From NCBI GenBank assembly GCA_003142595.1, contig PLMU01000007.1, positions 5,166 to 69,165 of the forward strand: DNA of 64,000 nt, written 5' to 3'. The notes under the pieces are model-generated. The model saw nothing but the letters and a program-made list of their open reading frames with translations, was not told the origin of the DNA and made no database searches. This DNA comes from Phycisphaerales bacterium (GTDB lineage: Bacteria; Planctomycetota; Phycisphaerae; Sedimentisphaerales; UBA12454). Shown one piece after another: positions 1-64,000 of this stretch; the stretch's first letter is position 1; every line of letters starts with the position of its first letter. Both the position numbers and the translations under genes were made by a program.

Positions 1-278
1 AAATCGTGTTCAACCTCATAGTTGTCAAAGGATGCTTTTTCGGGAAGGATTGTTTCCAGAAGTTCCCGCAGCTTGGGGATATCCCACTGTTTATTGCCCA
101 GGTCATATATAAGTTGTCCCACGGTCTCTTCAGGTTTTACCTTAAAGAATTCATAGAAGGAACGGCTGACGGAGACCACCCTTAAATCTTGATCCAAAGC
201 GATTAAGGGTTCGCGTACGGTATTGATGATGCTCTCTGAGTATTCCTGGGAGTTTGTTACGGGTCTTTTCCAGAACAT
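1..278 (-). CDS. PAS-domain sensor protein, N-terminal part (cut by window edge)
   Basis: Reading leftward from ATG at 278, 92 codons stay open to the window edge. The start is chosen because AAGGAG lies 8 nt upstream and an in-frame stop occurs further up. The visible protein begins MFWKRPVTNSQEYSES and continues with a PAS-like segment (IINTVREPLIALDQDLRV, then SRSFYEFFKVKPEETVG and ELLETILPEKASFDNYEVE). PAS domains of this type sit in front of histidine kinases, GGDEF proteins and CheB/CheR fusions and bind small ligands. The output domain lies outside the window, so the full function is unknown. The gene directly abuts a decayed stretch next to tRNA-Asp and may belong to transferred DNA. 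Confidence 0.7.
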   Translation of the reverse strand, partial: MFWKRPVTNSQEYSESIINTVREPLIALDQDLRVVSVSRSFYEFFKVKPEETVGQLIYDLGNKQWDIPKLRELLETILPEKASFDNYEVEHD

Positions 279-420
279 TTTCTGACTCCTTGCTTTCGGT
301 GATGCCTTGAGTTGCCCCCTGATGTCAATAGTGGGCACGAACAATAGCGCATCGTAACCGGTATGGGAACTGAATCGCCAAACGGGTGGCTCCGCCATGC
401 GAGGCCAGGCTGTTCAATTC

Positions 421-567
421 TTAATAATAAATTTCACATAGACTAACAGTTTTACCTTTTAATTGAGAACAGGGGAATTCCTCTATTGGTACTTCGGAAT
501 TGCTCCATACAGGATGTCCTGGTTTTATAACAACCTTTGATTGAACACCTTTTTTCGCACAGTTTCT
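421..567 (-). pseudogene. unrecognised coding remnant
   Basis: On the minus strand a 48-codon frame runs from an in-frame stop at 568-570 to TAA at 421-423. It has coding-like composition (for example VVIKPGHPVWSNSEVPIEEF) but no start codon. A second minus frame upstream (AKRYAGEIKKLCEKRCS) could be its continuation after a frameshift near 530-545. I do not recognise the family. It is best read as the 3' end of a decayed gene in the scar beside tRNA-Asp, and it may equally be chance coding. Confidence 0.25.
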
Positions 568-606
568 TTATTTCTCCAGCATATCTTTTCGCAGCCGCCA
601 GAAGTA

Positions 607-645
607 GCTCGAACCCTCAACCTTCGGATTATATATCCGATGCTC
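607..645 (-). repeat. partial tRNA-Asp copy (direct repeat of 840-878)
   Basis: Positions 607-645 align without gaps to 840-878 inside tRNA-Asp. 607-629 are identical (23 nt) and 636-645 are identical (10 nt). All six differences are the consecutive bases 630-635, which correspond to the anticodon-loop region. The anticodon stem is preserved but the anticodon and U33 are lost, and the acceptor stem and D-arm are missing. It cannot be a working tRNA. It looks like an attachment-site relic or tRNA pseudogene left by an integration or recombination event. Confidence 0.75.
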
Positions 646-650
646 CTTTA

Positions 651-818
651 AAGTATTTATTTAAACAAGAAGCCATCACAGATTTTTGTTCAAAAAACAA
701 GGTTGCGATAAACATACAATATGGATTCACAAATGAGTTACGACCGGCAACTGACGCAAATTTGGTTTTTGAGAATGAAACAAAAATGCTGACAAGCATA
801 ACTGCTTATCAGCGTTAA
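651..818 (+). pseudogene. decayed MNT-type nucleotidyltransferase fragment
   Basis: The plus frame ending at TAA 816-818 reads ITDFCSKNKVAINIQYGF followed by TNELRPATDANLVFE. This follows the pattern of minimal nucleotidyltransferases, where FCxKxxI-xxLxLFGSxxxxxRPDSDIDLLVEF is usual. The catalytic GS has become YGF and the second Asp of D-x-D has become Asn, and nothing recognisable follows residue ~45. Upstream the frame runs into the partial tRNA copy, so there is no native start. MNT proteins are usually paired with HEPN toxins as toxin-antitoxin modules, but no HEPN partner is visible. This is family resemblance by eye only. Confidence 0.4.
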
Positions 819-826
819 AGTTAAAG

Positions 827-900
827 CGAGGCCGAAGGGGCTCGAACCCTCAACCTTCGGATCGACAGTCCGATGCTCTAGCCAATTGAGCTACGGCCCC
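827..900 (-). tRNA. tRNA-Asp (anticodon GTC)
   Basis: The complement folds into a full cloverleaf. The acceptor GGGGCCG pairs with CGGCCTC (one G-T), the anticodon stem TCGGA/TCCGA encloses the loop CTGTCGA, and the T-arm carries TTCGAGC. The anticodon GTC and discriminator G73 (position 827) both fit Asp. CCA is not encoded. A partial copy lies 233 nt to the left. Confidence 0.95.
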
Positions 901-1300
901 GAAATATAATTCCAAAAGAACAGCTATATTTAATATTTTAATGCATTTTGTCAAGCTCTTTAAGCCAATATGCCTCATTTTTACAAAATATCTTAATAAA
1001 TCATACGTTTTAGGACTACACGACCACAACATATTGTATGTTATCGGCTGTCCCAAATCGCGTAATTTAGCTATTCGACCTTAAAATGAACAATTCTGGA
1101 AAAATGCGTTAATAGGGCTAATAACAGAGTTTTAACCCTAATAACGGCACTTAATATTTACAAAAAAGTTAAAAGTTTTTTAAAGTTTTTCGTTTATTGC
1201 AGACGATATCAGTATTGGAAGTAAATAATATAACGCCGCAAAGGAATTGCGGAAACACAATATATAGGGGCTCGACGGGACAAGACTCGTGGACCGCTGG

Positions 1301-1337
1301 TTTTAGCCGGAAAGATGGATTCTTTCTCGGGCTAAAA
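1301..1337 (+). other. two-segment stem-loop in the leader of the FlgM-like gene
   Basis: TTTTAGCC (1301-1308) pairs with GGCTAAAA (1330-1337), and inside it GAAAGA (1310-1315) pairs with TCTTTC (1321-1326) around the loop TGGAT. That is 14 base pairs with a small asymmetric bulge. It lies 25 nt before the preferred ATG at 1362, so it could act in the mRNA leader. If the gene instead started at TTG 1197, the hairpin would be inside coding sequence. Confidence 0.5.
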
Positions 1338-1361
1338 GACTTGCATGAAAGGTTTACTGCA

Positions 1362-1646
1362 ATGGAACAAATTAAGATTCAAATGATTAACAACAGATTG
1401 TCTTCGCCAATTAAAAGGCTTGAAAAGTTAAACTCTGTAAATGATCTAAAAACTGAAGAGCTGCTCCAGGCAGGCGCAAATACTCCCCTAGGACAATTGC
1501 TTGATAAAGTTTCAAAACTGCCGGAGGTAAGATTCGAAAAGATTTCTACTGTGCGCAGGCAAATCTGTTTGGGTAAGTATCAACTTGATGAAAAACTTGA
1601 TGTTACTATAGACAGAATACTCGAAGAACTTATTGTTGAACCTTAA
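1362..1646 (+). CDS. FlgM-like anti-sigma-28 factor
   Basis: The 94-residue product ends VRRQICLGKYQLDEKLDV followed by TIDRILEELIVEP. This matches the FlgM C-terminus, where an I-x-x-G-x-Y segment precedes a helix that clamps the flagellar sigma factor. ATG 1362 is chosen because AAAGG lies 9 nt upstream and 94 residues is the usual FlgM size. The frame is open upstream to a TTG at 1197, giving 149 aa without a Shine-Dalgarno. A loose sigma-28-like element (TAAAGTTT at 1181, GACGATAT at 1202, spacer 13 rather than 11) lies upstream. No other flagellar gene is in the window, so the assignment rests on the C-terminal pattern alone. Confidence 0.55.
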   Translation: MEQIKIQMINNRLSSPIKRLEKLNSVNDLKTEELLQAGANTPLGQLLDKVSKLPEVRFEKISTVRRQICLGKYQLDEKLDVTIDRILEELIVEP

Positions 1647-1781
1647 AATTCTTTAGCAATGACAATATCTTATTGCTGTTACATTCAGGTGGAATAAAAC
1701 CGCAATCTCTTATCTCCTCTTAAAACACAAATGTGTTTCAGCGACGAACCCGATTTCTCAACGCAAGCAAACTTATCCAGC

Positions 1782-2231
1782 TTATGAATGTTCTGCTGTA
1801 TCCTCTGGAACATCATCGTCCGGCTCGTCAAACTCGACAGGCTTGTAGCCGGGCTGCGTGGACCTTTCAAGCTCTCCCTCGAAGGCCTTGACTATTTGCT
1901 CCTGGATTGACTGTCTGCACTGAGCATTGATTGGATGGGCTATATCGGCGTGTAATTTCATTCTGCCTTTCATATCCTTTTTAGCCCTGTCTTCGCCCAA
2001 TGATGCTGCGCAATTATTGCAGAACTTAGCCCTGAGATGATTTTTGCCGCCGCATTTGGGGCAGTGGTCGCTCATTTTCCTCGAAGGCATTGCAACAAAA
2101 TAACCATTGGTCCCCATGATAACTTTAATGTCGCGAATGACAAAAGAGTTATCGATGGTCATCGAACAAAACGCTTTGAGCCTTTCGTCCTTGTTGGCAA
2201 TCAATTTTACTCTAACTTCTGTAATCTCCAT
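1782..2231 (-). CDS. spoVG: SpoVG-family regulator with inserted zinc ribbon
   Basis: The N-terminal half ([20 protein letters not shown], then [21 protein letters not shown]) is typical SpoVG, a small nucleic-acid-binding regulator named for sporulation and septation in Bacillus. Between MPSRK (~53) and DIAHPIN (~95), where ordinary SpoVG of ~95 residues has a short hairpin, this protein carries CPKC...CNNC, a four-cysteine zinc ribbon, plus a basic linker. It then resumes with [19 protein letters not shown] and ends in an acidic tail, giving 149 aa. It lies 18 nt downstream of ispE. An ispE/spoVG neighbourhood also occurs in Bacillus. Identity as SpoVG is secure; its role in this organism is unknown. 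Confidence 0.88.
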
Positions 2232-2249
2232 AACAGGCGCCTCACAAAA

Positions 2250-3164
2250 CTACCATTCGTTGTTGAAAACTATAATACTATCACAGCTGAGAGAATTTTT
2301 TATTTCTCTCTGATAAAAATCTTTATTCCGGTAGTCTTTATGTTCAAGAATAACAAATAATGTCGAACCACTGCCGCTAAGGCAAACCGGCAATTTTGTT
2401 ATCTCCTGAATCTTTACCTGTAATCGAGCTAATCTATTATCTAAATCAAAACAAGGTTTGGCAAGCATATTCGCGCACATTTTTTGTATCGAATCTATTC
2501 TACCGCTGGAAATGTAACTTTTGATTTTCTCGTGAAATGAGCTAAAAAGCCCTAAATCGACCTTTAAATTCTCATAAACCTTTTTGGTAGAGATATTTAC
2601 ATCAGGAAGCACAAGCAATGCCTCAAATCGGCAAGTTTTACCTATCTTTTCCACCTTTTCTCCCCTGCCAGTGCAAACAGCCAAAGGTCCATTCAAAAAA
2701 AATGTAACATCGCTTCCGAGTTGCCGGGTAAGTTCATAAAGTTCATCATTATTAACCGGTTGACCGTGCAGTTTATTCAAAGCCAAAAGAACCGTTGCCG
2801 CGTCGCTGCTGGCCCCGCCAAGACCTGAACCTGCGGGGATATTTTTTGTCAGAGTCATTTTAATCGACGGCTCTTTTTTGATATATCTGTAAAATAAATC
2901 AGCCGCCTTATATACAAGATTATCTTTTCCCGCCGGCGACCATAACCCGCCGCAAACAAGTTCTATTCCTTTTGCTTTACCAATCTCAAACAGCAGTTCG
3001 TCATAAAGCGATACTTTGGCCATTATGGTTTCTATGTTGTGATAGCCATCAGGTCTTTTATCCGCCACCAGAAGAGACAGGTTTATCTTCGCAGGCGCCC
3101 TGGCAAGCAAAGCGTTGCCGATAACCTCGAATTGAGACGCGGATTTTAAATTATTATTTTCCAT
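2250..3164 (-). CDS. ispE: 4-diphosphocytidyl-2-C-methyl-D-erythritol kinase
   Basis: IspE phosphorylates CDP-methylerythritol in the non-mevalonate isoprenoid pathway. The 304-aa protein has the GHMP-kinase hallmarks: PAKINLSL (~24-31, with the catalytic-region Lys), RPDGYHNIETIM, the glycine-rich ATP loop PAGSGLGGASSDAA (~110-123), and LSGSGSTLF near the C-terminus. It is slightly longer than the usual ~285 because of a 20-residue N-terminal lead. It starts one base after the stop of the membrane-protein gene upstream and is followed closely by spoVG, so the three are probably one transcript. Confidence 0.93.
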   Translation of the reverse strand: MENNNLKSASQFEVIGNALLARAPAKINLSLLVADKRPDGYHNIETIMAKVSLYDELLFEIGKAKGIELVCGGLWSPAGKDNLVYKAADLFYRYIKKEPSIKMTLTKNIPAGSGLGGASSDAATVLLALNKLHGQPVNNDELYELTRQLGSDVTFFLNGPLAVCTGRGEKVEKIGKTCRFEALLVLPDVNISTKKVYENLKVDLGLFSSFHEKIKSYISSGRIDSIQKMCANMLAKPCFDLDNRLARLQVKIQEITKLPVCLSGSGSTLFVILEHKDYRNKDFYQREIKNSLSCDSIIVFNNEW

Positions 3165-3165
3165 C

Positions 3166-3858
3166 TTACTCAGGCTGAAACTGAATAGTTAACTGTTTAT
3201 TCTGAACGGTAAATTCTTTAATACGAAGTTTTTGTTTATTAAGTGAAAACACAGGCTCTATTTTACCGCTGTTAAACAGCATTTTGGTAAAGTTGGGAGT
3301 GTTTGAATCACTTGAAGGAACTGCGAGACTATAGACTATTTTTCTTTTAATTGCCTCGGCAGCAAATGGAATACGGCTTTCGCCGACTTCTACTTTTGCT
3401 GCTCCAAAATACAAAGATCCTTCTCTATTAATGTATGGTTTCAAGACTATCGTAACAATAAAATTAAATCCGCGATAAACCGTTCTGCCCGTCAGGAGTA
3501 TCCTGTTGTGCTTAAAAGTAACGCTTAAATCCGACAAACCCGACCTTTGCAAACTATTAAAGTCAACTTGCCTTGCGATAATATCATTTATGCCCTGTTC
3601 GGAAAAAACCATATCAAACGGCTGGCCGTATTGCGACTTATTGTTCAGTTCAGGCAATATATAATTGGTTAGATATTGGCTTACCTGGCCATCGGTTATA
3701 GGTTTCACAGCCCTGAAATTGCCCGGAGTGCTGAATAGTCCGGCAAACCAGTATGCACACATAAAAATTATTAAAACAACCAATAAAATGCCGGCGTTTC
3801 TGCCCTGGGAGGTTTTAATACTTTGCTTTATCTTTTCATAATTTAATTTTTTTTCCAT
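3166..3858 (-). CDS. membrane-anchored protein of unknown function
   Basis: The 230-aa product has a basic N-terminus, one membrane helix (about residues 23-42, GILLVVLIIFMCAYWFAGLF) and a ~185-residue outer part rich in beta-type sequence. This is the topology of proteins with a single N-in anchor and a lipid- or peptide-binding outer domain. I do not recognise the family. GAAGG 3 nt before the ATG is a usable ribosome site. It is the first gene of a tight unit with ispE (1-nt gap) and spoVG. Confidence 0.8.
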   Translation of the reverse strand: MEKKLNYEKIKQSIKTSQGRNAGILLVVLIIFMCAYWFAGLFSTPGNFRAVKPITDGQVSQYLTNYILPELNNKSQYGQPFDMVFSEQGINDIIARQVDFNSLQRSGLSDLSVTFKHNRILLTGRTVYRGFNFIVTIVLKPYINREGSLYFGAAKVEVGESRIPFAAEAIKRKIVYSLAVPSSDSNTPNFTKMLFNSGKIEPVFSLNKQKLRIKEFTVQNKQLTIQFQPE

Positions 3859-3958
3859 TACCTTCTTGCCAAAGGAAATTTAATGTTTATATTTACTGTT
3901 TCTTTACCCATTAATAATAAAAGTAAAACTGAATACTATATTAACTGAAAGGAACAGG

Positions 3959-4900
3959 ATGGCAAGTCATTTTGGAGACCGGCTCTATAAAGCTGTCAAG
4001 TCTAAGAAAACACCGTTGATTGTAGGTCTCGACCCTGTTTACGGTAAATTACCAGCCGCTATACGCAGTAAAAAAGGTATGAACGATGAAAATAATGCTG
4101 CATCCGCGATAGATGCTATTTTTGAATTCAGCACAAAAGTCTTTAAAATCGTCGCCCCGCTTGTGCCTGCTGTGAAAATTAACAGCGCTTTCTTCGAAAA
4201 ATATTTATGGGAAGGCGTCGAATGTTATTATTCGCTTATCGGCGAGGCACAGGAACTTGGTCTTGAAACCATCGGCGATGTAAAACGCGGAGACATCGGA
4301 CATACCGCGGAAAATTACGCTCAAGCTCATTTACAGAATCCCGAACTTGTCGGTCTCGACGATGTTCTGGCACCTGACGCAATAACAATCAATGGATTTG
4401 CAGGCTCTGAAGGTATTTTGCCATTCGCTGATATGGCAAGCATCCAGGGCAAAGGCGTTTTCGTCTGGGTTCGCGCAAGCAATCCTTCATCGGCGGCCAT
4501 CCAGGATTTCGCCGACGCAGCAGGAATAAAAATGTATGAGAAACTTGCCGAAATAGTTGCTGAGATTGCAAATCAGAAACAGAGAATAAGCAACAGCGGT
4601 TTCAGCAATATCGGCATGGTTATCGGCGGAACAAGCGGCGAGCAAACCACCGTCCTTCGTGAAAAATATAAAAATATCTGGTTCCTTGTGCCCGGTTTAG
4701 GCTCACAGGGCGCAACAGCCGCCGATTGCATGAGATTCTGCAAACATGACGGCACAGGTGCACTTATCAGCGCATCAAGGTCTATAATTTACGCTTATGA
4801 AAATGAAAAATATGTTCAACAGTTCGGCGACAACTGGGAAAAGTGCATTGAACAGGCTGTCATCGATACAAAAATTGAGCTTTCCCGCGCAGCACAGTAA
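3959..4900 (+). CDS. pyrF: orotidine 5'-phosphate decarboxylase
   Basis: PyrF makes UMP from OMP, the last step of de novo pyrimidine synthesis. The 313-aa sequence is the longer type-2 form. It contains LIVGLDP (~20-26), KINSAFFEKY (~73-82) and the catalytic D-x-K-x-x-D as GDVKRGDIG (D107, K109, D112), then FLVPGLGSQGA near the phosphate-binding end. GGAACAGG immediately precedes the ATG. It is followed after 6 nt by murD, so the two are co-transcribed. Confidence 0.95.
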   Translation: MASHFGDRLYKAVKSKKTPLIVGLDPVYGKLPAAIRSKKGMNDENNAASAIDAIFEFSTKVFKIVAPLVPAVKINSAFFEKYLWEGVECYYSLIGEAQELGLETIGDVKRGDIGHTAENYAQAHLQNPELVGLDDVLAPDAITINGFAGSEGILPFADMASIQGKGVFVWVRASNPSSAAIQDFADAAGIKMYEKLAEIVAEIANQKQRISNSGFSNIGMVIGGTSGEQTTVLREKYKNIWFLVPGLGSQGATAADCMRFCKHDGTGALISASRSIIYAYENEKYVQQFGDNWEKCIEQAVIDTKIELSRAAQ

Positions 4901-4906
4901 ATAATA

Positions 4907-6238
4907 ATGAATACGGATTTTCTCAAAGGCAAATCTGTTACGGTTATGGGTCTTGGGGTTTTCGGCGGCGGTATTGATACCGCCAAATTTGCCGCACGAT
5001 ATGCCAAAAAGGTTATCGTAACCGACAAGGGCAATGAAAAGAAACTCACTGATTCAATAAAAGAGCTTCAGCCGTTTAAAAACATCGAATTTCATATCGG
5101 GGGCCATCAAATATCCGACTTCACCGACTCAGATATTATCATCGTCAATCCCGCTGTCGATGAAGCGAATCCATATATCGACGCCGCGAAAGAAAAAAAC
5201 AAACTCATAACCTCTCAAATGGAGATATTCTTTCAGTTGTGCCCTGCCAAAATTGTCGCAATCACCGGCTCTAACGGCAAAAGCACAACTACCGCATTGA
5301 CGGCGCATTTATTAAAAAATTTAAAAACCGCAAATATCTGGCTTAGCGGCAATATCGGTAACAGGCCGCTACTGGAAACTCTTGACCAAATCAAAAATAA
5401 CGACCTTGTCGTCCTCGAAATATCAAGTTTTCAGCTCGAGCAGCTCGCACGCATAAAAAAATCGCCATACATCGGCTGCATTACAAACATCGCTCCGAAT
5501 CATCTCGACAGACATAAGACAATGGAAAACTACTGCACCGCAAAGGAAAATATCCTTCGCTTTCAAAACAGCGGTGATGTTGCAGTGTTAAACGCTTATG
5601 ACGAAAAGTGTCTCGAATGGTATGAAAAATATAAAAAGACCGATAGGATTTGCGTCTTGTTCGACAGGGAAAAACTCGACAGCAAATTGACAAACGCCTT
5701 CAAGCTGCCCGGCAAGGCAAACAGGGAAAATCTTGCCGCCGCCGTTACAATCGCTCATCACTTCGGCCTTAAAGATGAGGATTTAGCATCTGCGGTCGGA
5801 AGTTTCATATCGCTTCCGCACAGACTTCAGCTTGTCGGGACTGTCAACGGTGTAAAATATTATAACGATTCGATTGCGACAACGCCGGAAAGCACGGTTG
5901 TCGGCGTTGAGGCCTTTAGCGAACCTAAAATTTTGATTGCCGGCGGCTACGACAAAGGCCTGGATTTCGACAAAATGGCACTGGCAATCAGTGATAAATT
6001 AAAGGCATTAATTTTGATAGGCCAGACTGCGGATAAGATTGAACAGTCGATTCGAAAGACCGATAAAATTCCCCCTATTTATCGGGCCAAAACATTTTCA
6101 GACGCGGTAAATAAAGCACACCAGATTTCCCAGTCAGGCGATGTTGTTTTAATGAGTCCTGCCTGCGCAAGCTATGATATGTTCGTGAATTTCGTGCAGA
6201 GGGGAAATATGTTTGCCGAAATGGTGAGCAAGCTTTAA
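4907..6238 (+). CDS. murD: UDP-N-acetylmuramoylalanine-D-glutamate ligase
   Basis: MurD adds D-Glu to UDP-MurNAc-L-Ala in cytoplasmic peptidoglycan precursor synthesis. The 443-aa protein shows a Rossmann start (VTVMGLGVFGGG), the Mur-ligase P-loop ITGSNGKSTTT (~119-129), the IAPNHLDRH segment and the C-terminal YNDSIATTPEST and AGGYDKGLDF motifs. It follows pyrF by 6 nt with no clear Shine-Dalgarno of its own, suggesting translational coupling. It is separated from the murC-murB-ddl-ftsQ cluster by ~21 kb. Confidence 0.95.
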   Translation: MNTDFLKGKSVTVMGLGVFGGGIDTAKFAARYAKKVIVTDKGNEKKLTDSIKELQPFKNIEFHIGGHQISDFTDSDIIIVNPAVDEANPYIDAAKEKNKLITSQMEIFFQLCPAKIVAITGSNGKSTTTALTAHLLKNLKTANIWLSGNIGNRPLLETLDQIKNNDLVVLEISSFQLEQLARIKKSPYIGCITNIAPNHLDRHKTMENYCTAKENILRFQNSGDVAVLNAYDEKCLEWYEKYKKTDRICVLFDREKLDSKLTNAFKLPGKANRENLAAAVTIAHHFGLKDEDLASAVGSFISLPHRLQLVGTVNGVKYYNDSIATTPESTVVGVEAFSEPKILIAGGYDKGLDFDKMALAISDKLKALILIGQTADKIEQSIRKTDKIPPIYRAKTFSDAVNKAHQISQSGDVVLMSPACASYDMFVNFVQRGNMFAEMVSKL

Positions 6239-6252
6239 AAAAGGGCATAGAA

Positions 6253-6279
6253 AAGGGGGCCAGACCGTCTGGCCCCCTT
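6253..6279 (+). terminator. strong stem-loop after murD
   Basis: GGGGGCCAGAC (6255-6265) pairs with GTCTGGCCCCC (6267-6277), a near-perfect GC-rich hairpin flanked by AA and TT, starting 15 nt after the murD stop. The T-run after it is short (a TATATTTTTTT tract lies 20 nt further), so it may act as terminator or as a 3'-end protector. Confidence 0.7.
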
Positions 6280-6583
6280 GCTGGAGTTTGCTCTTTATAT
6301 TTTTTTGCATATGCGCGAAACCCAGCTAAATTAAGTATAGCAAAAACACTTCATCAGGTCAAACAAAATCGGGGCAAATTCATCTTTTCAACGCACAAAT
6401 TTCCTCGATTATAGGACATCCCTATTCTATAAATTTTACTCCAGAATTTTTCTTGTCAGTCGAAATATGGTTTTTGTAAAATTTTGGGGTTCTTAAAAAA
6501 ATGCGGAATTTTTACAACTCCTTTCGTTAACTTATCTTCGTCTTCTGACGAATTATAACTATCATATTATTAGGAACCTGAAG
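6280..6583. other. intergenic stretch, no gene seen
   Basis: AT-rich spacer between the murD terminator and the PilZ gene. I see no tRNA, riboswitch-like fold or coding frame. AGGAACC 12 nt before the ATG at 6584 is a weak ribosome site for the downstream gene. Confidence 0.5.
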
Positions 6584-6967
6584 ATGAACAAACACGAATT
6601 TGAAAGAAGAAGAGAAAAACGACTTAGCTATCATTGGCCTGTCTGGTTTGCCGAGGATTTTACCGATATTCTTTCACAGGGACAAATGGTTGACATTTCA
6701 AGCAGCGGAGCGGCATTTACCTGCTACAGCGAAAACTGCCCTAATGAAGGTCAATATATAACCGCAAGATTCAGCGTGCCGCATTACGGTCAGGATGATT
6801 CTTTCGACCTGGAAAATTATATACGCGGCGGCTTTATTCGCAGAATAGAACACATCAATCCTTTTATGAGAAAAATCGCCATACAATTTGCCCAGCCTCT
6901 GCCTTTCAAGCCCGGCGAACAAATCCAAAATCAGTCCGTCGGCCAGCCTGAAGCTATCGAGGCATAA
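6584..6967 (+). CDS. PilZ-domain c-di-GMP receptor
   Basis: A 127-aa single-domain protein. RRREKR (~8-13) followed by DISSSG (~38-43) are the two halves of the PilZ c-di-GMP site, RxxxR and (D/N)xSxxG. The remaining length is a typical six-stranded barrel. It has no signal peptide or membrane segment, so it is probably a cytoplasmic effector that binds a partner when loaded with c-di-GMP. A diguanylate cyclase gene lies 2.1 kb downstream on the same strand. Confidence 0.88.
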   Translation: MNKHEFERRREKRLSYHWPVWFAEDFTDILSQGQMVDISSSGAAFTCYSENCPNEGQYITARFSVPHYGQDDSFDLENYIRGGFIRRIEHINPFMRKIAIQFAQPLPFKPGEQIQNQSVGQPEAIEA

Positions 6968-7059
6968 CACCTAATTTCCAACCAAAAAGCCGCATAATTA
7001 CACACTTCAGATGTGCTGATTAGGCCTAAAATTGCCTGTTGTTTATAACCAATAGAGGT

Positions 7060-7065
7060 TATAAT
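7060..7065 (+). promoter_or_regulatory. -10 box 7 nt before the ATG of the next gene
   Basis: TATAAT at 7060-7065 is separated from ATG 7073 by only 7 nt, so transcription would start at or next to the start codon. A poor -35 (TGTTGT/TTGTTT at ~7037-7043) is the only upstream match. There is an AGAGG at 7054-7058 within the promoter, too far from the ATG to be used if the mRNA begins there. Confidence 0.55.
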
Positions 7066-7072
7066 AATATTT

Positions 7073-8971
7073 ATGTCTTCCGACATCTTAAAAGCAGTAA
7101 AACTCGTTCCAAAATCTCTTATGACTGCCGGGCCCACTTTGCATTACAGCCATGGAAATGTAAACGGCTGTTATTTTCTGGCAATTTTAGTGTATTATAT
7201 TGCGGCCGTTTTCTGGTCCAAACTTTTAACAGGCGGTCTTCTCTGTCCTGATTTTCCCGGCCCTTTCTATCTTGAGAAACTTATTCAGGCCCCTTTAAGC
7301 ATATTTGAATATCCTGCCCAGATATTTGTAATGGGTCTTCTTATCGGAATTTTTATTTCCGCTCCAATTCTGACTTCGCAGCTTATGAGTTTTAATTACA
7401 GCATACTGTTTGTGATTATACTATCTTTCATAGCGGGACTTCCGGGCCTTGCGATTGCCGTCCTTATCGGAGCATTCGCAGCGGCATTAAGACCTTTACG
7501 CTTCCGCTCGCGGTATATCGCTATCGTTCTATGCACTTCGCCTGCGCTTATATATTTCGCCATTTTCGGCGGAGCAAAAAATCCCGACAGCATCCGGTGG
7601 GCTTTGTCTTATGCGCCCTGGTTTAATGGTCTGCTGACCGCGCTGATTATTTCCGCTGTCGTTATATTGATTGGTCATTTCACACGCTACAAGCCCGGCC
7701 TGATATGGAGCATAACCGCTGCTGCCCTTATCGCTGCAGTAATGATCTTTCAAAATAATATCAGCCTGTCTGAACTGGATTATCAGCTTTATATCGCAAA
7801 AAATAATCCTGAAACCATTAAGGAATTCCAGGACGTCAGTATCGCAGACGCGCTCGACCGCACGCTCAAGAGCCCTCAAAGCAAAATATATTTTCAATCG
7901 CCTTTTTATCCGGTCGAACCGATAGCATTAAGAGGCGTTTTAAAAAAGGAAATCCAGACCAGATTGCTGCTCGACCGCTGGCCTGAATGGTTTGACGAGC
8001 CGGACAATCTCGGCTACCAGAGCCTTAAACGCCAGCTTTTGGAGCAATATGATAAATTTATTAATCCTCCCAAACAATGGTGGAAGCCCGAATTTCTGCA
8101 CGACGCTCTGCAGAAAAGCAAGGTCAGGATTAAGCGAATGCCGATAGCACTTTACTATAAGGCCATGCTAAGCGAGCTTACTCCGGAACTTAATATTCTT
8201 GTCGAGAAAGAAGTTCTGCATTTCTACAATGACTATCCTCACAGGGAAAACCTGCCGATATGGCATAGACTCTACTCCGAATATCCCGACAGCACAGAAT
8301 CAATCGAAGCCCGCTGGCGAAGAGCCGTTCATCTTGCGGGAATGGAAGAATTTACTTATGCCGCCCAGTTAACCGAACAGGGCATTTCAATGATTGAAAA
8401 AATTGAAAAGGAATCCGCGAAAACTTCCGGCACCACCGTAATTGAAACTGAAACTATTTTCCACAAACCCGCGACAACCGCCATTACCGATTACGAACTG
8501 AAAAAAATCAAAAGAAAGCTCCAGTATCTGCAAAATTTAATCGGACCCGAAAATCTCGGCAGCGACGAAAAAAATAAAAAATTACTGGCTCAATTTATTA
8601 TCCTCGATCCTCACGATATTCAATACAAAATGCAGCTTGATTATCTGCTCCAGCAGGCAGGGACTAAAAGTCCCTTAATAGACAACATCGTCCTTGCTCA
8701 AACTATGCTAATTTCTGATATGGTTCTAAGGGCACAGCAGCTTGGCGAAGTTGCCAAAAATTATGCGGGCACCGACGGCGGCATCCAGGCTAAATTCGAA
8801 CAAGCATCTCTGAAACTGGCCATCTGGAAAGAACATAATTTAAGCGATGCTGAAAAACAAAAATACCTCGCTGAAGCAAAAACCGACCTTGGACATTTCC
8901 TCAAAAATTACCCTAAAAGCATTTTCGCCGAGCAGGCACGCGAAAAACTCTCAGTTTTGCCTGCCAAATAA
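7073..8971 (+). CDS. polytopic membrane protein with a large helical C-terminal domain
   Basis: The 632-aa product has about six membrane helices in residues ~30-230, for example GCYFLAILVYYIAAVFW, IFVMGLLIGIFISAPIL and GLLTALIISAVVILIG. A ~400-residue soluble helical part follows, with TPR-like periodicity (SEYPDSTESIEARWRRAV, then EFTYAAQLTEQG). No enzyme motif is visible. It sits between PilZ and GGDEF genes on the same strand, which suggests but does not prove a link to c-di-GMP-controlled envelope functions. The start is taken at the ATG just after a TATAAT box; a leaderless mRNA is likely. Family not recognised. Confidence 0.8.
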   Translation: MSSDILKAVKLVPKSLMTAGPTLHYSHGNVNGCYFLAILVYYIAAVFWSKLLTGGLLCPDFPGPFYLEKLIQAPLSIFEYPAQIFVMGLLIGIFISAPILTSQLMSFNYSILFVIILSFIAGLPGLAIAVLIGAFAAALRPLRFRSRYIAIVLCTSPALIYFAIFGGAKNPDSIRWALSYAPWFNGLLTALIISAVVILIGHFTRYKPGLIWSITAAALIAAVMIFQNNISLSELDYQLYIAKNNPETIKEFQDVSIADALDRTLKSPQSKIYFQSPFYPVEPIALRGVLKKEIQTRLLLDRWPEWFDEPDNLGYQSLKRQLLEQYDKFINPPKQWWKPEFLHDALQKSKVRIKRMPIALYYKAMLSELTPELNILVEKEVLHFYNDYPHRENLPIWHRLYSEYPDSTESIEARWRRAVHLAGMEEFTYAAQLTEQGISMIEKIEKESAKTSGTTVIETETIFHKPATTAITDYELKKIKRKLQYLQNLIGPENLGSDEKNKKLLAQFIILDPHDIQYKMQLDYLLQQAGTKSPLIDNIVLAQTMLISDMVLRAQQLGEVAKNYAGTDGGIQAKFEQASLKLAIWKEHNLSDAEKQKYLAEAKTDLGHFLKNYPKSIFAEQAREKLSVLPAK

Positions 8972-9008
8972 CAGCCCTACCTTCGCAAATTTGCCTGTTT
9001 TACCAAAT

Positions 9009-9037
9009 TTGACTTTTCCTGCAGTTTTTAGTATAAT
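9009..9037 (+). promoter_or_regulatory. consensus sigma-70-type promoter of a leaderless GGDEF gene
   Basis: TTGACT (9009-9014), a 17-nt spacer and TATAAT (9032-9037) form a near-perfect housekeeping promoter. Only 8 nt separate the -10 box from ATG 9046, so the predicted +1 is at or within two bases of the start codon, and no Shine-Dalgarno is present. Confidence 0.75.
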
Positions 9038-9045
9038 AACTCCAT

Positions 9046-10098
9046 ATGCAAAGCAGGATAATAATTGATGTCGATAAGGACAGGGATGCCCAAATACTGC
9101 TGATTGGACAAGGCGATGATACTATTGTCGACACTTCCAGTACCGGAATTAAGTTCCGCACCAGCAAAAATATCCCTCAGGCCATTGTTGACGCCACGAC
9201 CAATCAATTTGATGCCATAGCAATTATTCCGAGCGACATTGATAAAAATTTAATCACGGCCCTTAAGGGGCTTCGTCAGATTACTCCAAAATCAAAAATT
9301 TTTCTGCTCGTCCAGATGTGGCAGGAACCATGGGCTATCGAGATGATTACGCAATCCGCCAACGGCACAAAACTTCTGGACAATTATTATATCTGTCCGG
9401 CAGCATTTATCGTTAACAAGGATAGCCCCCAGCAGTTAAAAGCCAATCCGCCTGATGACGAAATTGCCAGAGAGCAGGCTATGAAAATTGAAATTCTCGA
9501 AAAACTGGCTATGGAAGACGAACTTACCGGCGCTAAAAACAGAAGATTCGTCAGAGAATTTCTTCGTCAGATAATTGAGCACGCAAAACAGCAGTCATTA
9601 CAGGTCACTCTGCTGACTTTCGATATCGACAACTTCAAACAGTATAATGACCTTTACGGCCACCCTGTCGGCGATAATATACTCAAACAGGCCGCCGTTT
9701 TAATGCAGAAATGCTGCAGAAAACAGGATGTTGTCGGCAGAATCGGCGGCGATGAATTTGCCGTGGTCTTCTGGAACTTGCCTGCAGGCAGGTCGGTCGC
9801 ATTCGATGCCCTCTCGAAAAAAGAAAGGAGACGTCTTGAAAGCGGACATCCCACGCAGGTAATAAACATCTGTGAAAGATTCAGAAACGAGCTTAATAAA
9901 ACCGACCTTCCCGCTCTCGGCGCGGGAGGCAAAGGAATTCTATCGATAAGCGGCGGACTGGCAGCGTATCCTCGCGACGGCTCAAACGTCCAGGAACTTT
10001 TTGAACGGGCAGATAACGCGATGCTGGAAGCAAAACGCAGCGGCAAAAACCGTGTCTATCTTATTGGTAATGAAAGTCACAAGCCGCAACAGGCCTGA
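9046..10098 (+). CDS. diguanylate cyclase (GGDEF domain)
   Basis: The enzyme condenses two GTP to c-di-GMP. In the 350-aa protein residues ~15-125 resemble a receiver-like alpha/beta domain, though the usual phospho-acceptor pattern is not clear. A linker helix then leads to DELTGAKNRRF (~158) and the intact active-site loop GRIGGDEF (GGDEF 234-238). The product-inhibition I-site RKQD (225-228) is correctly placed five residues before it. A ~30-residue insertion follows the GGDEF strand before ICERFRNEL. The intact GGDEF implies an active cyclase under feedback control. It is expressed from its own promoter, apparently as a leaderless mRNA, and is convergent with the glycosyltransferase gene. 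Confidence 0.93.
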   Translation: MQSRIIIDVDKDRDAQILLIGQGDDTIVDTSSTGIKFRTSKNIPQAIVDATTNQFDAIAIIPSDIDKNLITALKGLRQITPKSKIFLLVQMWQEPWAIEMITQSANGTKLLDNYYICPAAFIVNKDSPQQLKANPPDDEIAREQAMKIEILEKLAMEDELTGAKNRRFVREFLRQIIEHAKQQSLQVTLLTFDIDNFKQYNDLYGHPVGDNILKQAAVLMQKCCRKQDVVGRIGGDEFAVVFWNLPAGRSVAFDALSKKERRRLESGHPTQVINICERFRNELNKTDLPALGAGGKGILSISGGLAAYPRDGSNVQELFERADNAMLEAKRSGKNRVYLIGNESHKPQQA

Positions 10099-11301
10099 TT
10101 AAAGCCGGACAGCCTCTGTCGGACTTGTAAGTTTATATCTGACGCCCCGCCATTTTATTATCCTGCCGAATGAAGAAGACAAAATACAGAAAAACATCAG
10201 CCATGACCATAAAGGATTTCCGATAATATCGACAATCGCCGCGACTTTAATCTTCGGCCAATCGGCAGGAAAAATCCTCGATATCATATTTTGCCGAAAT
10301 ATGCCTCGCAAAAACTGCGCTGCTAAAAATAATAAAGACACTATCAGGAAAAAATACCATTTATCATTATTTTTGCTCCACAAATAAAGAGCGACTCCGG
10401 CAAAACCCCACAGCCCCAAAATGGAATAAAGGCAGCTAAGAAGGCCGAACCACCATACTCCCGGGGATGTTACACGTGTAATAAGAAACTGACGCCGCGC
10501 AAATTCAAAAAAACTCGGCCAGTTGATTTGTTCATAGGAAGCCACAAAACAGGCCGGCACAAATGTTACTTTGAGGCCGCTTTTTTTTACCATCCTGCTT
10601 AATGTCAAATCATCGCTAATCGCTTTTTGCCATATCTTGTCCATCCCAAGTCTTTTAAAAATATCGACCCGAACAGCCATCGAACCGCCCCACGCCTGGT
10701 TGAACCTCGTCGCGCCAAGAAGCTGCGCGACTTTGGCGTTGATAACGGACAAAGCAATAGTTGCTAAATTATTTTTCATTGGAATAAACCATCGATATCC
10801 GCTCACAACGCCGATATTGTCATTTCGCAGTGCATAAGTAAGTTCGCCGAGCCAACTGCTGCGAACACAGGCGTCTGAATCGGCAAACGCGAATATCTCT
10901 GTATCTTTTTCAGCATTTTCACATGCGTAAAGAAGATTATGCAGCTTCTGACTGCCCTCGCTTGTCACTCCTGCCACCAGGACTCGCGCATTAAACGCCT
11001 TTGTTCGCCCTTTACATTTGTCTTTAATGGCAAGCAGATTACTGTAGGCAGGGTCTTCGCTGCTTTCGGTTACAAATATTATTTCGTAATTTGAGTAATC
11101 CAGCTCATAAAAAGAGCTGATATTCTTTTCGAAGGCCGTATCTATGCCCTTGCATGGCACGATTACCGCCGTCTTTAGACGGCATACATTGCGATTTTTA
11201 TTGAACTTCCTTATAACATACATATAGTTGCAAAAAACATGATCCATAAACATAATCTGCGCCACTATCGCAGCTATTGCTATCGCGTATAAGAACGTCA
11301 T
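10099..11301 (-). CDS. family 2 glycosyltransferase, ceramide-glucosyltransferase-like
   Basis: The 400-aa membrane protein has an N-terminal helix (~3-20), a GT-A domain with DSD (141-143, metal/nucleotide binding) and AISDD (acceptor-side Asp ~230-231), and a basic RRQFLITR (~269-276) resembling the (Q/R)xxRW motif. Three or four C-terminal membrane helices follow. This is the architecture of GT21/HpnI-type enzymes that move a sugar from UDP-sugar to a membrane lipid. Its ATG lies 14 nt after the stop of the phosphoesterase gene, with an AGGAT site, as third gene of the kinase operon. The precise acceptor cannot be told. Confidence 0.85.
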   Translation of the reverse strand: MTFLYAIAIAAIVAQIMFMDHVFCNYMYVIRKFNKNRNVCRLKTAVIVPCKGIDTAFEKNISSFYELDYSNYEIIFVTESSEDPAYSNLLAIKDKCKGRTKAFNARVLVAGVTSEGSQKLHNLLYACENAEKDTEIFAFADSDACVRSSWLGELTYALRNDNIGVVSGYRWFIPMKNNLATIALSVINAKVAQLLGATRFNQAWGGSMAVRVDIFKRLGMDKIWQKAISDDLTLSRMVKKSGLKVTFVPACFVASYEQINWPSFFEFARRQFLITRVTSPGVWWFGLLSCLYSILGLWGFAGVALYLWSKNNDKWYFFLIVSLLFLAAQFLRGIFRQNMISRIFPADWPKIKVAAIVDIIGNPLWSWLMFFCILSSSFGRIIKWRGVRYKLTSPTEAVRL

Positions 11302-11315
11302 ATCCTGCTAATCCT

Positions 11316-12164
11316 TTAGTAAATACTCGCTATCGGCACAAGCGAAACAATCAGTCTCTCTATCGTATATTGAGAACCAAGGTCGAAATGCAGGAGATGG
11401 CCGTGATTATGCTGTGAGTCGATAATAATCAAATTTTCATTATTGCTCATCCACCCGGCTTCCTGCACCTGATGGCCGAGCACAAACAAATCAACGTCGA
11501 GCTTTTCTGCCAAAAGTTTAAAAGTTTCCAGGTTGTGCGTTCTGCCCCACGTCAAAAGATAAGCCGAATTGGGTCTTACTATATCGCTGATTTTCAATTG
11601 TCTGTCAAAAATTGTAAAATCGAACTTTTCAATCATCCTGTCCGAAGGCAGGGAATGCGATATCCAAATTCTGTTAGGACTTCTGACCGCAAGCGGTTGA
11701 GAGAAAAGAAACCGTTCAATCGCACTTTCCACCGCTTTGAAATCGCTGCCGAATCGCCGCTGCATTGCCGCCCGCATTGACGCGTTCATCTCTTTGCCGT
11801 TTTTCATAACGTCGCTGTTGCTTATAAAAGCAGTATCGTGATTTGCAAGGATGATATGAATCCTGTCGGGGTATTGTATCTTGAGCCTGGCGACATCGGC
11901 CAGAAGCTCATACGAAAGGCAGCCGCCCATTTTATCCTCAGGGCCGCCGTGAATTATCTCCTGCAGTATCAGATGCCTGTCGGGATTTTTTTCAAGATTT
12001 GTGTATGATACTACCCGCTCGAAATTACGCCTGTGGCCGTGAATATCGCCGGCAACTATCACATCCCCTTCCTGCGGCAAAACTATCATATTGGCCTTGC
12101 GATATTTATCCTGCTGGTTGGCCAGGATTCCCGCTTCGAGCAGTTTTATAAATTCTTCCGCCAT
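11316..12164 (-). CDS. calcineurin-like phosphoesterase, probable protein phosphatase
   Basis: A 282-aa soluble metallophosphoesterase with VAGDIHGH (~38-44), ILANHDTAF (~105-113) and VLGHQVQEAG towards the end, the metal-binding positions of the PPP/calcineurin fold. The middle motif is HGGPEDKMGG instead of the usual GDxVDRG, so substrate choice may differ from classical phosphatases. Its ATG overlaps the kinase stop by one base (TAATG), a strong sign of coupled translation. A kinase and a phosphatase made together suggest opposing action on the same target, which is inference. Confidence 0.85.
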   Translation of the reverse strand: MAEEFIKLLEAGILANQQDKYRKANMIVLPQEGDVIVAGDIHGHRRNFERVVSYTNLEKNPDRHLILQEIIHGGPEDKMGGCLSYELLADVARLKIQYPDRIHIILANHDTAFISNSDVMKNGKEMNASMRAAMQRRFGSDFKAVESAIERFLFSQPLAVRSPNRIWISHSLPSDRMIEKFDFTIFDRQLKISDIVRPNSAYLLTWGRTHNLETFKLLAEKLDVDLFVLGHQVQEAGWMSNNENLIIIDSQHNHGHLLHFDLGSQYTIERLIVSLVPIASIY

Positions 12165-13006
12165 TATTGATTGCTCAGTTTTTTGGCAAAAACACTGTGA
12201 ATCAAAAGGTCGAGTCTCGATATAATATCATCCATTGACCCCGGACGTCTCAGGGGTTCTTCCTTTACACAGTCCATAACAAGGTTTGAAACGCCAATCG
12301 GTATCCTGGAATGCATTTCGTGCGGCGATGAAAACTTCCTCTGTCCCATAAACGCTGATATATCGTTAGCCTGCGGAATCAGGGTCGGCACATTTTTTCC
12401 GGTAAGCGCCCAGAACATCGTCGCCCCAAGATTAAAAATGTCCGTTCGCTGGTCGAGATGCTTTCTTTTTACCTGCTCCGGAGCAATATAATCCGGAGTG
12501 CCCTGAATACGAGGCTTCATCGTTCCGATTTTACACCCCTGGCCGAGGTCTATTATTTTGATTGCGCCGGTTTCGCTTATAAGAATATTATTGGGCTTGA
12601 TATCACAATGAATGTAGCCCTGCTGATGCATAGCATTAAGCCCATCGGCTACCATACGAAAAACCAGCAATACATCTCCAAGGCTCAATGACTTTGACCT
12701 TTCGAGGGATTCACCCTCAAACATCTCCATCGAAAGCAATACCTCCTTGACCTTGAGTGCTTTGCGGATTTTGATTAGTTTATTGCATTTTCGCAGATAT
12801 GGATGATTTAAGGCCTGTGATACTTTATATTCATTTATAATCTGCTCGAATATTCGGCTGTCTTCCTCTTTTTCATAAACAGCCCGCTTAAGAGCTACAG
12901 TATCGCCGCTTTCCGTGTCGCGCGCAAGAAATATCGTGCTTCTGGCACCGGTGCCGAGCTTTTTTATTATCGTAAAACCTTCTAATTCGAGCCTGTCAAC
13001 AGCCAT
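12164..13006 (-). CDS. eukaryotic-type Ser/Thr protein kinase, soluble
   Basis: The 280-aa protein is a bare kinase domain: glycine loop LGTGARSTIF (~17-26), ATP Lys in VALKR (K40), catalytic loop HCDIKPNN (133-140), metal-binding DLG (153-155, in place of DFG) and GTPDYIAPE (169-177). Unlike PknB there is no membrane helix or PASTA tail, and the HRD Arg is replaced by Cys (HCD), so activation-loop control by phosphorylation is unlikely. It is first in an operon with the phosphoesterase and the glycosyltransferase. The -10 box is 8 nt before the ATG, indicating a leaderless mRNA. Confidence 0.93.
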   Translation of the reverse strand: MAVDRLELEGFTIIKKLGTGARSTIFLARDTESGDTVALKRAVYEKEEDSRIFEQIINEYKVSQALNHPYLRKCNKLIKIRKALKVKEVLLSMEMFEGESLERSKSLSLGDVLLVFRMVADGLNAMHQQGYIHCDIKPNNILISETGAIKIIDLGQGCKIGTMKPRIQGTPDYIAPEQVKRKHLDQRTDIFNLGATMFWALTGKNVPTLIPQANDISAFMGQRKFSSPHEMHSRIPIGVSNLVMDCVKEEPLRRPGSMDDIISRLDLLIHSVFAKKLSNQ

Positions 13007-13014
13007 AGACCAAT

Positions 13015-13020
13015 ATTATA
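13015..13020 (-). promoter_or_regulatory. -10 box 8 nt before the kinase ATG
   Basis: On the minus strand TATAAT (13020-13015) is followed by 8 nt and ATG at 13006. No Shine-Dalgarno is present and no good -35 is visible at 16-18 nt; TTGTTT at 19 nt is the closest match. Confidence 0.5.
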
Positions 13021-13128
13021 ACAATTTAACTAATTTTTAAAACAAACTTTATGCAAACAAAAATAAATAAGAAATCTTCCCGGACCGGCAAAATAAAGAG
13101 GTAAACAAACAATATGGTTTTCTCTAAA

Positions 13129-13201
13129 CTCCCCGAGTAGGATTCGAACCTACGACCTAGCGGTTAACAGCCGCTCGCTCTACCAGTTGAGCTATCGGGG
13201 A
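13129..13201 (-). tRNA. tRNA-Asn (anticodon GTT)
   Basis: The complement forms a complete cloverleaf: acceptor TCCCCGA/TCGGGGA, anticodon stem AGCGG/CCGCT with loop CTGTTAA, T-arm GTAGG TTCGAAT CCTAC and discriminator G. Anticodon GTT reads Asn codons. CCA is not encoded. Confidence 0.95.
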
Positions 13202-13355
13202 AAAGGCTCAAACAGTTAATTATTGCATTTTTCTGGTTTTCTGTCAAGAGTAAAAGGCATCGTCTCACCGCGGCAAAAACTCAAAAAGACCCCCTCTATA
13301 ATAAAAAGCCACATTTGCTAATCACAAATTTGCAGCTTCCAAAGCCATATTTTCA

Positions 13356-13385
13356 GCGGCTCGTACCGATTAAAGCACGAGCCGC
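13356..13385 (-). terminator. stem-loop after the RRM protein gene
   Basis: GCGGCTCGT (13356-13364) pairs with ACGAGCCGC (13377-13385), extended by a G-T and a C-G pair, around an 8-nt loop. It lies 32 nt past the minus-strand stop at 13417. There is no good T-run, so it may be a weak terminator or an mRNA stabiliser. Confidence 0.5.
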
Positions 13386-13416
13386 CGATATGTCACATAA
13401 TTAGATGCAAACCAGT

Positions 13417-13803
13417 TTACTCGCGTGAAGGACGGCCTTCGCCTCTGCCTCTGTATCCGCCGCCGCCACCACCACCGCCACCGCCATAACCGCCGCCACC
13501 GCCGCCGAAACCGCCGCGTCTTGGGCCTCTGCCGCCACCGCCGCCTCTGCTGTCTCTAGCGCCTCGGTCATGAGCTTCATTTACCTTCAATGCTCTGCCG
13601 CCAAGGTCCTTGCCGTCAAGCCCTGTAAGGGCCGCCGTTGCCTGATCCTTGGATGGCATTTCAACAAAACCGAATCCTCTGGGCTCACCAGTGAGCTTAT
13701 CCTTTATAATGGATACGGTTTTAACCTCACCAAAAGCCTCAAAAGCCTGCTTTAATTGGTCTTCTGTTACATCCCTTGACAAATTTCCTACATAAATATT
13801 CAT
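13417..13803 (-). CDS. glycine-rich RRM RNA-binding protein
   Basis: A 128-aa protein with one RNA-recognition motif: RNP2 as IYVGNL (~3-8) and RNP1 as RGFGFVEM (~42-49). A glycine/arginine-rich tail from residue ~82 follows, made of GGGG and RGG-like runs. Such proteins occur in cyanobacteria, planctomycetes and some proteobacteria and often rise in the cold, acting as RNA chaperones. AAGGATTTTC before the ATG is a good ribosome site. A small GCAGC/GCTGC hairpin at 13831-13844 lies in the leader, but cold regulation is only inferred from the family. Confidence 0.92.
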   Translation of the reverse strand: MNIYVGNLSRDVTEDQLKQAFEAFGEVKTVSIIKDKLTGEPRGFGFVEMPSKDQATAALTGLDGKDLGGRALKVNEAHDRGARDSRGGGGGRGPRRGGFGGGGGGYGGGGGGGGGGYRGRGEGRPSRE

Positions 13804-14154
13804 CTGAAAATCCTTAAATAAAATAGTTTTGCAGCTTGGGCTGCTTCCGTTTTCTGTTAGTCCTTATGCATTCCAAATCATAAAAACACATTCCGTTAAA
13901 TGATGCAAAATAAGAGATGACAGCAGCAACACCGCAGGGTCTGACTTTTATTAAACCTCGACAATTCTTTCATCGGCCTATTACGCAAACACTTCATATT
14001 ATTAATTTTATGAAATAATAGCTTTACTGAGACTATACAGCAACAAATATTTTCAAAAAATCTCTATTTTGCGAAGTATCTTTATAGAAAAAACAGTCCA
14101 AAACAATAGGATACATCTGGTAAGTATCTATGCAATAAAGGGTTGCGATGCAAT
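13804..14154. other. intergenic region upstream of the RRM gene
   Basis: About 350 nt between the starts/ends of two minus-strand genes. It should hold the RRM gene promoter and leader. Apart from the short GCAGC-TTGGG-GCTGC-type hairpin at 13831-13844 I see no gene, tRNA or clear promoter pair. Confidence 0.45.
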
Positions 14155-15774
14155 CTACGGCGTAAAGTATCGTTTATCAAATTTGAGCCAGTTATCGGCA
14201 AATGCCGCAAAATCCAGCCAATTTACTATATTATTACTATCGTGAACTATATCCGCATCGGGCCCGGCTGTCAGCCATTCAACAGCTATCTGATTCAAAT
14301 CCCTTTCATCCACTACATAATTTGTATCGAAGTCGCCAGGTATCGGGGGCAGCAGTTCGAATGCCAAACCGTATGCTCGGCTCTTTGTAGTGGTATTATG
14401 CAAAGTCACTGTATAATTTCCGTCGGCAGGCAGAAGCAAATCTACCTTTTCAAGGTTATTTACATCGTCGGTTTCAGAATAAATTATTCCTCCTTCGGGA
14501 TTTTTGACTGTAAGGTCAATATTAAATAGCGGTAAGTCAACGCTATAGGGTGAAGGGTTGTTTTTATTAAAATTAATTTTACGATTCCAGGTAACCGTCA
14601 AGACAAGCCTTTTATTTTTATTACTTCTAATAATATAAGTGTGTGTTGCAGAGGAACTCATCGTATCGTATGCCCATCCCACAGATGAAGTAATTGTCGT
14701 GCTCTTGCTTACTTTGGCCGAAGAAAGTGTTTGATATGCCCTCAACGCATCTATCCTGCCGTAACCTCTCTGATTATTCCATGTCTGATTCGCCGGGTCT
14801 GTATAATTACCGTTTTTATCTAATATATTCGGAAATGTAGAATTGACTATTACTGCCTTTATAACTTCACCATGGCCGTCATCGGGATCTGTTGATTGAT
14901 TTGCATATTGAAAAAGTAACGCTGCGACGCCGGCCGTATGCGGCACCGCCCAACTCGTTGCACCATCACCGGGAGTTATATACCAGTAGTTAGGATCCCC
15001 TCCGCTGTAGCCCGGAACTACCTGCCCTGTCGAAGGAGTCATTACTTCTGGTTTTTTTCTGCCGTCAACTGTCGGCCCGTTAATTGTTGTATCCCCGACC
15101 TGATTATAATTATCTATTGCCGAGTCCTCAAGAGAGCCTGTTGTTATGCCGTTATACCCGTCGCCGAAAACTGTAATATTAGGATATGAATTACCTGCGG
15201 CATTTGCAAAAATAACGTCGTACTGCTGTGCATAATAATCATACGCTAACGTCCATTGACTTTGTCCATTAGCATTTACGTCAGCGGCTCCGAATTGAAT
15301 GCCTGTTACAATAACCTTACAGCCTAAATTTGCCACAAGGTCGTTTAAAGCAGTTTGAATATAACTCAATTGAATTCCGCTGGTATTATCAACTATTCTG
15401 CCGCAGTGAATATTCGCGTCAGGCGCAACGCCTATATCGTTGGGGTGCGAAGGAGTGCCTCTGCTTTTAATTATTCCAGCAAAAGGTGTGTCGTGATATA
15501 TATAAATAAACCCGGCATTATCGGTGGTATAATTATGATTAAAAACACTCGTTACGCCGTTTGCATCGAGAAAGGCACGATGGGTCGCGAGAACATTTCC
15601 AAAAGTCATAAGACCGACCTTTACCCCCTTGCCGGTAATGCCCAGGTCGTGAACAGCCTTGGCATTGGAGCCATTCTCTGCAGTTGATCCCTGCAAAGCA
15701 TAAACACTGCCGCAGAAAATAACGATCAGCAGCAGTATTATCGGACTGCTTCTATGCGAATATAGCCTTCTCAA
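14155..15774 (-). CDS. secreted subtilisin-like (S8) protein with C-terminal dockerin repeats
   Basis: The 539-aa protein begins with a signal peptide (basic MRRLYSHR, then IILLLIVIF). The S8 fold is seen from H94 (YHDTPFAGII), the oxyanion Asn in NAAGNS (N195) and the nucleophile in GDGATSWAVPHTAG (S274). The catalytic Asp position (usually V-I-D-T-G) reads LMTFG, that is Thr57, so activity is doubtful or uses another residue. The last ~60 residues (GDFDTNYVVDERDLNQIA, then NIVNWLDFAAFADNWL) are paired calcium-binding dockerin-like repeats as in many planctomycete exported proteins. The start is TTG with GAGTGAGG close upstream. It is a single-gene unit. Confidence 0.85.
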   Translation of the reverse strand: MRRLYSHRSSPIILLLIVIFCGSVYALQGSTAENGSNAKAVHDLGITGKGVKVGLMTFGNVLATHRAFLDANGVTSVFNHNYTTDNAGFIYIYHDTPFAGIIKSRGTPSHPNDIGVAPDANIHCGRIVDNTSGIQLSYIQTALNDLVANLGCKVIVTGIQFGAADVNANGQSQWTLAYDYYAQQYDVIFANAAGNSYPNITVFGDGYNGITTGSLEDSAIDNYNQVGDTTINGPTVDGRKKPEVMTPSTGQVVPGYSGGDPNYWYITPGDGATSWAVPHTAGVAALLFQYANQSTDPDDGHGEVIKAVIVNSTFPNILDKNGNYTDPANQTWNNQRGYGRIDALRAYQTLSSAKVSKSTTITSSVGWAYDTMSSSATHTYIIRSNKNKRLVLTVTWNRKINFNKNNPSPYSVDLPLFNIDLTVKNPEGGIIYSETDDVNNLEKVDLLLPADGNYTVTLHNTTTKSRAYGLAFELLPPIPGDFDTNYVVDERDLNQIAVEWLTAGPDADIVHDSNNIVNWLDFAAFADNWLKFDKRYFTP

Positions 15775-15866
15775 TGCCTCACTCCTTAGAAAGGATTATA
15801 GCAGAAAACTCCTAAAAAATCAATGAATTTAGGGATTGTTTAGGTGCTATTTTAAATTCTTTTGCT

Positions 15867-16499
15867 CTATTGCCCCGGCTGTTTGAGCTCTTCTGCCTTT
15901 GGAAGGTCTTTTAAGTCGCTTAATCCGAACCCTTCGAGAAATTTTTTGGTCGTCCCGTAAAGCAGCGGTCTACCCAGAACTTCCGCCTTGCCGACAATCT
16001 TGACAAGTCCTTTATACATAAGCGAGCGGACCATTTCGCCGCAGGCGACGCCGCGAATCGACTCGATATCCGCCCGAATTATCGGCTGCTTATATGCGAT
16101 AATCGCAAGCGTCTCCAATGCCGCAGGACTCAACTTGTTATCAGCCCGCTGACGAAGAAGATTTTTGAGCCAGTTATTGTATTCAGGCAGCGTCATCATC
16201 TGATAGCCGCCCGCGATTTCCTCTATTCTAAACGCCCTGCCGCTCTGCTGATATTGCTGATTGAGGGTTTCGATGCATTTCTTAACCTGCTTTACGCCGC
16301 CGTTAAATTCCGCGATTTTTACAAGCCGCTCGGCCGACAAAGGCTCATCGCTGGCGAAAAGTATCGCCTCTATCACCGACTCCGTTGTGATTTGCGTATT
16401 TACATCTGCTGCTGCCGCCGGCTCTTGCTCAATTTGCTGGGGCTCCTGATTTTCCTGTTCAACTTCCTGCTGAAATTCTTCCGTCATATCTTCATCCAT
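15867..16499 (-). CDS. scpB: chromosome segregation and condensation protein ScpB
   Basis: ScpB forms the kleisin complex with ScpA and SMC. The 210-aa protein has an acidic/glutamine-rich lead (~1-35) and then the two winged-helix units: VIEAILFASDEPLSAERL (~40-57), and LSPAALETLAIIAYKQPI (~124-141) followed by RADIESIRGV and the GRPLLYGTT end. Its start overlaps the Nif3-like gene by 16 nt, placing it last in the operon running from 19132 leftward. No scpA or smc is in the window. Confidence 0.92.
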   Translation of the reverse strand: MDEDMTEEFQQEVEQENQEPQQIEQEPAAAADVNTQITTESVIEAILFASDEPLSAERLVKIAEFNGGVKQVKKCIETLNQQYQQSGRAFRIEEIAGGYQMMTLPEYNNWLKNLLRQRADNKLSPAALETLAIIAYKQPIIRADIESIRGVACGEMVRSLMYKGLVKIVGKAEVLGRPLLYGTTKKFLEGFGLSDLKDLPKAEELKQPGQ

Positions 16500-17587
16500 T
16501 CAAAGGGGTCTTTGTCTTTTTTGCTGATGATGATTTTAACACCTTTTAAATCTTTTTGTAGTTCTTTTGCAACTTTTTTAAGAATAAATCTTTCCGATAC
16601 CGTATGGCTCAAACAGACAACCGTAACCCCCGCTTCCTGGGCCGCAATGGCCTGATGATGCTTTATTTCGCCGGTTAAATAAAGGTCGCACTTCTCGGAA
16701 ATGACATTCATAATCAGCTTCCCGCACGACCCTGCGCAAACCGCCACCTTTTTTACTATCCGGTTTTTATTTCCCACAATTCCAGCGACTTTAGCGCCGG
16801 TAACCTGTCTTATTTTTTTAAGTATCGCGCTCAACTGCACAGGTTTTTCAAGAAATCCTATCCGCCCAAGCCCGATTTTATCCTCGAAATCATATAATTT
16901 TATTACATCGAACGCCGGCATCTCATAAGGATGCGCACTTCTCATCGCTTTTATGCAATCAGCAACCTTCTCGGCCGGCACAATAACTTCAAATTTAATT
17001 TCTTCAACGTTTTCAAACTCTCCCTTTTTCCCGATTGCAGGTTTGGCGCCCTCGAGCGGAAAAAATGTTCCAAGACCTGCCGAACTGAAACTGCAATGAC
17101 TGTAATTTCCTATCGACCCGGCACCTGCTCTAAAAACAGCGTCGGCAACTTTCTGAAGCGATTTGACAGGAACAAAAATAATAAGTTTATAATTATTTCC
17201 TCCGCCCTGTACAAAATCACCTACCGGCTCAGCATTTTTTATCCCGACAATTTCCGCAAGTCCGTCATTTACCCCGCCGAGGACCGCGTCAAGTGCCGTA
17301 TGTATCGAATAAACGCTTATTCCGCTTTTCACAAGCTCGTAAACAACCGAATCTTTCGCGACACTCTTTATGCCGTCCCAGATTACAGGATGATAACTTA
17401 TAATAAAGTTACATCCTGCCTGTTTCGCTTCTTTTACTACATCGCTGGTTATATCAATCGTCAGCAGGATTTTCTTAACCGCTGCATTACCGTCTCCGAC
17501 AAGCAGCCCCGTATTATCCCAACTTTGTGCCAGTTTTTTAGGCGCAATCTTTTCAATTTTGCCTATGCAATCCTTAACCTTTATCAT
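16484..17587 (-). CDS. Nif3-like dinuclear metal protein (YqfO type)
   Basis: A 367-aa Nif3/DUF34 protein. NTGLLVGDGNAAVKKILLTI (~25-44), ISYHPVIWDGIK (~63-74, metal His) and HTALDAVLGGVNDGLAE are typical, and the second half ends with GEIKHHQAI and LSHTVSERFI, the C-terminal metal ligands. The central ~120-residue insert (residues ~130-240) is the PII-like domain found in the longer YqfO subtype. It is sometimes annotated GTP cyclohydrolase I type 2, but the function is unsettled. It overlaps the aminotransferase gene upstream by 14 nt and scpB downstream by 16 nt, indicating one coupled transcript. Confidence 0.88.
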   Translation of the reverse strand: MIKVKDCIGKIEKIAPKKLAQSWDNTGLLVGDGNAAVKKILLTIDITSDVVKEAKQAGCNFIISYHPVIWDGIKSVAKDSVVYELVKSGISVYSIHTALDAVLGGVNDGLAEIVGIKNAEPVGDFVQGGGNNYKLIIFVPVKSLQKVADAVFRAGAGSIGNYSHCSFSSAGLGTFFPLEGAKPAIGKKGEFENVEEIKFEVIVPAEKVADCIKAMRSAHPYEMPAFDVIKLYDFEDKIGLGRIGFLEKPVQLSAILKKIRQVTGAKVAGIVGNKNRIVKKVAVCAGSCGKLIMNVISEKCDLYLTGEIKHHQAIAAQEAGVTVVCLSHTVSERFILKKVAKELQKDLKGVKIIISKKDKDPFEWMKI

Positions 17588-18434
17588 TCTGCACCTCTTT
17601 ATTAAAATGCTCAGTATAAAGAGCCATTATTTTTTTCGTAACCGTTCCCGGCTTTGAATTTCCGACATTGTGCGATTCAATCGCTACCACCGGCATTACC
17701 TGCATTATAACATTCGTTATAAAAATCTCATCAGCGCCGAGCAAGTCATCAACTGTAAGCTCTTTTTCCTCTGCTTTTATAGAATTTTGGGCTGCAAGTT
17801 CCAAAACCGTCTTTCTGGCAATCCCCGGCAATATGCCCGTTTTTAATGATGGCGTTAAAAGAACCGAATCTTTTACAAGAAATACATTACTGATGCATCC
17901 TTCAGCAAGTCTGCCGTCAACTGTGAACCATATCGCCTCAGCCGCGCGTTTCTGATGTGCGACCGCCAAAGCGGATATCCTTGAAAAATAACTTGTCGTC
18001 TTATGCCCTGCCAAAACGTCCGATGGATTTTGCCTGTAAGAGTTTAATACAACAATAATTCCCTTATCGTAATATTCTTTCGGATAAGGCTCGAAATTCA
18101 CCGCCGTCACAAGCAATGTCGGCTCGGCTTTTTCAGCGTTTATTGCTCCGCTGGTCGCTGTCAGCCGGATTCGTGCTTCCTTTAGTTCATTGGCGTTTAA
18201 AGTTTGGTAAATCGCATCAGCGACAAATTGTCTATCGCCCCGAAGATTGATTTTAAGTTTTTCGCTGCTTGCAAAAAGCCTGTCCAGATGGTTGTCGAGA
18301 GCGAATACTACTCCATTTGAAGCCCGCATAGTCTCAAACAGTCCCGCCCCATATAAAAACCCAGCATCCGCGCTGCTTATCTTCGCGTCGGTTATGTCAA
18401 TTATTTCATTATTTAAAAATACTTTTTGCGTCAT
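17574..18434 (-). CDS. class IV aminotransferase
   Basis: A 286-aa PLP enzyme of the fold-type IV family (branched-chain aminotransferase, D-alanine aminotransferase, 4-amino-4-deoxychorismate lyase). It shows DAGFLYGAGLFETMRA (~24-39), the Schiff-base Lys in GHKTTSYFSR, EGCISNVFLV and GILPGIARKTVLELA. The length and the FLYGAGLFETMR start fit PabC/DAAT better than IlvE, but the reaction cannot be fixed from sequence alone. The stop of the upstream gene and this ATG share one base. Confidence 0.87.
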   Translation of the reverse strand: MTQKVFLNNEIIDITDAKISSADAGFLYGAGLFETMRASNGVVFALDNHLDRLFASSEKLKINLRGDRQFVADAIYQTLNANELKEARIRLTATSGAINAEKAEPTLLVTAVNFEPYPKEYYDKGIIVVLNSYRQNPSDVLAGHKTTSYFSRISALAVAHQKRAAEAIWFTVDGRLAEGCISNVFLVKDSVLLTPSLKTGILPGIARKTVLELAAQNSIKAEEKELTVDDLLGADEIFITNVIMQVMPVVAIESHNVGNSKPGTVTKKIMALYTEHFNKEVQNDKG

Positions 18435-19132
18435 TATTCAGCTTTCCATTTCAGCTTTCCGATTTTATCCGGCCATATTTTTTCCACATGACCATCATTG
18501 AACAACACATTACAAGATTTTTTATGAACCGGAATTAGCATTTCCGGCCCACCAAACTGATTCCATCCATCTCCGGTTTCGAATAACAAAACTATATCAT
18601 CCGATGAATTCGGTTCACAATTTGGGTTAATGGCATAACTGCATTTTTTAGCTTTACTTGATGGACATATAAAATCCTGTTCCGTTATTTTACTTTTTAT
18701 CATATCGCACCATTTATCAGGTGCAGGGTATTTACCTCCATTTTCTTTGCTATAATTATTTAGTGCCATACTAAGCTTTTTGAGACGATTCGCACATATA
18801 ACCCTTTGAGCGGTACCTTCTGGAGGTCTGTACTCGCAGGGAAAGACTATGGAAATAATAAAAAATAAAGCAACTGTAATCCCTAGCATTGCAGAAAATC
18901 TTCCTGATAGGCCGCCTTTGCTTTTGTGAATTTTATAAAGTGCTAATATTCCGAAAAGAATGCTGACAAATATAATTATTATAAAAATAAGAAGAAAAAT
19001 CTGATCCGGCAAATTCTTGAATACAAGAGAAGATATAATCAGAAGTAACCAAAAGAAAAATAGTAATAATGGCGACAAAATCGCAAGCCTGCAAAGTTTT
19101 GGTTTTTGCTCGCTGTTCTCTATTTCATCCAT
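18434..19132 (-). CDS. membrane protein with H-X9-DG C-terminal motif
   Basis: The 232-aa protein has three membrane helices in residues ~17-110 (LAILSPLLLFFFWLLLIISS, FLLIFIIIIFVSILFGILAL, MLGITVALFFIISIVF). A soluble part follows with a pseudopilin-like helix (ICANRLKKLSMALNNYSKEN) and ends with HKKSCNVLFNDGHVE, an exact H-X9-DG. That motif normally marks planctomycete pseudopilin-like proteins starting with a prepilin cleavage site, which is absent here. GAGGGAATAAA precedes the ATG. It is the first gene of a four-gene overlap chain ending in scpB. Function unknown. Confidence 0.8.
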   Translation of the reverse strand: MDEIENSEQKPKLCRLAILSPLLLFFFWLLLIISSLVFKNLPDQIFLLIFIIIIFVSILFGILALYKIHKSKGGLSGRFSAMLGITVALFFIISIVFPCEYRPPEGTAQRVICANRLKKLSMALNNYSKENGGKYPAPDKWCDMIKSKITEQDFICPSSKAKKCSYAINPNCEPNSSDDIVLLFETGDGWNQFGGPEMLIPVHKKSCNVLFNDGHVEKIWPDKIGKLKWKAE

Positions 19133-19214
19133 TTTATTCCCTCTAAAATTTTCGCCACAGTTTACCCGCCGGAGGAGGGGCGGTTCCTTAAATTTTAAAT
19201 CTTAAATTTTAAAT

Positions 19215-20303
19215 TTATAAATTTTCCAATCTAAGTTTTTTATCGTATTCAACCAATCCTGCGACAAGCGCCTCCATATCACCGGCCATAATTTTGTCGA
19301 GATTATAAAGCGAAAGATTTATTCTGTGGTCGGTAACACGGTTTTGCGGATAATTATAAGTTCTGATTTTTTCCGACCGGTCGCCGGAGCCAATCATTGT
19401 CTTTCGCGTTTTTTCGCGCTTTGCATTTTCAATACTCCGGTAATGCTCATAAACTCTGCTTCGCAGCAGCCGCCACGCCTTGGCCCTGTTTTTATGCTGG
19501 CTTCTGTCCTCGCGCATATTTACCGTTATGCCTGTGGGAACGTGTTCAAGTTTCACCGCACTGTTTATTTTATTAACAGCCTGCCCGCCGGGCCCGCCCG
19601 CCCTGCTGACAAATTCATTAACATCCGCCGGATTTATATATATATCCACTTCCTCCGGCTCAGGCAGAACAGCGACCGTAACCGCCGATGTATGCACTCT
19701 ACCCTGCGTTTCCGTTTCCGGCACGCGCTGAACGCGGTGTCCGCCGCCTTCGTAGCCCAGGTGCGTCCAAACGCCCGGCCCTTTTACGTTGAATATAACC
19801 TCGCGAAACCCGCCAAGCTCGCTTGAGCTGAAGTCCATAAGCTCAAGTTTCCATTTTTGCTTATCGATGTAGTGAATATACATATTATATAAATCGCGCG
19901 CGAACAGCGCCGCCTCGTCTCCGCCGGTGCCTGCCCGGATTTCCATTATGACCGAGCCTACCGCTTCATCGTCGGACATAACAAGAGAATCTTTTATTTG
20001 CTCTAACAGCTGCGTTTTTTCTTCTTCGAGTCTTTTCATTTCTTCAGTTGCGAGCTGTTTGAATTCCTCTTCTGTGCTCGCATCGTTCAGCATTGTCTGG
20101 GCTTGCTCAATTTCAGAAACGAGTTTTTTATAATTGCGGTATCTTGTAACAACAACTTTGATTTTGCCCATCTCTTTGGATATAGCGATAACCTTATTCG
20201 AATCCATATTTACAGCAGGGTCGTTAAGCTGCGCCTCAAGCTCAGCATATCGGCCGTCGATTTCCTGGAGTTTTTTTAGTACTGCTGTATTTGTATCGCT
20301 CAT
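19215..20303 (-). CDS. prfA: peptide chain release factor 1
   Basis: RF1 reads UAA and UAG and triggers peptide release. The 362-aa protein has the GGQ catalytic tripeptide in AGGPGGQAVNK (239-241) and the RF1-type decoding loop RVPETETQGRVHTSA (P-E-T at ~195-197). It also has the N-terminal coiled-coil domain and the C-terminal RVTDHRINLSLY, all at normal spacing. The ribosome site is weak (TTAGGC). rpmE lies just upstream (93 nt gap), a common prfA neighbour. Confidence 0.97.
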   Translation of the reverse strand: MSDTNTAVLKKLQEIDGRYAELEAQLNDPAVNMDSNKVIAISKEMGKIKVVVTRYRNYKKLVSEIEQAQTMLNDASTEEEFKQLATEEMKRLEEEKTQLLEQIKDSLVMSDDEAVGSVIMEIRAGTGGDEAALFARDLYNMYIHYIDKQKWKLELMDFSSSELGGFREVIFNVKGPGVWTHLGYEGGGHRVQRVPETETQGRVHTSAVTVAVLPEPEEVDIYINPADVNEFVSRAGGPGGQAVNKINSAVKLEHVPTGITVNMREDRSQHKNRAKAWRLLRSRVYEHYRSIENAKREKTRKTMIGSGDRSEKIRTYNYPQNRVTDHRINLSLYNLDKIMAGDMEALVAGLVEYDKKLRLENL

Positions 20304-20395
20304 AATTTTTGCCTAAAAATGTATAAAAAAATTACGCTGCCGGAGCATAATCTGTTTGATTAAGTCCAACAGCGTAAGTTGTCAACTAAATTAAG

Positions 20396-20647
20396 CTACT
20401 TTTCTTTGCCTTTTGGCGCCTTGTCGTCTTTTTTTGCCTTGTCCATATAGCCCGCGCCGTATTTCTTCTGGAATCTTTCGATTCGGCCTGCCGTATCGAG
20501 GAATTTCTGCTTGCCGGTGAAGAACGGATGGCACATCGAGCAAATGTCGGCGTGGATTTCCTTGGCTGTGCTGCGGGTTTCAAACGTATTTCCGCAGCCG
20601 CATTTTACCTTTGCAACCTGGTATTTTGGATGTATGTCTTTTTTCAT
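20396..20647 (-). CDS. rpmE: 50S ribosomal protein L31, zinc-binding form
   Basis: The 83-aa protein starts [10 protein letters not shown] and contains KCGCGN...[14 protein letters not shown], the Cys set that binds zinc in the C+ form of L31, with a basic lysine-rich tail. ATG 20647 is preferred over the in-frame GTG at 20656, because AAGG lies 8 nt before the ATG and would overlap the GTG too closely. It is next to prfA as in many bacteria. Confidence 0.95.
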
Positions 20648-20761
20648 ATCTTTCACCTTGAAATCTAAAGCACAGCATTATATATACTTTTTCAGACAAT
20701 GCAAGAAGTTTTTAACAGTAAACAAAACCTCAATATCTGCGAAAAAATGAGCATTTTTATG

Positions 20762-21259
20762 CTATTTCTTTACAATCGAGTCAATCGCCTCGACAAGTTC
20801 CTGCGGGTTTTGTGAACCGACAAGCAGTTTTTTGCCGTTTTTAAAGACGATCTGCAGGCCTTTATTGCCGCTGATATTATAAGCCCTGCCATTACGAAAA
20901 CTGTATCTTATACCCCAACCGCCATATTCAAATATGGGGCTATATTCGCGGGCATAATATTCGCTGAAATCCTCGAAAGCGAATCTTTTAAAATTGATAT
21001 GGAAAGGAAAAAACCGGACATATAAACCGTCTCTGCAAACTATTGTCTGGAGCCTGGCCAGCCAAAGCATAATTAATATCAACATCGGAATAATCAGTAT
21101 AGCAATTATGGCAATCGGCAGTGTTTCCCTTCCCATACGCCAAAGCCAAAATTGTAACCCCAGGATAACAAGAATGAAAAGCACTGAATCAAAAATCAGA
21201 AACCAGCGAAAAAACCAGCCGAACTTCTGCTCCTGACCGCAAATAATTTCTCCAGTCAT
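20762..21259 (-). CDS. two-helix membrane protein with a PH-like beta domain
   Basis: A 165-aa protein with two long hydrophobic helices (WFLIFDSVLFILVILGLQFW, then LPIAIIAILIIPMLILIMLW). A beta-rich tail follows containing EYSPIFEYGGWGIRY, YNISGNKGLQIVFKNGKKLL and GSQNPQELVEAID. This pattern is seen in small DUF6141-like proteins and resembles bacterial PH-domain proteins; the name is by memory, not a search. AAGGAGTAAT precedes the ATG. Monocistronic. Function unknown. Confidence 0.75.
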   Translation of the reverse strand: MTGEIICGQEQKFGWFFRWFLIFDSVLFILVILGLQFWLWRMGRETLPIAIIAILIIPMLILIMLWLARLQTIVCRDGLYVRFFPFHINFKRFAFEDFSEYYAREYSPIFEYGGWGIRYSFRNGRAYNISGNKGLQIVFKNGKKLLVGSQNPQELVEAIDSIVKK

Positions 21260-21363
21260 ATTACTCCTTTTTAGAATGCGTTTGAATTTTAAAACATCAC
21301 TATCTGCTTGTCAAAACCCTTTTTAGGGCTTATAGTTATATAAATGTCTTGAAAGGATAAATA

Positions 21364-22143
21364 ATGAATCCAAAATTAATAATCGTCGGTGCTGGAGGCA
21401 GAATGGGCCGAAAAATCACCGCCTTGGCCCTTGAATCGAAAAAATTTGATATAATCGGCACTATTGAAGACAAAAACTGTCCCGAAATCGGCAAAGATTT
21501 GGAACACGCTGGCGTAAAAATCAGTTCTGAATTTCCAGCCGGTGCAAACATCGTCATAGACTTTTCGCTCCCTGCCGCTTTTGACGGCACACTAAATTAT
21601 TGTCTGGCGAATAATTGCTCCCTTGTGATGGGCACAACCGGCTTGTCACCAGAGCAGATTAAAAAAATAGATGATGCCGCGAAAAAAATTCCCGTCATCC
21701 AGGCGACAAATATGAGTGTCGGAATGAATCTTCTGTTTGAGACCGTCGGCCATCTCGCTAAAAAACTCGGCGATGAATACGATATAGAAATCGTCGAAGC
21801 TCATCATCGCTTCAAAAAAGATTCGCCCAGCGGCTCTGCAATGACGCTTGCCGAAAAAATCGCAGCGGCAACGAACAAAAAATTTCCTGATTGCCTAGAC
21901 ATTGGCAGAAAAGGCAAAGAAGCTTTGAGGAAAAAAGGCACAATAGGAATGCAGGCGATTCGTCTCGGCGACACCGTCGGCGAACATTCCGTTATGTTCG
22001 GCACTTTAGGCGAGACCGTAACAATTTCTCACAGCGCCCACAGCAGAGATACTTTCGCCGCAGGTGCAATAAGGGCAGCGCAATGGCTCATCGACAAACA
22101 ACCGGCAAGGTATTCAATGGCTGACGTCCTCGGCTTAAAATAG
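21364..22143 (+). CDS. dapB: 4-hydroxy-tetrahydrodipicolinate reductase
   Basis: DapB reduces dihydrodipicolinate in lysine/diaminopimelate synthesis, supplying the peptidoglycan cross-link residue. The 259-aa protein has the NAD(P) loop VGAGGRMGRK (~8-17), MGTTGLSPEQ, the catalytic and substrate segment EAHHRFKKDSPSGSAM (~144-159) and EHSVMFGTLGE. AAAGGATAAATA precedes the ATG. It is tail-to-tail with the CAAX protease gene (one base between stops). Confidence 0.95.
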   Translation: MNPKLIIVGAGGRMGRKITALALESKKFDIIGTIEDKNCPEIGKDLEHAGVKISSEFPAGANIVIDFSLPAAFDGTLNYCLANNCSLVMGTTGLSPEQIKKIDDAAKKIPVIQATNMSVGMNLLFETVGHLAKKLGDEYDIEIVEAHHRFKKDSPSGSAMTLAEKIAAATNKKFPDCLDIGRKGKEALRKKGTIGMQAIRLGDTVGEHSVMFGTLGETVTISHSAHSRDTFAAGAIRAAQWLIDKQPARYSMADVLGLK

Positions 22144-22144
22144 C

Positions 22145-23026
22145 CTAACGGCCCAGCAATGCCAGTGCAATCGTAACGCCGTTGAAGAGGAAATGAATAA
22201 AAATCGGCCGTAATAGCGAACCGCTCTTCTCGTATGCGTATCCCATCGCCGCCGACAGCACGAAAATCGCCGGAAAATGCATTCCCGGATGAAGCGCCGA
22301 AAAAAGAATCGACGCGATTAATATACTCACCCACGGCCCGTAATTAATATTCCGCAGGTAGCTTTGCAGCAGTCCCCTGAAAACAAACTCCTCGAAAATC
22401 GGCGTTAACACCACCGCGAAAAAGACCATCAGAATCCTCAAACTTAACTGGCTATTCTCAAGGATAACCGACAATCCTTCGTTCTTTTCAATTTCAAACC
22501 CCGGCCCCACGATCATTTTCCCGATTATCTGTACGGCGTAAAGCAAAGCAATCACCACCGGCCAGATGACGATAAAAATTCCCGCCGCCGCCGTAATATC
22601 AGAAAAAATCTTCCTGAATCGAATACCGAATCCCCTCAAACCCTCTTCAAAATATCTTTTTGCCAATTGAAGTATAATTAGCATTACAATAATTTCTATT
22701 GCTATAAAACCGGAATAAATTACGAATTTTCGCTGCCACTCGGCGATGCTCGGCAGAAGATTTTCCATAAGATGAGATGAAAATGCCGTCAGCATCAGCC
22801 AGCCGAACATAATCGCAAAAGGCAGGTAATCAGGCATTGAATTTCGTCTGTATTCTGACTTTTCCAGTGCCCTTGTCCCGAAATCGGTATTTATCAGCCA
22901 CCTGACAAGCAAAACAGCCGCGGCAGATAAAAAAACTAATTCCCCCGCCGAGAATCCTCCCGCCGCCTGTGCCGCACTGCCCAAAATAATCGAAAAAATC
23001 ATAAAACATCCTGACTTTAGTTGCAT
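22145..23026 (-). CDS. CPBP-family intramembrane metalloprotease
   Basis: A 293-aa protein with about seven to eight membrane helices and the CAAX protease/bacteriocin-processing (Abi) motifs EEFVFRGLLQSYL (glutamate pair and Arg) and ILFSALHPGMHF (His), followed by a conserved last helix (RPIFIHFLFNGVTIALALLG). Family members cleave membrane or bacteriocin substrates; the substrate here is unknown. AAGGCGG lies before the ATG. Its promoter must lie in the 50 nt shared with the divergent murA. Confidence 0.9.
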   Translation of the reverse strand: MQLKSGCFMIFSIILGSAAQAAGGFSAGELVFLSAAAVLLVRWLINTDFGTRALEKSEYRRNSMPDYLPFAIMFGWLMLTAFSSHLMENLLPSIAEWQRKFVIYSGFIAIEIIVMLIILQLAKRYFEEGLRGFGIRFRKIFSDITAAAGIFIVIWPVVIALLYAVQIIGKMIVGPGFEIEKNEGLSVILENSQLSLRILMVFFAVVLTPIFEEFVFRGLLQSYLRNINYGPWVSILIASILFSALHPGMHFPAIFVLSAAMGYAYEKSGSLLRPIFIHFLFNGVTIALALLGR

Positions 23027-23076
23027 TAACCGCCTTTTTGTATTAGATTATCTCTTTCTTTTCAAGGAATTTAATA

Positions 23077-24348
23077 ATGGCTCTTGATATTTTTAAAATT
23101 ACAGGCCCCACCACGCTGGCCGGCACTGTTAAAATCAGCGGTTCGAAAAACGCCGCTTTACCTATAATGGCCTCAGCGATTCTCGCCCCCGGAAAAACCG
23201 TCCTGTCCGGCATTCCGAATCTCAGCGATATAGAAGTTATGTGCCTTCTGATGGAATCGCTCGGCTGCAAAACCCAAACTGCCGACGGTAAAATCACAAT
23301 AGACTCGACAGTAATCGACAAGCCTTTCGGCGATTATGAAATCGTCCGCAAAATGCGAGCCGGCATTTGCATCCTCGGCCCGTTGCTCGCACGTTGCGGC
23401 AAAGCAGAAGTCTCAATGCCCGGCGGCTGTGCCATCGGTTACAGACCCGTTGATATTCATCTTCGCGGCCTCAAGGAACTCGGCGCAAAAATCGAACTCA
23501 AAAATGGATACATCGTCGCCAACGCCAACGGCGGACTCAAAGGAGCGAATATTTTCCTCGGCGGCGCTTTCGGCTCAAGCGTTCTCGCTACTGCAAATAC
23601 TCTTTGCGCAGCGGTTATGGCCAAAGGTAAAACCGTTATCGAATATGCCGCCTGCGAACCGGAAATAACAGACCTTGCTAATTGCCTTGTCAAAATGGGC
23701 GCAAAAATCTCCGGCATCGGCTCGCCTCAATTAACAATCCACGGCGTAAAAAATTTAAACCCCGTTGAATACACCGTCATACCCGACAGGATTGAGGCCG
23801 GCACTTTTCTCGCCGCCGCCGCGATAACAAAAGGAAAACTGAAATTAACAAACTGCCGCCTCGAACACCTGATGGCAGTTGTCGATAAGCTCAGAAGTAT
23901 GAACGTCGTCGTCGAAGAATCACCCGACGGCTGCGAAGTCGCGTCCAACGGCCAAATCAAGGCAACCGACATCACGACGCTTCCGTATCCCGGTTTCCCA
24001 ACCGATCTGCAGGCACAGTTTATGGCCGCCTTATGCCTGGCAAAAGGAAACAGCGTAATAACGGAAAAAATCTTCCCCGACAGATTTATGCACGTCGCCG
24101 AACTTAGCAGAATGGCCGCCGACCTCCGCAAGGAAGGTCCGCACGTCATCGTTTGCGGCGTTGAAAAACTTATTTCCGCTCCCGTTATGGCTTCGGATTT
24201 GCGTGCTTCAGCCGCTCTCGTTCTTGCTGCAATTGCCGCGCACGGTGAAACAATTATAAACCGCGTCTATCACATCGACAGAGGTTACGATAGAATTGAA
24301 GAAAAACTTAATGCCGTCGGCGCCAATATCCAGCGACTGGCTACTTAA
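23077..24348 (+). CDS. murA: UDP-N-acetylglucosamine 1-carboxyvinyltransferase
   Basis: MurA performs the first committed peptidoglycan step, adding enolpyruvate from PEP to UDP-GlcNAc. The 423-aa protein carries GSKNAALPIM (~22-31), the loop MPGGCAIGYRPVDIH (with Cys118, the residue attacked by fosfomycin), PDRIEAGTFL and PTDLQAQFMA. The Cys form, rather than the resistant Asp form, predicts fosfomycin sensitivity at the target level. AAGGAA lies 9 nt before the ATG. Its 3' end overlaps the convergent gene by 4 nt. Confidence 0.96.
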   Translation: MALDIFKITGPTTLAGTVKISGSKNAALPIMASAILAPGKTVLSGIPNLSDIEVMCLLMESLGCKTQTADGKITIDSTVIDKPFGDYEIVRKMRAGICILGPLLARCGKAEVSMPGGCAIGYRPVDIHLRGLKELGAKIELKNGYIVANANGGLKGANIFLGGAFGSSVLATANTLCAAVMAKGKTVIEYAACEPEITDLANCLVKMGAKISGIGSPQLTIHGVKNLNPVEYTVIPDRIEAGTFLAAAAITKGKLKLTNCRLEHLMAVVDKLRSMNVVVEESPDGCEVASNGQIKATDITTLPYPGFPTDLQAQFMAALCLAKGNSVITEKIFPDRFMHVAELSRMAADLRKEGPHVIVCGVEKLISAPVMASDLRASAALVLAAIAAHGETIINRVYHIDRGYDRIEEKLNAVGANIQRLAT

Positions 24349-24842
24349 ATCAGATTTTTACACCACAGCCACAGCGTCTTGAAAAAGCATATTGCCTCGT
24401 AGTCCTGGGTTTTCATACTCAGCACATATTTGCCCATCCCGATTTGCGCCAGTACATAAATCCCAGCTGCGAATTGTCCTATCGCGATTGGCGAAACGGC
24501 TGCCTGCCCTGCCGAAAATATACCCGCGATACTCAACTGCCCCAATGCAAAAACTATCGCCAGCGAAAGTTGTCCGATTGAAATAATTCCCGCCGCGACC
24601 TGCCCGATGGCTATTATTCCCACCGCTTTTCTGCCGACCGCGATAACACCCCTGGCCCACAGTCTTTTGCCGGTTTCAGGATTTATCCCCATTGTGATAT
24701 GAACTATCGGCAGAACGCCCAATCTCCAATGGCTCGTGAACTCCCGAAACAGCATCCCACCTTCATAGAGATACTTGCGTGTCACGCCTAATGCGTTTTG
24801 ACTAATAACATAATCCGGCTGCTGATTCAGCACATTGCCCAT
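24345..24842 (-). CDS. glycine/glutamine-repeat hydrophobic protein
   Basis: About 165 aa. A leading domain (QNALGVTRKYLYEGGMLF, and WRLGVLPIVHITMGINPETG) precedes a run of hydrophobic repeats in which GQ recurs every 10-11 residues: AIGQVAAGII, SIGQLSLAIV, ALGQLSIAGI, SAGQAAVSPI, AIGQFAAGIY. Such short-period small-residue repeats suggest a membrane-embedded or beta-solenoid-like stack. ATG 24842 is preferred, because it follows the YhaM stop by 17 nt with GGTG near it; the longer in-frame start at 24920 would overlap that gene by 61 nt. Function not recognised. Confidence 0.7.
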   Translation of the reverse strand: MGNVLNQQPDYVISQNALGVTRKYLYEGGMLFREFTSHWRLGVLPIVHITMGINPETGKRLWARGVIAVGRKAVGIIAIGQVAAGIISIGQLSLAIVFALGQLSIAGIFSAGQAAVSPIAIGQFAAGIYVLAQIGMGKYVLSMKTQDYEAICFFKTLWLWCKNLI

Positions 24843-24859
24843 AATCACCGTCCCGCCGT

Positions 24860-25810
24860 CTATTCGACGACTTTTTTCCTGTAAAGTTTTGATTCGAGCG
24901 ATTTCACAAAACCCGTCCAATTCGACTCGCCCGGCTCGTTTTCAATCTTTTCCGTCACCTGGTTAATCTTGGCGTCAATATTATCGAGATAACTTATCAA
25001 AAACGCCTCCGCCGTCATCGGCAGTTTCGGCGAACCGAATTCATATTCCCCGTGATGAGAAAGAATTATATGTTCCAGGCTTTCGAGTATCTCCTTATCG
25101 ACCTCAATCGCCGCAGCTTTTTCCTCCACCATATTTATTGTCAATACAATATGCCCAAGCAGTTGCCCACTGTCGGTATATCCGAACGCCATATCGTAAG
25201 ACAATTCTTCTGTTTTGCCCATATCGTGCAGAAAAATTCCCGCCAGCACAAGGTCGCTCTGAAGCTGCGGATAAAACGGCAGCATCGCCTTGGCGACATT
25301 CAGCATATTATTCGTATGCTCAAGCAGACCGCCGATATAGCTGTGATGGTTCGCCGTCCCGCCCGGCGCTTTGCAGAAATTCTTCATCAGTTCTTTGTCT
25401 TTAAGAAATTCGCCGACCAGCGCCTTCAAAAATGGATTTTTTATTTCAGAAACAATTTTCACTGTTTCCTCGAACATCTTGCGAATATCTTTTTGTGTCT
25501 GCGGCAGATAATCGTTGATGTCCACTTTCTCCGCCGGCACAGCCGTTACCCGGTCGCCGACTATTTGCATTGCATTCTGATAAAGTTCGCTTCTGCCTTT
25601 GATATGAACGAATCCCTCTTTAGGCAGAGAATTGCATAATTGTTCCGTCGCCTGCCAGATTCGTCCGTTGACTCTGCCGCTCTTGTCGCTGACGAACATC
25701 GCGATATACAAATCTCCACGTGTTGTGCTGCGAAGTATCGGCTGGCTTATCATATAAATACCGTCGATTGTCGCCCCCGGCTGAATCTCATTTATAAATA
25801 TATGCGCCAT
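24860..25810 (-). CDS. YhaM-type 3'-5' exoribonuclease (OB + HD domains)
   Basis: The 316-aa protein has an N-terminal OB-fold (TTRGDLYIAMFVSDKSGRVN, ~28-47) and an HD phosphohydrolase domain with HHSYIGGLLEHTNNM (~158-172), GIFLHDMGKTEEL (the HD pair) and HIILSHHGEYEFG (second metal His). This is the order of YhaM, a processive 3'-5' exoribonuclease. GGAG lies 5 nt before the ATG. The GQ-repeat gene follows at 17 nt, so the two are co-transcribed. Confidence 0.87.
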   Translation of the reverse strand: MAHIFINEIQPGATIDGIYMISQPILRSTTRGDLYIAMFVSDKSGRVNGRIWQATEQLCNSLPKEGFVHIKGRSELYQNAMQIVGDRVTAVPAEKVDINDYLPQTQKDIRKMFEETVKIVSEIKNPFLKALVGEFLKDKELMKNFCKAPGGTANHHSYIGGLLEHTNNMLNVAKAMLPFYPQLQSDLVLAGIFLHDMGKTEELSYDMAFGYTDSGQLLGHIVLTINMVEEKAAAIEVDKEILESLEHIILSHHGEYEFGSPKLPMTAEAFLISYLDNIDAKINQVTEKIENEPGESNWTGFVKSLESKLYRKKVVE

Positions 25811-25869
25811 TTCATCTCCGAAAAATATTATAAATTAATATATTCGGATTATTACCATAACGCAAGTGT

Positions 25870-25922
25870 TATTTAGCCCCCGCCACTCGTGGCGGGGTGT
25901 CATCCCCGCGCAGGCGGGAATC
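25870..25922. repeat. palindromic REP-like element, left border of a small island
   Basis: CCCCGCCAC (25878-25886) pairs with GTGGCGGGG (25889-25897), followed by a second hairpin CCCGC (25905-25909)/GCGGG (25914-25918). The 12-mer TATTTAGCCCCC at 25870-25881 returns inverted at 26518-26529. The GTCATCCCCGC-type sequence resembles dispersed palindromes common in bacterial chromosomes. Confidence 0.65.
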
Positions 25923-25958
25923 ATCCTAATGATTTATCGCCTTTTACCTTTTGACCTG

Positions 25959-26191
25959 TGACCTTCCCCCCAAAAACTGTGCCATTCCAAATGAGAGTAA
26001 ATTTTTTATAATCTTATTTTGGAAAGGATTCGGAAATGAAAAAGACCAGATTTACCCAGGAACAGATTGCCTATGCGTTAAGGCAGGTTGAGGCAGGTAC
26101 TCCGGTAGAGGAGATTACCAGGAAGATGGGGGAGGGTCAAATCATGCCGGTACTCTAATTGCAACTGGCACAGTTTTTGGGGGGAAGGTCA
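25959..26191 (+). mobile_element. internally deleted IS3-family element (233 bp)
   Basis: The ends are perfect 26-bp inverted repeats: 25959-25984 begins TGACCTTCCCCCCAAAAACT and is matched on the other strand by 26166-26191. The ends are TG...CA as in the IS3 family. Between them only the start of the transposase orfA remains, fused to a few codons before the right end, so about 1 kb has been lost. No 3-5 bp target duplication is seen (CTG left, GAG right). It cannot move by itself but could be mobilised by a full copy with the same ends. Confidence 0.85.
26036..26158 (+). pseudogene. truncated IS3-family orfA (transposase helix-turn-helix)
   Basis: ATG 26036, with AAAGGA upstream, opens a 40-codon frame: MKKTRFTQEQIAYALRQVEA, then GTPVEEITRKMG. 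This is the N-terminus of the IS3 OrfA DNA-binding helix-turn-helix. After residue ~34 the sequence changes to GQIMPVL and stops, marking the internal deletion junction at about 26137-26140. No catalytic DDE part remains. Confidence 0.85.
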
Positions 26192-26319
26192 GAGGAATCA
26201 CCAACTTTGATTTCAGCCTCATCTATCCATACAATATGACCAGCTTGCCGTAAATCTTTTGCCAATTTACGAGCAAACTGTTTATCTTCAAATGCGTGAC
26301 TTAGAAATATAGAACTCAT
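26192..26319 (-). pseudogene. TIR-domain gene, N-terminal fragment truncated at the IS end
   Basis: On the minus strand ATG 26319 opens MSSIFLSHAFEDKQFARKLA, then KDLRQAGHIVWIDEAEIKVG and DS. This is the start of a TIR (Toll_2-type) domain, with the FLSHAFED strand, and W-I-D-E before the acidic loop. The frame runs into the right inverted repeat of the IS element at 26191, and no continuation exists on the other side. Bacterial TIR proteins often degrade NAD+ or make signalling nucleotides in phage defence. This remnant lacks the catalytic Glu region and must be inactive. Confidence 0.8.
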
Positions 26320-26478
26320 AACATTTTTTTGCTGTTGTAACTAAACAAAACTTTATTTTTTCTCATTGCAAATCTTTTTAGTCAAGTTCTGCAATTTCTC
26401 CAGACAAATTTTTTAATCAAAGAAATAGTATACCCTGTCAGGTTTTAAATGCCAGAGGTTGTTTTTGAGGAAGACGAA

Positions 26479-26529
26479 GCCTGCCATACGAACGACGACG
26501 AACCCCCTGGCAGGCAAGGGGGCTAAATA
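26479..26529. repeat. overlapping alternative hairpins, right border of the island
   Basis: GCCTGCCA (26479-26486) can pair with TGGCAGGC (26508-26515), or CCCCCT (26503-26508) can pair with AGGGGG (26517-26522). The two exclude each other. The end GGGGGCTAAATA (26518-26529) is the inverted copy of the 12-mer at 25870. It lies 5 nt past the ftsQ stop and may also terminate or protect the murC-ftsQ transcript. Confidence 0.55.
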
Positions 26530-26534
26530 TTTTT

Positions 26535-27467
26535 TTATTTATTGTATTTGTCGATGGGGAGAGACAAAGTTTGGGGACGGGTTAAATCAATAAAAGTGCC
26601 CTTCTGCGCGGCGCGAATCTGAATCGTTCCAAGTTCCTTATAAGTGTTGTAAAGAATCGTAAGTTTTTCCTCGTCTCTGGCCTCGAGATTTCTGCTCCAA
26701 TCGCCCTTCTTGGCTCCCCATCTTATTTCTGTGCCATCTTTAGCGTAAAAAAGAATGTGCGGCTGCGAAGCGGTTCGGCGGCCGTTGAAATTACTCATAT
26801 CAATAGACTTTAACTCGGCGAGCAATGGCTTTTTCGAAGTAATCTGTTTGTCCATCTTGTCCAGAAGGGCAATCAACTCGATTGCGGCGTCAACATCTTC
26901 GCGTTGCCATTTCGTGGCAACAGAACGCGATGTAAGCTGATTTGTCGGAACGCCGGTAATCTCGACAATTGGAAGTTTGCTTACAGGAACATAATCGAGA
27001 ACCACTAACTGCGAATCCAAATAAAATTGGCCTTGGTCGGCGTTTATCAGGGCTACGGGCTTTCTGTAGCCTGCTTTTACAATTATGGTTTTAGGCCCTA
27101 CTGTTACCCGAACATCGTAGAGCCAGGCGAGAGACTGAAGATTTTCGCCGACCTGCCTTGCCATTGTTTCATTTAGAGCGAATATCACGCCACCTTTGCC
27201 GGCGGTTTCGAGGATTTTTTGCGGAAGCTCGGGGCTGACCCAGTCGGGCACATTAATCAATTCAAGGCCAAGGGGCTGGGTGCCGAAATTGGTAGTTTTC
27301 TTTACAAATCTTTCGAGAAAAATAAAACCTATCGCAAGACTTACAAAAATTATAATAAAAGCAAAAATAATTATCGTATTGCGAAAGGCTTTCGACCGCT
27401 CTTTTTTCTCAGTCTTCGTAAGCTTCTTTTTAAAGCTGAACCATTTTTTTTTAGTTTTTTCGGCCAA
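26535..27467 (-). CDS. ftsQ: FtsQ/DivIB-like cell-division protein
   Basis: The 310-aa protein has a basic cytoplasmic lead (KKKWFSFKKKLTKTEKKERS), one membrane helix (~28-50, NTIIIFAFIIIFVSLAIGFI) and a POTRA-like segment. The FtsQ beta domain follows (VTVGPKTIIVKAGYRKPVAL, then GQFYLDSQLVVLDY and LPIVEITGVP). FtsQ bridges early and late divisome parts in the periplasm. It follows ddl by 3 nt as last gene of murC-murB-ddl-ftsQ, the usual dcw order. Sequence similarity in this family is low, so the call leans on topology, the YRKPVAL-type strand and gene order. Confidence 0.85.
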   Translation of the reverse strand: MAEKTKKKWFSFKKKLTKTEKKERSKAFRNTIIIFAFIIIFVSLAIGFIFLERFVKKTTNFGTQPLGLELINVPDWVSPELPQKILETAGKGGVIFALNETMARQVGENLQSLAWLYDVRVTVGPKTIIVKAGYRKPVALINADQGQFYLDSQLVVLDYVPVSKLPIVEITGVPTNQLTSRSVATKWQREDVDAAIELIALLDKMDKQITSKKPLLAELKSIDMSNFNGRRTASQPHILFYAKDGTEIRWGAKKGDWSRNLEARDEEKLTILYNTYKELGTIQIRAAQKGTFIDLTRPQTLSLPIDKYNK

Positions 27468-27470
27468 TGC

Positions 27471-28412
27471 TCAACTTCTCCTTTTAAGAGCAGTATGTAT
27501 AATCTGTAAACATAACTGGCTCATATCAATTCCGGCTTTGGCGGCGGCTTTTGGCAAAAGCGAATGAGTCGTAAAGCCGGGAATCGTATTTATTTCTATG
27601 ACATAAGGAATTCCATCATCACTTAAAATCACATCTACCCTGCTGAAATCCCTGCAGCCGACGGCATTGAAACTTTTTAACGCAACATCGTTTATTTCCT
27701 GCACGGTTTTCTTGTCTGAAACAGTATCGAACAGATATTGAGTATTATCGTCGATGTATTTTGCATCATAATCGTAAAACTGATGAGCGGTTCGAATCTC
27801 GATAAGCGGTAAGGCGATGTTTTCGAGAATACCAACCGTTAATTCCGTGCCTTTTATAAATTCTTCAATCATACAGTCGCCAAATTCGTCGAAGCATTTT
27901 TTCGCAGCGATTTTCGTATTTTCGATTCCCTGAGTAAGCTGGACGCCGACGCTGCTGCCCTGGCGTATGGGTTTAATAACAAATTTTTCGCCCATACCTT
28001 TGAGCTTCGAATCCATATCGGCCAATTGTCTGGAAATTCTAATTTCCAGCGCACGCGGGACTGGAAGATCTGCCTTTTGAATGGCTTTTTTGCAGGCCAT
28101 CTTGTCAAATGCCATTTTGCTCGACTTTGAATCGCAGCCGGTAAAAATGAGTTTTTTCTGCTCGCAAATTTCCTGCATTTGGCCGCCTTCGCCAAATTCG
28201 CCGTGGAAGACGAGAAAAAATACGTCAATGCTTTTGTCGTCGAGAATATCGGGCTCGTCGGGCAGGAAATCGTGCTCGATTACATCTACTAATTTCGTCT
28301 TTCTGAGGGCATCAGCAACACATTTTCCGCTTACAAGGCTAACCTGCCGTTCTGCGCCGACAGCCCCCTTTAAAACTGCAACTTTAAGACCACCCGGAAT
28401 TTCAAAGTCCAT
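27471..28412 (-). CDS. ddl: D-alanine-D-alanine ligase
   Basis: Ddl joins two D-Ala for the peptidoglycan stem. The 313-aa ATP-grasp protein has GAERQVSLVSG near the N-terminus (the usual start is GGxSxEREVSLxSG), FHGEFGEGGQMQEICEQ, GSSVGVQLTQG, EEFIKGTELTVGIL and the metal-binding end DVILSDDGIPYVIEINTIPG. The first Gly-rich loop reads LKGAVGAERQ rather than LxGGxSxER, a mild deviation. The gene starts 19 nt after the murB stop with a GGTAA site. Confidence 0.94.
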   Translation of the reverse strand: MDFEIPGGLKVAVLKGAVGAERQVSLVSGKCVADALRKTKLVDVIEHDFLPDEPDILDDKSIDVFFLVFHGEFGEGGQMQEICEQKKLIFTGCDSKSSKMAFDKMACKKAIQKADLPVPRALEIRISRQLADMDSKLKGMGEKFVIKPIRQGSSVGVQLTQGIENTKIAAKKCFDEFGDCMIEEFIKGTELTVGILENIALPLIEIRTAHQFYDYDAKYIDDNTQYLFDTVSDKKTVQEINDVALKSFNAVGCRDFSRVDVILSDDGIPYVIEINTIPGFTTHSLLPKAAAKAGIDMSQLCLQIIHTALKRRS

Positions 28413-28431
28413 TTATAATTACCGAAAATCT

Positions 28432-29328
28432 CTACCAGATTTCTATTTCAAGCTCGAGCTCGACGTCAAATTTTTCCTTAACCTTTTCCTTGATAGTATC
28501 AATCAGCGAAATCACGTCTCCGCTTTTGCAGCCTTTTTCGGCGATGATAAAATTGGCGTGCTTTTCGCTGACAATCGCACCGCCGATTTTAGTTCCCTTA
28601 AGACCTGTGCGGTCAATCATCGCGCCGGCACTCATACCGCGAGGATTTTTGAAAACGCAGCCGGCGTTTCTTGTGTTCAGCGGCTGAGTGTTCTTCTTGT
28701 ATATCCATATCTCTTTGACCGTATTCAAAAGCTGCTGCGGGTCGGCCTGGTATAATTTGATTTGCGCGCCGATAATAAATTTCGCAGTGATATTGGATTG
28801 CCTGTAATCGAAAGACAGTTCGGGTTTTCTCTTTTCAAAAAGATTGCCCTCGTTGTCCATCAGGGTAACCGCTTCGACGGCGGAGCCAAAGTCGCCGAAG
28901 ATTCCGCCTGCGTTCATCTTAACCGCTCCGCCTATAGAACCGGGAATGCCGGTGAGGGCCTCAATTCCGCCCTGCCCTTTGCGGACACTATCAAGCACGA
29001 GTTTACCCAAATCGGCGCCGGCGCCAGCATTAAGAATAAGTCCGTTATGCTCAATTTTGCAGAATTGGTCGCTATCGAGTTTTACTACAGCACCTTTTAC
29101 ACCATGGTCGCGAATAAGAAGGTTCGAGCCAAGGCCGAGAATTCGCAGCGGCATATTGTTTTCGGTGCAGCGTTTGACAACATCGGCAAGCTGCTCGACG
29201 GTTTGAGGCCGAATGAAAAACTCCGCCCCGCCGCCCAGACCAAACCATGTGTTCTCGCCCAGCGGGAAGTCTTTCTCAACTATTTTTTCTAAGCCACTGA
29301 ATATATTCGTCCGCGACTTTCCAGACAT
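28432..29328 (-). CDS. murB: UDP-N-acetylenolpyruvoylglucosamine reductase
   Basis: MurB reduces the enolpyruvyl group to give UDP-MurNAc using FAD and NADPH. The 298-aa protein has TWFGLGGGAEFF (~24-35), LGLGSNLLIRDHG, the FAD segment EALTGIPGSIGGAVKMNAGG, FDYRQSNI, the proton donor region NPRGMSAGAMID and SEKHANFI. Its ATG lies inside murC, overlapping it by 53 nt. No closer ATG, GTG or TTG exists before LGENTWF, so the overlap looks genuine. Confidence 0.95.
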   Translation of the reverse strand: MSGKSRTNIFSGLEKIVEKDFPLGENTWFGLGGGAEFFIRPQTVEQLADVVKRCTENNMPLRILGLGSNLLIRDHGVKGAVVKLDSDQFCKIEHNGLILNAGAGADLGKLVLDSVRKGQGGIEALTGIPGSIGGAVKMNAGGIFGDFGSAVEAVTLMDNEGNLFEKRKPELSFDYRQSNITAKFIIGAQIKLYQADPQQLLNTVKEIWIYKKNTQPLNTRNAGCVFKNPRGMSAGAMIDRTGLKGTKIGGAIVSEKHANFIIAEKGCKSGDVISLIDTIKEKVKEKFDVELELEIEIW

Positions 29329-30745
29329 TGCCAGCTCCCATAGTCATTAAAATATTGCCAGATTTTACATTAGTTTTAAGATATTCGCAAATTCTTTCGA
29401 GCGAATCTATAAACATCGCATTGCTGCCCTTTTTTATTATCTGGTCAACGAGCATCTGCGAATTAACTTCGTTTTTGGATTTTTCGGTATCCCTGACAAA
29501 ATAAATGTCGGGGACAATAGTCATATCGGCAAGCTTGAAACTGTCGGCGAAATCCCTGAGCAAAAATCTTGTCCTGCTGTACTGGTGCGGCTGAAAGACA
29601 CAGAAAATCTTCCTGCCGTCATACATCTGCCTCATAGCCTTCAAACTGGCCTTTATCTCGGTAGGATGATGAGCATAATCATCGTAAACAGTAATGCCGT
29701 TAATCTCGGCCTTTTTCATTATACGCCTGTCCATACCCTCAAAGCCACCCAAAACCTTCAGCACCTGAGCACCATCAACGCCCATCGCTTCGGCAGCGGC
29801 CAAAACCGCAAGAGCATTTTTGACATTGTGTTCGCCGAGCAGTTTTATGGAAGTTGAGCCAATTTCCCTTTGCCTGTTGAAACAGGTAAACTCCGTCCGG
29901 TCAGGAAAATATTTTATCTGCCTTGCGGAATAATCAAAACTGTCTTTCAAACCGAAAGTCAAAATCTGTCTGCCCTGTATCGCGGGAATCAATTTGGCAA
30001 TGTTCGCATCTTCGCCGCCCGCTATCAGCACGCCATCGGGCCTAATGCCATTTGCGAAAGCGCCGAAGGCCTCGACTATTTCATCGATGCCCGAATAATA
30101 ATCCAAATGGTCGGGCTCAATATTTAAAATAATTCCGACTGCCGGATGAAAATTCAGAAAACTCCTGTCGTATTCGCAGGCCTCAGCGATAAAAATATCA
30201 CTGCTGCCAATGCCGGACGATGCGTCAAACTGCGAAATGTCGGCGCCGACAACAAAGTTTGGCTCAATGCCGAGCTTTTTCAGCACGTAAACAAGCCAGC
30301 CGGTTGTTGTGCTTTTGCCGTGCGTGCCGGAAATGGCAACGCCTTTGTAGCGGTCCATAACAAGGCCGAGCATCTGGGCATATTTGTAAACCATTATTTT
30401 GCGGCGGCGAGCCTCGAGAAGTTCAGGATTGTCGTCTCGGACAGCGGCTGAAATGACTACGCCATCGAGGTCGGCGGGCAGATTTGCGGCAGCGTGACCA
30501 ATTTTTATGGCGACACCGCCGGAAGAAAGGCGGTTAGTAAGAACGGAACTCTCCATATCGGAACCACTTACAATCGCTTTTTCCTTCATTAAAATAGCGG
30601 CAAGAGCACTTGTTCCAACGCCCCCGATACCTATAAAATGATACTTTTTGCCTTCCGATGGCGATTTCTTTTCCATATTTCTATTACCAATCGGCACATA
30701 AAACTGATGTGCACTCTTAACGGGTCTTAAATCGGTTATCTTCAA
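29276..30745 (-). CDS. murC: UDP-N-acetylmuramate-L-alanine ligase
   Basis: MurC adds L-Ala to UDP-MurNAc. The 489-aa protein shows YHFIGIGGVGTSALA (~35-49), the ATP loop ISGTHGKSTTTGW (~137-149), the IEPDHLDYY segment, YDDYAHHPTEIKA and FQPHQYSRT, and ends MTMGAGNVWKVAD. The start is uncertain: TTG 30745 has a good GGAG at 7 nt and gives a ~34-residue lead, while ATG 30676 gives a more usual N-terminus but lacks a Shine-Dalgarno. It is the first gene of the murC-murB-ddl-ftsQ run. Confidence 0.94.
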   Translation of the reverse strand: MKITDLRPVKSAHQFYVPIGNRNMEKKSPSEGKKYHFIGIGGVGTSALAAILMKEKAIVSGSDMESSVLTNRLSSGGVAIKIGHAAANLPADLDGVVISAAVRDDNPELLEARRRKIMVYKYAQMLGLVMDRYKGVAISGTHGKSTTTGWLVYVLKKLGIEPNFVVGADISQFDASSGIGSSDIFIAEACEYDRSFLNFHPAVGIILNIEPDHLDYYSGIDEIVEAFGAFANGIRPDGVLIAGGEDANIAKLIPAIQGRQILTFGLKDSFDYSARQIKYFPDRTEFTCFNRQREIGSTSIKLLGEHNVKNALAVLAAAEAMGVDGAQVLKVLGGFEGMDRRIMKKAEINGITVYDDYAHHPTEIKASLKAMRQMYDGRKIFCVFQPHQYSRTRFLLRDFADSFKLADMTIVPDIYFVRDTEKSKNEVNSQMLVDQIIKKGSNAMFIDSLERICEYLKTNVKSGNILMTMGAGNVWKVADEYIQWLRKNS

Positions 30746-30907
30746 GCGAAAACTCCATTTTTAGCCTTAAAAAGTCTATTTATAGCTATAAAATCGGCAC
30801 GTTGCAATAACAAACTATAATGCTTTTTAAGGTTTTGTTAAAAGGGGAAAAATAAGCAAAAATCGATTATGCCTCGCTAAAAAATATTAAATTTTATAAA
30901 ATTTTGC

Positions 30908-30941
30908 TTGACATTACATACTATGTAATACATAATATGTA
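30908..30941 (+). promoter_or_regulatory. padR promoter with two palindromic operators
   Basis: TTGACA (30908-30913), 17 nt and CATAAT (30931-30936) make a strong promoter. TTACATA-C-TATGTAA (30914-30928) and TACATA-A-TATGTA (30929-30941) are back-to-back palindromes filling the spacer and -10 box. TACATA...TATGTA is the style of PadR operators, so autorepression is expected. AGGAG (30957-30961) serves the ATG at 30971. Confidence 0.85.
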
Positions 30942-30970
30942 AAACATAACTTTTACAGGAGTATATATAT

Positions 30971-31312
30971 ATGAAATTTGAACGTGAACTATTAAAAGGA
31001 GTAGCCCCAGTTGTGGTGCTTGAAATTCTGTCGCGGGGCAGGATGTACGGCTATGAATTGTCCGAGGCGATTGAAGCAAAAAGCCAGAAAATCCTGACGC
31101 TCGGACAGGGAACTCTCTACCCCCTGCTTTACAACCTTGAGGCACAGAAATTAGTCAAAGGCCAGTGGGAAACAGCCGAATCGGGCAGAGAACGCAAGTA
31201 TTATTCCATTACCAGCAAGGGCAAGGAAAAACTCGATACCGACAAAGTGCAGCTTGGAGATTTATTTAAGGCATTGAAGCTGGTCTTTGGAACATCTATC
31301 GTTCCTGCTTAA
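30971..31312 (+). CDS. PadR-family transcriptional repressor
   Basis: A 113-aa winged-helix protein: LKGVAPVVVLEILSRGRMYG followed by YELSEAIE (~10-37), QGTLYPLLYNLEAQKLVKG (recognition helix and wing), ERKYYSITSKGKEKL and a short dimer helix. PadR repressors leave DNA on binding small, often phenolic or drug-like, ligands or envelope-stress signals. The tandem operator directly upstream points to autorepression. Two genes for membrane proteins that begin with a HAAS-like domain follow in the same direction, the usual PadR partner arrangement. Confidence 0.92.
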   Translation: MKFERELLKGVAPVVVLEILSRGRMYGYELSEAIEAKSQKILTLGQGTLYPLLYNLEAQKLVKGQWETAESGRERKYYSITSKGKEKLDTDKVQLGDLFKALKLVFGTSIVPA

Positions 31313-31331
31313 ATTTTAAAAAGGATTTATT

Positions 31332-32993
31332 ATGGCAAACAAGGAGAGTAAAAATCCGTTCAATAATTTGCCGGGGTGCGCAGCGGAGTATATCAGGCTT
31401 GTTATCAAAAAGATGCGATGGCAGAAAAAAGTCCGCGGCGATGTTCAGGCAGAACTTATCGCTCATTTTGAAGACGCACTGAAAGAGTGCAAAACCAATG
31501 AGGAGAAAGAAAAGACGGCTAAGGAAATAATCAGCGAATTTGGCGATGCGAAAATGTTGGCTATCCTTGCCAGACGCGCCAAAAAACGCTGCCGGCCACT
31601 CTGGCAGAAAATGATGATTCGCTTCTGGCAAACAGTCGGTGTTACGATTGCTCTGTTTGCAATTTACATCGGCTGGTTCCTGAGCGGAAGGCCGGCGATA
31701 ACAACCGATTATATTGAAGTAGCCAATAAAATGATGAAACCGAAGGCCGCAGATGATTCACAAAATGCTGCGCCATATTATGAAAAAGCCACCAAGCTGA
31801 TTGAACCGCAGAACGAACAAAGCTTTGAATACCTTAGAAAAAGTTTTATCGAGGCCAGTGAAGCCAATATTGTTCAGATAAAACAATGGCTCGACAAAAA
31901 TCATGAGGCTTTAAATCTTATCGAACAAGGCACAGAAAAACCATACTATTGGCCGACGTTTCAGGGTGAACTCAAGGACAACAATAGTATGCTTTCTGCT
32001 CGTATGCCGAATCTTGGCGAATATAGAACGCTGGCTCATGGATTAAGATGGCGGGCATATCTATCCGCCGAGGATAAGCAATATGAAAAAGCATTTATGG
32101 ACTTGTTAACGATTTATAAATTCGGCAAACATCAAAAAAAGGGAATACTTGTTCAAAATCTTGTTGGAACTGCCATTGAAGCTCTATCAACCAGCACAGT
32201 CAGAACGATATTATCCAGGCACGATATTGGGGCAAAGCAGCTCGAATCCTTTTACAATAATTTGCAGGCAATTGTCTGTAACGAAAATTTTGTGGTGGAC
32301 CCGTCATTTGAAAAACTTTTTGAATATGATGAAATTCAAAGATGTTTTACAGAAAGTCATTTTGGGTTTGAGCATATCTATCTTAAGCGTTTACTTGCAA
32401 TCGGAGATTTCTCTGTTCACAATGACTGGCAGGCTCTGCGTCTGGCTATGCGAAATCTGCCTACAACCTTTAATGTGTTTTTCACTCACCCTGATAAGCA
32501 GCACTCCAGGCAAATGACAGATGCTTTTTTTGATTTCTGCCAGCAGGCAGCAGCCGAAACTCCGTTTGAGCTTAAAGGACGCGACCTTGAAAAAGAATCA
32601 ACAGCATTACTCAAAGATAATATCCTGCTCAGACTTCTTGCGCCTGCAATGCAAAAGGTAGCTGTCCTGTCGTGGAGGTATAAGGCAGAAGTCGAGGGCA
32701 CTGTTGCAATTATCGAGATATTAAGGTTCAAGCAGGAAAAGGGACGGCTGCCTGATGATTTGCAGGAGCTTGTTACAGCAGGATATCTGAAATCATTGCC
32801 AATGGACCCGTATAGCGATAAACCGCTGGTCTACAAAAAAACACCGGATGGCTTTACGTATTACAGTATCGGTCAGGATTTTGTCGATAACGGCGGAATA
32901 ATGGGGGTTGATAAAGAAGGCAAACCGAGTTTGTGGAAGAGTGATAACGCCGATGCAGTATTCTGGCCGGTATTACAAAATAAAGCAAAATGA
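31332..32993 (+). CDS. HAAS-domain membrane protein with pseudopilin-like C-terminus, copy A
   Basis: The 553-aa protein has a cytoplasmic N-domain of ~90 residues resembling the HAAS/DUF1700 unit found beside PadR regulators (YIRLVIKKMRWQKKVRGDVQ, then AELIAHFEDALK and EIISEFGDAKMLA). One membrane helix follows (~98-115, VGVTIALFAIYIGWFLSG), then a ~400-residue helical outer part. The C-terminal ~70 residues read LPMDPYSDKPLVYKKTPDGF followed by TYYSIGQDFVDNGG, like the end of GspG-type pseudopilins, but without a prepilin signal. AAAAGGATTTATT serves the ATG. Function unknown; it is probably repressed by PadR. Confidence 0.8.
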   Translation: MANKESKNPFNNLPGCAAEYIRLVIKKMRWQKKVRGDVQAELIAHFEDALKECKTNEEKEKTAKEIISEFGDAKMLAILARRAKKRCRPLWQKMMIRFWQTVGVTIALFAIYIGWFLSGRPAITTDYIEVANKMMKPKAADDSQNAAPYYEKATKLIEPQNEQSFEYLRKSFIEASEANIVQIKQWLDKNHEALNLIEQGTEKPYYWPTFQGELKDNNSMLSARMPNLGEYRTLAHGLRWRAYLSAEDKQYEKAFMDLLTIYKFGKHQKKGILVQNLVGTAIEALSTSTVRTILSRHDIGAKQLESFYNNLQAIVCNENFVVDPSFEKLFEYDEIQRCFTESHFGFEHIYLKRLLAIGDFSVHNDWQALRLAMRNLPTTFNVFFTHPDKQHSRQMTDAFFDFCQQAAAETPFELKGRDLEKESTALLKDNILLRLLAPAMQKVAVLSWRYKAEVEGTVAIIEILRFKQEKGRLPDDLQELVTAGYLKSLPMDPYSDKPLVYKKTPDGFTYYSIGQDFVDNGGIMGVDKEGKPSLWKSDNADAVFWPVLQNKAK

Positions 32994-34684
32994 AGAAAAA
33001 GCAAGATAACAAAATGTTTATAAATCTTCCAGACTGTGCAACAGAATATATTCGGCTTGTCATCAAGAAGATGCGATGGCAGAAAAAAGTCCGCGGCGAT
33101 GTTCAGGCAGAGCTTATCGCACATTTTGAGGACGCTTTGAAATACTGCAAAACGAATGAGGAGAGAGAAAAGACGGCTAAGGAAATAATCAGCGAATTTG
33201 GCGATGCGAAAATGTTAGCTATCCTTGCCAGACGTGCAAAAAAACGCTGTCAGTCACTCTGGCAGAAAATGTTTACCAAAGCCCTTCAAGTCTCCGGCAT
33301 AATAATCGGCTTATTTATTTTATACGTAATCTGGTTTATAAGCGGCAAGCCGAAAATAACAACTGATTATGTGGCACAACTCAATCAAATTGCCAAGCCA
33401 GCTTCTACAGATGAAACACTGAACGCGGCATATTATTATAATCAGGCGGGCGAAAAAATTGACAAACTTCCTGAAGAGATGACAAATATTTTCGCAAAGT
33501 CATACTTCGAATGCAATGAGCCTGAAAAAAAACAGGCCGAGGACTGGCTGGCGGAAAATCAGGAGCTTTTAAATCTTGTCATTGCGGGCTCTGATAAGCC
33601 CTACTGCTGGGATAAATATGAAGCAGGAGACAAAAATATGTTTGTTGTGCTTTTGCCGCATCCCAAAGAATACAAAAATATCGCACGAATATTGTGCTTT
33701 AAAGCGTGCTTTTTGGCATCGGGAGGAAATTACCATCAGGGACTCGAAAATATTTTAACAGCGTTTAAATTGGGAAAGCACATAAAGGCAGAGCCTTTCC
33801 TTATTGAACAGTTCGTCGGCATAGCAATAGAATCCACTGCCGTTCAAAATCTACGGCAGATCCTGAGCAGGTATAATATCGACAAATCCGAACTTGCCAA
33901 ACTCCAGAAAGACCTTGAGGCAATTGCCCGGGAAGATATCTTCAGGATAAATTTCAAGGCCGAAAGATTATGTATGTATGACGGGATACAACGATGGTTC
34001 ACTGATGATATTTTCGGAGGACATATTTGCGTTAAAGGAGATGGTCTAGGGATAATTGACGTGATAATTAACGGCCCAAATAACAGCCAAAATAACTACC
34101 AGGAGCAAGGATTTAGCGATACGTCAAAACGGTTTCTTCAAATCTTATTTATTCAGCCGGGAAAAAAAGAAACGCTTAAATCCTCCGATGAAATATATGG
34201 CTATTATGAAAAATTATCGGCACTGACGCCGTTTGAGCAGCAAAGTATAGAACCCAATACGAATGAGAAATTAAAGGAAATAGCAGGCAAAAATATATTT
34301 TTGGCTATGCTCGCTCCAGTGTTTAATAAATTCGTAACCATGCCTTACAGAAGTAAGACTGAAATACAAGCCGCGACGACGATAATAGCTATAATTCGCT
34401 ACAAACAGGAAAATGGGACTTATCCGGATAATCTCGAAGGGTTATTAAAAGCAGGTTTAATAAAAGAAATTCCTGGCGACCCGTTCAGCGACAAGCCTTT
34501 GATTTACAAAAAGACCGAAAAAGGCTTTACCTTATACAGTGTCGGTCCGGATTTTGTCGATAATAGCGGAATAATGGGGGTTGATAAGGATGGCAAGCCG
34601 AGATTGTGGAACGAAACCGGAGGCGATGCAGTATTCTGGCCGGTGGCAGAGCCGGGGCAGAAAGCTGTAACCAGCCGCAAATAA
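32990..34684 (+). CDS. HAAS-domain membrane protein with pseudopilin-like C-terminus, copy B
   Basis: A 564-aa paralogue of the preceding gene with the same order: HAAS-like N-domain, membrane helix (VSGIIIGLFILYVIWFISG, ~97-115), helical outer part, and the end IPGDPFSDKPLIYKKTEKGF then TLYSVGPDFVDNSG. It overlaps copy A by the ATGA tetranucleotide, so translation is coupled. The first ~90 residues are almost identical in the two proteins while the outer parts have diverged strongly; the last ~60 residues are intermediate. Two related subunits of one membrane assembly would fit, but this is inference. Confidence 0.8.
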   Translation: MKKKQDNKMFINLPDCATEYIRLVIKKMRWQKKVRGDVQAELIAHFEDALKYCKTNEEREKTAKEIISEFGDAKMLAILARRAKKRCQSLWQKMFTKALQVSGIIIGLFILYVIWFISGKPKITTDYVAQLNQIAKPASTDETLNAAYYYNQAGEKIDKLPEEMTNIFAKSYFECNEPEKKQAEDWLAENQELLNLVIAGSDKPYCWDKYEAGDKNMFVVLLPHPKEYKNIARILCFKACFLASGGNYHQGLENILTAFKLGKHIKAEPFLIEQFVGIAIESTAVQNLRQILSRYNIDKSELAKLQKDLEAIAREDIFRINFKAERLCMYDGIQRWFTDDIFGGHICVKGDGLGIIDVIINGPNNSQNNYQEQGFSDTSKRFLQILFIQPGKKETLKSSDEIYGYYEKLSALTPFEQQSIEPNTNEKLKEIAGKNIFLAMLAPVFNKFVTMPYRSKTEIQAATTIIAIIRYKQENGTYPDNLEGLLKAGLIKEIPGDPFSDKPLIYKKTEKGFTLYSVGPDFVDNSGIMGVDKDGKPRLWNETGGDAVFWPVAEPGQKAVTSRK

Positions 34685-34814
34685 GTAAGTTATAAAAACA
34701 AATAAAATATAAATTAAATATCTGAACAATACATCAGCCCCAACCGTATATTAAAATAAGAAATGAAATAAAAAGTACATAACTAACTTCGCCTCCTCCT
34801 ATACTTATAGAATT

Positions 34815-34848
34815 GGGCGGCTCTTGAGGGAATCAAAGGCCGCCTTTT
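34815..34848 (+). terminator. rho-independent-type terminator of the PadR operon
   Basis: GGCGGC (34816-34821) pairs with GCCGCC (34839-34844), a 17-nt loop between them, followed by TTTT. It lies 130 nt past the copy B stop and just before the end of the convergent alkD-like gene. Confidence 0.65.
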
Positions 34849-34857
34849 ATATGCGCT

Positions 34858-35565
34858 TTATTTTGCCATAGCCTGTTTGCGTAAATTGGCTGGCATTTTT
34901 TCAATTGCGTATCGCAAAGCGGTTCGCGGCATATCAGCTTTATTGCTTACCACAAAATCAAACACCTGCGACTGGTGTTTGCGGCTCGCTTCCTTCAGCA
35001 TCCAGCCGTAACCTTTTTGGACCATATCATCTTCATCCGTGAGCAGATTATCTGCGATTTGGAAAATATCTTTCAGGAATTTACCTTTTCTGGCCGGGAT
35101 AATCAGTGAAACAGCGGCGGCGCGCCTCAGCCAGCGATTTTTTGATTTTGTCCATTTTTTCAGGCCCGCCAGATAGTCGGGATACATCTGAATGAACGAG
35201 CCTACGGCGTGATTGCATAGATTATCACACGTTGCCCAGTTATCGACATATTTATTAATCCAGCGTTCAAAGATTTTGAAATCGCCCGGCAAGAATCTTT
35301 CGTGAATATTATCCGCCCAGATGCCGGCAATTATGCCTTGTTCGCCAAAGCCGGATTTAAAAAGTTCTTCGCACAGGATAAAAATCTCTTTTTTGCTTAA
35401 GTTTTTAATCTCCGAAAAATATTTTTTGGAAATTTTCCTGATAATCGGGGCTTTTACACCGTGAACCTTTACCTTTTCTTTGAAAAACCTCTGAGCGACA
35501 TTTTTAACCCGCTCGCTGGCTGAGGCTTTAAGCTCATTTCTCATTTGTTCAATAATTTTACTCAT
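34858..35565 (-). CDS. AlkD-like DNA glycosylase (HEAT-repeat)
   Basis: The 235-aa, all-helical protein follows the DNA alkylation repair (AlkD) family: KVHGVKAPIIRKISKKYF (~34-51), VDNWATCDNLCNHAVGSF (~107-124, with the catalytic-region W and D), RRAAAVSLIIPA and VQKGYGWMLKEASRKH. AlkD removes bulky or positively charged alkylated bases without base flipping. It is transcribed alone from a TATAAT box 8 nt before the ATG, so the mRNA is probably leaderless. Confidence 0.88.
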   Translation of the reverse strand: MSKIIEQMRNELKASASERVKNVAQRFFKEKVKVHGVKAPIIRKISKKYFSEIKNLSKKEIFILCEELFKSGFGEQGIIAGIWADNIHERFLPGDFKIFERWINKYVDNWATCDNLCNHAVGSFIQMYPDYLAGLKKWTKSKNRWLRRAAAVSLIIPARKGKFLKDIFQIADNLLTDEDDMVQKGYGWMLKEASRKHQSQVFDFVVSNKADMPRTALRYAIEKMPANLRKQAMAK

Positions 35566-35573
35566 CTTAAAGC

Positions 35574-35641
35574 ATTATAATGGTTTTAGCGAAAATAAAG
35601 AAGAAAAAAGCTTTTGACCTAACCTGCTGCGGAGATATAAT
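35574..35641. promoter_or_regulatory. divergent promoters, both with start codons next to the -10 box
   Basis: On the minus strand TATAAT (35579-35574) is 8 nt before the alkD-like ATG. On the plus strand TTGACC (35614-35619), 16 nt and TATAAT (35636-35641) is 12 nt before ATG 35654. Neither gene has a placed Shine-Dalgarno, giving a leaderless and a near-leaderless transcript from one 88-nt region. Confidence 0.6.
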
Positions 35642-35653
35642 TCGCGTAAACAT

Positions 35654-36118
35654 ATGAAATTTTTTTCAAAGACAAATAAAAAATATTACGCTTCTGAGCT
35701 TATTTCTTATGCCACTGCGGCAGGAGCAGCAAGTCTTTCGGCGTATATCGCGGATATATCTACCAACTCCAATCTGTTAATCACAATTATATCGACACTG
35801 GGCGGCACCGTGGGTTTTCTTGCGGGCGGGATGGGAAGTTACGCGATTTTACACTTTGCCGAATATAAAAACGGCAGGAGGAATTTTCCGCTCGATATGA
35901 AATCAATGTTTATATCCGATATTCACGGTATATGGGTAACATATATTATCAGGATTCCATTGCAATACTTTATGCAAAAATTCGGGGTTGCTCCGGCCCT
36001 GGCTGCGCCGATTGCGCAGATTTTTTCAGGGCAGCTCGGAACCGCTGTCAGGATTTACAGCAATTACAAAAAGAAAATTTTCGGCGCGGAACCCCGCGGT
36101 AAAACTACTAAAAAATGA
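35654..36118 (+). CDS. small polytopic membrane protein
   Basis: 154 aa with three or four hydrophobic stretches (TAAGAASLSAYIADIS, LLITIISTLGGTVGFLAGGM, FGVAPALAAPIAQIFSGQLG) and a basic C-terminus. No motif is recognised. Its stop overlaps the glycosyltransferase ATG (ATGA), so it probably works with or is made together with that enzyme, for example as a membrane partner, which is inference. Expressed from a promoter 12 nt upstream of the ATG. Confidence 0.7.
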   Translation: MKFFSKTNKKYYASELISYATAAGAASLSAYIADISTNSNLLITIISTLGGTVGFLAGGMGSYAILHFAEYKNGRRNFPLDMKSMFISDIHGIWVTYIIRIPLQYFMQKFGVAPALAAPIAQIFSGQLGTAVRIYSNYKKKIFGAEPRGKTTKK

Positions 36119-37344
36119 CAAAAATAAAAGTTCTCGCTCTTGTTCACGGCCAAATGTCATCGCATACGGTTCGCGTCCTTGCGATAGCCAAGGCATTGCG
36201 CCAAACAGGCCGATACGATATTATTTTTTCCGGCGACGGACTATATATGAAACTCGTCGAGCAGGCGGGTTTCGAATGGATAAAAACGCAGCTATTTAAT
36301 AAGGAAGAACTTTTTCAGCGAATTGACGATAACCTGGCAACGATTTACTTCACGGCGGAAAATTACGAAAAATATTTCCAAATCGAAAAAGCAATGATTG
36401 GAAAAATTCTGCCTGATATAATCATTCGCGACCACTTCAGGGAAATGGCCGGCGTTGGGGCGAAAATAAAACAAATAAGAGCTTTTGACGTCTTTGTTCA
36501 GAAAGCAACTCTAAGTCCATATTATCATTTCGATTTCAAGCCTGAAAAACTGCCGGAATGGATAAGTATTTTTCCAAAACGATTTCTGCTGTTTGCAGCC
36601 AGGAAAATAGAAAACCATTATCGCAGGAAAAATTCCTGCTATATCCGCAAAAAATTAAAAGAGCTTGGGCTGCAAAAATATATTTCAATCGACGGAGTAA
36701 GGCCGGACCTGACACTCTTTCCGGACGCGAAGGAACTTTTTGAATTGGCTGACGCAGACAGTCGCATATGCAAACACATCGGGCCGGTGCTGCTGACAGG
36801 ACAAGACCCGGCGCCGGAGTGGCTGGAAGAATTCAAAAGAGATAAACGAAAAAAAATACTTATCGCGAGAGGAACTTCCGGCAAATACGACATGACGGGG
36901 CTTTTTGAAAATACTTTCAACGACGGAAAATATGCAATCGCTTTTTACGGCGTTGAGGACAAAAAAATAAACGATTTTTACGGCTGCGGCAAATTCGATA
37001 TCGATAATGTGCTGCCTTTTTGCGATTTGATTATCAGCCATTCAGGGACGGGAACCAATTATTCGGCAATAAAACATAAAGTACCAATGCTCGTGTTTTA
37101 TGACCATTTCGAGCAGCAGATTAACGCGGTAGAGCTTGAAAGAAAAGGCGTTGCCCTGCGGCTGGACAGAAAACATCGCAGGCGGGAAGATATACTTGCT
37201 TCTGTTGAAGAAATTTTGGACAATAACAAATTCAAACAAAATATTACAGCTATGAGCCAAAGCATCAGCAGATATGATTTCCAGAAGCTGGCGGTGGAAT
37301 ACATCAGCCAAGGATTTGAAAACTTTAAAAAACAACAGCTATAA
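36115..37344 (+). CDS. GT-B fold glycosyltransferase (MurG/MGT-like)
   Basis: The 409-aa protein has a GT-B N-domain start (KVLALVHGQMSSHTVRVLAI, ~4-23, then IIFSGDGLYMKLVEQAGF). The donor-binding C-domain contains KKILIARGTSGKYD (~242-255), VLPFCDLIISHSGTGTNYSA (~299-318) and PMLVFYDHFEQQINA (~323-337). The SHSGxGT and DxxxQ pattern is that of UDP-sugar-using GT28/GT1 enzymes, suggesting transfer to a lipid or small molecule. Acceptor unknown. Coupled to the small membrane protein by a 4-nt overlap. Confidence 0.82.
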   Translation: MTKIKVLALVHGQMSSHTVRVLAIAKALRQTGRYDIIFSGDGLYMKLVEQAGFEWIKTQLFNKEELFQRIDDNLATIYFTAENYEKYFQIEKAMIGKILPDIIIRDHFREMAGVGAKIKQIRAFDVFVQKATLSPYYHFDFKPEKLPEWISIFPKRFLLFAARKIENHYRRKNSCYIRKKLKELGLQKYISIDGVRPDLTLFPDAKELFELADADSRICKHIGPVLLTGQDPAPEWLEEFKRDKRKKILIARGTSGKYDMTGLFENTFNDGKYAIAFYGVEDKKINDFYGCGKFDIDNVLPFCDLIISHSGTGTNYSAIKHKVPMLVFYDHFEQQINAVELERKGVALRLDRKHRRREDILASVEEILDNNKFKQNITAMSQSISRYDFQKLAVEYISQGFENFKKQQL

Positions 37345-37374
37345 AAAAGCAGCCCCGCTATAACGCGGGGCTGC
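37343..37374 (-). terminator. terminator shared by convergent genes
   Basis: GCAGCCCCGC (37349-37358) pairs perfectly with GCGGGGCTGC (37365-37374). On the minus strand the stem is followed by TTTTTTAT, so it is a classical terminator for the ompA-like gene; in the plus direction the stem also follows the glycosyltransferase stop. Confidence 0.85.
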
Positions 37375-37406
37375 GAATCCATCTAACAATTCCGTTTGTC
37401 AAACGG

Positions 37407-38090
37407 CTATACAGCTTTTGTATGAACAACAATCTCGACTCTTCTATTCTTTGCCTTGCCGCTGCCGGAATTCGGGGCGACCGGTTTGCCCGAACCGCAG
37501 CCAATAGCTCTTAATCTGCTGTCCGGAACGCCGTCGCTGTTAAGCTGCCTTAAGACTGAAAGAGCTCTTTGAGAGGACAGTTCCCAGTTATCTTTCCAAC
37601 TCGATTTCTTAATCGGGTCGGCATCGGTATGGCCAATAACATCAACCACACTTCCGCCGTATTTTTCGTTCAACACAGAAACAATCTTGCTAAGACTTCC
37701 CTTTGCGCTTCCTTTGAGGGTTGCCTTTCCGGAATCAAATAAAATCATTTCCGGCACAGTAACGGTAATAGTCCCTGCCGCTTTATCAAGGTCAACCTGA
37801 TAATCGTTTCCGAAACCAGTAGCTTCGCCAGCAGTTTGCTTACGAGAAGACATTTGTTTTTTGAGATCATCAATCGTCTGCTGATTTTCTGAAACTTTTG
37901 CTGCCAAACCTTCCTTTTCAGCATTGCTGCCTTCCAAAGTCGATTTGCAATTATCATAAAGACCCTGGAGGTTCTGATGCTCGACATTCAGGGAGTTATA
38001 TTTCTTCTTGTAGTCAGTACAACCACTGATAAGAGCAAGAGAAATAAGCGCAACAGCCGCCATCATAATTCTTTTTCTTAACATAAACAT
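37407..38090 (-). CDS. OmpA-family lipoprotein
   Basis: The 227-aa protein has a lipoprotein signal (basic LRKRIMM, hydrophobic stretch, lipobox LISGC with Cys23). A coiled-coil of ~65 residues follows (YNSLNVEHQNLQGLYDNC to DDLKKQMSSRK), then a C-terminal OmpA peptidoglycan-binding domain with FDSGKATLKGSAKGSL, VIGHTDADPI, NWELSSQRALSVL and KNRRVEIVV. It would tie an outer or inner membrane to the wall. AAGGAG lies before the ATG. Single gene, own terminator. It supports a diderm cell with a wall. Confidence 0.92.
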   Translation of the reverse strand: MFMLRKRIMMAAVALISLALISGCTDYKKKYNSLNVEHQNLQGLYDNCKSTLEGSNAEKEGLAAKVSENQQTIDDLKKQMSSRKQTAGEATGFGNDYQVDLDKAAGTITVTVPEMILFDSGKATLKGSAKGSLSKIVSVLNEKYGGSVVDVIGHTDADPIKKSSWKDNWELSSQRALSVLRQLNSDGVPDSRLRAIGCGSGKPVAPNSGSGKAKNRRVEIVVHTKAV

Positions 38091-38131
38091 TGTCCCATCT
38101 CCTTATTTAAAAAATAAAATCCATTATTAGT

Positions 38132-39298
38132 TTAACGGTAGAATACGAACTGCAACCAGTTCATAACCGCATCATGTAGAATCATAACCACAAATATACC
38201 GATTGACAAGAACGGACCGTAAGGAATTTGTCTCATTTTTCTAAAAAACATACAAAAAAAGGCCCAGGCGAGTCCGAAAAACGGAGCGATGAAAAAAGCC
38301 ACCACAACCGGCCAAGGCCCCAATACAGCCCCTGCCGCACCCATTAAATGGACATCGCCAAGCCCCATCGCCTCTCTGCCAAAGGCAAAAGTGCCCAGAA
38401 TCCTTGTTGCCCAGACTATCGCGCAGCCAATGAAATAACCCCATAAACTGCCAAAAAGTCCAGCAATAACAGGGACTTGCGAAAAATCTATCCACCAATT
38501 GGCAAAACGAGGCGACTTATTATAGATTTTAAAAGCGACAATCTCGCCGATAACTATCGGCATTAAAAAAATTACCTCTTTTAACATTTCAAGACGATGA
38601 TTGTAGTGTTCAGGCGGCAGATTTTCGGTTTGAGGATTAATTTTTTCCGATTTTTCGCCTGGGTAACTTGTTTTTATAATTCCGGTAAAAAGTAACAAAA
38701 GAGATGTTATCAAGCCGACCAGGGCTCCGGCGGCTAAAATCGCAACCTTTGCTGAGGCAATCGGGAAAAGACCGTAACTTCGGATAACCGTCGGGTCATA
38801 GAAAAAAACGGCGAGCGCCGAACCAATTAAACCAGCCGCTGTAACAAACCAGCAAATCGAAAGCGGTATGAGCTGAAGCTCAAGGTCGATTGCCGAGGCC
38901 GCTATGAATGCTGAGAGCATAATGATTTGAATCAGGTAAAGAAAAAAACCGCCGTCAAGAAATCCGCCGACGCCTTTTCTTATGTGTGTTTGAAAATAAA
39001 TCACATAAAGCGCGACAAAGAGCAAGGCCGTGAACAATTCGATGATAATATATCGCGGTGAAATCCGTGTCTTGCATTTTCGGCACCTGCCCAACAACAG
39101 CAGCCATGAAAGAATTGGAATATTATCATAAAATTCTATCGGAGTTTTGCAGGATGGACAGGCAGAGCCGGGATGAACGAGGGACAAATCCCTGGGCAAT
39201 CGGTAAATTACAACGTTGAGAAAACTGCCGATGCAAGCACCGATTGCAAATAAAAATGCGATTACGATTCCATCCGGTAAAATTAAGCATCCTGCCAA
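38132..39298 (-). CDS. prepilin peptidase / N-methyltransferase (A24)
   Basis: The enzyme cuts the leader of type IV pilins and type II secretion pseudopilins. The 388-aa protein has GSFLNVVIYRLPRDLSLVHP (~23-42), two CxxC zinc pairs (CPSCKTPI and CRKCKTRI), and the aspartate active sites in AASAIDLELQLIP and the GxGD-type GLGDVHLMGAAG. Eight or so membrane helices are present. An extra loop of ~60 residues with a charged segment (GEKSEKINPQTENLPPEHYN) separates the helices in the middle. argG lies 3 nt upstream, so co-transcription is likely despite unrelated function. Confidence 0.93.
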   Translation of the reverse strand: MAGCLILPDGIVIAFLFAIGACIGSFLNVVIYRLPRDLSLVHPGSACPSCKTPIEFYDNIPILSWLLLLGRCRKCKTRISPRYIIIELFTALLFVALYVIYFQTHIRKGVGGFLDGGFFLYLIQIIMLSAFIAASAIDLELQLIPLSICWFVTAAGLIGSALAVFFYDPTVIRSYGLFPIASAKVAILAAGALVGLITSLLLLFTGIIKTSYPGEKSEKINPQTENLPPEHYNHRLEMLKEVIFLMPIVIGEIVAFKIYNKSPRFANWWIDFSQVPVIAGLFGSLWGYFIGCAIVWATRILGTFAFGREAMGLGDVHLMGAAGAVLGPWPVVVAFFIAPFFGLAWAFFCMFFRKMRQIPYGPFLSIGIFVVMILHDAVMNWLQFVFYR

Positions 39299-39301
39299 GT
39301 T

Positions 39302-40522
39302 TTATTCCTTGTTTTTATTAACCAATCCCGCAACTTTCATCTGCAAACCGAACAGGCGAATAAATCCTGTCGCATCGGTCGGATTATATTCATCGCCCAT
39401 CGTGAAGCTTGCCATCTTCGTGCTGTAAAGACTCTTTGGGCTTTTAATTCCGGCAGGCGTGCAGCGGCCTTTATAAAGTTTCATTCGGACTGTGCCGGTT
39501 ACGTTTTGCTGAGTAACATTGACAAAAGCATCGAGAGCGTGACGAAGCTGACAGAACCACATTCCGTAATAAACAAGCTCGGCGTATTTCAGGGCGACCT
39601 GCTGCTTATAATGCAGCGTCTCACGGTCGAGAGTCAGAGTTTCAAGAGCCTTGTGAGCTTCGACAAGAATAGTTCCGCCGGGCGTTTCGTAAACGCCGCG
39701 GGATTTGATGCCGACAAGACGATTTTCAACAATGTCGGCCTGGCCAACGCCGTGCTTGCCGCCGATTTTGTTAAGCTGCTCGATTAATTTTACCGGGTCG
39801 ATTTTTTTGCCGTTCAAACTTACCGGAACGCCCTTTTCAAAACCGATTACAACATATTCCGCTTTGTTCGGCGTCTTCGATACCGGATTTGAAAGGACAA
39901 ACAAACGGTCCAATGGCTCATTTGCCGGGTCTTCGAGCTCCGCGCCTTCGTGACTGATGTGCCAGAGGTTGCGGTCGCGAGAATAGATTTTCTTAACGCT
40001 CTGCTCAATTGGAATTTTATGCTCTTTGGCATATTCAATCGCGGCCTCGCGGCTTGTAAGTTCGAACATCGGGTCTTTCCATGGCGCGATGATTTTCAGT
40101 GTCGGGTCAAGAGCCATATATGTAAGCTCGAAGCGAACCTGGTCATTTCCTTTGCCGGTTGCGCCGTGAGCGACGCCGATGGCGCCTTCCTGCTGTGCGA
40201 CAAGAACCTGATGCTTGGCAATCAGGGGACGTGCAATACTTGTGCCGAGCAGATAGCCGTTTTCGTAAATCGCGCCGCTTTTGAGCATCGGCCAAAGATA
40301 TTCGGTAACGAATTCTTTGCGCAGGTCTTTAACGATGCACTTTACCGCACCGGAAGCGAGGGCTTTTTTATTTATGCCATCAAGCTCTTCGCCCTGGCCG
40401 AGGTCGGCGGCGAATGCAATAACATCGTAGCCGTAGGTTTCTTTGAGCCACGGCAGAATTACACTGGTATCGAGTCCGCCGCTATAGGCGAGAACAACCT
40501 TTTGGTTTGCTGATTTAGTCAT
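39302..40522 (-). CDS. argG: argininosuccinate synthase
   Basis: ArgG condenses citrulline and aspartate with ATP. The 406-aa protein has the PP-loop [13 protein letters not shown] (~9-21), [23 protein letters not shown] (~93-103), [13 protein letters not shown] and the aspartate-binding [26 protein letters not shown] serves the ATG. No other arginine genes are nearby. Confidence 0.96.
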
Positions 40523-40583
40523 TTATGTATTCCTTTCAAATATTACGATGATTATACAATGTCGGTATGATTTGGCAATATGA

Positions 40584-41165
40584 TTACTTGCTGCCGAATT
40601 TATTGAGATGCAGAATTTTTTTCAGCGGTCTTTTGGGGACGTGAAGGACATCTTTATCATCGAGATAATATTTTGTATCTTCTGCCGCATCTTCCATAAC
40701 GGGCGTTTCGGCGGGTTTGCCAAGTGCAATCACAGAATCGACCAGATATTTTTCATCAATATTCAAAATCTCTAATATTTTTATCTTGTCAACCGCGCCA
40801 AGCCAGCAGGAACCGACACCTTTGCCCCAGGCGGCCAATAAAATATTTCCAATCGCGGCGGCGGCGTCAACAGCAGCGTCCTTTTTAATTTTAGTATCAA
40901 TAAGTACAACGATATAAGCGACGGGTCTTTGGTTTGGCTGAGGATTTCTTTTCGGCCTGACGTGGCCTGCCCAGGAAAGCGCCTCAAAAAGATGCTGACA
41001 GGTCTTTGTCTCATCTACGATAATATATTCAAGTGCCTGAACATTTGCGGTAGCAGGTGCACAGCGGGCAGCATCGACAAGTTCAATCAGAAAATTCCTA
41101 TCTAATTTTTCCTGACTGAATCGTCTGACACTGCGCCTGGTTTTAATTAAATCAATTATGTCCAT
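40584..41165 (-). CDS. nitroreductase-family flavoprotein
   Basis: A 193-aa FMN-dependent oxidoreductase: IKTRRSVRRFSQEKLDRNFL (~7-26, FMN phosphate contacts), RCAPATANVQALEYI (~34-48), GVGSCWLGAVDK (~115-126) and ALGKPAE towards the end. Family members reduce nitro compounds, quinones or, in some cases, iodotyrosines; the substrate cannot be told. AAAGGGG lies 8 nt before the ATG, and tRNA-Val is just upstream on the same strand. A second, only distantly similar nitroreductase lies at 57999. Confidence 0.88.
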   Translation of the reverse strand: MDIIDLIKTRRSVRRFSQEKLDRNFLIELVDAARCAPATANVQALEYIIVDETKTCQHLFEALSWAGHVRPKRNPQPNQRPVAYIVVLIDTKIKKDAAVDAAAAIGNILLAAWGKGVGSCWLGAVDKIKILEILNIDEKYLVDSVIALGKPAETPVMEDAAEDTKYYLDDKDVLHVPKRPLKKILHLNKFGSK

Positions 41166-41189
41166 AGTAAAAACCCCTTTATCAATAAA

Positions 41190-41263
41190 TGGGCAGTATA
41201 GGACTCGAACCTACGACATCCTGCTTGTAAGGCAGGCGCTCTAGCCAACTGAGCTAACCGCCC
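41190..41263 (-). tRNA. tRNA-Val (anticodon TAC)
   Basis: The complement folds with acceptor GGGCGGT/ACTGCCC (one G-T), anticodon stem CCTGC/GCAGG with loop CTTACAA, T-arm GTAGG TTCGAGT CCTAT and discriminator A. Anticodon TAC reads GUA/GUG valine codons. CCA is not encoded. Confidence 0.93.
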
Positions 41264-41356
41264 GGAAACCTTTAAATTACGTTTTTAAAAGGTGTTTGTC
41301 AAGAACAAATGGCTGTCAAACCTGAACGCAATCATTTGCCCTGCATTCATTTGCAC

Positions 41357-41385
41357 TTGACGCTAATGTGCGATTAAAGTAGAAT
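41357..41385 (+). promoter_or_regulatory. promoter of a leaderless membrane glycosyltransferase gene
   Basis: TTGACG (41357-41362), a 17-nt spacer and TAGAAT (41380-41385) lie so that only 9 nt separate the -10 box from ATG 41395. No Shine-Dalgarno is present. Confidence 0.7.
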
Positions 41386-41394
41386 TCATAAGAT

Positions 41395-43224
41395 ATGGAT
41401 CAGTTCAACCAGCAAGAAACTAATAAAACTTCATTTTGGCGAAGCACATCGTTAATTTTACTGTTCATTTTATTATTGGCAGCGTTTTTAAGGCTATATA
41501 AGTTAACAGAATCACCGCCGGGATTAAATCAAGATGAGGCCGCCAATGCATGGTCTGCATACTGCCTGCTAAAGACTGGGCAAGACTACTACTACCGCAC
41601 ATCATGGCCGCTTTTTTACGTAAGAAATGTCGGCGGCAATAGTTCTACTCTCTATGTATATCTGATGATACCTTTCCAGGCCATCGGCGGGCTAAATGTT
41701 TATACTACGCGTCTGCCGGCGGTTGTCGGCGGAATACTTGCAGTCTGGCTTACTTTTTTTGTCGGCAGACGGCTGTTCGGTTCGGCAATCGGGCTCACTG
41801 CCGCTGCTCTATTAGCCATCGACCCATGGCATCTTCAGCACAGCCGCAACGGCCTCGAATCTGCCATAACGCCTCTGTGCAGTATAGCCCCGCTGGCACT
41901 TCTGCTTTGGGCAGGTTTACTTTCGAGCGACAAAAATAAAAACCCGTCCCCCAAACCTTTCATAGCCGCCATGGGCGGTGCGCTGGCAGGTATCGGCTGT
42001 TACGGCCATTGGGAGGTTCGGCTGTTTGTGCCGGCCTTTCTTTTCCTGCTCGTTTTGTTTACACTGCCGAGCTGGTGGAAAACCATAAAAACGAAAAAAG
42101 GCGCTTTGACTGCCGCTCTATTTTTTCTTGGTTTTGCAGCTACCTGGGGGTCGTTGATTTGGCAGCATATTTTTCATCCTGAAAGTATGAGTCGTCATGC
42201 CCTGGCCCAGAAAGAATGGGTTGGAACTGTGCCGTTTTTAGTCGCTCTTAAAAATATTTCCATTCGTTATATTCAGCATTTCAGCCCGTATTTTCTATTT
42301 GTAAATGGCGGCGACAAGAACGCGTTTTTTACTCCGCCGGGAATGGGGCAGTTTTACTGGTATATGGCTCCACTAATGCTTACAGGGCTGATTTTACTTG
42401 TATGGCGGTTCAAATCATCTCTCTCTGCCAGGATCCTGCTTGCCTTTGTTCTGGCATATCCTGTCGGCGATTGCCTCGTATGGGGCAGCAGTCTGAGTGT
42501 ACTTCGAAGTATGCCGGGCTTGTGCGCTCTTATTCTTTTGGCTGCTGTCGGCCTGGTTAATATCGCACGCTGGTTATGGGCTCAAAACCGTAATGCGACG
42601 ATTGTTGCAGCAGTAATTTTTTCCATCATGGTTATTGGTATGAATCTAAAGTATCTTTACCGCTTTTACGTCACTTCCCCGCGCGACCTGGAAATATACC
42701 AATATTTTCAAACCGATCTTGTAGAGGCATGCAAATGGCTCAAGCCCCGTTTTAACGATTTCGATGATATTTACATTACTACGGACAACTTTAATATGCC
42801 GTATGTAGTTACCGCCGTAGCGCTAAGCTATGACCCCAAAAAATGGTTCAGCGAACCAATTGAAAATTATTCAATGTCGCCGCCTGAATTCAAAAGCCCA
42901 TCTGAATGGGATTATTATACCAAGTATGGCAAAATGCATTTTATCTACGACTATTCAGATTTTTCAATTTCCCAATTTCAGAAAAAATTTACGACTGGCA
43001 GGACACTTTTTATTCTAAGGCCGAACGAATTCATAACGTCTGTAGTAACTGATAAGCTTAAAGAGCTTGAAAAGTCGGGAGACGAAGCGGCAATGGTTGC
43101 CCTGGTTCAAAAACTTAATCTTGACAAGCCGGACACATCCTTAATTGGAAATCTTGCCGATAAGATAATCTATAAAATTTACAGTCCTGACGGCGTGGAA
43201 ACACTGTGGCTGTGCAAATTTTAA
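41395..43224 (+). CDS. GT39/ArnT-like membrane glycosyltransferase
   Basis: The 609-aa protein has ~12 membrane helices and a GT-C layout. The first outer loop reads ESPPGLNQDEAANAWSAY (~42-59) with the acidic D-E pair that replaces the DE/DD of protein mannosyltransferases. TTRLPAVVGGILAVWLTFFV and IDPWHLQHSRNGLESA (~142-157) are typical ArnT/PMT segments. Such enzymes move a sugar from a polyprenyl-phosphate donor to lipid or protein at the outer face of the inner membrane. The next gene encodes a DPM1-like enzyme that could make that donor. Confidence 0.85.
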   Translation: MDQFNQQETNKTSFWRSTSLILLFILLLAAFLRLYKLTESPPGLNQDEAANAWSAYCLLKTGQDYYYRTSWPLFYVRNVGGNSSTLYVYLMIPFQAIGGLNVYTTRLPAVVGGILAVWLTFFVGRRLFGSAIGLTAAALLAIDPWHLQHSRNGLESAITPLCSIAPLALLLWAGLLSSDKNKNPSPKPFIAAMGGALAGIGCYGHWEVRLFVPAFLFLLVLFTLPSWWKTIKTKKGALTAALFFLGFAATWGSLIWQHIFHPESMSRHALAQKEWVGTVPFLVALKNISIRYIQHFSPYFLFVNGGDKNAFFTPPGMGQFYWYMAPLMLTGLILLVWRFKSSLSARILLAFVLAYPVGDCLVWGSSLSVLRSMPGLCALILLAAVGLVNIARWLWAQNRNATIVAAVIFSIMVIGMNLKYLYRFYVTSPRDLEIYQYFQTDLVEACKWLKPRFNDFDDIYITTDNFNMPYVVTAVALSYDPKKWFSEPIENYSMSPPEFKSPSEWDYYTKYGKMHFIYDYSDFSISQFQKKFTTGRTLFILRPNEFITSVVTDKLKELEKSGDEAAMVALVQKLNLDKPDTSLIGNLADKIIYKIYSPDGVETLWLCKF

Positions 43225-43286
43225 CCTTTTATTTGATATTCTATTTGAAACGAGACATAGCAGTTAGTTAAACAGGCGGAACAACA

Positions 43287-44801
43287 GTGAGTAATCAAAC
43301 AGAAAAAAAGAAAGTTTTGATTTTTATCGTCTGCTATAACGCAGAGCATACTATCGAACCGGTCCTGGACCGTATTCCGGAATCGGTATGGGAAAACGAT
43401 AATTATCAGGCCGAGGTACTAATAATAGACGACCAGTCGCCCGACAGCACATTTTATAAGGCTTATGAATATTCAAAGGTTCATCCGAATCGGCATCTTA
43501 TGGTTCTTTACAATCCTAAAAACCAGGGCTACGGCGGAAATCAGAAAATCGGATATTACTATGCGATGAAAAATGATTACGAAGCGGTCGTCCTGCTCCA
43601 CGGCGACGGCCAATATGCCCCTGAATATCTCGACCAGATGATAAGGCCAATTCTTGATAACCAGGCGGACGTTGTTTTCGGTTCAAGAATGATAAATCGT
43701 TTTGAAGCGCTCAAAGGAAAAATGCCGATGTATAAATGGCTCGGCAACCAGATTCTGACCTTTACGCAAAACAGGATTCTGAAATCAAAATTATCAGAAT
43801 TTCATAGCGGCTACAGAGCATACCGCGTAAAGACGCTTTCAGAAATTCCATTTGAATATAATTCGAACTATTTCGATTTCGACACAGATATAATTATTCA
43901 GCTCATTGACACAAGAAAAAGAATAAAGGAAATTCCGATTCCCACATATTACGGCGATGAAATATGCAGGGTTAACGGTATCAAATACGCCTTCAAAGTA
44001 GTCAATTCCTGTGTGTTGTCTCGTTTAAACAAACTCAGTATTTATTATCATCCTAAATTCGATTATGAGAAAACAAATGCCCATTATGAAGGCAAGTTCG
44101 GATATGCGAGTTCACATCAGTTCGCTCTGGACAGCGTCAGCAAAGGTTCAACTGTAATAGACATCGGCTGCGGACCGGGGTTTATGACGGACAAACTAAA
44201 TAAAAAGGACGTAAAAACAATATCGGTTGACTTGTATATCAATCCGGCTGTCAGGCAGGATTCCTGGAAGTGCGTAGAAACGGATGTTGAAAAATATGAT
44301 TTCAACGACGATTTCGGCAAAGTAGATGATATCCTGATTCTCGATATCATAGAGCATTTCAAGTCGCCGGAAAAATTTCTGCAGACAATAAGAAAAAGAT
44401 TTTCAAAAGAGAATCCCAATATCATAATCACCACCGGCAATATTGCTTTTCTGCCTTTGAGATTAGGTCTGCTTTTTGGCGGTTTTAATTACGGCAAGAA
44501 AGGTATCCTCGACATTGACCACAGTCGGCTGTTCACCTTCCATTCATTGATAAAAACGCTGGAAATGAATGGTTACGAAATCATTAAAAAACAGGGTATT
44601 CCAGCCCCCTTTCCATTGGCGTTAGGCAAAGGGAAATTCGCTGATTTTCTGCTATGGCTGAATAAATTATTTATTCTGATTTCAAAAAGTTTATTTTCAT
44701 ATCAAATCGCAATTATCGCCAAACCGATGCCGACCCTGGAACATCTGCTCGAAGATGCGAATAGCGGTAAGGATAAAAAAATACAGGAAATAGCGAAATG
44801 A
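43287..44801 (+). CDS. fusion of polyprenol-phosphate glycosyltransferase (GT2) and SAM methyltransferase
   Basis: Residues ~8-245 form a DPM1-like GT2 domain: FIVCYNAEHTIEPVLDRIPE, IIDDQSPDSTF (DDQ 48-50), NQGYGGNQKIGYYYA, LLHGDGQYAPEY (metal GDGQ ~106-109) and SGYRAYR. Residues ~285-440 form a class I methyltransferase with motif I VIDIGCGPGFM (290-300), SVDLY and ILDIIEHFKSPEKFL. The protein is 504 aa from a GTG start preceded by AGGCGG. It lies 62 nt after the GT39 gene, suggesting a route: make a lipid-linked sugar, then transfer it. The methylated compound is unknown. Confidence 0.85.
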   Translation: MSNQTEKKKVLIFIVCYNAEHTIEPVLDRIPESVWENDNYQAEVLIIDDQSPDSTFYKAYEYSKVHPNRHLMVLYNPKNQGYGGNQKIGYYYAMKNDYEAVVLLHGDGQYAPEYLDQMIRPILDNQADVVFGSRMINRFEALKGKMPMYKWLGNQILTFTQNRILKSKLSEFHSGYRAYRVKTLSEIPFEYNSNYFDFDTDIIIQLIDTRKRIKEIPIPTYYGDEICRVNGIKYAFKVVNSCVLSRLNKLSIYYHPKFDYEKTNAHYEGKFGYASSHQFALDSVSKGSTVIDIGCGPGFMTDKLNKKDVKTISVDLYINPAVRQDSWKCVETDVEKYDFNDDFGKVDDILILDIIEHFKSPEKFLQTIRKRFSKENPNIIITTGNIAFLPLRLGLLFGGFNYGKKGILDIDHSRLFTFHSLIKTLEMNGYEIIKKQGIPAPFPLALGKGKFADFLLWLNKLFILISKSLFSYQIAIIAKPMPTLEHLLEDANSGKDKKIQEIAK

Positions 44802-44845
44802 CCACTGCCCTTATTTCATCGGATTTTTCAGCAGAAATGCAAAAA

Positions 44846-44918
<73 letters not shown>

Positions 44919-45012
44919 GGAAAATCGACAATTTACCGGCTCAAGAACCTTATTGCAAGTAAATTTATCGTCTTGCCAAGTATGGCTTTGCAGTTATAAT
45001 TATCCAAGGTAT

Positions 45013-45084
45013 GCGGGCGTAATTCAGTGGTAGAATGTCAGCTTCCCAAGCTGGACGTCGACGGTTCGAATCCGTTCGCCCGCT
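45013..45084 (+). tRNA. tRNA-Gly (anticodon CCC)
   Basis: Acceptor GCGGGCG/CGCCCGC, short D-arm TTCAGTGGTAGAA, anticodon stem TCAGC/GCTGG with loop TTCCCAA, T-arm ACGG TTCGAAT CCGT and discriminator T. Anticodon CCC reads GGG. CCA is not encoded. It is divergent from tRNA-Phe, 94 nt away. Confidence 0.93.
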
Positions 45085-45390
45085 TTATGGAAAAAATTAC
45101 GTGCTTTTACTCTCGTCGAGTTTCTTGTTGTAATAATATAGATAATTGCTGTCATCTTGACGCCTTGGCCTGCTTTTTCTGCCAAAATTGGCAGTATCAA
45201 TTAAAATAACATATCCATTTTCTGTTTCTTTTATTTTTCATAATTCCTTACCATTAAAGGAGTTATGATTTATAAAATCTTTTACTATCTAAAGTCGCTA
45301 AAAACTGGTATTTTTTTTGCATACATATATACAGATTAGGGCTTAGACATTGTTTCTATTTTTTGACTTTAATATAGGAGTGAACGGATT
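45085..45390. other. upstream region of the chaperonin block
   Basis: About 300 AT-rich nt between tRNA-Gly and groEL. It must contain the promoter of the folding operon. I looked for the CIRCE heat-shock operator (TTAGCACTC-N9-GAGTGCTAA) and do not see it, nor a clear -35/-10 pair. TAGGAG at 45377-45382 is the ribosome site of the gene at 45391. Confidence 0.5.
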
Positions 45391-47067
45391 ATGGCAGCTA
45401 AAAAGTTATCGTTTAATACTGACGCAAGGGCGGCCTTGCTTACCGGAGTAGAAAAACTGACCCGAGCGGTAAGGTCAACACTTGGCCCTCGCGGCAGGAA
45501 TGCAATCATCGATAAAGGCTGGGGCAGCCCAACAGTTACAAAAGACGGCGTAACGGTTGCTGAGGAAATCGACCTTGTCGATAAGACTGAAAATATGGGC
45601 GCAAAGCTTGTAAAAGAGGCGGCCAGTAAGACAAGCAAAATCGCAGGCGATGGAACCACGACAGCAACGGTTCTTACCGAGGCGATTTTCAGAGAAGCAT
45701 ATCGCAATATCGCGGCAGGAGCCGACCCGATGTCTCTTAACAGAGGCATTGCGCAGGCGGTCGAAGCGGTAACAAAGGCACTTGTAAAAATTGCCAAGCC
45801 GGTCGATGTTACAAAAAGAGACGATATCGAAAATATCGCATCAATCTCGGCGAACAATGACCACGAAATAGGCAAGATTATGGCTGACGCATTCGTGAAA
45901 CTTGGCAAAGACGGCGTTATCACTGTCGAAGAAGGCAAGAGCCTTGATACGACACTTGAATTTGTCGAGGGTATGCAGTTTGACAGAGGATACCTTTCTC
46001 CTAATTTCGTAACCAATCCTGATAATATGGTTTGCGAGCTTGAAAAACCATACATACTGGTTTACGAAGACAAGATAAGCAGCGTGCAGAAGCTTGTGCC
46101 ATTGCTGGAAGCAGTTGCAAAGAGCAAAAGGCCCCTGCTCATTATCGCAGAAGACATTGAAGGCGAAGCATTGGCGACGCTGGTAGTGAATAAACTCCGC
46201 GGAGTTCTGCAGGTTTGTGCAGTTAAGGCGCCAGGCTACGGCGATAGAAGAAAAGCAATGCTCGAGGATGTAGCAATTCTCACAGGCGCTGAGCCAATCT
46301 TCAAAGACCTGGGCATCGACCTTAACAATATAAAACTCCAGCAGTTGGGAAGAGCGAAGAAAGTTACCATCGATAACGATAATACGATAATCGTCGAGGG
46401 AGCAGGAACACGGGAAGCAATCAACAGCAGGATAAAAGCAATTCGCAGCGAGATTGACGCGACAACCAGCGATTACGACCGTGAAAAACTTCAGGAAAGA
46501 CTTGCCAAATTAACCGGCGGCGTAGCACAGATAAACGTCGGTGCGGCAACTGAATCCGAAATGAAAGAAAAGAAATCGCGAATCGAAGACGCACTGCACG
46601 CAACAAGGGCAGCGATTGAAGAAGGTATCGTGCCCGGCGGCGGAGTCGCATTGATTCGCTGTATCGACGCGGTAAAAAAACTTAAACGCGACGGCGATGA
46701 GAAAACCGGCGCTGAAATTATCGCAAACGCACTCAAGATGCCCTGCTACTACATCGCAGAAAACGCAGGCGCTGTCGGCAATTTAGTTGTAAATAAAGTT
46801 TCCGAAGGCCAGGACGGATTCGGATATAACGCAGATACCGATAAATATGAAGACCTTGTTGCATCCGGCGTAATCGACCCGGTAAAAGTAACAAGAATCG
46901 CATTACAGAACGCCGCTTCAGTTGCGGGATTGCTGCTGACCTGCGATTGCGTTGTTACTGAAAAGCCCGAAAAGAATAAAGGCGGAGCCGGAATGCCAGG
47001 CGGCGGTATGGGTATGCCGGGCATGGGTGGTATGGGTATGGGCGGTATGGGCGATATGGATATGTAA
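45391..47067 (+). CDS. groEL: chaperonin GroEL, copy 1 (with GGM tail)
   Basis: The 558-aa protein has the ATPase signature [14 protein letters not shown] (~87-100), [49 protein letters not shown] and [14 protein letters not shown]. It ends in a methionine/glycine-rich tail ([16 protein letters not shown]...), as in folding GroELs. It forms the barrel that encloses client proteins with GroES. Unusually it comes before groES, 35 nt upstream, and a second groEL follows groES. Confidence 0.96.
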
Positions 47068-47102
47068 TAAAAATATAATTTTTTATTTATGGAGATATAA
47101 AA

Positions 47103-47393
47103 ATGAAACTTAGACCTTTGGATGACAGGATAATTGTAAGGCCCGAAGAGGCAGAAGAAAAAACAGCAGGCGGAATAGTTTTGCCGGACAATGCAAAAGA
47201 AAAACCATTGATGGGTAAAGTTATTGCCGTAGGGCCGGGCAAACTTTTGGACAGCGGAAAACGAGCTGAAGTATCTATTAAGAAAAACGACACTGTGCTG
47301 TTCTCGAAATACGGCGGAAACGATATAAAGATTGACGGCGTTGAATACAAAATTCTGCACGAGAGCGATGTTCTCGGAATAGTTGAGAAGTGA
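47103..47393 (+). CDS. groES: co-chaperonin GroES
   Basis: A 96-aa protein with MKLRPLDDRIIVRPEEAEEK at the N-terminus, GGIVLPDNAKEKP (mobile loop preceding), GKVIAVGPGKLL and DGVEYKILHESDVLGI. It caps the GroEL ring. GGAG lies 8 nt before the ATG. It lies between two groEL genes, with gaps of 35 and 8 nt. Confidence 0.97.
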   Translation: MKLRPLDDRIIVRPEEAEEKTAGGIVLPDNAKEKPLMGKVIAVGPGKLLDSGKRAEVSIKKNDTVLFSKYGGNDIKIDGVEYKILHESDVLGIVEK

Positions 47394-47401
47394 GGTAAAA
47401 A

Positions 47402-49021
47402 ATGGCAAAACAAATGATGTTTGATGATGCGGCAAGGGCACACCTGAAACAGGGACTTGCAAGACTGGCAGCGGCGGTAAAAGTTACTCTTGGCCCGACT
47501 GGCAAAAACGTTCTGCTGCATAAAAGTTACGGTTCACCCAAAATCACCAAAGACGGCGTGTCGGTCAGCAAGGAAATCGAACTGCTCGAGCCGTTCCAGA
47601 ATATGGGCGCTAAAATGGTCAACCAGGCCGCGAGCAAAACAAGCGATGTTGTCGGCGACGGCACAACAACCGCGACGGTTCTGGCTGAGGCAATTTATAA
47701 CGAAGGCCTGAAAAATGTTACGGCCGGCGCAAATCCGATGGCTATCAAACGCGGAATCGATAAAGCGGTGCAGGTAGTCGTTGATTTTATCGCTTCGCAG
47801 AGCAAAAAAGTTAAAGGCCACGACGATATTCAAAAAGTCGCGACGATAAGCGCAAATAATAATATTGAAGTCGGCAAAATTCTGGCTGACGCGATGGATA
47901 AAGTCGGCAAAGAAGGCGTTATCGAGGTCGAGGACGGCAAAGGGCTCGAAACCGAGCTTGAGGTCGTCGAAGGAATGCAGTTCGACCGCGGATTTATATC
48001 GCCATACTTCATTACAAATACCACCACGATGGAAGCTGTTCTTGAAGACGCTTACATCCTGCTGTATGAGAAGAAAATTTCGAGTATCAGCGAGATGATT
48101 CCCCTTCTGGAAAAAATCGCTCAGGTCGGATCTCAATTGCTGATAGTCGCAGAGGATGTCGAAGGCGAAGCCCTGGCCGCTCTTGTTATAAATAAACTTC
48201 AGGGAGTCCTGAAGGTTTGCGCGGTAAAGGCTCCCGGTTTCGGCGACAGAAGAAAAGCATTGCTTGGCGATATATGCATTCTTACCGGCGGCGAGGTCAT
48301 TACCGAAGATTTGGGCACAAAACTTGAAAAAGTTGAATTGTCCCAGCTTGGAAAAGCGAAAAAGATTGTTATCGAAAAGGAAAACACAACAATAATCGAA
48401 GGCGCGGGCGCGAAAAAGGACATCGCCGCACGCTGCGAGCAAATTCGCAAACAGATTGAAGCGACAACCAGCGACTACGACCGCGAGAAACTTAACGAGC
48501 GGCTGGCAAAACTTACCGGCGGCGTAGCGGTAATCAAGGCGGGCGCCCCGACTGAAACTGAAATGAAAGAAAGAAAAGACCTTCTCGACGATGCGCTGCA
48601 CGCAACCAAAGCGGCGACCGAAGAAGGCGTTATACCGGGCGGCGGAGTTATTTACCTGCGAGCTATTGAAAAGGTCCGCCAGGCAAAGGCCAAAGCATCA
48701 GACGAGGAAAAAATCGGATTCGATATTGTCGCCAACGCTTTGAAATCGCCGACAAAACAAATAGCCGATAACGGCGACAAAGACGGCGATGTAATTGTCG
48801 AAAAACTGCTCGAAAAGTCGGGCAATATCGGCTACGACGCCAATACGGATGAGTTTGTCGATATGGTCGAGGCAGGCATTATTGACCCGGCTAAGGTCGC
48901 AAGATGCGCACTGCAAAACGCCGCTTCTGTAGCAGGCCTGATGCTGACTACTAATGTTCTTATCACTGATTTAAAAGATGACGACAAAGAAAAGCCTGCA
49001 ATCGAAGGCTCAGTCAGATAA
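47402..49021 (+). CDS. chaperonin GroEL, copy 2 (no GGM tail)
   Basis: A 539-aa GroEL paralogue with [20 protein letters not shown], the ATPase core [18 protein letters not shown] (~87-104), [34 protein letters not shown] and [19 protein letters not shown]. It ends [15 protein letters not shown] without the glycine/methionine tail. In other bacteria a tail-less second GroEL often has specialised clients. GAGG lies 7 nt before the ATG. It starts 8 nt after groES and ends 4 nt before dnaJ. Confidence 0.95.
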
Positions 49022-49025
49022 ATAG

Positions 49026-50174
49026 ATGGATAAACGCGATTACTACGAAGTGTTGGGGGTGGATAAAAACGCCGGCACCGACGATATAAAGCGCGCGTAT
49101 CGCAGACTGGCTATAAAATACCACCCGGACAAGAACCCTGGCGATAAAGAAGCAGAGGCGAAATTCAAGGAATGTGCCGAGGCTTACGAAGTTTTGAGCG
49201 ACACAGATAAGCGGGCACGATACGACCAATACGGTCATTCCGGACTTCAGGGCTCAGGCGTGCACGATTTTTCGAAAATGAATGTCGAAGATATATTCGG
49301 TGCGCTTAACCTTGAGGATATATTCGGCGATTTATTCGGCAGCGGGTTCGGCGGCAAATCGCGACGCCCATCAGCAAGAGGAGCCCGCAAAGGCTACGAC
49401 CTTGAAACCGTCGTTGAGCTTACACTTAATGATGTCGCAAGCGGCGTAGAGAAAAGCATCGAGTTTACGCGGCAGGATAATTGCGAGGAATGCGGCGGGT
49501 CTGGAGCGGCCAAAGGAAGCAGTCCAATGAAGTGTTCAACCTGCGGCGGCAACGGGCAGGTCGCACAAGCCGGTATGGGCGGTTTTTTTCAGATGGTTTC
49601 AACCTGTCCAAAATGCAAAGGAAACGGAACTGTAATCGGCAGCCCATGCAAAAACTGCAGAGGCACAGGCAGGATACCTAAAAAGCGGCTCGTTAATGTA
49701 AAAATTCCCGCGGGCGTTCACGAAGGCCAAAGCGTAAGAGTCCACGGCGAAGGCGAACCGGGCTTTAACGGCGGACCTCGCGGCGATTTATATTGCTATG
49801 TAAAGTTAAAAGAGCATCCGTTTTTGCAGCGGGACGGAATTGACCTTATCGCAGTGGTGCCGATAGGCTTCACGCAGGCGGCTCTCGGCGGAATAGTTGA
49901 AGTACCGAGCCTTAATGGGATGAAAGAGCTTAAAATTTCGCCCGGCACGCAAAACGGCGACGTGTTCAGAATCAAAGGACAGGGACTGCCGGACATAAGA
50001 ACAAAATATACAGGCGACGAGCTTGTCCAGATATTAGTTGAAATACCGAAAAAACTAAACAGCCAGCAGGAAGAGCTGCTGAGGAAATTCGCCGAGACAG
50101 AAGATAAAACCGTTTTGCCGAAATCGAAGGGTTTTTTTGAAAAACTCAAACAATACTTCAATAACAACAAGTAA
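49026..50174 (+). CDS. dnaJ: chaperone DnaJ
   Basis: The 382-aa protein has the full DnaJ order: J-domain [13 protein letters not shown] with the DnaK-stimulating HPD in YHPDKNPGD (~32-40), and a short G/F region. Four CxxCxGxG zinc repeats follow ([32 protein letters not shown]), then the C-terminal substrate domain. It follows groEL copy 2 by 4 nt. No dnaK lies in the window, though grpE follows. Confidence 0.96.
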
Positions 50175-50207
50175 AAATTATGAGCTTCAATAATTAAATA
50201 AAAATAT

Positions 50208-50819
50208 ATGAATGAAGAAATCCCAAAAGAACCCATTGAGCAGCAGAAACAAGAGCCGCAGAGTCCCCCTGCCGAGGGTGAGCTTCACGCAGAGCATAAA
50301 AAAGATAAGACCCACAAACTCCATGAGCAGATAGACAAACTGCGGGCCGAAAAAGATGAGGTCTTTGCACGGCTTCAGCGGCTCAGCGCGGATTATCAGA
50401 ACTATCAGAAACGCACCGCAAAGCAAATCGCTGAATCAATAACTTACGAAAAGGAAGTCATAATAAAATCCCTGCTGCCGGTGCTCGACAATCTTGACCA
50501 TACGATAATTAATACCGAAAAACTTCCCGACAGCGGCGAAGTGCTTAAAGGCATAAAAATTATTTACGACCAGTTCCTGACGGTACTGAAAAACCATGGT
50601 GTAGAGCAAATAATTACCGTCGGAGCAAAATTTGACCCGGAGTGCCATCAGGCCGTTATGCAAAAGACAGAACCGGACAAGGAAGACGGAGCCATCCTCG
50701 AAGAACTTCGCAAAGGCTACAGGCTGGGCGATAAAATTTTGCGTCCCGCATCCGTAATAGTAAACAAAAAGAAAGAAGAGCCGCAACCTGACAGCGGCGA
50801 CAAAAAAAACGGAGAATAA
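50208..50819 (+). CDS. grpE: nucleotide exchange factor GrpE
   Basis: The 203-aa protein has a charged lead, a long coiled-coil (LHEQIDKLRAEKDEVFARLQ), then YQKRTAKQI, LLPVLDNLDHTI, GIKIIYDQFLTVLKNHGVEQ and the beta-domain FDPECHQAVMQ with GYRLGDKILRPASVIV. GrpE releases ADP from DnaK. It follows dnaJ after 33 nt. Confidence 0.94.
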   Translation: MNEEIPKEPIEQQKQEPQSPPAEGELHAEHKKDKTHKLHEQIDKLRAEKDEVFARLQRLSADYQNYQKRTAKQIAESITYEKEVIIKSLLPVLDNLDHTIINTEKLPDSGEVLKGIKIIYDQFLTVLKNHGVEQIITVGAKFDPECHQAVMQKTEPDKEDGAILEELRKGYRLGDKILRPASVIVNKKKEEPQPDSGDKKNGE

Positions 50820-50822
50820 ACT

Positions 50823-51149
50823 GTGCCGACTTATGATTACCAATGCGAAAAATGCGGTCATTCGTTTGAAAAGTTTCAATCAATAACCGCTTCAACTTTG
50901 CGAAAATGCTCCAAGTGCGGCAAATCGGCATTAAAAAGGCTTATAGGCACAGGGTCAGCGGTGATTTTTAAAGGGACGGGCTTCTACCAGACGGATTATC
51001 CGAGTGATTCCTACAAACAATCGGCCAAAAAAGAGACCGACAAGAGCAGTAAAAAAGAAGAGAAAAAAGAAGTCAAAACAGAAGTTAAAGCAGAAGCGAA
51101 AACAGAAACAAAAAAGACTCCTCCGCCAAAAAAAGACAAGAAGTCTTAA
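50823..51149 (+). CDS. FmdB-family zinc-ribbon protein
   Basis: A 108-aa protein: MPTYDYQCEKCGHSFEKFQS, then LRKCSKCGKSALKRLIG and GTGFYQTDY, the FmdB/CxxC-CxxC zinc ribbon of ~60 residues. A lysine/glutamate-rich, low-complexity tail (~70-108) follows. The start is GTG, 3 nt after the grpE stop. FmdB-type proteins are proposed regulators; the link to chaperones is by position only. Confidence 0.88.
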   Translation: MPTYDYQCEKCGHSFEKFQSITASTLRKCSKCGKSALKRLIGTGSAVIFKGTGFYQTDYPSDSYKQSAKKETDKSSKKEEKKEVKTEVKAEAKTETKKTPPPKKDKKS

Positions 51150-51162
51150 GTCTCGGCCGGTG

Positions 51163-52185
51163 TTATCTTCCAATAACCATTATTGTCAAATTTGCTTTCC
51201 CCCCGGAATTATCGGATGTTGACTGCTGAGTTTTTTCAGGAGACGTAAGCACGGGCTTTTCCGGCATTAAAAGGTCTGAACCGGTGTTCTGTTTGGCAAA
51301 ATATGTCGCCAAAACATCAGCCGCGGCGGCATTGTTTATTACGGCTATATCGTTTGCTATTCGTATTCTTTGGCCGTAACTATCGGCTTTGCAGATTTCA
51401 AGAGCCTGCTGCGAAGTAACATTATTGACGGTAACATATTGTCCCGGCTGCTCGGTGCCTATTTGGAGTTTTGCATCGGTGCATTTCGGCCAGATAAAAC
51501 TCAACTCGCCGAGCAGACTCACAAGAGAATCTCTGCCGCAGTTCAAAACATATTTTACAGAGCCTGTTTTTCTGTCAATCTCTACGGTTTTGTCAAAAAG
51601 CCCCGTATTCATCAGCGCTTTGCCGACAAGCCAATCTGTTTCTACCGGGCTGTCGGTAACAAGTGTGAGTTTTGCCACTATAGGAACTGGTGAACTTTTT
51701 TGAGGCACAACCGCAACTACAGCTTCTTCGGCGGGTTTGACATCGGCGAACGGCTTTTCATACAGAACCTGCAGCTTTTGTTTTTTGTTTAACGTATTAT
51801 TGACGAATTTGTCTCTGCTGGACTTGGGCACCACAACATCAAGCACAATTACAGAGAGCACAGCCATAAGCACAATTATCGCAGCGGCCGTCATCAGTCG
51901 CCGTATAACGAGGTGCCGACTGCCCGCATGGTGATGATAGCCGCTCGTATCTTCAAGCAGAATCTGTCTTTCAAGTCTTCCTGCAACACTTTCACAAAAC
52001 GCTTCTGGCGCCGCTGCAGGCGATACAGAGGCCATCAGTTTTTTATAACGGCTCAGCGAATCAAATGCGTCCCTAACCTGCATATCGTTGTCGATAAGCC
52101 TTTTAACTTCGTTGGCTTTTCTCTCGTCGAGTTCGCCATCGATATAACTATTAAGCAGTTCTTCAATTAATTCCATATCTTTCAT
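51163..52185 (-). CDS. anti-sigma factor-like membrane protein
   Basis: The 340-aa protein has an N-terminal cytoplasmic helical region (IEELLNSYIDGELDERKANE, ~5-24, and a KVRDAF-like segment) like the anti-sigma domain of RsiW/RskA types but without the zinc His-Cys set. One membrane helix follows (~96-115, LMTAAAIIVLMAVLSVIVLD), then an outer domain of ~220 residues with no recognised fold. Its start overlaps the ECF sigma gene by 4 nt, the usual sign of a sigma/anti-sigma pair. Confidence 0.8.
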   Translation of the reverse strand: MKDMELIEELLNSYIDGELDERKANEVKRLIDNDMQVRDAFDSLSRYKKLMASVSPAAAPEAFCESVAGRLERQILLEDTSGYHHHAGSRHLVIRRLMTAAAIIVLMAVLSVIVLDVVVPKSSRDKFVNNTLNKKQKLQVLYEKPFADVKPAEEAVVAVVPQKSSPVPIVAKLTLVTDSPVETDWLVGKALMNTGLFDKTVEIDRKTGSVKYVLNCGRDSLVSLLGELSFIWPKCTDAKLQIGTEQPGQYVTVNNVTSQQALEICKADSYGQRIRIANDIAVINNAAAADVLATYFAKQNTGSDLLMPEKPVLTSPEKTQQSTSDNSGGKANLTIMVIGR

Positions 52186-52802
52186 TGTATTGCCGCCTCG
52201 AGAATTTCCCGCAGGTTTCTCCTGCCGCGGGTAATTCTGCTTTTAACTGTTCCAATTTCCATATCCAGCGTTTCAGCAATTTCATTATAGCTCATCTGCT
52301 CGATATCCCGCAGAACAACCACGGCTCTTTGCTGCGGGTCAAGTTTTTCAAGAGCCTTTAAAATCAGACCCTGCACTTCTTTTTTTGAAGCCAGTTCCGA
52401 AGGCTCCTGGATATTTTTATCTATCAGATAATACTTCAGCTGCCGATTCGTTTCTTCGTCCGTTTCTTCCTGAAGCGACTGAAAACTCACCTTTGAATTT
52501 TTTTTGCAGAAGTTAAACGTCAGGTTAACCGCTATCCTGAAGAGCCAGGTATAAAAACTGCTCTGACCCCTGAAGTCTTTCAGTCCCTGGATAGCTCTTA
52601 CAAAGGCATCCTGCGCCAACTCAGCGGCATCTGCTTCATTACCGCAAATCTTCAATATGGTGTTGTAAACCCTGTCCTGATATTTAAGTATCAGTTTCTC
52701 GACAGAAGCCATATTCCCGGCTCTGGCCTGGGCAACAAGCGATGCCTCGTCAATTGATATATTGCCGGCCGTTTTAAGCTGTTCCTGTATAAATTTGACC
52801 AT
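52182..52802 (-). CDS. ECF sigma factor (RpoE-like)
   Basis: The 206-aa protein has sigma region 2 (DRVYNTILKICGNEADAAEL, then AQDAFVRAIQGLKDFRGQSS and FYTWLFRIAVNL) and region 4 (LEKLDPQQRAVVVLRDIEQM, then SYNEIAETLDMEIGTVKSRI), with a ~25-residue basic N-terminal lead. It directs RNA polymerase to stress promoters when freed from the membrane anti-sigma encoded just downstream. An AAGGAAC lies 13 nt before the ATG. The target promoters cannot be told. Confidence 0.93.
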   Translation of the reverse strand: MVKFIQEQLKTAGNISIDEASLVAQARAGNMASVEKLILKYQDRVYNTILKICGNEADAAELAQDAFVRAIQGLKDFRGQSSFYTWLFRIAVNLTFNFCKKNSKVSFQSLQEETDEETNRQLKYYLIDKNIQEPSELASKKEVQGLILKALEKLDPQQRAVVVLRDIEQMSYNEIAETLDMEIGTVKSRITRGRRNLREILEAAIQ

Positions 52803-52949
52803 CGTAGCTTCGAAAAGTTCCTTACTTTTTAATAAAATAATACAATAATTTCGCTAACTATAATGCCATAATAAGGTTACATTTGCAAGTATGTTATTTG
52901 AACGGTTTTGCAAACGAAGATATAGGTTAAGCCCAATTAAAGAAAGGAG

Positions 52950-54221
52950 TTAAGCCGATTCCTTTCGGGCCGTTTTTGCCGAGTCGAACAGGTCTGCCCG
53001 GCCGTCAACAACATCCTTTGTAACGACATATTTTCCCGGTTTTGGCTCCTCAGGCAGCCGATACATCAGGTCGATCATTAGTTCTTCCGTCAACGCCCTT
53101 AACGCCCTTGCACCGGTATCGCGCTTCATCGCTTTGTGAGCCATTGCTCTTAACGCATCGTCAGTGAAGTCAAGCTCAGCCTGCTCCATTTTGAAAAACG
53201 CCTTGTATTGTTTAATCAAAGCATTTTTGGGCTTTGTAAGAATATCAACGAGCGCATCTTCATCGAGAGCCTGGAGAGCGGTAATAACCGGCACTCTGCC
53301 GACAAACTCAGGAATCATTCCATACTCGATAATATCTTCCGGCACAACCTGTTCGAGCACATTGGTATATTCGGCTTTTGAGTCGGCGGTCTTTTGCTTT
53401 TCGGAACCGAAGCCAATCATTTTCCTGCCGAGACGTTTTTTGATTATATTTTCCAGACCCGTAAATGTTCCGCCGCAGATAAAAAGAATATGAGTCGTAT
53501 CCATCTGGATATATTGCTGTTCAGGATGTTTTCTGCCGCCCTGTGGAGGAATATTGGCTGTAGTCCCTTCAAGCATTTTTAAAAGAGCCTGCTGAACACC
53601 TTCTCCGGACACATCACGGGTAATGGAAACATTCTGATTTGTCTTTCCGATTTTGTCTATCTCGTCGATATAAACAATGCCGCGCTGAGCGGATTCGAGG
53701 TCATAATCGGCATTCTGCAGCAGCCTGAGCAAAAAGTTCTCCACATCTTCGCCGACATATCCGGCCTCGGTAACTGTGGTAGCGTCGCAAATTGCGAAAG
53801 GCACATTAAGCTCTCTTGCGAGAGTTTTGGCCAGGAGAGTTTTCCCTGAACCGGTCGGACCTATCAGCAGAACATTTGATTTATCGATTTCGACATCGCT
53901 TGTTTCCTTGTCTACATGAACAAGTCTTTTGTAGTGATTGTGCACGGCAACGGAGAGGATTTTTTTCGCTTTTTCCTGACCGATGACATATTCATCGAGA
54001 AATTCTTTTATCTGACGAGGCTTGGGCACCTCTTCAAGCAGAAAACCGGTATGACGCAGGCGTCTTCTTTCCTGTTTGACGATGTTATAGCAAAGTTCAA
54101 CACATTCGGGGCAGATATACACGCCGCCCGGCCCTTCGACGAAAGCGTCAACCGGCTTTTTCGCCCTGCCGCAAAAACTGCAGGTCTCTTTGTGTTTTGG
54201 GGTATCTGTTATCTTTGCCAT
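52950..54221 (-). CDS. clpX: ATP-dependent Clp protease ATPase subunit ClpX
   Basis: The 423-aa unfoldase has the N-terminal zinc domain ([11 protein letters not shown] and CPECVELC), a Walker [18 protein letters not shown] (~114-130), Walker [12 protein letters not shown], a GYVGEDVE pore loop, sensor 1 region and [11 protein letters not shown]. The ClpP-docking IGF-type loop is seen as MIGFGS. It feeds proteins to ClpP, which is not in the window. Weak GGTGA ribosome site; monocistronic. Confidence 0.96.
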
Positions 54222-54281
54222 AAAATCACCATAAATTTAACCTGGGCTATTTTAGCAAATTAGGCGGTTAACTTCAAGGAA

Positions 54282-54827
54282 TCAAATTAATTCATAACCC
54301 GCTCTGAAAGCACTCTCATTGATGTAATAAAGGCCCTTTTTTCCCTTGTAAAACGCACGTTTCATCCCATTGACAACAGATTGAGGCTCCAGGATATGAG
54401 TTTTCTTTATCATCGCCCCGAGCATAATAATATTTGCCACTTTGATATTGCCCATTTTTATCGCAAAATTGGTCGCGTCAACCCCTACAATATCATGTTT
54501 GGTTGTCGTGGTTTTGTCCATATTTATCAATGACGAATTTACAATCACCGGCGAGCCGGGCTTGATGGTATCAATATATTTTATGAATGACGGAGCGTTC
54601 ATAATGATTGCAAGATTAGGCATTTCGATAACAGGCGAATCAATCTCATGGTCTGAAATCGATATAAGAGCCTTGGCGGTTCCGCCCCGGACTTCCGCGC
54701 CGTAGGAAGCCATAGCGCAGACATTTTTGCCCGCATCGACGCAGGCGTAAGCAAGCACATTGCCGGCCAGAATAACCCCCTGCCCTCCGAATCCCGCTAT
54801 CATTATGTTGATTTCGCTGTCGGTCAT
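54282..54827 (-). CDS. korC: 2-oxoacid:ferredoxin oxidoreductase, gamma subunit
   Basis: A 181-aa gamma subunit: INIMIAGFGGQGVILAGNVL (~6-25), ASYGAEVRGGTAKALIS and PVIVNSSLINMDKTTT. It completes the alpha-beta-gamma-delta enzyme that decarboxylates 2-oxoglutarate (or a related 2-oxoacid) to acyl-CoA with ferredoxin. Last gene of the operon; 4 nt after korB. Confidence 0.9.
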   Translation of the reverse strand: MTDSEINIMIAGFGGQGVILAGNVLAYACVDAGKNVCAMASYGAEVRGGTAKALISISDHEIDSPVIEMPNLAIIMNAPSFIKYIDTIKPGSPVIVNSSLINMDKTTTTKHDIVGVDATNFAIKMGNIKVANIIMLGAMIKKTHILEPQSVVNGMKRAFYKGKKGLYYINESAFRAGYELI

Positions 54828-54831
54828 TTTA

Positions 54832-55569
54832 CTATTCTGTATCTTTATAAACCCCCAGAGGGAAGTAGTTAATCATCTGCTCTTCGATAAACTGAATGGC
54901 TTCTACCGGAGAAACTCTCCAGCCGACCGGACACATTGAAAGAATCTCGACCATTGAAAAACCTATGCCGTTGAGCTGGTTCTGGAACACTTTTTTTATC
55001 GCTGCTTTTGTCTTATTAATATTCCTGACGGAATTTATGCTCGTTCTTTCGAGATATTTAGTCTCTTCAAGCGTCGCAAGCAGTTCGCAAACTCTGATTG
55101 GTTTTCCCATTCCTTTAATAGTTCTGCCGAACGGACTGGTAGTAGTTTTTTGTCCGATGAGCGTCGTTGGCGCCATTTGCCCGCCTGTCATACCATAAGT
55201 GGCGTTATTAACAAAAATGACGGACATATTTTCACCACGGTTTGCGGCGTGTATTATCTCAGCGGTTCCGATAGCGGCCAAATCTCCGTCTCCCTGATAA
55301 ATCAGGACGAATTTATCGGGATGCACGCGCTTTATGGCTGTTCCGACTGCCGGCGCCCTGCCGTGCGCACATTCGACAACATCGCAGTAGATATAATCAT
55401 AGATTACAACAGCGCAGCCGACAGGCGCGGTGAGAATCATTCTTTCTCTTATGCCCAGCTCGTCGATAGCTTCGCCGATGAGCCTGAGAATAATTCCATG
55501 TCCGCAGCCCGGACAGTATTTCGTCGAGTCCGCTGTAATAGATTTAGGCTGTGATTTTATAATATTCAT
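54832..55569 (-). CDS. korB: 2-oxoacid:ferredoxin oxidoreductase, beta subunit (TPP-binding)
   Basis: The 245-aa subunit has KYCPGCGHGIILRLI (~17-31, a cluster/TPP region), the TPP-binding GDGDLAAIGTAEIIHAANR, FVNNATYGMTGGQMAPTT and SPFGRTIKG, with AHGRAPAVGTAIKR. The KorB-type length and GQMAPTT fit 2-oxoglutarate or a similar 2-oxoacid. Its start overlaps korA by 4 nt. Confidence 0.9.
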   Translation of the reverse strand: MNIIKSQPKSITADSTKYCPGCGHGIILRLIGEAIDELGIRERMILTAPVGCAVVIYDYIYCDVVECAHGRAPAVGTAIKRVHPDKFVLIYQGDGDLAAIGTAEIIHAANRGENMSVIFVNNATYGMTGGQMAPTTLIGQKTTTSPFGRTIKGMGKPIRVCELLATLEETKYLERTSINSVRNINKTKAAIKKVFQNQLNGIGFSMVEILSMCPVGWRVSPVEAIQFIEEQMINYFPLGVYKDTE

Positions 55570-56669
55570 TTCTTAATTACCCTGCTGATTTCTTCATATA
55601 TCTGGTCAGGCGTAGGATTCCATCCGCCACCCATACCGTAAAACAGGATGTCCTTTTTCGGCACAATATCCATAAGCGTAAGCTGAACGTCTTCAATCAT
55701 CTGACCTGTACTCATTTCGATAACGAGAAACTTAGCGCCTTTATTCTTCCTTGCAACTTCGACAAGTTCGACATCGGGCCATGGCCAGAGAGTTTTGGGT
55801 CTGAACAGGCCGACCTTTATACCGTTGTTATTATGTTTTTTAATAGCCGATTTTGCAATTCTGCTGGTCGCTCCGTAAGCAATCACAATAATGTCGGCCT
55901 TATCGCAGTTGAACTCATCACTCCAGCGAAGCTCGGTTTTGATTTTGTTATACCTATCATTCAATTTCCTGTTGTGCATTTCCAAACCGTTGGGAGGATT
56001 AAGAAATAATGTCCTGACAACGTTCGGTTTTCTGCCTAAACAACCGGTAAGAGCCCAGTCTTTGGGTGGGAGCTTTTCATACATCGGTTTATAAGGATGC
56101 ATATTAAACGGCTCGACAAGCTGACCGATAATTCCGTCGCTCTGGATAATAACCGGCACTCTGTAGAAATCGGAAATGTCAAATGCGTTCATTACCATAT
56201 CGTAGCATTCCTGCACGGAATTGGGTGCAAGGACGATACAGCGATAATCGCCGTGCCCGCCGCCGCGGGTGGACTGAAAATAGTCGGCTTGCGAAGCTTC
56301 GATATTTCCCAAACCCGGCCCGCCGCGAACAACATTTATAATTACACAGGGCAGTTCCCCGCCTGCTATATAGCTTATACCTTCCTGCTTGAGACTGATT
56401 CCCGGCGAAGAGGATGAAGTCATAACCCTCGCTCCTGCCGCTGAAGCGCCGAAGACCATATTTATCGCGGCGATTTCACTTTCAGCCTGGAGAAAAATAC
56501 GATTTTCCTCTTCCATTCTTCTTGCCAGGTATTCCGGAGTTTCGGTCTGCGGAGTAATAGGATATGCGAAATAACAGAGACAGCCTGCCTTGATGGCGGC
56601 CTCTCCGACGGCCTCATTGCCTTTCATCAATACCCTTTTGTCATGGGAATCTGTGTTTAATTCAGCCAT
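55566..56669 (-). CDS. korA: 2-oxoacid:ferredoxin oxidoreductase, alpha subunit
   Basis: The 367-aa subunit starts MAELNTDSHDKRVLMKGNEA and contains GCLCYFAYPITPQTETPEYL (~29-48), SEIAAINMVFGASAAGARVM (~63-82) with the SSSPGISLKQEG loop, and VIAYGATSRIAKSAIK. These are the KorA/VorB/PorA marks. Substrate choice among 2-oxoglutarate, branched-chain 2-oxoacids and pyruvate is not certain; the four-subunit order fits KorDABC or VOR. It is 6 nt after the ferredoxin gene. Confidence 0.9.
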   Translation of the reverse strand: MAELNTDSHDKRVLMKGNEAVGEAAIKAGCLCYFAYPITPQTETPEYLARRMEEENRIFLQAESEIAAINMVFGASAAGARVMTSSSSPGISLKQEGISYIAGGELPCVIINVVRGGPGLGNIEASQADYFQSTRGGGHGDYRCIVLAPNSVQECYDMVMNAFDISDFYRVPVIIQSDGIIGQLVEPFNMHPYKPMYEKLPPKDWALTGCLGRKPNVVRTLFLNPPNGLEMHNRKLNDRYNKIKTELRWSDEFNCDKADIIVIAYGATSRIAKSAIKKHNNNGIKVGLFRPKTLWPWPDVELVEVARKNKGAKFLVIEMSTGQMIEDVQLTLMDIVPKKDILFYGMGGGWNPTPDQIYEEISRVIKK

Positions 56670-56675
56670 TTAAGC

Positions 56676-56897
56676 CTATCTTGCCGAACCTGCAGTCTCA
56701 ACAATAGTAAAACAGCAGTCGGGACAAATGATATAACATGCTCCGCATCCGTTGCAGAGATCGAGGTTAATAGCGATGTAATCGTAGCCTTTTTTATTGC
56801 TTGTGCCGCTTTTATGTATCGCAGCCTTGGGGCAAACAGCGATACACATATCGCAGCCTTTGCATTTTTCCAAATCTATCTGTGCTTTTTTAGCCAT
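56676..56897 (-). CDS. korD: 2-oxoacid:ferredoxin oxidoreductase, delta (ferredoxin) subunit
   Basis: The ~73-aa protein carries two 4Fe-4S sets: CKGCDMCIAVCP and CNGCGACYIICP. It passes electrons from the TPP subunit to ferredoxin. ATG 56897 (MAKKAQIDLEKCKGC) is preferred over the longer frame from 56939, since GTAAGG precedes it at 11 nt and 14 fewer residues match the usual start. It is the first gene of korDABC. Confidence 0.9.
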   Translation of the reverse strand: MAKKAQIDLEKCKGCDMCIAVCPKAAIHKSGTSNKKGYDYIAINLDLCNGCGACYIICPDCCFTIVETAGSAR

Positions 56898-57010
56898 ATA
56901 TGGAAATACCTTACCACAATAAGAACAAATATGCAACAAAACTTAACATATTGATAATAATGAAGTTGCGATGTTTAAAGACAAACTATGCTTTGATTAA
57001 TATTGGCGTT

Positions 57011-57415
57011 TTAGTTCTTTTGGTTTTTTATAAAGTCGGCGATTCTGTTATCCGTTTCGGTAATATGGTTTTCCAGCCAGCCTTTGAGAAAAATCGCCAT
57101 ATCAAGACTTAAAATCTTTTGTTTTTTCTTAAGTTTATCCGCGTACTGGGCAACCTTCTCGGTAAGCATTTCATGCATTTTTCTATGATGAGCCAGATGC
57201 GGATAATTATATTTTTCCATCAACTCTTCTTCGTCAGAAAAATGGGTTTTAACATAATAAACCAGGTGCCCAACGGCTTTTCGTACAGCCGCTTCGTCAT
57301 CGCCTTTGTGCACCGCACCATAAAAATCATTTATAGCGATAACCAATTTCTTATGTTGAGAATCGATTAGCTCAACCCCAATCGCGAGATTGTCGGTCCA
57401 TTCAAAAAAAGCCAT
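57011..57415 (-). CDS. bacteriohemerythrin
   Basis: The 134-aa protein is a single-domain hemerythrin: ELIDSQHKKLVIAINDFY (first His, ~17-34), HFSDEEELMEKY (His-x3-Glu, ~58-69), HLAHHRKMHEML (two His, ~73-84) and NHITETDNRI (His-x4-Asp) supply the seven diiron ligands. It binds O2 and in anaerobes may protect or sense oxygen. It is next to ferredoxin-dependent enzymes, whose oxygen sensitivity fits. GAGG lies 6 nt before the ATG. Confidence 0.92.
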   Translation of the reverse strand: MAFFEWTDNLAIGVELIDSQHKKLVIAINDFYGAVHKGDDEAAVRKAVGHLVYYVKTHFSDEEELMEKYNYPHLAHHRKMHEMLTEKVAQYADKLKKKQKILSLDMAIFLKGWLENHITETDNRIADFIKNQKN

Positions 57416-57643
57416 AGTTACCTCAAATAAGTATATCTATGTTACCACAACACAGGCCGATTTACAATAAAACTTAAGATTTGGGCAATATGCCTTTTTG
57501 GTCGGCCTTTGGGGGTATTGCTTTATCAAATTTTAGTCGTTTGCCTGACCCATTTAGAGCAATTCCCTTGTTGACTATCGATATGCGAACAATTAACATC
57601 CAAGAAGCCAGAAGATTTACTTACTTTATTGAAAAGGGTTTAT

Positions 57644-57835
57644 ATGTTCGGATTCAAGCATAAAATGCCGCACGAAGGTCACGAAATGCATTTATGTTAT
57701 CTTGCCAATCTGGGGTATCAGATGCAGGATACGGAAGATTACAGGAAACTTGTACGGGACGCTAAGTATGTCTGCAAAATCTGCGGCAGAGCAGCTGCTG
57801 ACCAAATAAATCTGTGCCAGCCGAAAAAACTATAG
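57644..57835 (+). CDS. small zinc-ribbon-type protein
   Basis: A 63-aa protein starting MFGFKHKMPHEGHEMHLCYL and ending with CKICGRAAADQINLC, which suggests a metal-binding small protein. ATG 57644 is preferred over the in-frame TTG 57629 because AAAGGG lies 6 nt before it. Family unrecognised. It stands alone, followed by a hairpin-rich stretch before tRNA-Ala. Confidence 0.65.
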   Translation: MFGFKHKMPHEGHEMHLCYLANLGYQMQDTEDYRKLVRDAKYVCKICGRAAADQINLCQPKKL

Positions 57836-57919
57836 TGAATAATAAAAAATAGCCCGTCTTCGTCCTGAAGCGGGACTTCGACGCGGAATTCTGCGTAGCC
57901 CCTATGTGGCGAAGCAGAA

Positions 57920-57990
57920 TGGAGACGAAGGGAATCGAACCCTCATTCCCGCGATGCGACCGCGGTGTGCTCCCGTTACACCACGTCCCC
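57920..57990 (-). tRNA. tRNA-Ala (anticodon CGC), atypical body
   Basis: The complement has acceptor GGGGACG/CGTCTCC including the Ala identity pair G3-T70, discriminator A, anticodon stem CCGCG/CGCGG with loop GTCGCAT and T-arm GAGGG TTCGATT CCCTT. The D-arm is short (GTGT AACGGGA GCAC) and the loop has G32 and T38, unlike the usual bacterial tRNA-Ala. Confidence 0.88.
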
Positions 57991-57998
57991 ATTACTTT

Positions 57999-58511
57999 TT
58001 AAAACTGCCACTTTTCGTAGCAGACAATCTTTTCGACATTTTCTATCGGCCTGTGAGTTTCTTTATCTGCCGGATAGCCTATCGGCATAAGCTCGATGAT
58101 TTCGATTTTTTCCGGGATATCGAGAACTTTTCGAATCTTTTCCGGATAAAACGAACCAATCCAGCAGGTAGTAAGTCCTTCTGCCGTGGCTGCCAGAGCT
58201 ATATGCTCCATCGCGATAGCTAAATCTATCGGTGCGATTTTCTGCCCGCAACGCATAATAGAATCACAATTACTGCAGCCAACTATTATTGCCGGTGCCG
58301 TCGCGATAAACATCTGCTCATTTGCGGCAGCAGCAACTTCTTTGCGTCTCTTTTCGTCGGTAACAATGACAAATCGCCAGTCCCGCAGATTCTTTGCCGA
58401 TGGAGCCAACCTCGCCGCTTCAAGTATCCTATCGAGCTTTTCCTTCTCAATCGGCTTTGAGCTGTAGCTCCGGCACGAATACCTCTTTTTTATCGCTTCG
58501 TATAAATCCAT
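57999..58511 (-). CDS. nitroreductase-family flavoprotein
   Basis: A 170-aa FMN enzyme: KKRYSCRSYSSKPIEKEKLD (~8-27), ARLAPSAKNLRDWRFVIV (~33-50), GLTTCWIGSF (~116-125) and LMPIGYPADKETHRP. It is shorter than the one at 40584 and of another subgroup. It probably reduces quinone-like or nitro substrates with NAD(P)H. The promoter places the start codon 9 nt after the -10 box. Confidence 0.87.
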   Translation of the reverse strand: MDLYEAIKKRYSCRSYSSKPIEKEKLDRILEAARLAPSAKNLRDWRFVIVTDEKRRKEVAAAANEQMFIATAPAIIVGCSNCDSIMRCGQKIAPIDLAIAMEHIALAATAEGLTTCWIGSFYPEKIRKVLDIPEKIEIIELMPIGYPADKETHRPIENVEKIVCYEKWQF

Positions 58512-58520
58512 AGTTAATTA

Positions 58521-58548
58521 ATTATACCTGAAAGATTTATAACGTCAA
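58521..58548 (-). promoter_or_regulatory. promoter of a leaderless nitroreductase gene
   Basis: Minus strand TTGACG (58548-58543), 16 nt and TATAAT (58526-58521), with only 9 nt to ATG 58511. AGG just before the -10 box cannot be in the mRNA if transcription starts normally. Confidence 0.7.
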
Positions 58549-59036
58549 GAAGACCGGTAAATTTCAAATATTATACCCAATAGTCCATGACGGCGAGAAT
58601 ACCACTTATATTGTATATCTTTAACTTCTGCTATTTCATTTATCTTTGTTATGTCCGCCAAAGCAAGCATTTCACGTGTTCGCGGAGAAATATCTTTACC
58701 TTTTTCCTCTATTTGAATAGTAGAAACAGATTCGTATTCACTCATATCGAACCAGATTAATCGACAAACAGGGCACACATCAAGGCAGGTAACTTTGTTT
58801 TCGTGTGTTATAGGAATCTCATTCATCAAGCGTTCGCAACTTACACATTGTCGTTTTTGCGGGAAAGTGCCAAGTTTCGCCTTTTGCACTAATGTACTTA
58901 TTATATTTCTAGGTACAGTTTTACCGGCAGCTTCAAGTGTTATCGCTTTTCCATGACAGGATGGGCATTCCCAGAAGACTCCAACAGAATTTCGCCCCCT
59001 GTTCAAATCAGTTTTGCAACTCGGGCAATTAAACAT
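58545..59036 (-). CDS. zinc-ribbon protein (TFIIB-like CxxC motifs)
   Basis: A 163-aa protein with three CxxC pairs: CPSC (~4-7), CPSC (~30-33) and CVSC (~64-67), plus CPVCRLIWFDMSEY near residue 90, the last resembling zf-TFIIB proteins. The rest is charged and helical. It starts 3 nt after the mannosidase stop and is co-transcribed with it. Function unknown. Confidence 0.7.
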   Translation of the reverse strand: MFNCPSCKTDLNRGRNSVGVFWECPSCHGKAITLEAAGKTVPRNIISTLVQKAKLGTFPQKRQCVSCERLMNEIPITHENKVTCLDVCPVCRLIWFDMSEYESVSTIQIEEKGKDISPRTREMLALADITKINEIAEVKDIQYKWYSRRHGLLGIIFEIYRSS

Positions 59037-59039
59037 TAA

Positions 59040-61553
59040 TTATCTCGCTCTCGTAAAAATCGAGTTTACTGAAACAATATTTATTTTACCACTGATTTCT
59101 TCAATCGGTGTATCAGTTTTTATCATTATGCTTTTCGGCTTGTTATCTAACAAATCAAAATAATTATCGCTCAAATCCGCGTCAAACATACAATTTATGT
59201 AAAGGTCTTTGACCATTTTTTTGCTGTTTAGAGTAAGTTTCCACTTATGTTTATCAATCTTTTCGGCTTTGGTTTCGACATCACCTGCGGGAAATGCGAA
59301 ATATTTATCCGGCAGATAAAAGAAACTGTTTTCAGCGATTATCTGGTCATCGTTTTGCAGCAGAATATGTATAAAAGAATTTTCAGGATTTTGCAGTGAT
59401 GTAAAAGACCCAGGCAGCAAAACCTTCGCAGCACTGCCGGGCCCTACCGATGCAGGCCGTTTGAATTCATCAATAATTTCAAAATTCGTATCAACTATCC
59501 TGCATAATAGCAGAGCAGTTAGAGGCAAAGCCGAATGATTAACAACTGAAGCAGTTATCGTGGTAATAGTTTTATTTTGAAGCTGTTGCTGATATTGCGC
59601 AGATGCAGTTACAAGAACAGGCAAGTAAAATCTGCGGGCATAATAATAAAGAGCCTTTTTTCTGCCTTCATAATCCATACACGACCAGCTTATTGAAGGA
59701 CAGCAATCGTTAAACTGCCAAAACAGAACGCCTGAATTAATGTCTGAATTCGCCCGAAGGTGTTCAACATTCTTGCGGATTGCACGAGCCTGGGTAACCT
59801 GCGACAGATAGATATATTCTTCAATGTTTTCAGGCGGCCGGAAAATTTCATTAATATAATAATGCAGCCGGCCTGTGCCATTGGGCTGATAGTCGTATTT
59901 TTCAATGCTAAAATCGGCTGTATGAGATTTATCACCATTTAGCAGCTCCTGCACCGTTTTTTTACAGGGCAGCGATTGAAATCCGAACTCCGCAACAAAA
60001 CGCGGAACATCAGCAAGATAATCGTCGGTGGGTTTAAGTCCCGACCAGACATCCCATTGATGAACCGTTCCGATGGACGGCTCGTTCGGGCCTTCAGATG
60101 GTCCAAGCGGCGTTGACGGAATATAATCGCGGTCAGGGTCAAGCTCGTGAACAAGTTGCGGCAGAATTTTATGATAGATATTTTTGCCGTATAATTTTTT
60201 GCTTTTTGCAAAGCCCCCTATGGCGTGCTGCCAGTCAATTTCATTATTGCCGCACCAGAGCACAAGTGAAGGATGATTCCGCAGACGAACAATATTCTGC
60301 GTTGCTTCTTTCCTTATCATCTCTGTAAACCAAGTCCTGTCCGGATAATAAGCGCAGGCAAACATAAAATCCTGCCAGACGAGAATCCCCAGCTTGTCGC
60401 AAAGATTATAGAAATCCTGCTTTTCATAAATTCCGCCGCCCCAGACGCGAAGCATATTTATATTGGCATCAGCGGCAGCAGTCAGAAACCTTTTATAATC
60501 ATCCTCAGACGCTGAACCGATTAACAGCGAAACCGGTATCCAGTCCGCGCCTTTGGCGTAGATTGGCTGATTATTTATTTCAAATTGAAAGTTCTGTCCG
60601 TGCTCATCCGGCGTTTGATTTAATTTTACAGTTCTTATGCCGAAAATTTTTGATATTGAATCAACAATTTTCTCGCCGCTGCAAAGATGGGCGGTAAGTT
60701 TATATAAATGCTGCGAACCATAAGGCCTTGGCCACCAGAGCTGCGGCTGAGCGATGTTTATCACGGCCGAAGCCTGCCGATGTTCATCGCTGAAATTGAG
60801 GCTGATTTTTTCCACGTTTCTGCCCGTAGGGTCAGAGATGGAAACATTGCATACAAGTGGCTGGGAGGAAAAATTTTCTATCTGCACAGAAACTTTTATA
60901 TCAGCATTAGATTTATCGCAGTCGATTGTTGTAATATGCACATCGCGGATAGCGGCGGCTCTATATGCTTCGAGCCGAACATCCTTCCATATTCCACAGC
61001 CCGGCATTACCGGCGCCCAGTCCCAGCCAAACTGGCATTGTGCCTTTCTGACATAAGCCCTTTGCGGCAAAGAGCACTGGTCTTTGCTTAACAAACCGAA
61101 TCTGGTCATCAGCCGATTGCCCTCCTCTACCGCAGAATCAAATTTAACTAAAAGCTCATTGTTCCGCGACAAGAAGATCGGCGCAACATCAAACCGATAC
61201 TCGCAGAACATATTGTCGGTCTTTGCAAGCAATTTTCCGTTTAGCCAGATTTGCGCGAATGTATCAAGTCCTTCGAATACCAGTTCAATCTTTTCATTTT
61301 TTAAAAAACCGTCCGGCAAATCGAAAATCTTTTTATATATCCACGGCTCAAGACTTATCTGAAAGAAATCCTGGGGATTGGTGTTTAATTTTTTGCGGTC
61401 TATAATACCCGCTTCAATCAGACTGGTATATATAGAGGATGGAACGCTGCAGTTAAGCCAGTCGCCTTCATCGAGGTCTCTCATCCTGCGGGCCGAAACC
61501 GGATACTGCTTAAATCGCCATTGGCCTGTTAAATCTAAAAATTCTCTTGCCAT
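59040..61553 (-). CDS. beta-mannosidase (GH2)
   Basis: Hydrolyses terminal beta-mannose from mannans or glycans. The 837-aa protein has the GH2 sugar-binding domain (~1-190), two immunoglobulin-like domains and a TIM barrel with WGGGIYEKQDFYNLCDKLGI (~371-390), the acid/base WCGNNEIDW (E438) and the nucleophile in FVAEFGFQSLP (E522). No signal peptide is seen, so it probably acts inside the cell on imported oligosaccharides. GGAG lies 4 nt before the ATG. It fits a polysaccharide-degrading lifestyle. Confidence 0.92.
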   Translation of the reverse strand: MAREFLDLTGQWRFKQYPVSARRMRDLDEGDWLNCSVPSSIYTSLIEAGIIDRKKLNTNPQDFFQISLEPWIYKKIFDLPDGFLKNEKIELVFEGLDTFAQIWLNGKLLAKTDNMFCEYRFDVAPIFLSRNNELLVKFDSAVEEGNRLMTRFGLLSKDQCSLPQRAYVRKAQCQFGWDWAPVMPGCGIWKDVRLEAYRAAAIRDVHITTIDCDKSNADIKVSVQIENFSSQPLVCNVSISDPTGRNVEKISLNFSDEHRQASAVINIAQPQLWWPRPYGSQHLYKLTAHLCSGEKIVDSISKIFGIRTVKLNQTPDEHGQNFQFEINNQPIYAKGADWIPVSLLIGSASEDDYKRFLTAAADANINMLRVWGGGIYEKQDFYNLCDKLGILVWQDFMFACAYYPDRTWFTEMIRKEATQNIVRLRNHPSLVLWCGNNEIDWQHAIGGFAKSKKLYGKNIYHKILPQLVHELDPDRDYIPSTPLGPSEGPNEPSIGTVHQWDVWSGLKPTDDYLADVPRFVAEFGFQSLPCKKTVQELLNGDKSHTADFSIEKYDYQPNGTGRLHYYINEIFRPPENIEEYIYLSQVTQARAIRKNVEHLRANSDINSGVLFWQFNDCCPSISWSCMDYEGRKKALYYYARRFYLPVLVTASAQYQQQLQNKTITTITASVVNHSALPLTALLLCRIVDTNFEIIDEFKRPASVGPGSAAKVLLPGSFTSLQNPENSFIHILLQNDDQIIAENSFFYLPDKYFAFPAGDVETKAEKIDKHKWKLTLNSKKMVKDLYINCMFDADLSDNYFDLLDNKPKSIMIKTDTPIEEISGKINIVSVNSIFTRAR

Positions 61554-61582
61554 AAACTCCGAATTTTAGCAGGAAACTAAAA

Positions 61583-61611
61583 TTGTAAAAGCAAAAAAAC
61601 ATCGCTATAAT
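61583..61611 (+). promoter_or_regulatory. promoter of lipB with a very short leader
   Basis: TTGTAA (61583-61588), 17 nt and TATAAT (61606-61611), with 14 nt to ATG 61626 and no Shine-Dalgarno. The mRNA leader would be only about 7 nt. Confidence 0.55.
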
Positions 61612-61625
61612 CACTGTTTGACAAA

Positions 61626-62294
61626 ATGACTGATATTAAAATAATAGATTGCGGCATAAAAGATTACCAATCCGTGCTCCTGATGCAGGAAAATGCCTTT
61701 CAAAACCTGTTGGCCGGCACTGGAGAAGATACTATACTCATTGTCGAGCATCCGCCGGTGATTACACTTGGCGCAAGAGAAAGTGCAAACAAACTCCTGA
61801 AAGATACTGACGCAATTAAACAGTCCGGCATTGAAATTTTTAAAATCCGCCGCGGCGGCGGAGCTACCGCACACAACCCCGGCCAGCTTGTTGTATATCC
61901 GATTATCAATCTTAAAAGGCACAATCTCGGCGTAAGCGATTTTGTCCATAAACTCGAAGATATCGGAATAGAACTGCTCAAAGAGTTAGGCGTGAACTGC
62001 CAAACAAAAAAAGGCTTTCCGGGTTTATGGGCGGGCGAAAGAAAAATTACATCAATCGGCGTGCAAATCAAAAAATGGATTACATTTCACGGCATGGCAA
62101 TTAATATCAACAATGATTTAAGTATTTTCGATTTAATTGTCCCCTGCGGCCTTGATAATGTTAAAATAACAAACGCCCAAATAGAACTCGACAAAAAAAT
62201 CAGTATGGAAGAAGTGAAAAACACTCTCAAAAAAATATTGTTGAATCATTTTATAAAAGAAAATGAACCAAAACATCAAAAGACGATTGCCTGA
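61626..62294 (+). CDS. lipB: octanoyl-[ACP]:protein octanoyltransferase
   Basis: LipB moves octanoyl from ACP to lipoyl-domain proteins. The 222-aa protein has HPPVITLGARES (~41-52), RRGGGATAHNPGQLVVYPII (~76-95), GLWAGERKITSIGVQ and the catalytic Cys in VPCGLDNVKIT. Its stop lies 32 nt inside lipA. With KorDABC also present, the cell seems to have both ferredoxin-type and lipoate-type 2-oxoacid or glycine oxidation. Confidence 0.92.
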   Translation: MTDIKIIDCGIKDYQSVLLMQENAFQNLLAGTGEDTILIVEHPPVITLGARESANKLLKDTDAIKQSGIEIFKIRRGGGATAHNPGQLVVYPIINLKRHNLGVSDFVHKLEDIGIELLKELGVNCQTKKGFPGLWAGERKITSIGVQIKKWITFHGMAININNDLSIFDLIVPCGLDNVKITNAQIELDKKISMEEVKNTLKKILLNHFIKENEPKHQKTIA

Positions 62295-63117
62295 GTGGCT
62301 AAAAAGGCCCCTGCCTGCGGGCGACAGCTTCAATAATACCAGCTCAATTATCGAAAAGCTGGGATTAGAGACAATCTGCACCAACGCAAACTGCCCCAAC
62401 AAAGGTCAATGCTGGTCTCGCGGCACCGCAACTGTACTAATCCTTGGAAATACCTGCACGCGAAACTGTAAATTCTGCTCGGTTGCCAAAGGCACTCCTC
62501 TGCAGCCTGACAAACAGGAGCCGCAAAAAATTGCCGAACTTGCCAAACAACTCAAACTTAAATATCTTGTCATCACTTCCGTTACAAGAGATGATTTGCC
62601 TGACGGCGGAGCGGAGCAATTTAGAGACGTAATCGATACTGTAAGAAAAGAAAACAAGGACATTAAAATTGAACTTTTGGTGCCGGACTTTAAACATTGT
62701 CAGGATGAAGCCCTTGAAATACTCTCCGGTGCCCTGCCATTTGTGTTCGGCCATAATATTGAAACTGTGCCAAGACTTTATAAAACTGCAAGAAGCGGAG
62801 CGGATTACCAAACATCGCTTAAATTACTTGAAAACGTAAAGAAACTTTGGCCCGACACACCCACCAAATCATCAATTATGCTCGGCCTTGGCGAAACAGA
62901 TGATGAAATTAAACAAGTATTGACAGATTTGCGAAGTGTCGATTGCGACCGCGTAGCAATCGGCCAATATTTGAAACCTTCTAAAGATTCGCTTGAGGTT
63001 GTCGAATACATACATCCTGAAAAATTCGATTTTTGGGCCGATTTTGCAAAACAGCTCGGCTTTAAATGGGTAATGTCTTCGCCGTTTACGCGAAGCAGTT
63101 ATTACGCAGAGGATTAG
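62263..63117 (+). CDS. lipA: lipoyl synthase (radical SAM)
   Basis: LipA inserts two sulfurs into octanoyl groups. The 284-aa protein has the auxiliary cluster set CTNANCPNKGQC (~36-47), the radical-SAM CTRNCKFC (~66-73) and PTKSSIMLGLGETDDEI. It ends SSPFTRSSYYAED, where the conserved RSSY serine binds the auxiliary cluster. ATG 62263 lies inside lipB (32-nt overlap); LipA N-termini support this start. Confidence 0.95.
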   Translation: MNQNIKRRLPEWLKRPLPAGDSFNNTSSIIEKLGLETICTNANCPNKGQCWSRGTATVLILGNTCTRNCKFCSVAKGTPLQPDKQEPQKIAELAKQLKLKYLVITSVTRDDLPDGGAEQFRDVIDTVRKENKDIKIELLVPDFKHCQDEALEILSGALPFVFGHNIETVPRLYKTARSGADYQTSLKLLENVKKLWPDTPTKSSIMLGLGETDDEIKQVLTDLRSVDCDRVAIGQYLKPSKDSLEVVEYIHPEKFDFWADFAKQLGFKWVMSSPFTRSSYYAED

Positions 63118-63185
63118 GAAGCGTAATTCGAGGTATTTTTTGACTTTTAATTTTCAGTTTTTGCCCCTATAATACCCGCCGAAAA

Positions 63186-63812
63186 ATGAAAACCAATATA
63201 AACCACAATAACCATAAAGCCCAAGCAGATGAACAGGACCTGTTGCATCGTTATGTTGCCGGCGACAAGGAGGCCTTTCAGGAACTCGTAAATCGATATA
63301 AAGACCAGCTTTATGCTTTTTTAAGAAGATTTCTCAATCAGCAGCAGCTTGTAGAAGAGGCCTTTCAGGAGACGTTTTTACAGCTCTACAGAAGCCGAAA
63401 AACCTTCGAAAAAGACAGGCCTCTGCGGCCATGGTTGTTCACAATAGCCGCTAATAAGGCCAGAGACGCCCTGCGAAAACAGCAAAGACAGGAGACAGTC
63501 TCAATCAGTGCTATGGCTGAACCGACAGATTTAAGCATAGACGATGTAATGAATTCTCTAAAGTCTTATGAAATAACGCCTTATGACGAGGCCGCAAAGG
63601 CAGAACAAGCTGAAAAAGTCCGCCAGATTATTGGTGATATGCCTGCAAATCTTCGCGAAATTCTTCTTTTAGCCTATTTTGAACAATTTTCTTACAAACA
63701 AATGGCTGACATGTTGAGTATACCTATAGGGACGGTGAAAAGCCGGCTTCATACAGCCATAGTGCATTTTACCAAAAGATGGAAATCAACGACTACAGAC
63801 GGAAATATTTGA
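63186..63812 (+). CDS. ECF sigma factor
   Basis: The 208-aa protein has region 2 (YKDQLYAFLRRFLNQQQLVE, then EAFQETFLQLYRSRKTF and RPWLFTIAANKARDAL) and region 4 (MPANLREILLLAYFEQFSYK, then QMADMLSIPIGTVKSRLHTA). It is only distantly like the ECF at 52182. The TGA overlaps the next ATG (TGATG), indicating a coupled anti-sigma gene. TATAAT (63168-63173) lies 12 nt before the ATG without a good -35; the leader would be very short. Confidence 0.92.
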   Translation: MKTNINHNNHKAQADEQDLLHRYVAGDKEAFQELVNRYKDQLYAFLRRFLNQQQLVEEAFQETFLQLYRSRKTFEKDRPLRPWLFTIAANKARDALRKQQRQETVSISAMAEPTDLSIDDVMNSLKSYEITPYDEAAKAEQAEKVRQIIGDMPANLREILLLAYFEQFSYKQMADMLSIPIGTVKSRLHTAIVHFTKRWKSTTTDGNI

Positions 63813-64000
63813 TGGATACGCTTAGTAAAAGAGAGCAAGACATCCTATTAGATTATTATTTTGAGTGTGCCGACCAGCAGGAAGCTGAGACAGCCAGGCA
63901 ACTTCTTCAGACACATCAGGGCGCAATGGAATTTTATAATAGACTTAATCATTCACTTTCCGCCCTTGAACAACTCGACCATCAAGCGCACGCAAACTGT
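63812..64000 (+). CDS. probable anti-sigma factor, N-terminal part (cut by window edge)
   Basis: ATG 63812 overlaps the ECF sigma stop. The 63 visible codons read MDTLSKREQDILLDYYFECA, then DQQEAETARQLLQTHQGAME and FYNRLNHSLSALEQ, a helical region like the cytoplasmic part of membrane anti-sigma factors. No zinc His-Cys motif is seen so far. The rest is outside the window. The call rests on position and coupling. Confidence 0.65.
   Translation, partial: MDTLSKREQDILLDYYFECADQQEAETARQLLQTHQGAMEFYNRLNHSLSALEQLDHQAHANC

Follow-up and report, generated by a model that had tools for sequence, protein, structure and literature searches.

A Planctomycete padR Operon Encoding Two Putative Membrane Receptors with HAAS-Like Domains and Pseudopilin-Like Ends

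The padR Locus and Its Promoter

Three genes lie on the forward strand of the window (the whole stretch of DNA that was analyzed, 64,000 nucleotides) in the order padR (30971-31312), receptor A (31332-32993), and receptor B (32990-34684), the two receptor genes overlapping by four bases. The layout given in a preliminary description of this DNA, namely a padR gene followed by two coupled genes for proteins of about 555 residues, is thus confirmed, the two products being 553 and 564 aa long. The 113-aa product of padR is a winged-helix regulator of the PadR family (Pfam PF03551, 80.1 bits against a gathering score of 27) and the only PadR found in its own genome (G000; one match).

The core promoter of padR (30908-30936, forward strand) consists of a -35 element, TTGACA (30908-30913), a 17-bp spacer, and a -10 element, CATAAT (30931-30936); it agrees with 11 of 12 consensus positions and is the top sigma-70-type match of the intergenic region, the background being 15 promoter-like sites in a 4.1-kb stretch versus 9.5 in shuffles. 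Spacer and -10 element are covered by the predicted PadR operator (30914-30942, unstranded), a 29-bp palindrome of two ACATANTATGT boxes of 11 bp each (30916-30926 and 30930-30940). Two palindromes had been described as filling this promoter; the one that these two boxes make up is the best of the 225-bp intergenic region and was equalled in 5 of 2000 dinucleotide shuffles.

The operator-in-promoter arrangement is conserved: the predicted operator lies within a TTGACA-17-CATAAT promoter upstream of padR at 66 of 68 usable loci, with a score above all 340 shuffles, and no operator was detected in the remaining two of the 68 padR upstream regions scanned (L190 and L203). It scores much lower in G106, a genome from another class. 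Of the 20 loci fetched around other PadRs, 18 lack it, and one of the two positive loci (L097) is the padR of the same system in genome G006. At three or fewer mismatches, only one site occurs in the whole of its own genome, and control therefore looks local. A small PadR and ACAT/ATGT half-sites are shared with the PadR-s2 regulators LmrR and bcPadR1/2; the operators described for those proteins carry ATGT/ACAT as an inverted motif whose halves are some 8-10 bases apart, whereas the half-sites predicted here alternate with 3-bp gaps (ACAT-N3-ATGT-N3-ACAT-N3-ATGT) (PMC3506622).

Architecture of the Receptors

Both receptors comprise a HAAS-like domain, one transmembrane helix, a large outer part, and a pseudopilin-like end. 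The HAAS-like domain, predicted to be cytoplasmic, spans residues 13-92 in each protein (31368-31607 in A; 33026-33265 in B). Matches to Pfam HAAS (PF22564) are weak for A and B themselves (16.7 and 14.0 bits, both under the cut-off of 27); the profile is matched at E ≤ 1 by 47 of their 68 relatives, one of which (G051:C222) passes the cut-off at 27.5 bits. Members of the HAAS superfamily are characterized by three helices, with a kink in the last of them at a published GxP motif. In the AlphaFold2 model of A (mean pLDDT 91.2 for the full-length protein), helices occupy residues 15-28, 32-50, and 56-70, followed by a break at 71-72 and a continuous helix at 73-118, and G71 is present in all 68 relatives, P73 in only 7. 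A single membrane stretch is predicted by hydropathy in each protein, at residues 101-119 of A (31632-31688) and 94-123 of B. The HAAS-like N-terminus and the lone membrane helix, both of which had been suggested from the sequence, are accordingly upheld, and one chain unites HAAS, transmembrane helix, and outer domain in the manner of HAAS domains fused to membrane or sensory domains in HAAS-PadR dyads.

The outer domain of A (residues 121-427; 31692-32612) is modeled as helical. A structure search with the whole model of A returned no PDB match at E ≤ 0.001, and its best VIA-align match, a designed helical repeat (Z 8.5), is at chance level for such helical models, so that no relative is claimed for the outer domain. 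Toll-like receptor 3, the best PDB match of A by single-sequence search (E 0.34), was taken as chance, and Pfam matches to Shugoshin, Fijivirus, and RPAP1 were likewise dismissed.

The pseudopilin-like C-terminal domain covers residues 428-553 of A (32613-32990) and, by alignment to A, positions 34289-34681 in B (start approximate; NCBIfam GspG 16.4 bits, below cut-off). The preliminary description had assigned the proteins a large outer part and a GspG-like last segment, and both assignments hold: profile A4 finds PDB GspG at E 8.6e-5, hhalign against GspG of the same order gives 96.6%, and the best six structural matches of the end-domain model by VIA-align are GspG-type pseudopilins (Z 8.8-7.5; for 3g20, Z 8.8 with an rmsd of 4.2 over 96 residues). 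A Foldseek search with this domain by itself returned nothing at E ≤ 0.001. The last approximately 120 residues hence share both profile and predicted globular fold with GspG, the major pseudopilin of type II secretion; unlike GspG, A has no prepilin signal or first helix at the protein start, and the domain terminates a 553-residue membrane-anchored protein. Since it begins near residue 428, after the HAAS, transmembrane, and outer domains, it is regarded as a domain of pseudopilin fold only and not as a pseudopilin. Calcium binding is a further trait of GspG; the acidic loop of the present domain carries D519 in 68/68 relatives and either D or N at position 516, likewise in 68/68.

Linkage of the Receptors to padR

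A survey in which one genome per species was scanned for such receptor proteins yielded 73 independently found loci, and padR precedes the receptor in 70 of these, the other three being cut by contig ends. The coupling of a HAAS-bearing gene to a stand-alone PadR gene that marks the HAAS-PadR dyad is therefore general among these proteins, and the association with padR in other genomes, whose absence would have refuted the preliminary description, is virtually complete. Across the order, most Pfam HAAS matches adjoin a PadR, as reported for other lineages (Ravi et al., 2024). Usually a padR is accompanied by a single receptor, with two to three full copies in 12 of the 73 loci and also in the window; the enlarged double version highlighted earlier is thus real as a tandem pair, but it is a minority variant.

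In many genomes, HAAS-less homologues of the outer part stand by themselves, with no constant regulator at their side; in 20 fetched regions containing them, neither a PadR nor a fixed regulator was seen next to the receptor-like genes. The outer part would therefore appear to be useful apart from PadR, which lends some weight to the explanation that the membrane proteins are effectors, not sensors, in that PadR itself, like LmrR, would read a small molecule and derepress two envelope proteins that do the work, with HAAS only feeding back on PadR; in the lltR operon of Listeria, moreover, the genes that follow the repressor have been tested for effector functions (Hauf et al., 2019). Nevertheless, linkage to padR tracks HAAS, being present at 70/73 loci as against none of the 20 regions with HAAS-less homologues, and the combination of homogenized HAAS domains with diverged outer parts, described below, better fits a division into adapter and receptor. 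An effector role is thus considered unlikely.

Homogenization of the HAAS-Like Domains

The HAAS-like domains of A and B share 92-93% identity and show few silent differences, compared with an identity of about 31% for the outer parts, which have separate orthologues in other genomes. Identical runs of 44 and 51 bp occur in the stretch of A (31410-31613, forward strand) that appears to have been homogenized with 33068-33271 in B. Between A and B, 22/30 fourfold sites of the outer part differ but only 7/25 of those in HAAS (Fisher p 0.0009); the HAAS tree joins the two (support 98/98), and in the outer-part tree an A+B grouping is rejected (p 5e-6). B differs from its orthologue in locus L135 at 15/22 fourfold sites in HAAS and only 20/53 in the outer part, although a grouping of B's HAAS with that orthologue was not rejected by the tree test (p 0.31). 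Taken over all loci, fourfold sites differ at 146/385 within loci versus 50709/78081 between loci for HAAS, and at 360/547 versus 94982/134985 for the outer part. Among the 13 multi-copy loci, there are 5 where none of the HAAS copies is closest to its sibling.

These comparisons indicate that the HAAS domains of A and B have been homogenized by gene conversion while their outer parts diverged. Purifying selection on a conserved domain could by itself make the copies alike, as HAAS also exceeds the other parts in conservation when genomes are compared and 7 of 15 within-locus pairs show no significant silent-site excess; the far lower within-locus divergence of HAAS at silent sites, together with the greater divergence of B's HAAS than of its outer part from the L135 orthologue, renders this account very improbable. 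Homogenization is to be expected if A and B must both talk to one PadR. Gene conversion can also follow mere similarity, however, and a homogenized HAAS is consequently no proof of a shared partner.

A Proposed Signaling Operon

The padR-A-B genes probably constitute an autoregulated membrane-to-DNA signaling operon of the HAAS-PadR kind, which may serve a ligand- or stress-responsive role. PadR would bind the palindrome inside its own promoter, block RNA polymerase, and so repress padR, A, and B. Both receptors are predicted to reside in the inner membrane, with HAAS facing the cytoplasm and the helical, pseudopilin-tipped outer part facing the periplasm. A signal at the outer part would cause HAAS to alter its grip on PadR, presumably by direct contact, and the lifting of repression would lead to more repressor and receptor being made. 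A and B, whose outer parts differ, would thereby feed one PadR, gene conversion keeping their HAAS domains alike.

The polarity of such a switch is not fixed by the architecture, and Ravi et al. (2024) allow for "release or reconfiguration"; HAAS may conversely act as a co-repressor or tether, such that membrane-held PadR represses and a signal frees it from DNA. As both partners stand behind one promoter, the co-repressor would be needed before any shut-off were possible, and this arrangement, which is disfavored by argument only, is deemed quite unlikely. Within the signaling reading, a more specific scheme can be imagined, wherein several periplasmic receptors whose outer parts diverge freely would all signal to one PadR by way of a HAAS adapter kept interchangeable by gene conversion, the pseudopilin-like tip would dock on the pseudopilus of type II secretion or sense its state (or else periplasmic calcium), and the operon would answer envelope or secretion status; as a whole, this scheme is highly speculative.

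Relation to Known Systems

The HAAS-PadR dyad has been proposed as an alternative to two-component systems and histidine kinases, with HAAS partners including PspC, Toastrack, LiaI-LiaF, FtsX/MacB, FtsW/RodA, VanZ, pentapeptide, and other multi-TM proteins (Ravi et al., 2024, mSystems, PMC11237479). PadR-HAAS pairs, which the preliminary description placed in Firmicutes with small membrane proteins, are thus not limited to these, the fusions involving membrane and sensory domains of several kinds. The padR-A-B system is a planctomycete version of the dyad, with which it shares a stand-alone PadR gene and an N-terminal helical HAAS-like domain fused to membrane and sensory parts; unlike the dyads described there, its receptors bear a helical outer domain that terminates in a pseudopilin-like one, an architecture absent from the listed fusions. 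The string "planctomycet" does not occur in the main text of that article, and no paper on PadR in planctomycetes or on such a receptor was found in the open-access literature, outside of which most subscription journals lie. The Listeria LltR/LstR operons similarly place an autoregulated PadR ahead of a gene for a DUF1700 (HAAS-type) membrane protein, but this protein is multi-spanning, is accompanied by a separate DUF4097 exoprotein, and has no pseudopilin-like end (Hauf et al., 2019, PMC6624303).

The HAAS-PadR proposal, as described by Ravi et al. (2024), rests on gene neighborhoods; the present family offers a clean test case, with one PadR in the window's own genome, one conserved operator, and one membrane helix, in a phylum with poorly known signaling. 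The pseudopilin fold, used here outside any pilus gene, would represent a new type of outer sensor. Also new is the tandem pair, not mentioned for the dyads described by Ravi et al. (2024), in which gene conversion appears to have homogenized the HAAS domains, the outer parts having separate orthologues; it amounts to a natural domain swap, the adapter alone having been kept the same between A and B.

Organization and Spread of the padR-Receptor Operon

The padR-receptor operon combines an ordinary logic with a new build. A gene for the winged-helix regulator PadR (30971-31312, + strand), the only PadR found in its own genome, is followed on the same strand by two tandem genes, A (31332-32993) and B (32990-34684, overlapping A by 4 bases). 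Their receptor-like membrane products would be a new sensor type for the known, little-tested HAAS-PadR dyad, and the pair is a natural experiment of unusual clarity on the dyad's adapter, the HAAS-like domain, which is predicted to be cytoplasmic. Divergent murB- and murC-like genes lie upstream of padR (28432-30745) and a convergent DNA alkylation repair-like gene lies downstream (34858-35565), all named from sequence reading; murB-/murC-like genes adjoin padR in a same-genus genome, G006 (locus L097), too.

A profile-guided scan for relatives of A, with each of 84,980 species represented by a single genome, returned at least 73 loci, a lower bound because the scan was keyed solely on the peptide KKRCRP[LWM]W. 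By label, 70 belong to planctomycetes, two to Actinomycetes, and one to an "uncultured bacterium". A same-strand padR lies upstream of the receptor gene in 70 of the 73; L182 has padR about 1 kb from that gene, and the three loci with no padR upstream (L132, L172, and L176) all end at a contig edge. In the 59 genomes searched (the organism's own and relatives), A has a match in 53, and a PadR is present in 36. Eighteen of 119 genomes drawn from the phylum have a match at E ≤ 1e-20; outside the order of the window organism, G106 alone in this draw covers the HAAS part, with padR again in front. In the G106 protein (another class; L231, 2749-4680), HAAS-like sequence appears to occur twice, the G-S-P being intact in the second occurrence, and a related palindrome is present in the padR promoter region of this locus. 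In G006 (L097, 45-1496, and L132, 1-100), a transposase-like gene (IS110-type from sequence reading) comes after padR, and the receptor gene appears to be on a separate contig beginning 99 bases before it; the operon there may have been broken up by an insertion.

The Predicted Operator

A sigma-70-like promoter (TTGACA-17-CATAAT, 30908-30936, + strand) precedes padR, and a 29-bp palindrome (30914-30942) spans its spacer and -10 element. Five of 2000 dinucleotide-shuffled versions of the intergenic region did as well as the palindrome, which is thus suggestive when taken alone; the case for it rests on conservation. Starting from the window site, a 35-bp motif was built; 66 of the 68 usable padR genes carry it upstream, with scores higher than any of 340 shuffled sequences gave. 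The training loci are also the tested loci, so the controls are the shuffles and the loci without the motif (three loci were left out for a start motif misfit). The motif was absent upstream of padR in L190 and L203, in all 20 loci with HAAS-less homologues, and in 18 of 20 fetched loci of other PadRs, the two matches among the latter being L097, which is the padR of the same receptor system in G006, and L092, with a weak score. The own genome holds exactly one operator site with up to three mismatches allowed. In the predicted operator, ACAT and ATGT half-sites alternate with 3-bp gaps, whereas the LmrR operator is described as an ATGT/ACAT motif with an 8-10-base spacer (PMC3506622).

Receptor Architecture and Proposed Working

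The N-terminal ~80 residues of the receptors are HAAS-like: at E ≤ 1 the Pfam HAAS profile recognizes 47 of 68 relatives, one family member lies above the curated cut-off, and A and B themselves lie under it. The GxP proline is mostly replaced (P in 7 of 68 relatives). Other PadRs of the order also stand ahead of genes for HAAS-like proteins. In an AlphaFold2 model of A built from 68 sequences (mean pLDDT 91.2), short helices are predicted to lead, after a break at residues 71-72, into one long helix through the membrane, followed by an outer domain made of helices and an end containing beta structure. Receptors of L190, L197, L200, and L064 carry additional hydrophobic stretches before the HAAS domain, which would place it in a cytoplasmic loop. 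Receptors of L195-L197, L200, L201, and L203 reach ~690-880 residues, with a stretch inserted in the outer domain that is perhaps a duplicated segment.

Among solved structures, none is clearly related to the helical outer domain. Against the PDB, the end-domain profile retrieved GspG at E 8.6e-5, the best eight rows all being GspG-type, and it aligned to GspG of the same order with 96.6% probability. VIA-align of the modelled end domain ranked GspG-type pseudopilins as its top six (Z 8.8-7.5); type IV pilins came after these, and folds of other kinds scored less than Z 3. A Foldseek search with the same model gave no significant match. As it lacks a prepilin signal, the end is a pseudopilin-fold domain and not a pseudopilin.

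In the likeliest scheme, PadR would repress its own operon from the palindrome, autorepression being reported for Listeria members by Hauf et al. (2019), while A and B would offer HAAS to PadR at the membrane and the outer part would determine how HAAS grips it; the same logic is proposed for other HAAS fusions by Ravi et al. (2024). The alternative reading of A and B as effectors keeps some weight, the outer part being found without HAAS as well. Such HAAS-less proteins (L112-L131), which retain the pseudopilin-like end, are often orphan or tandem membrane proteins, with no constant partner seen among these loci; G042 and G043 each yield ten matches, a figure that includes HAAS forms.

Homogenization of the Proposed Adapter

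Two or three full receptor copies occur in 12 of the 73 loci, besides the window. Across these 13 multi-copy loci, with neighbours sought in the full set of 91 proteins, the nearest HAAS is the sibling's in 14 of 27 copies, and the nearest outer part in 3 of 27. The HAAS domains of A and B are 92-93% identical and their outer parts about 31%, the outer-part orthologues being L132 for A (66%) and L135 for B (62%). Between A and B, fourfold sites differ at 7/25 in HAAS and 22/30 in the outer part (p 0.0009); all within-locus pairs together give 146/385 and 360/547, against 50709/78081 and 94982/134985 between loci. Tested singly at 0.05, 8 of 15 within-locus pairs are significant and 7 are not. 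The HAAS tree unites A and B (support 98/98), rejecting A with L132 (p 0.02) and not rejecting B with L135 (p 0.31); the outer-part tree rejects A with B (p 5e-6) and the L145 pair as well. The tract common to A and B covers about 31410-31613 in A and 33068-33271 in B (+ strand). Between B and L135, fourfold differences are more frequent in HAAS (15/22) than in the outer part (20/53), which indicates, on silent divergence, that the adapter of B is younger than the gene bearing it. Homogenization of HAAS, probably by gene conversion, would be expected if both receptors had to match one PadR; similarity by itself could also produce it, as conversion depends on similar sequences.

At L110 (2941-5912), a different padR precedes a gene whose 875-aa product combines a VIT domain with a PEP-CTERM-like end and is possibly another PadR-governed surface protein.
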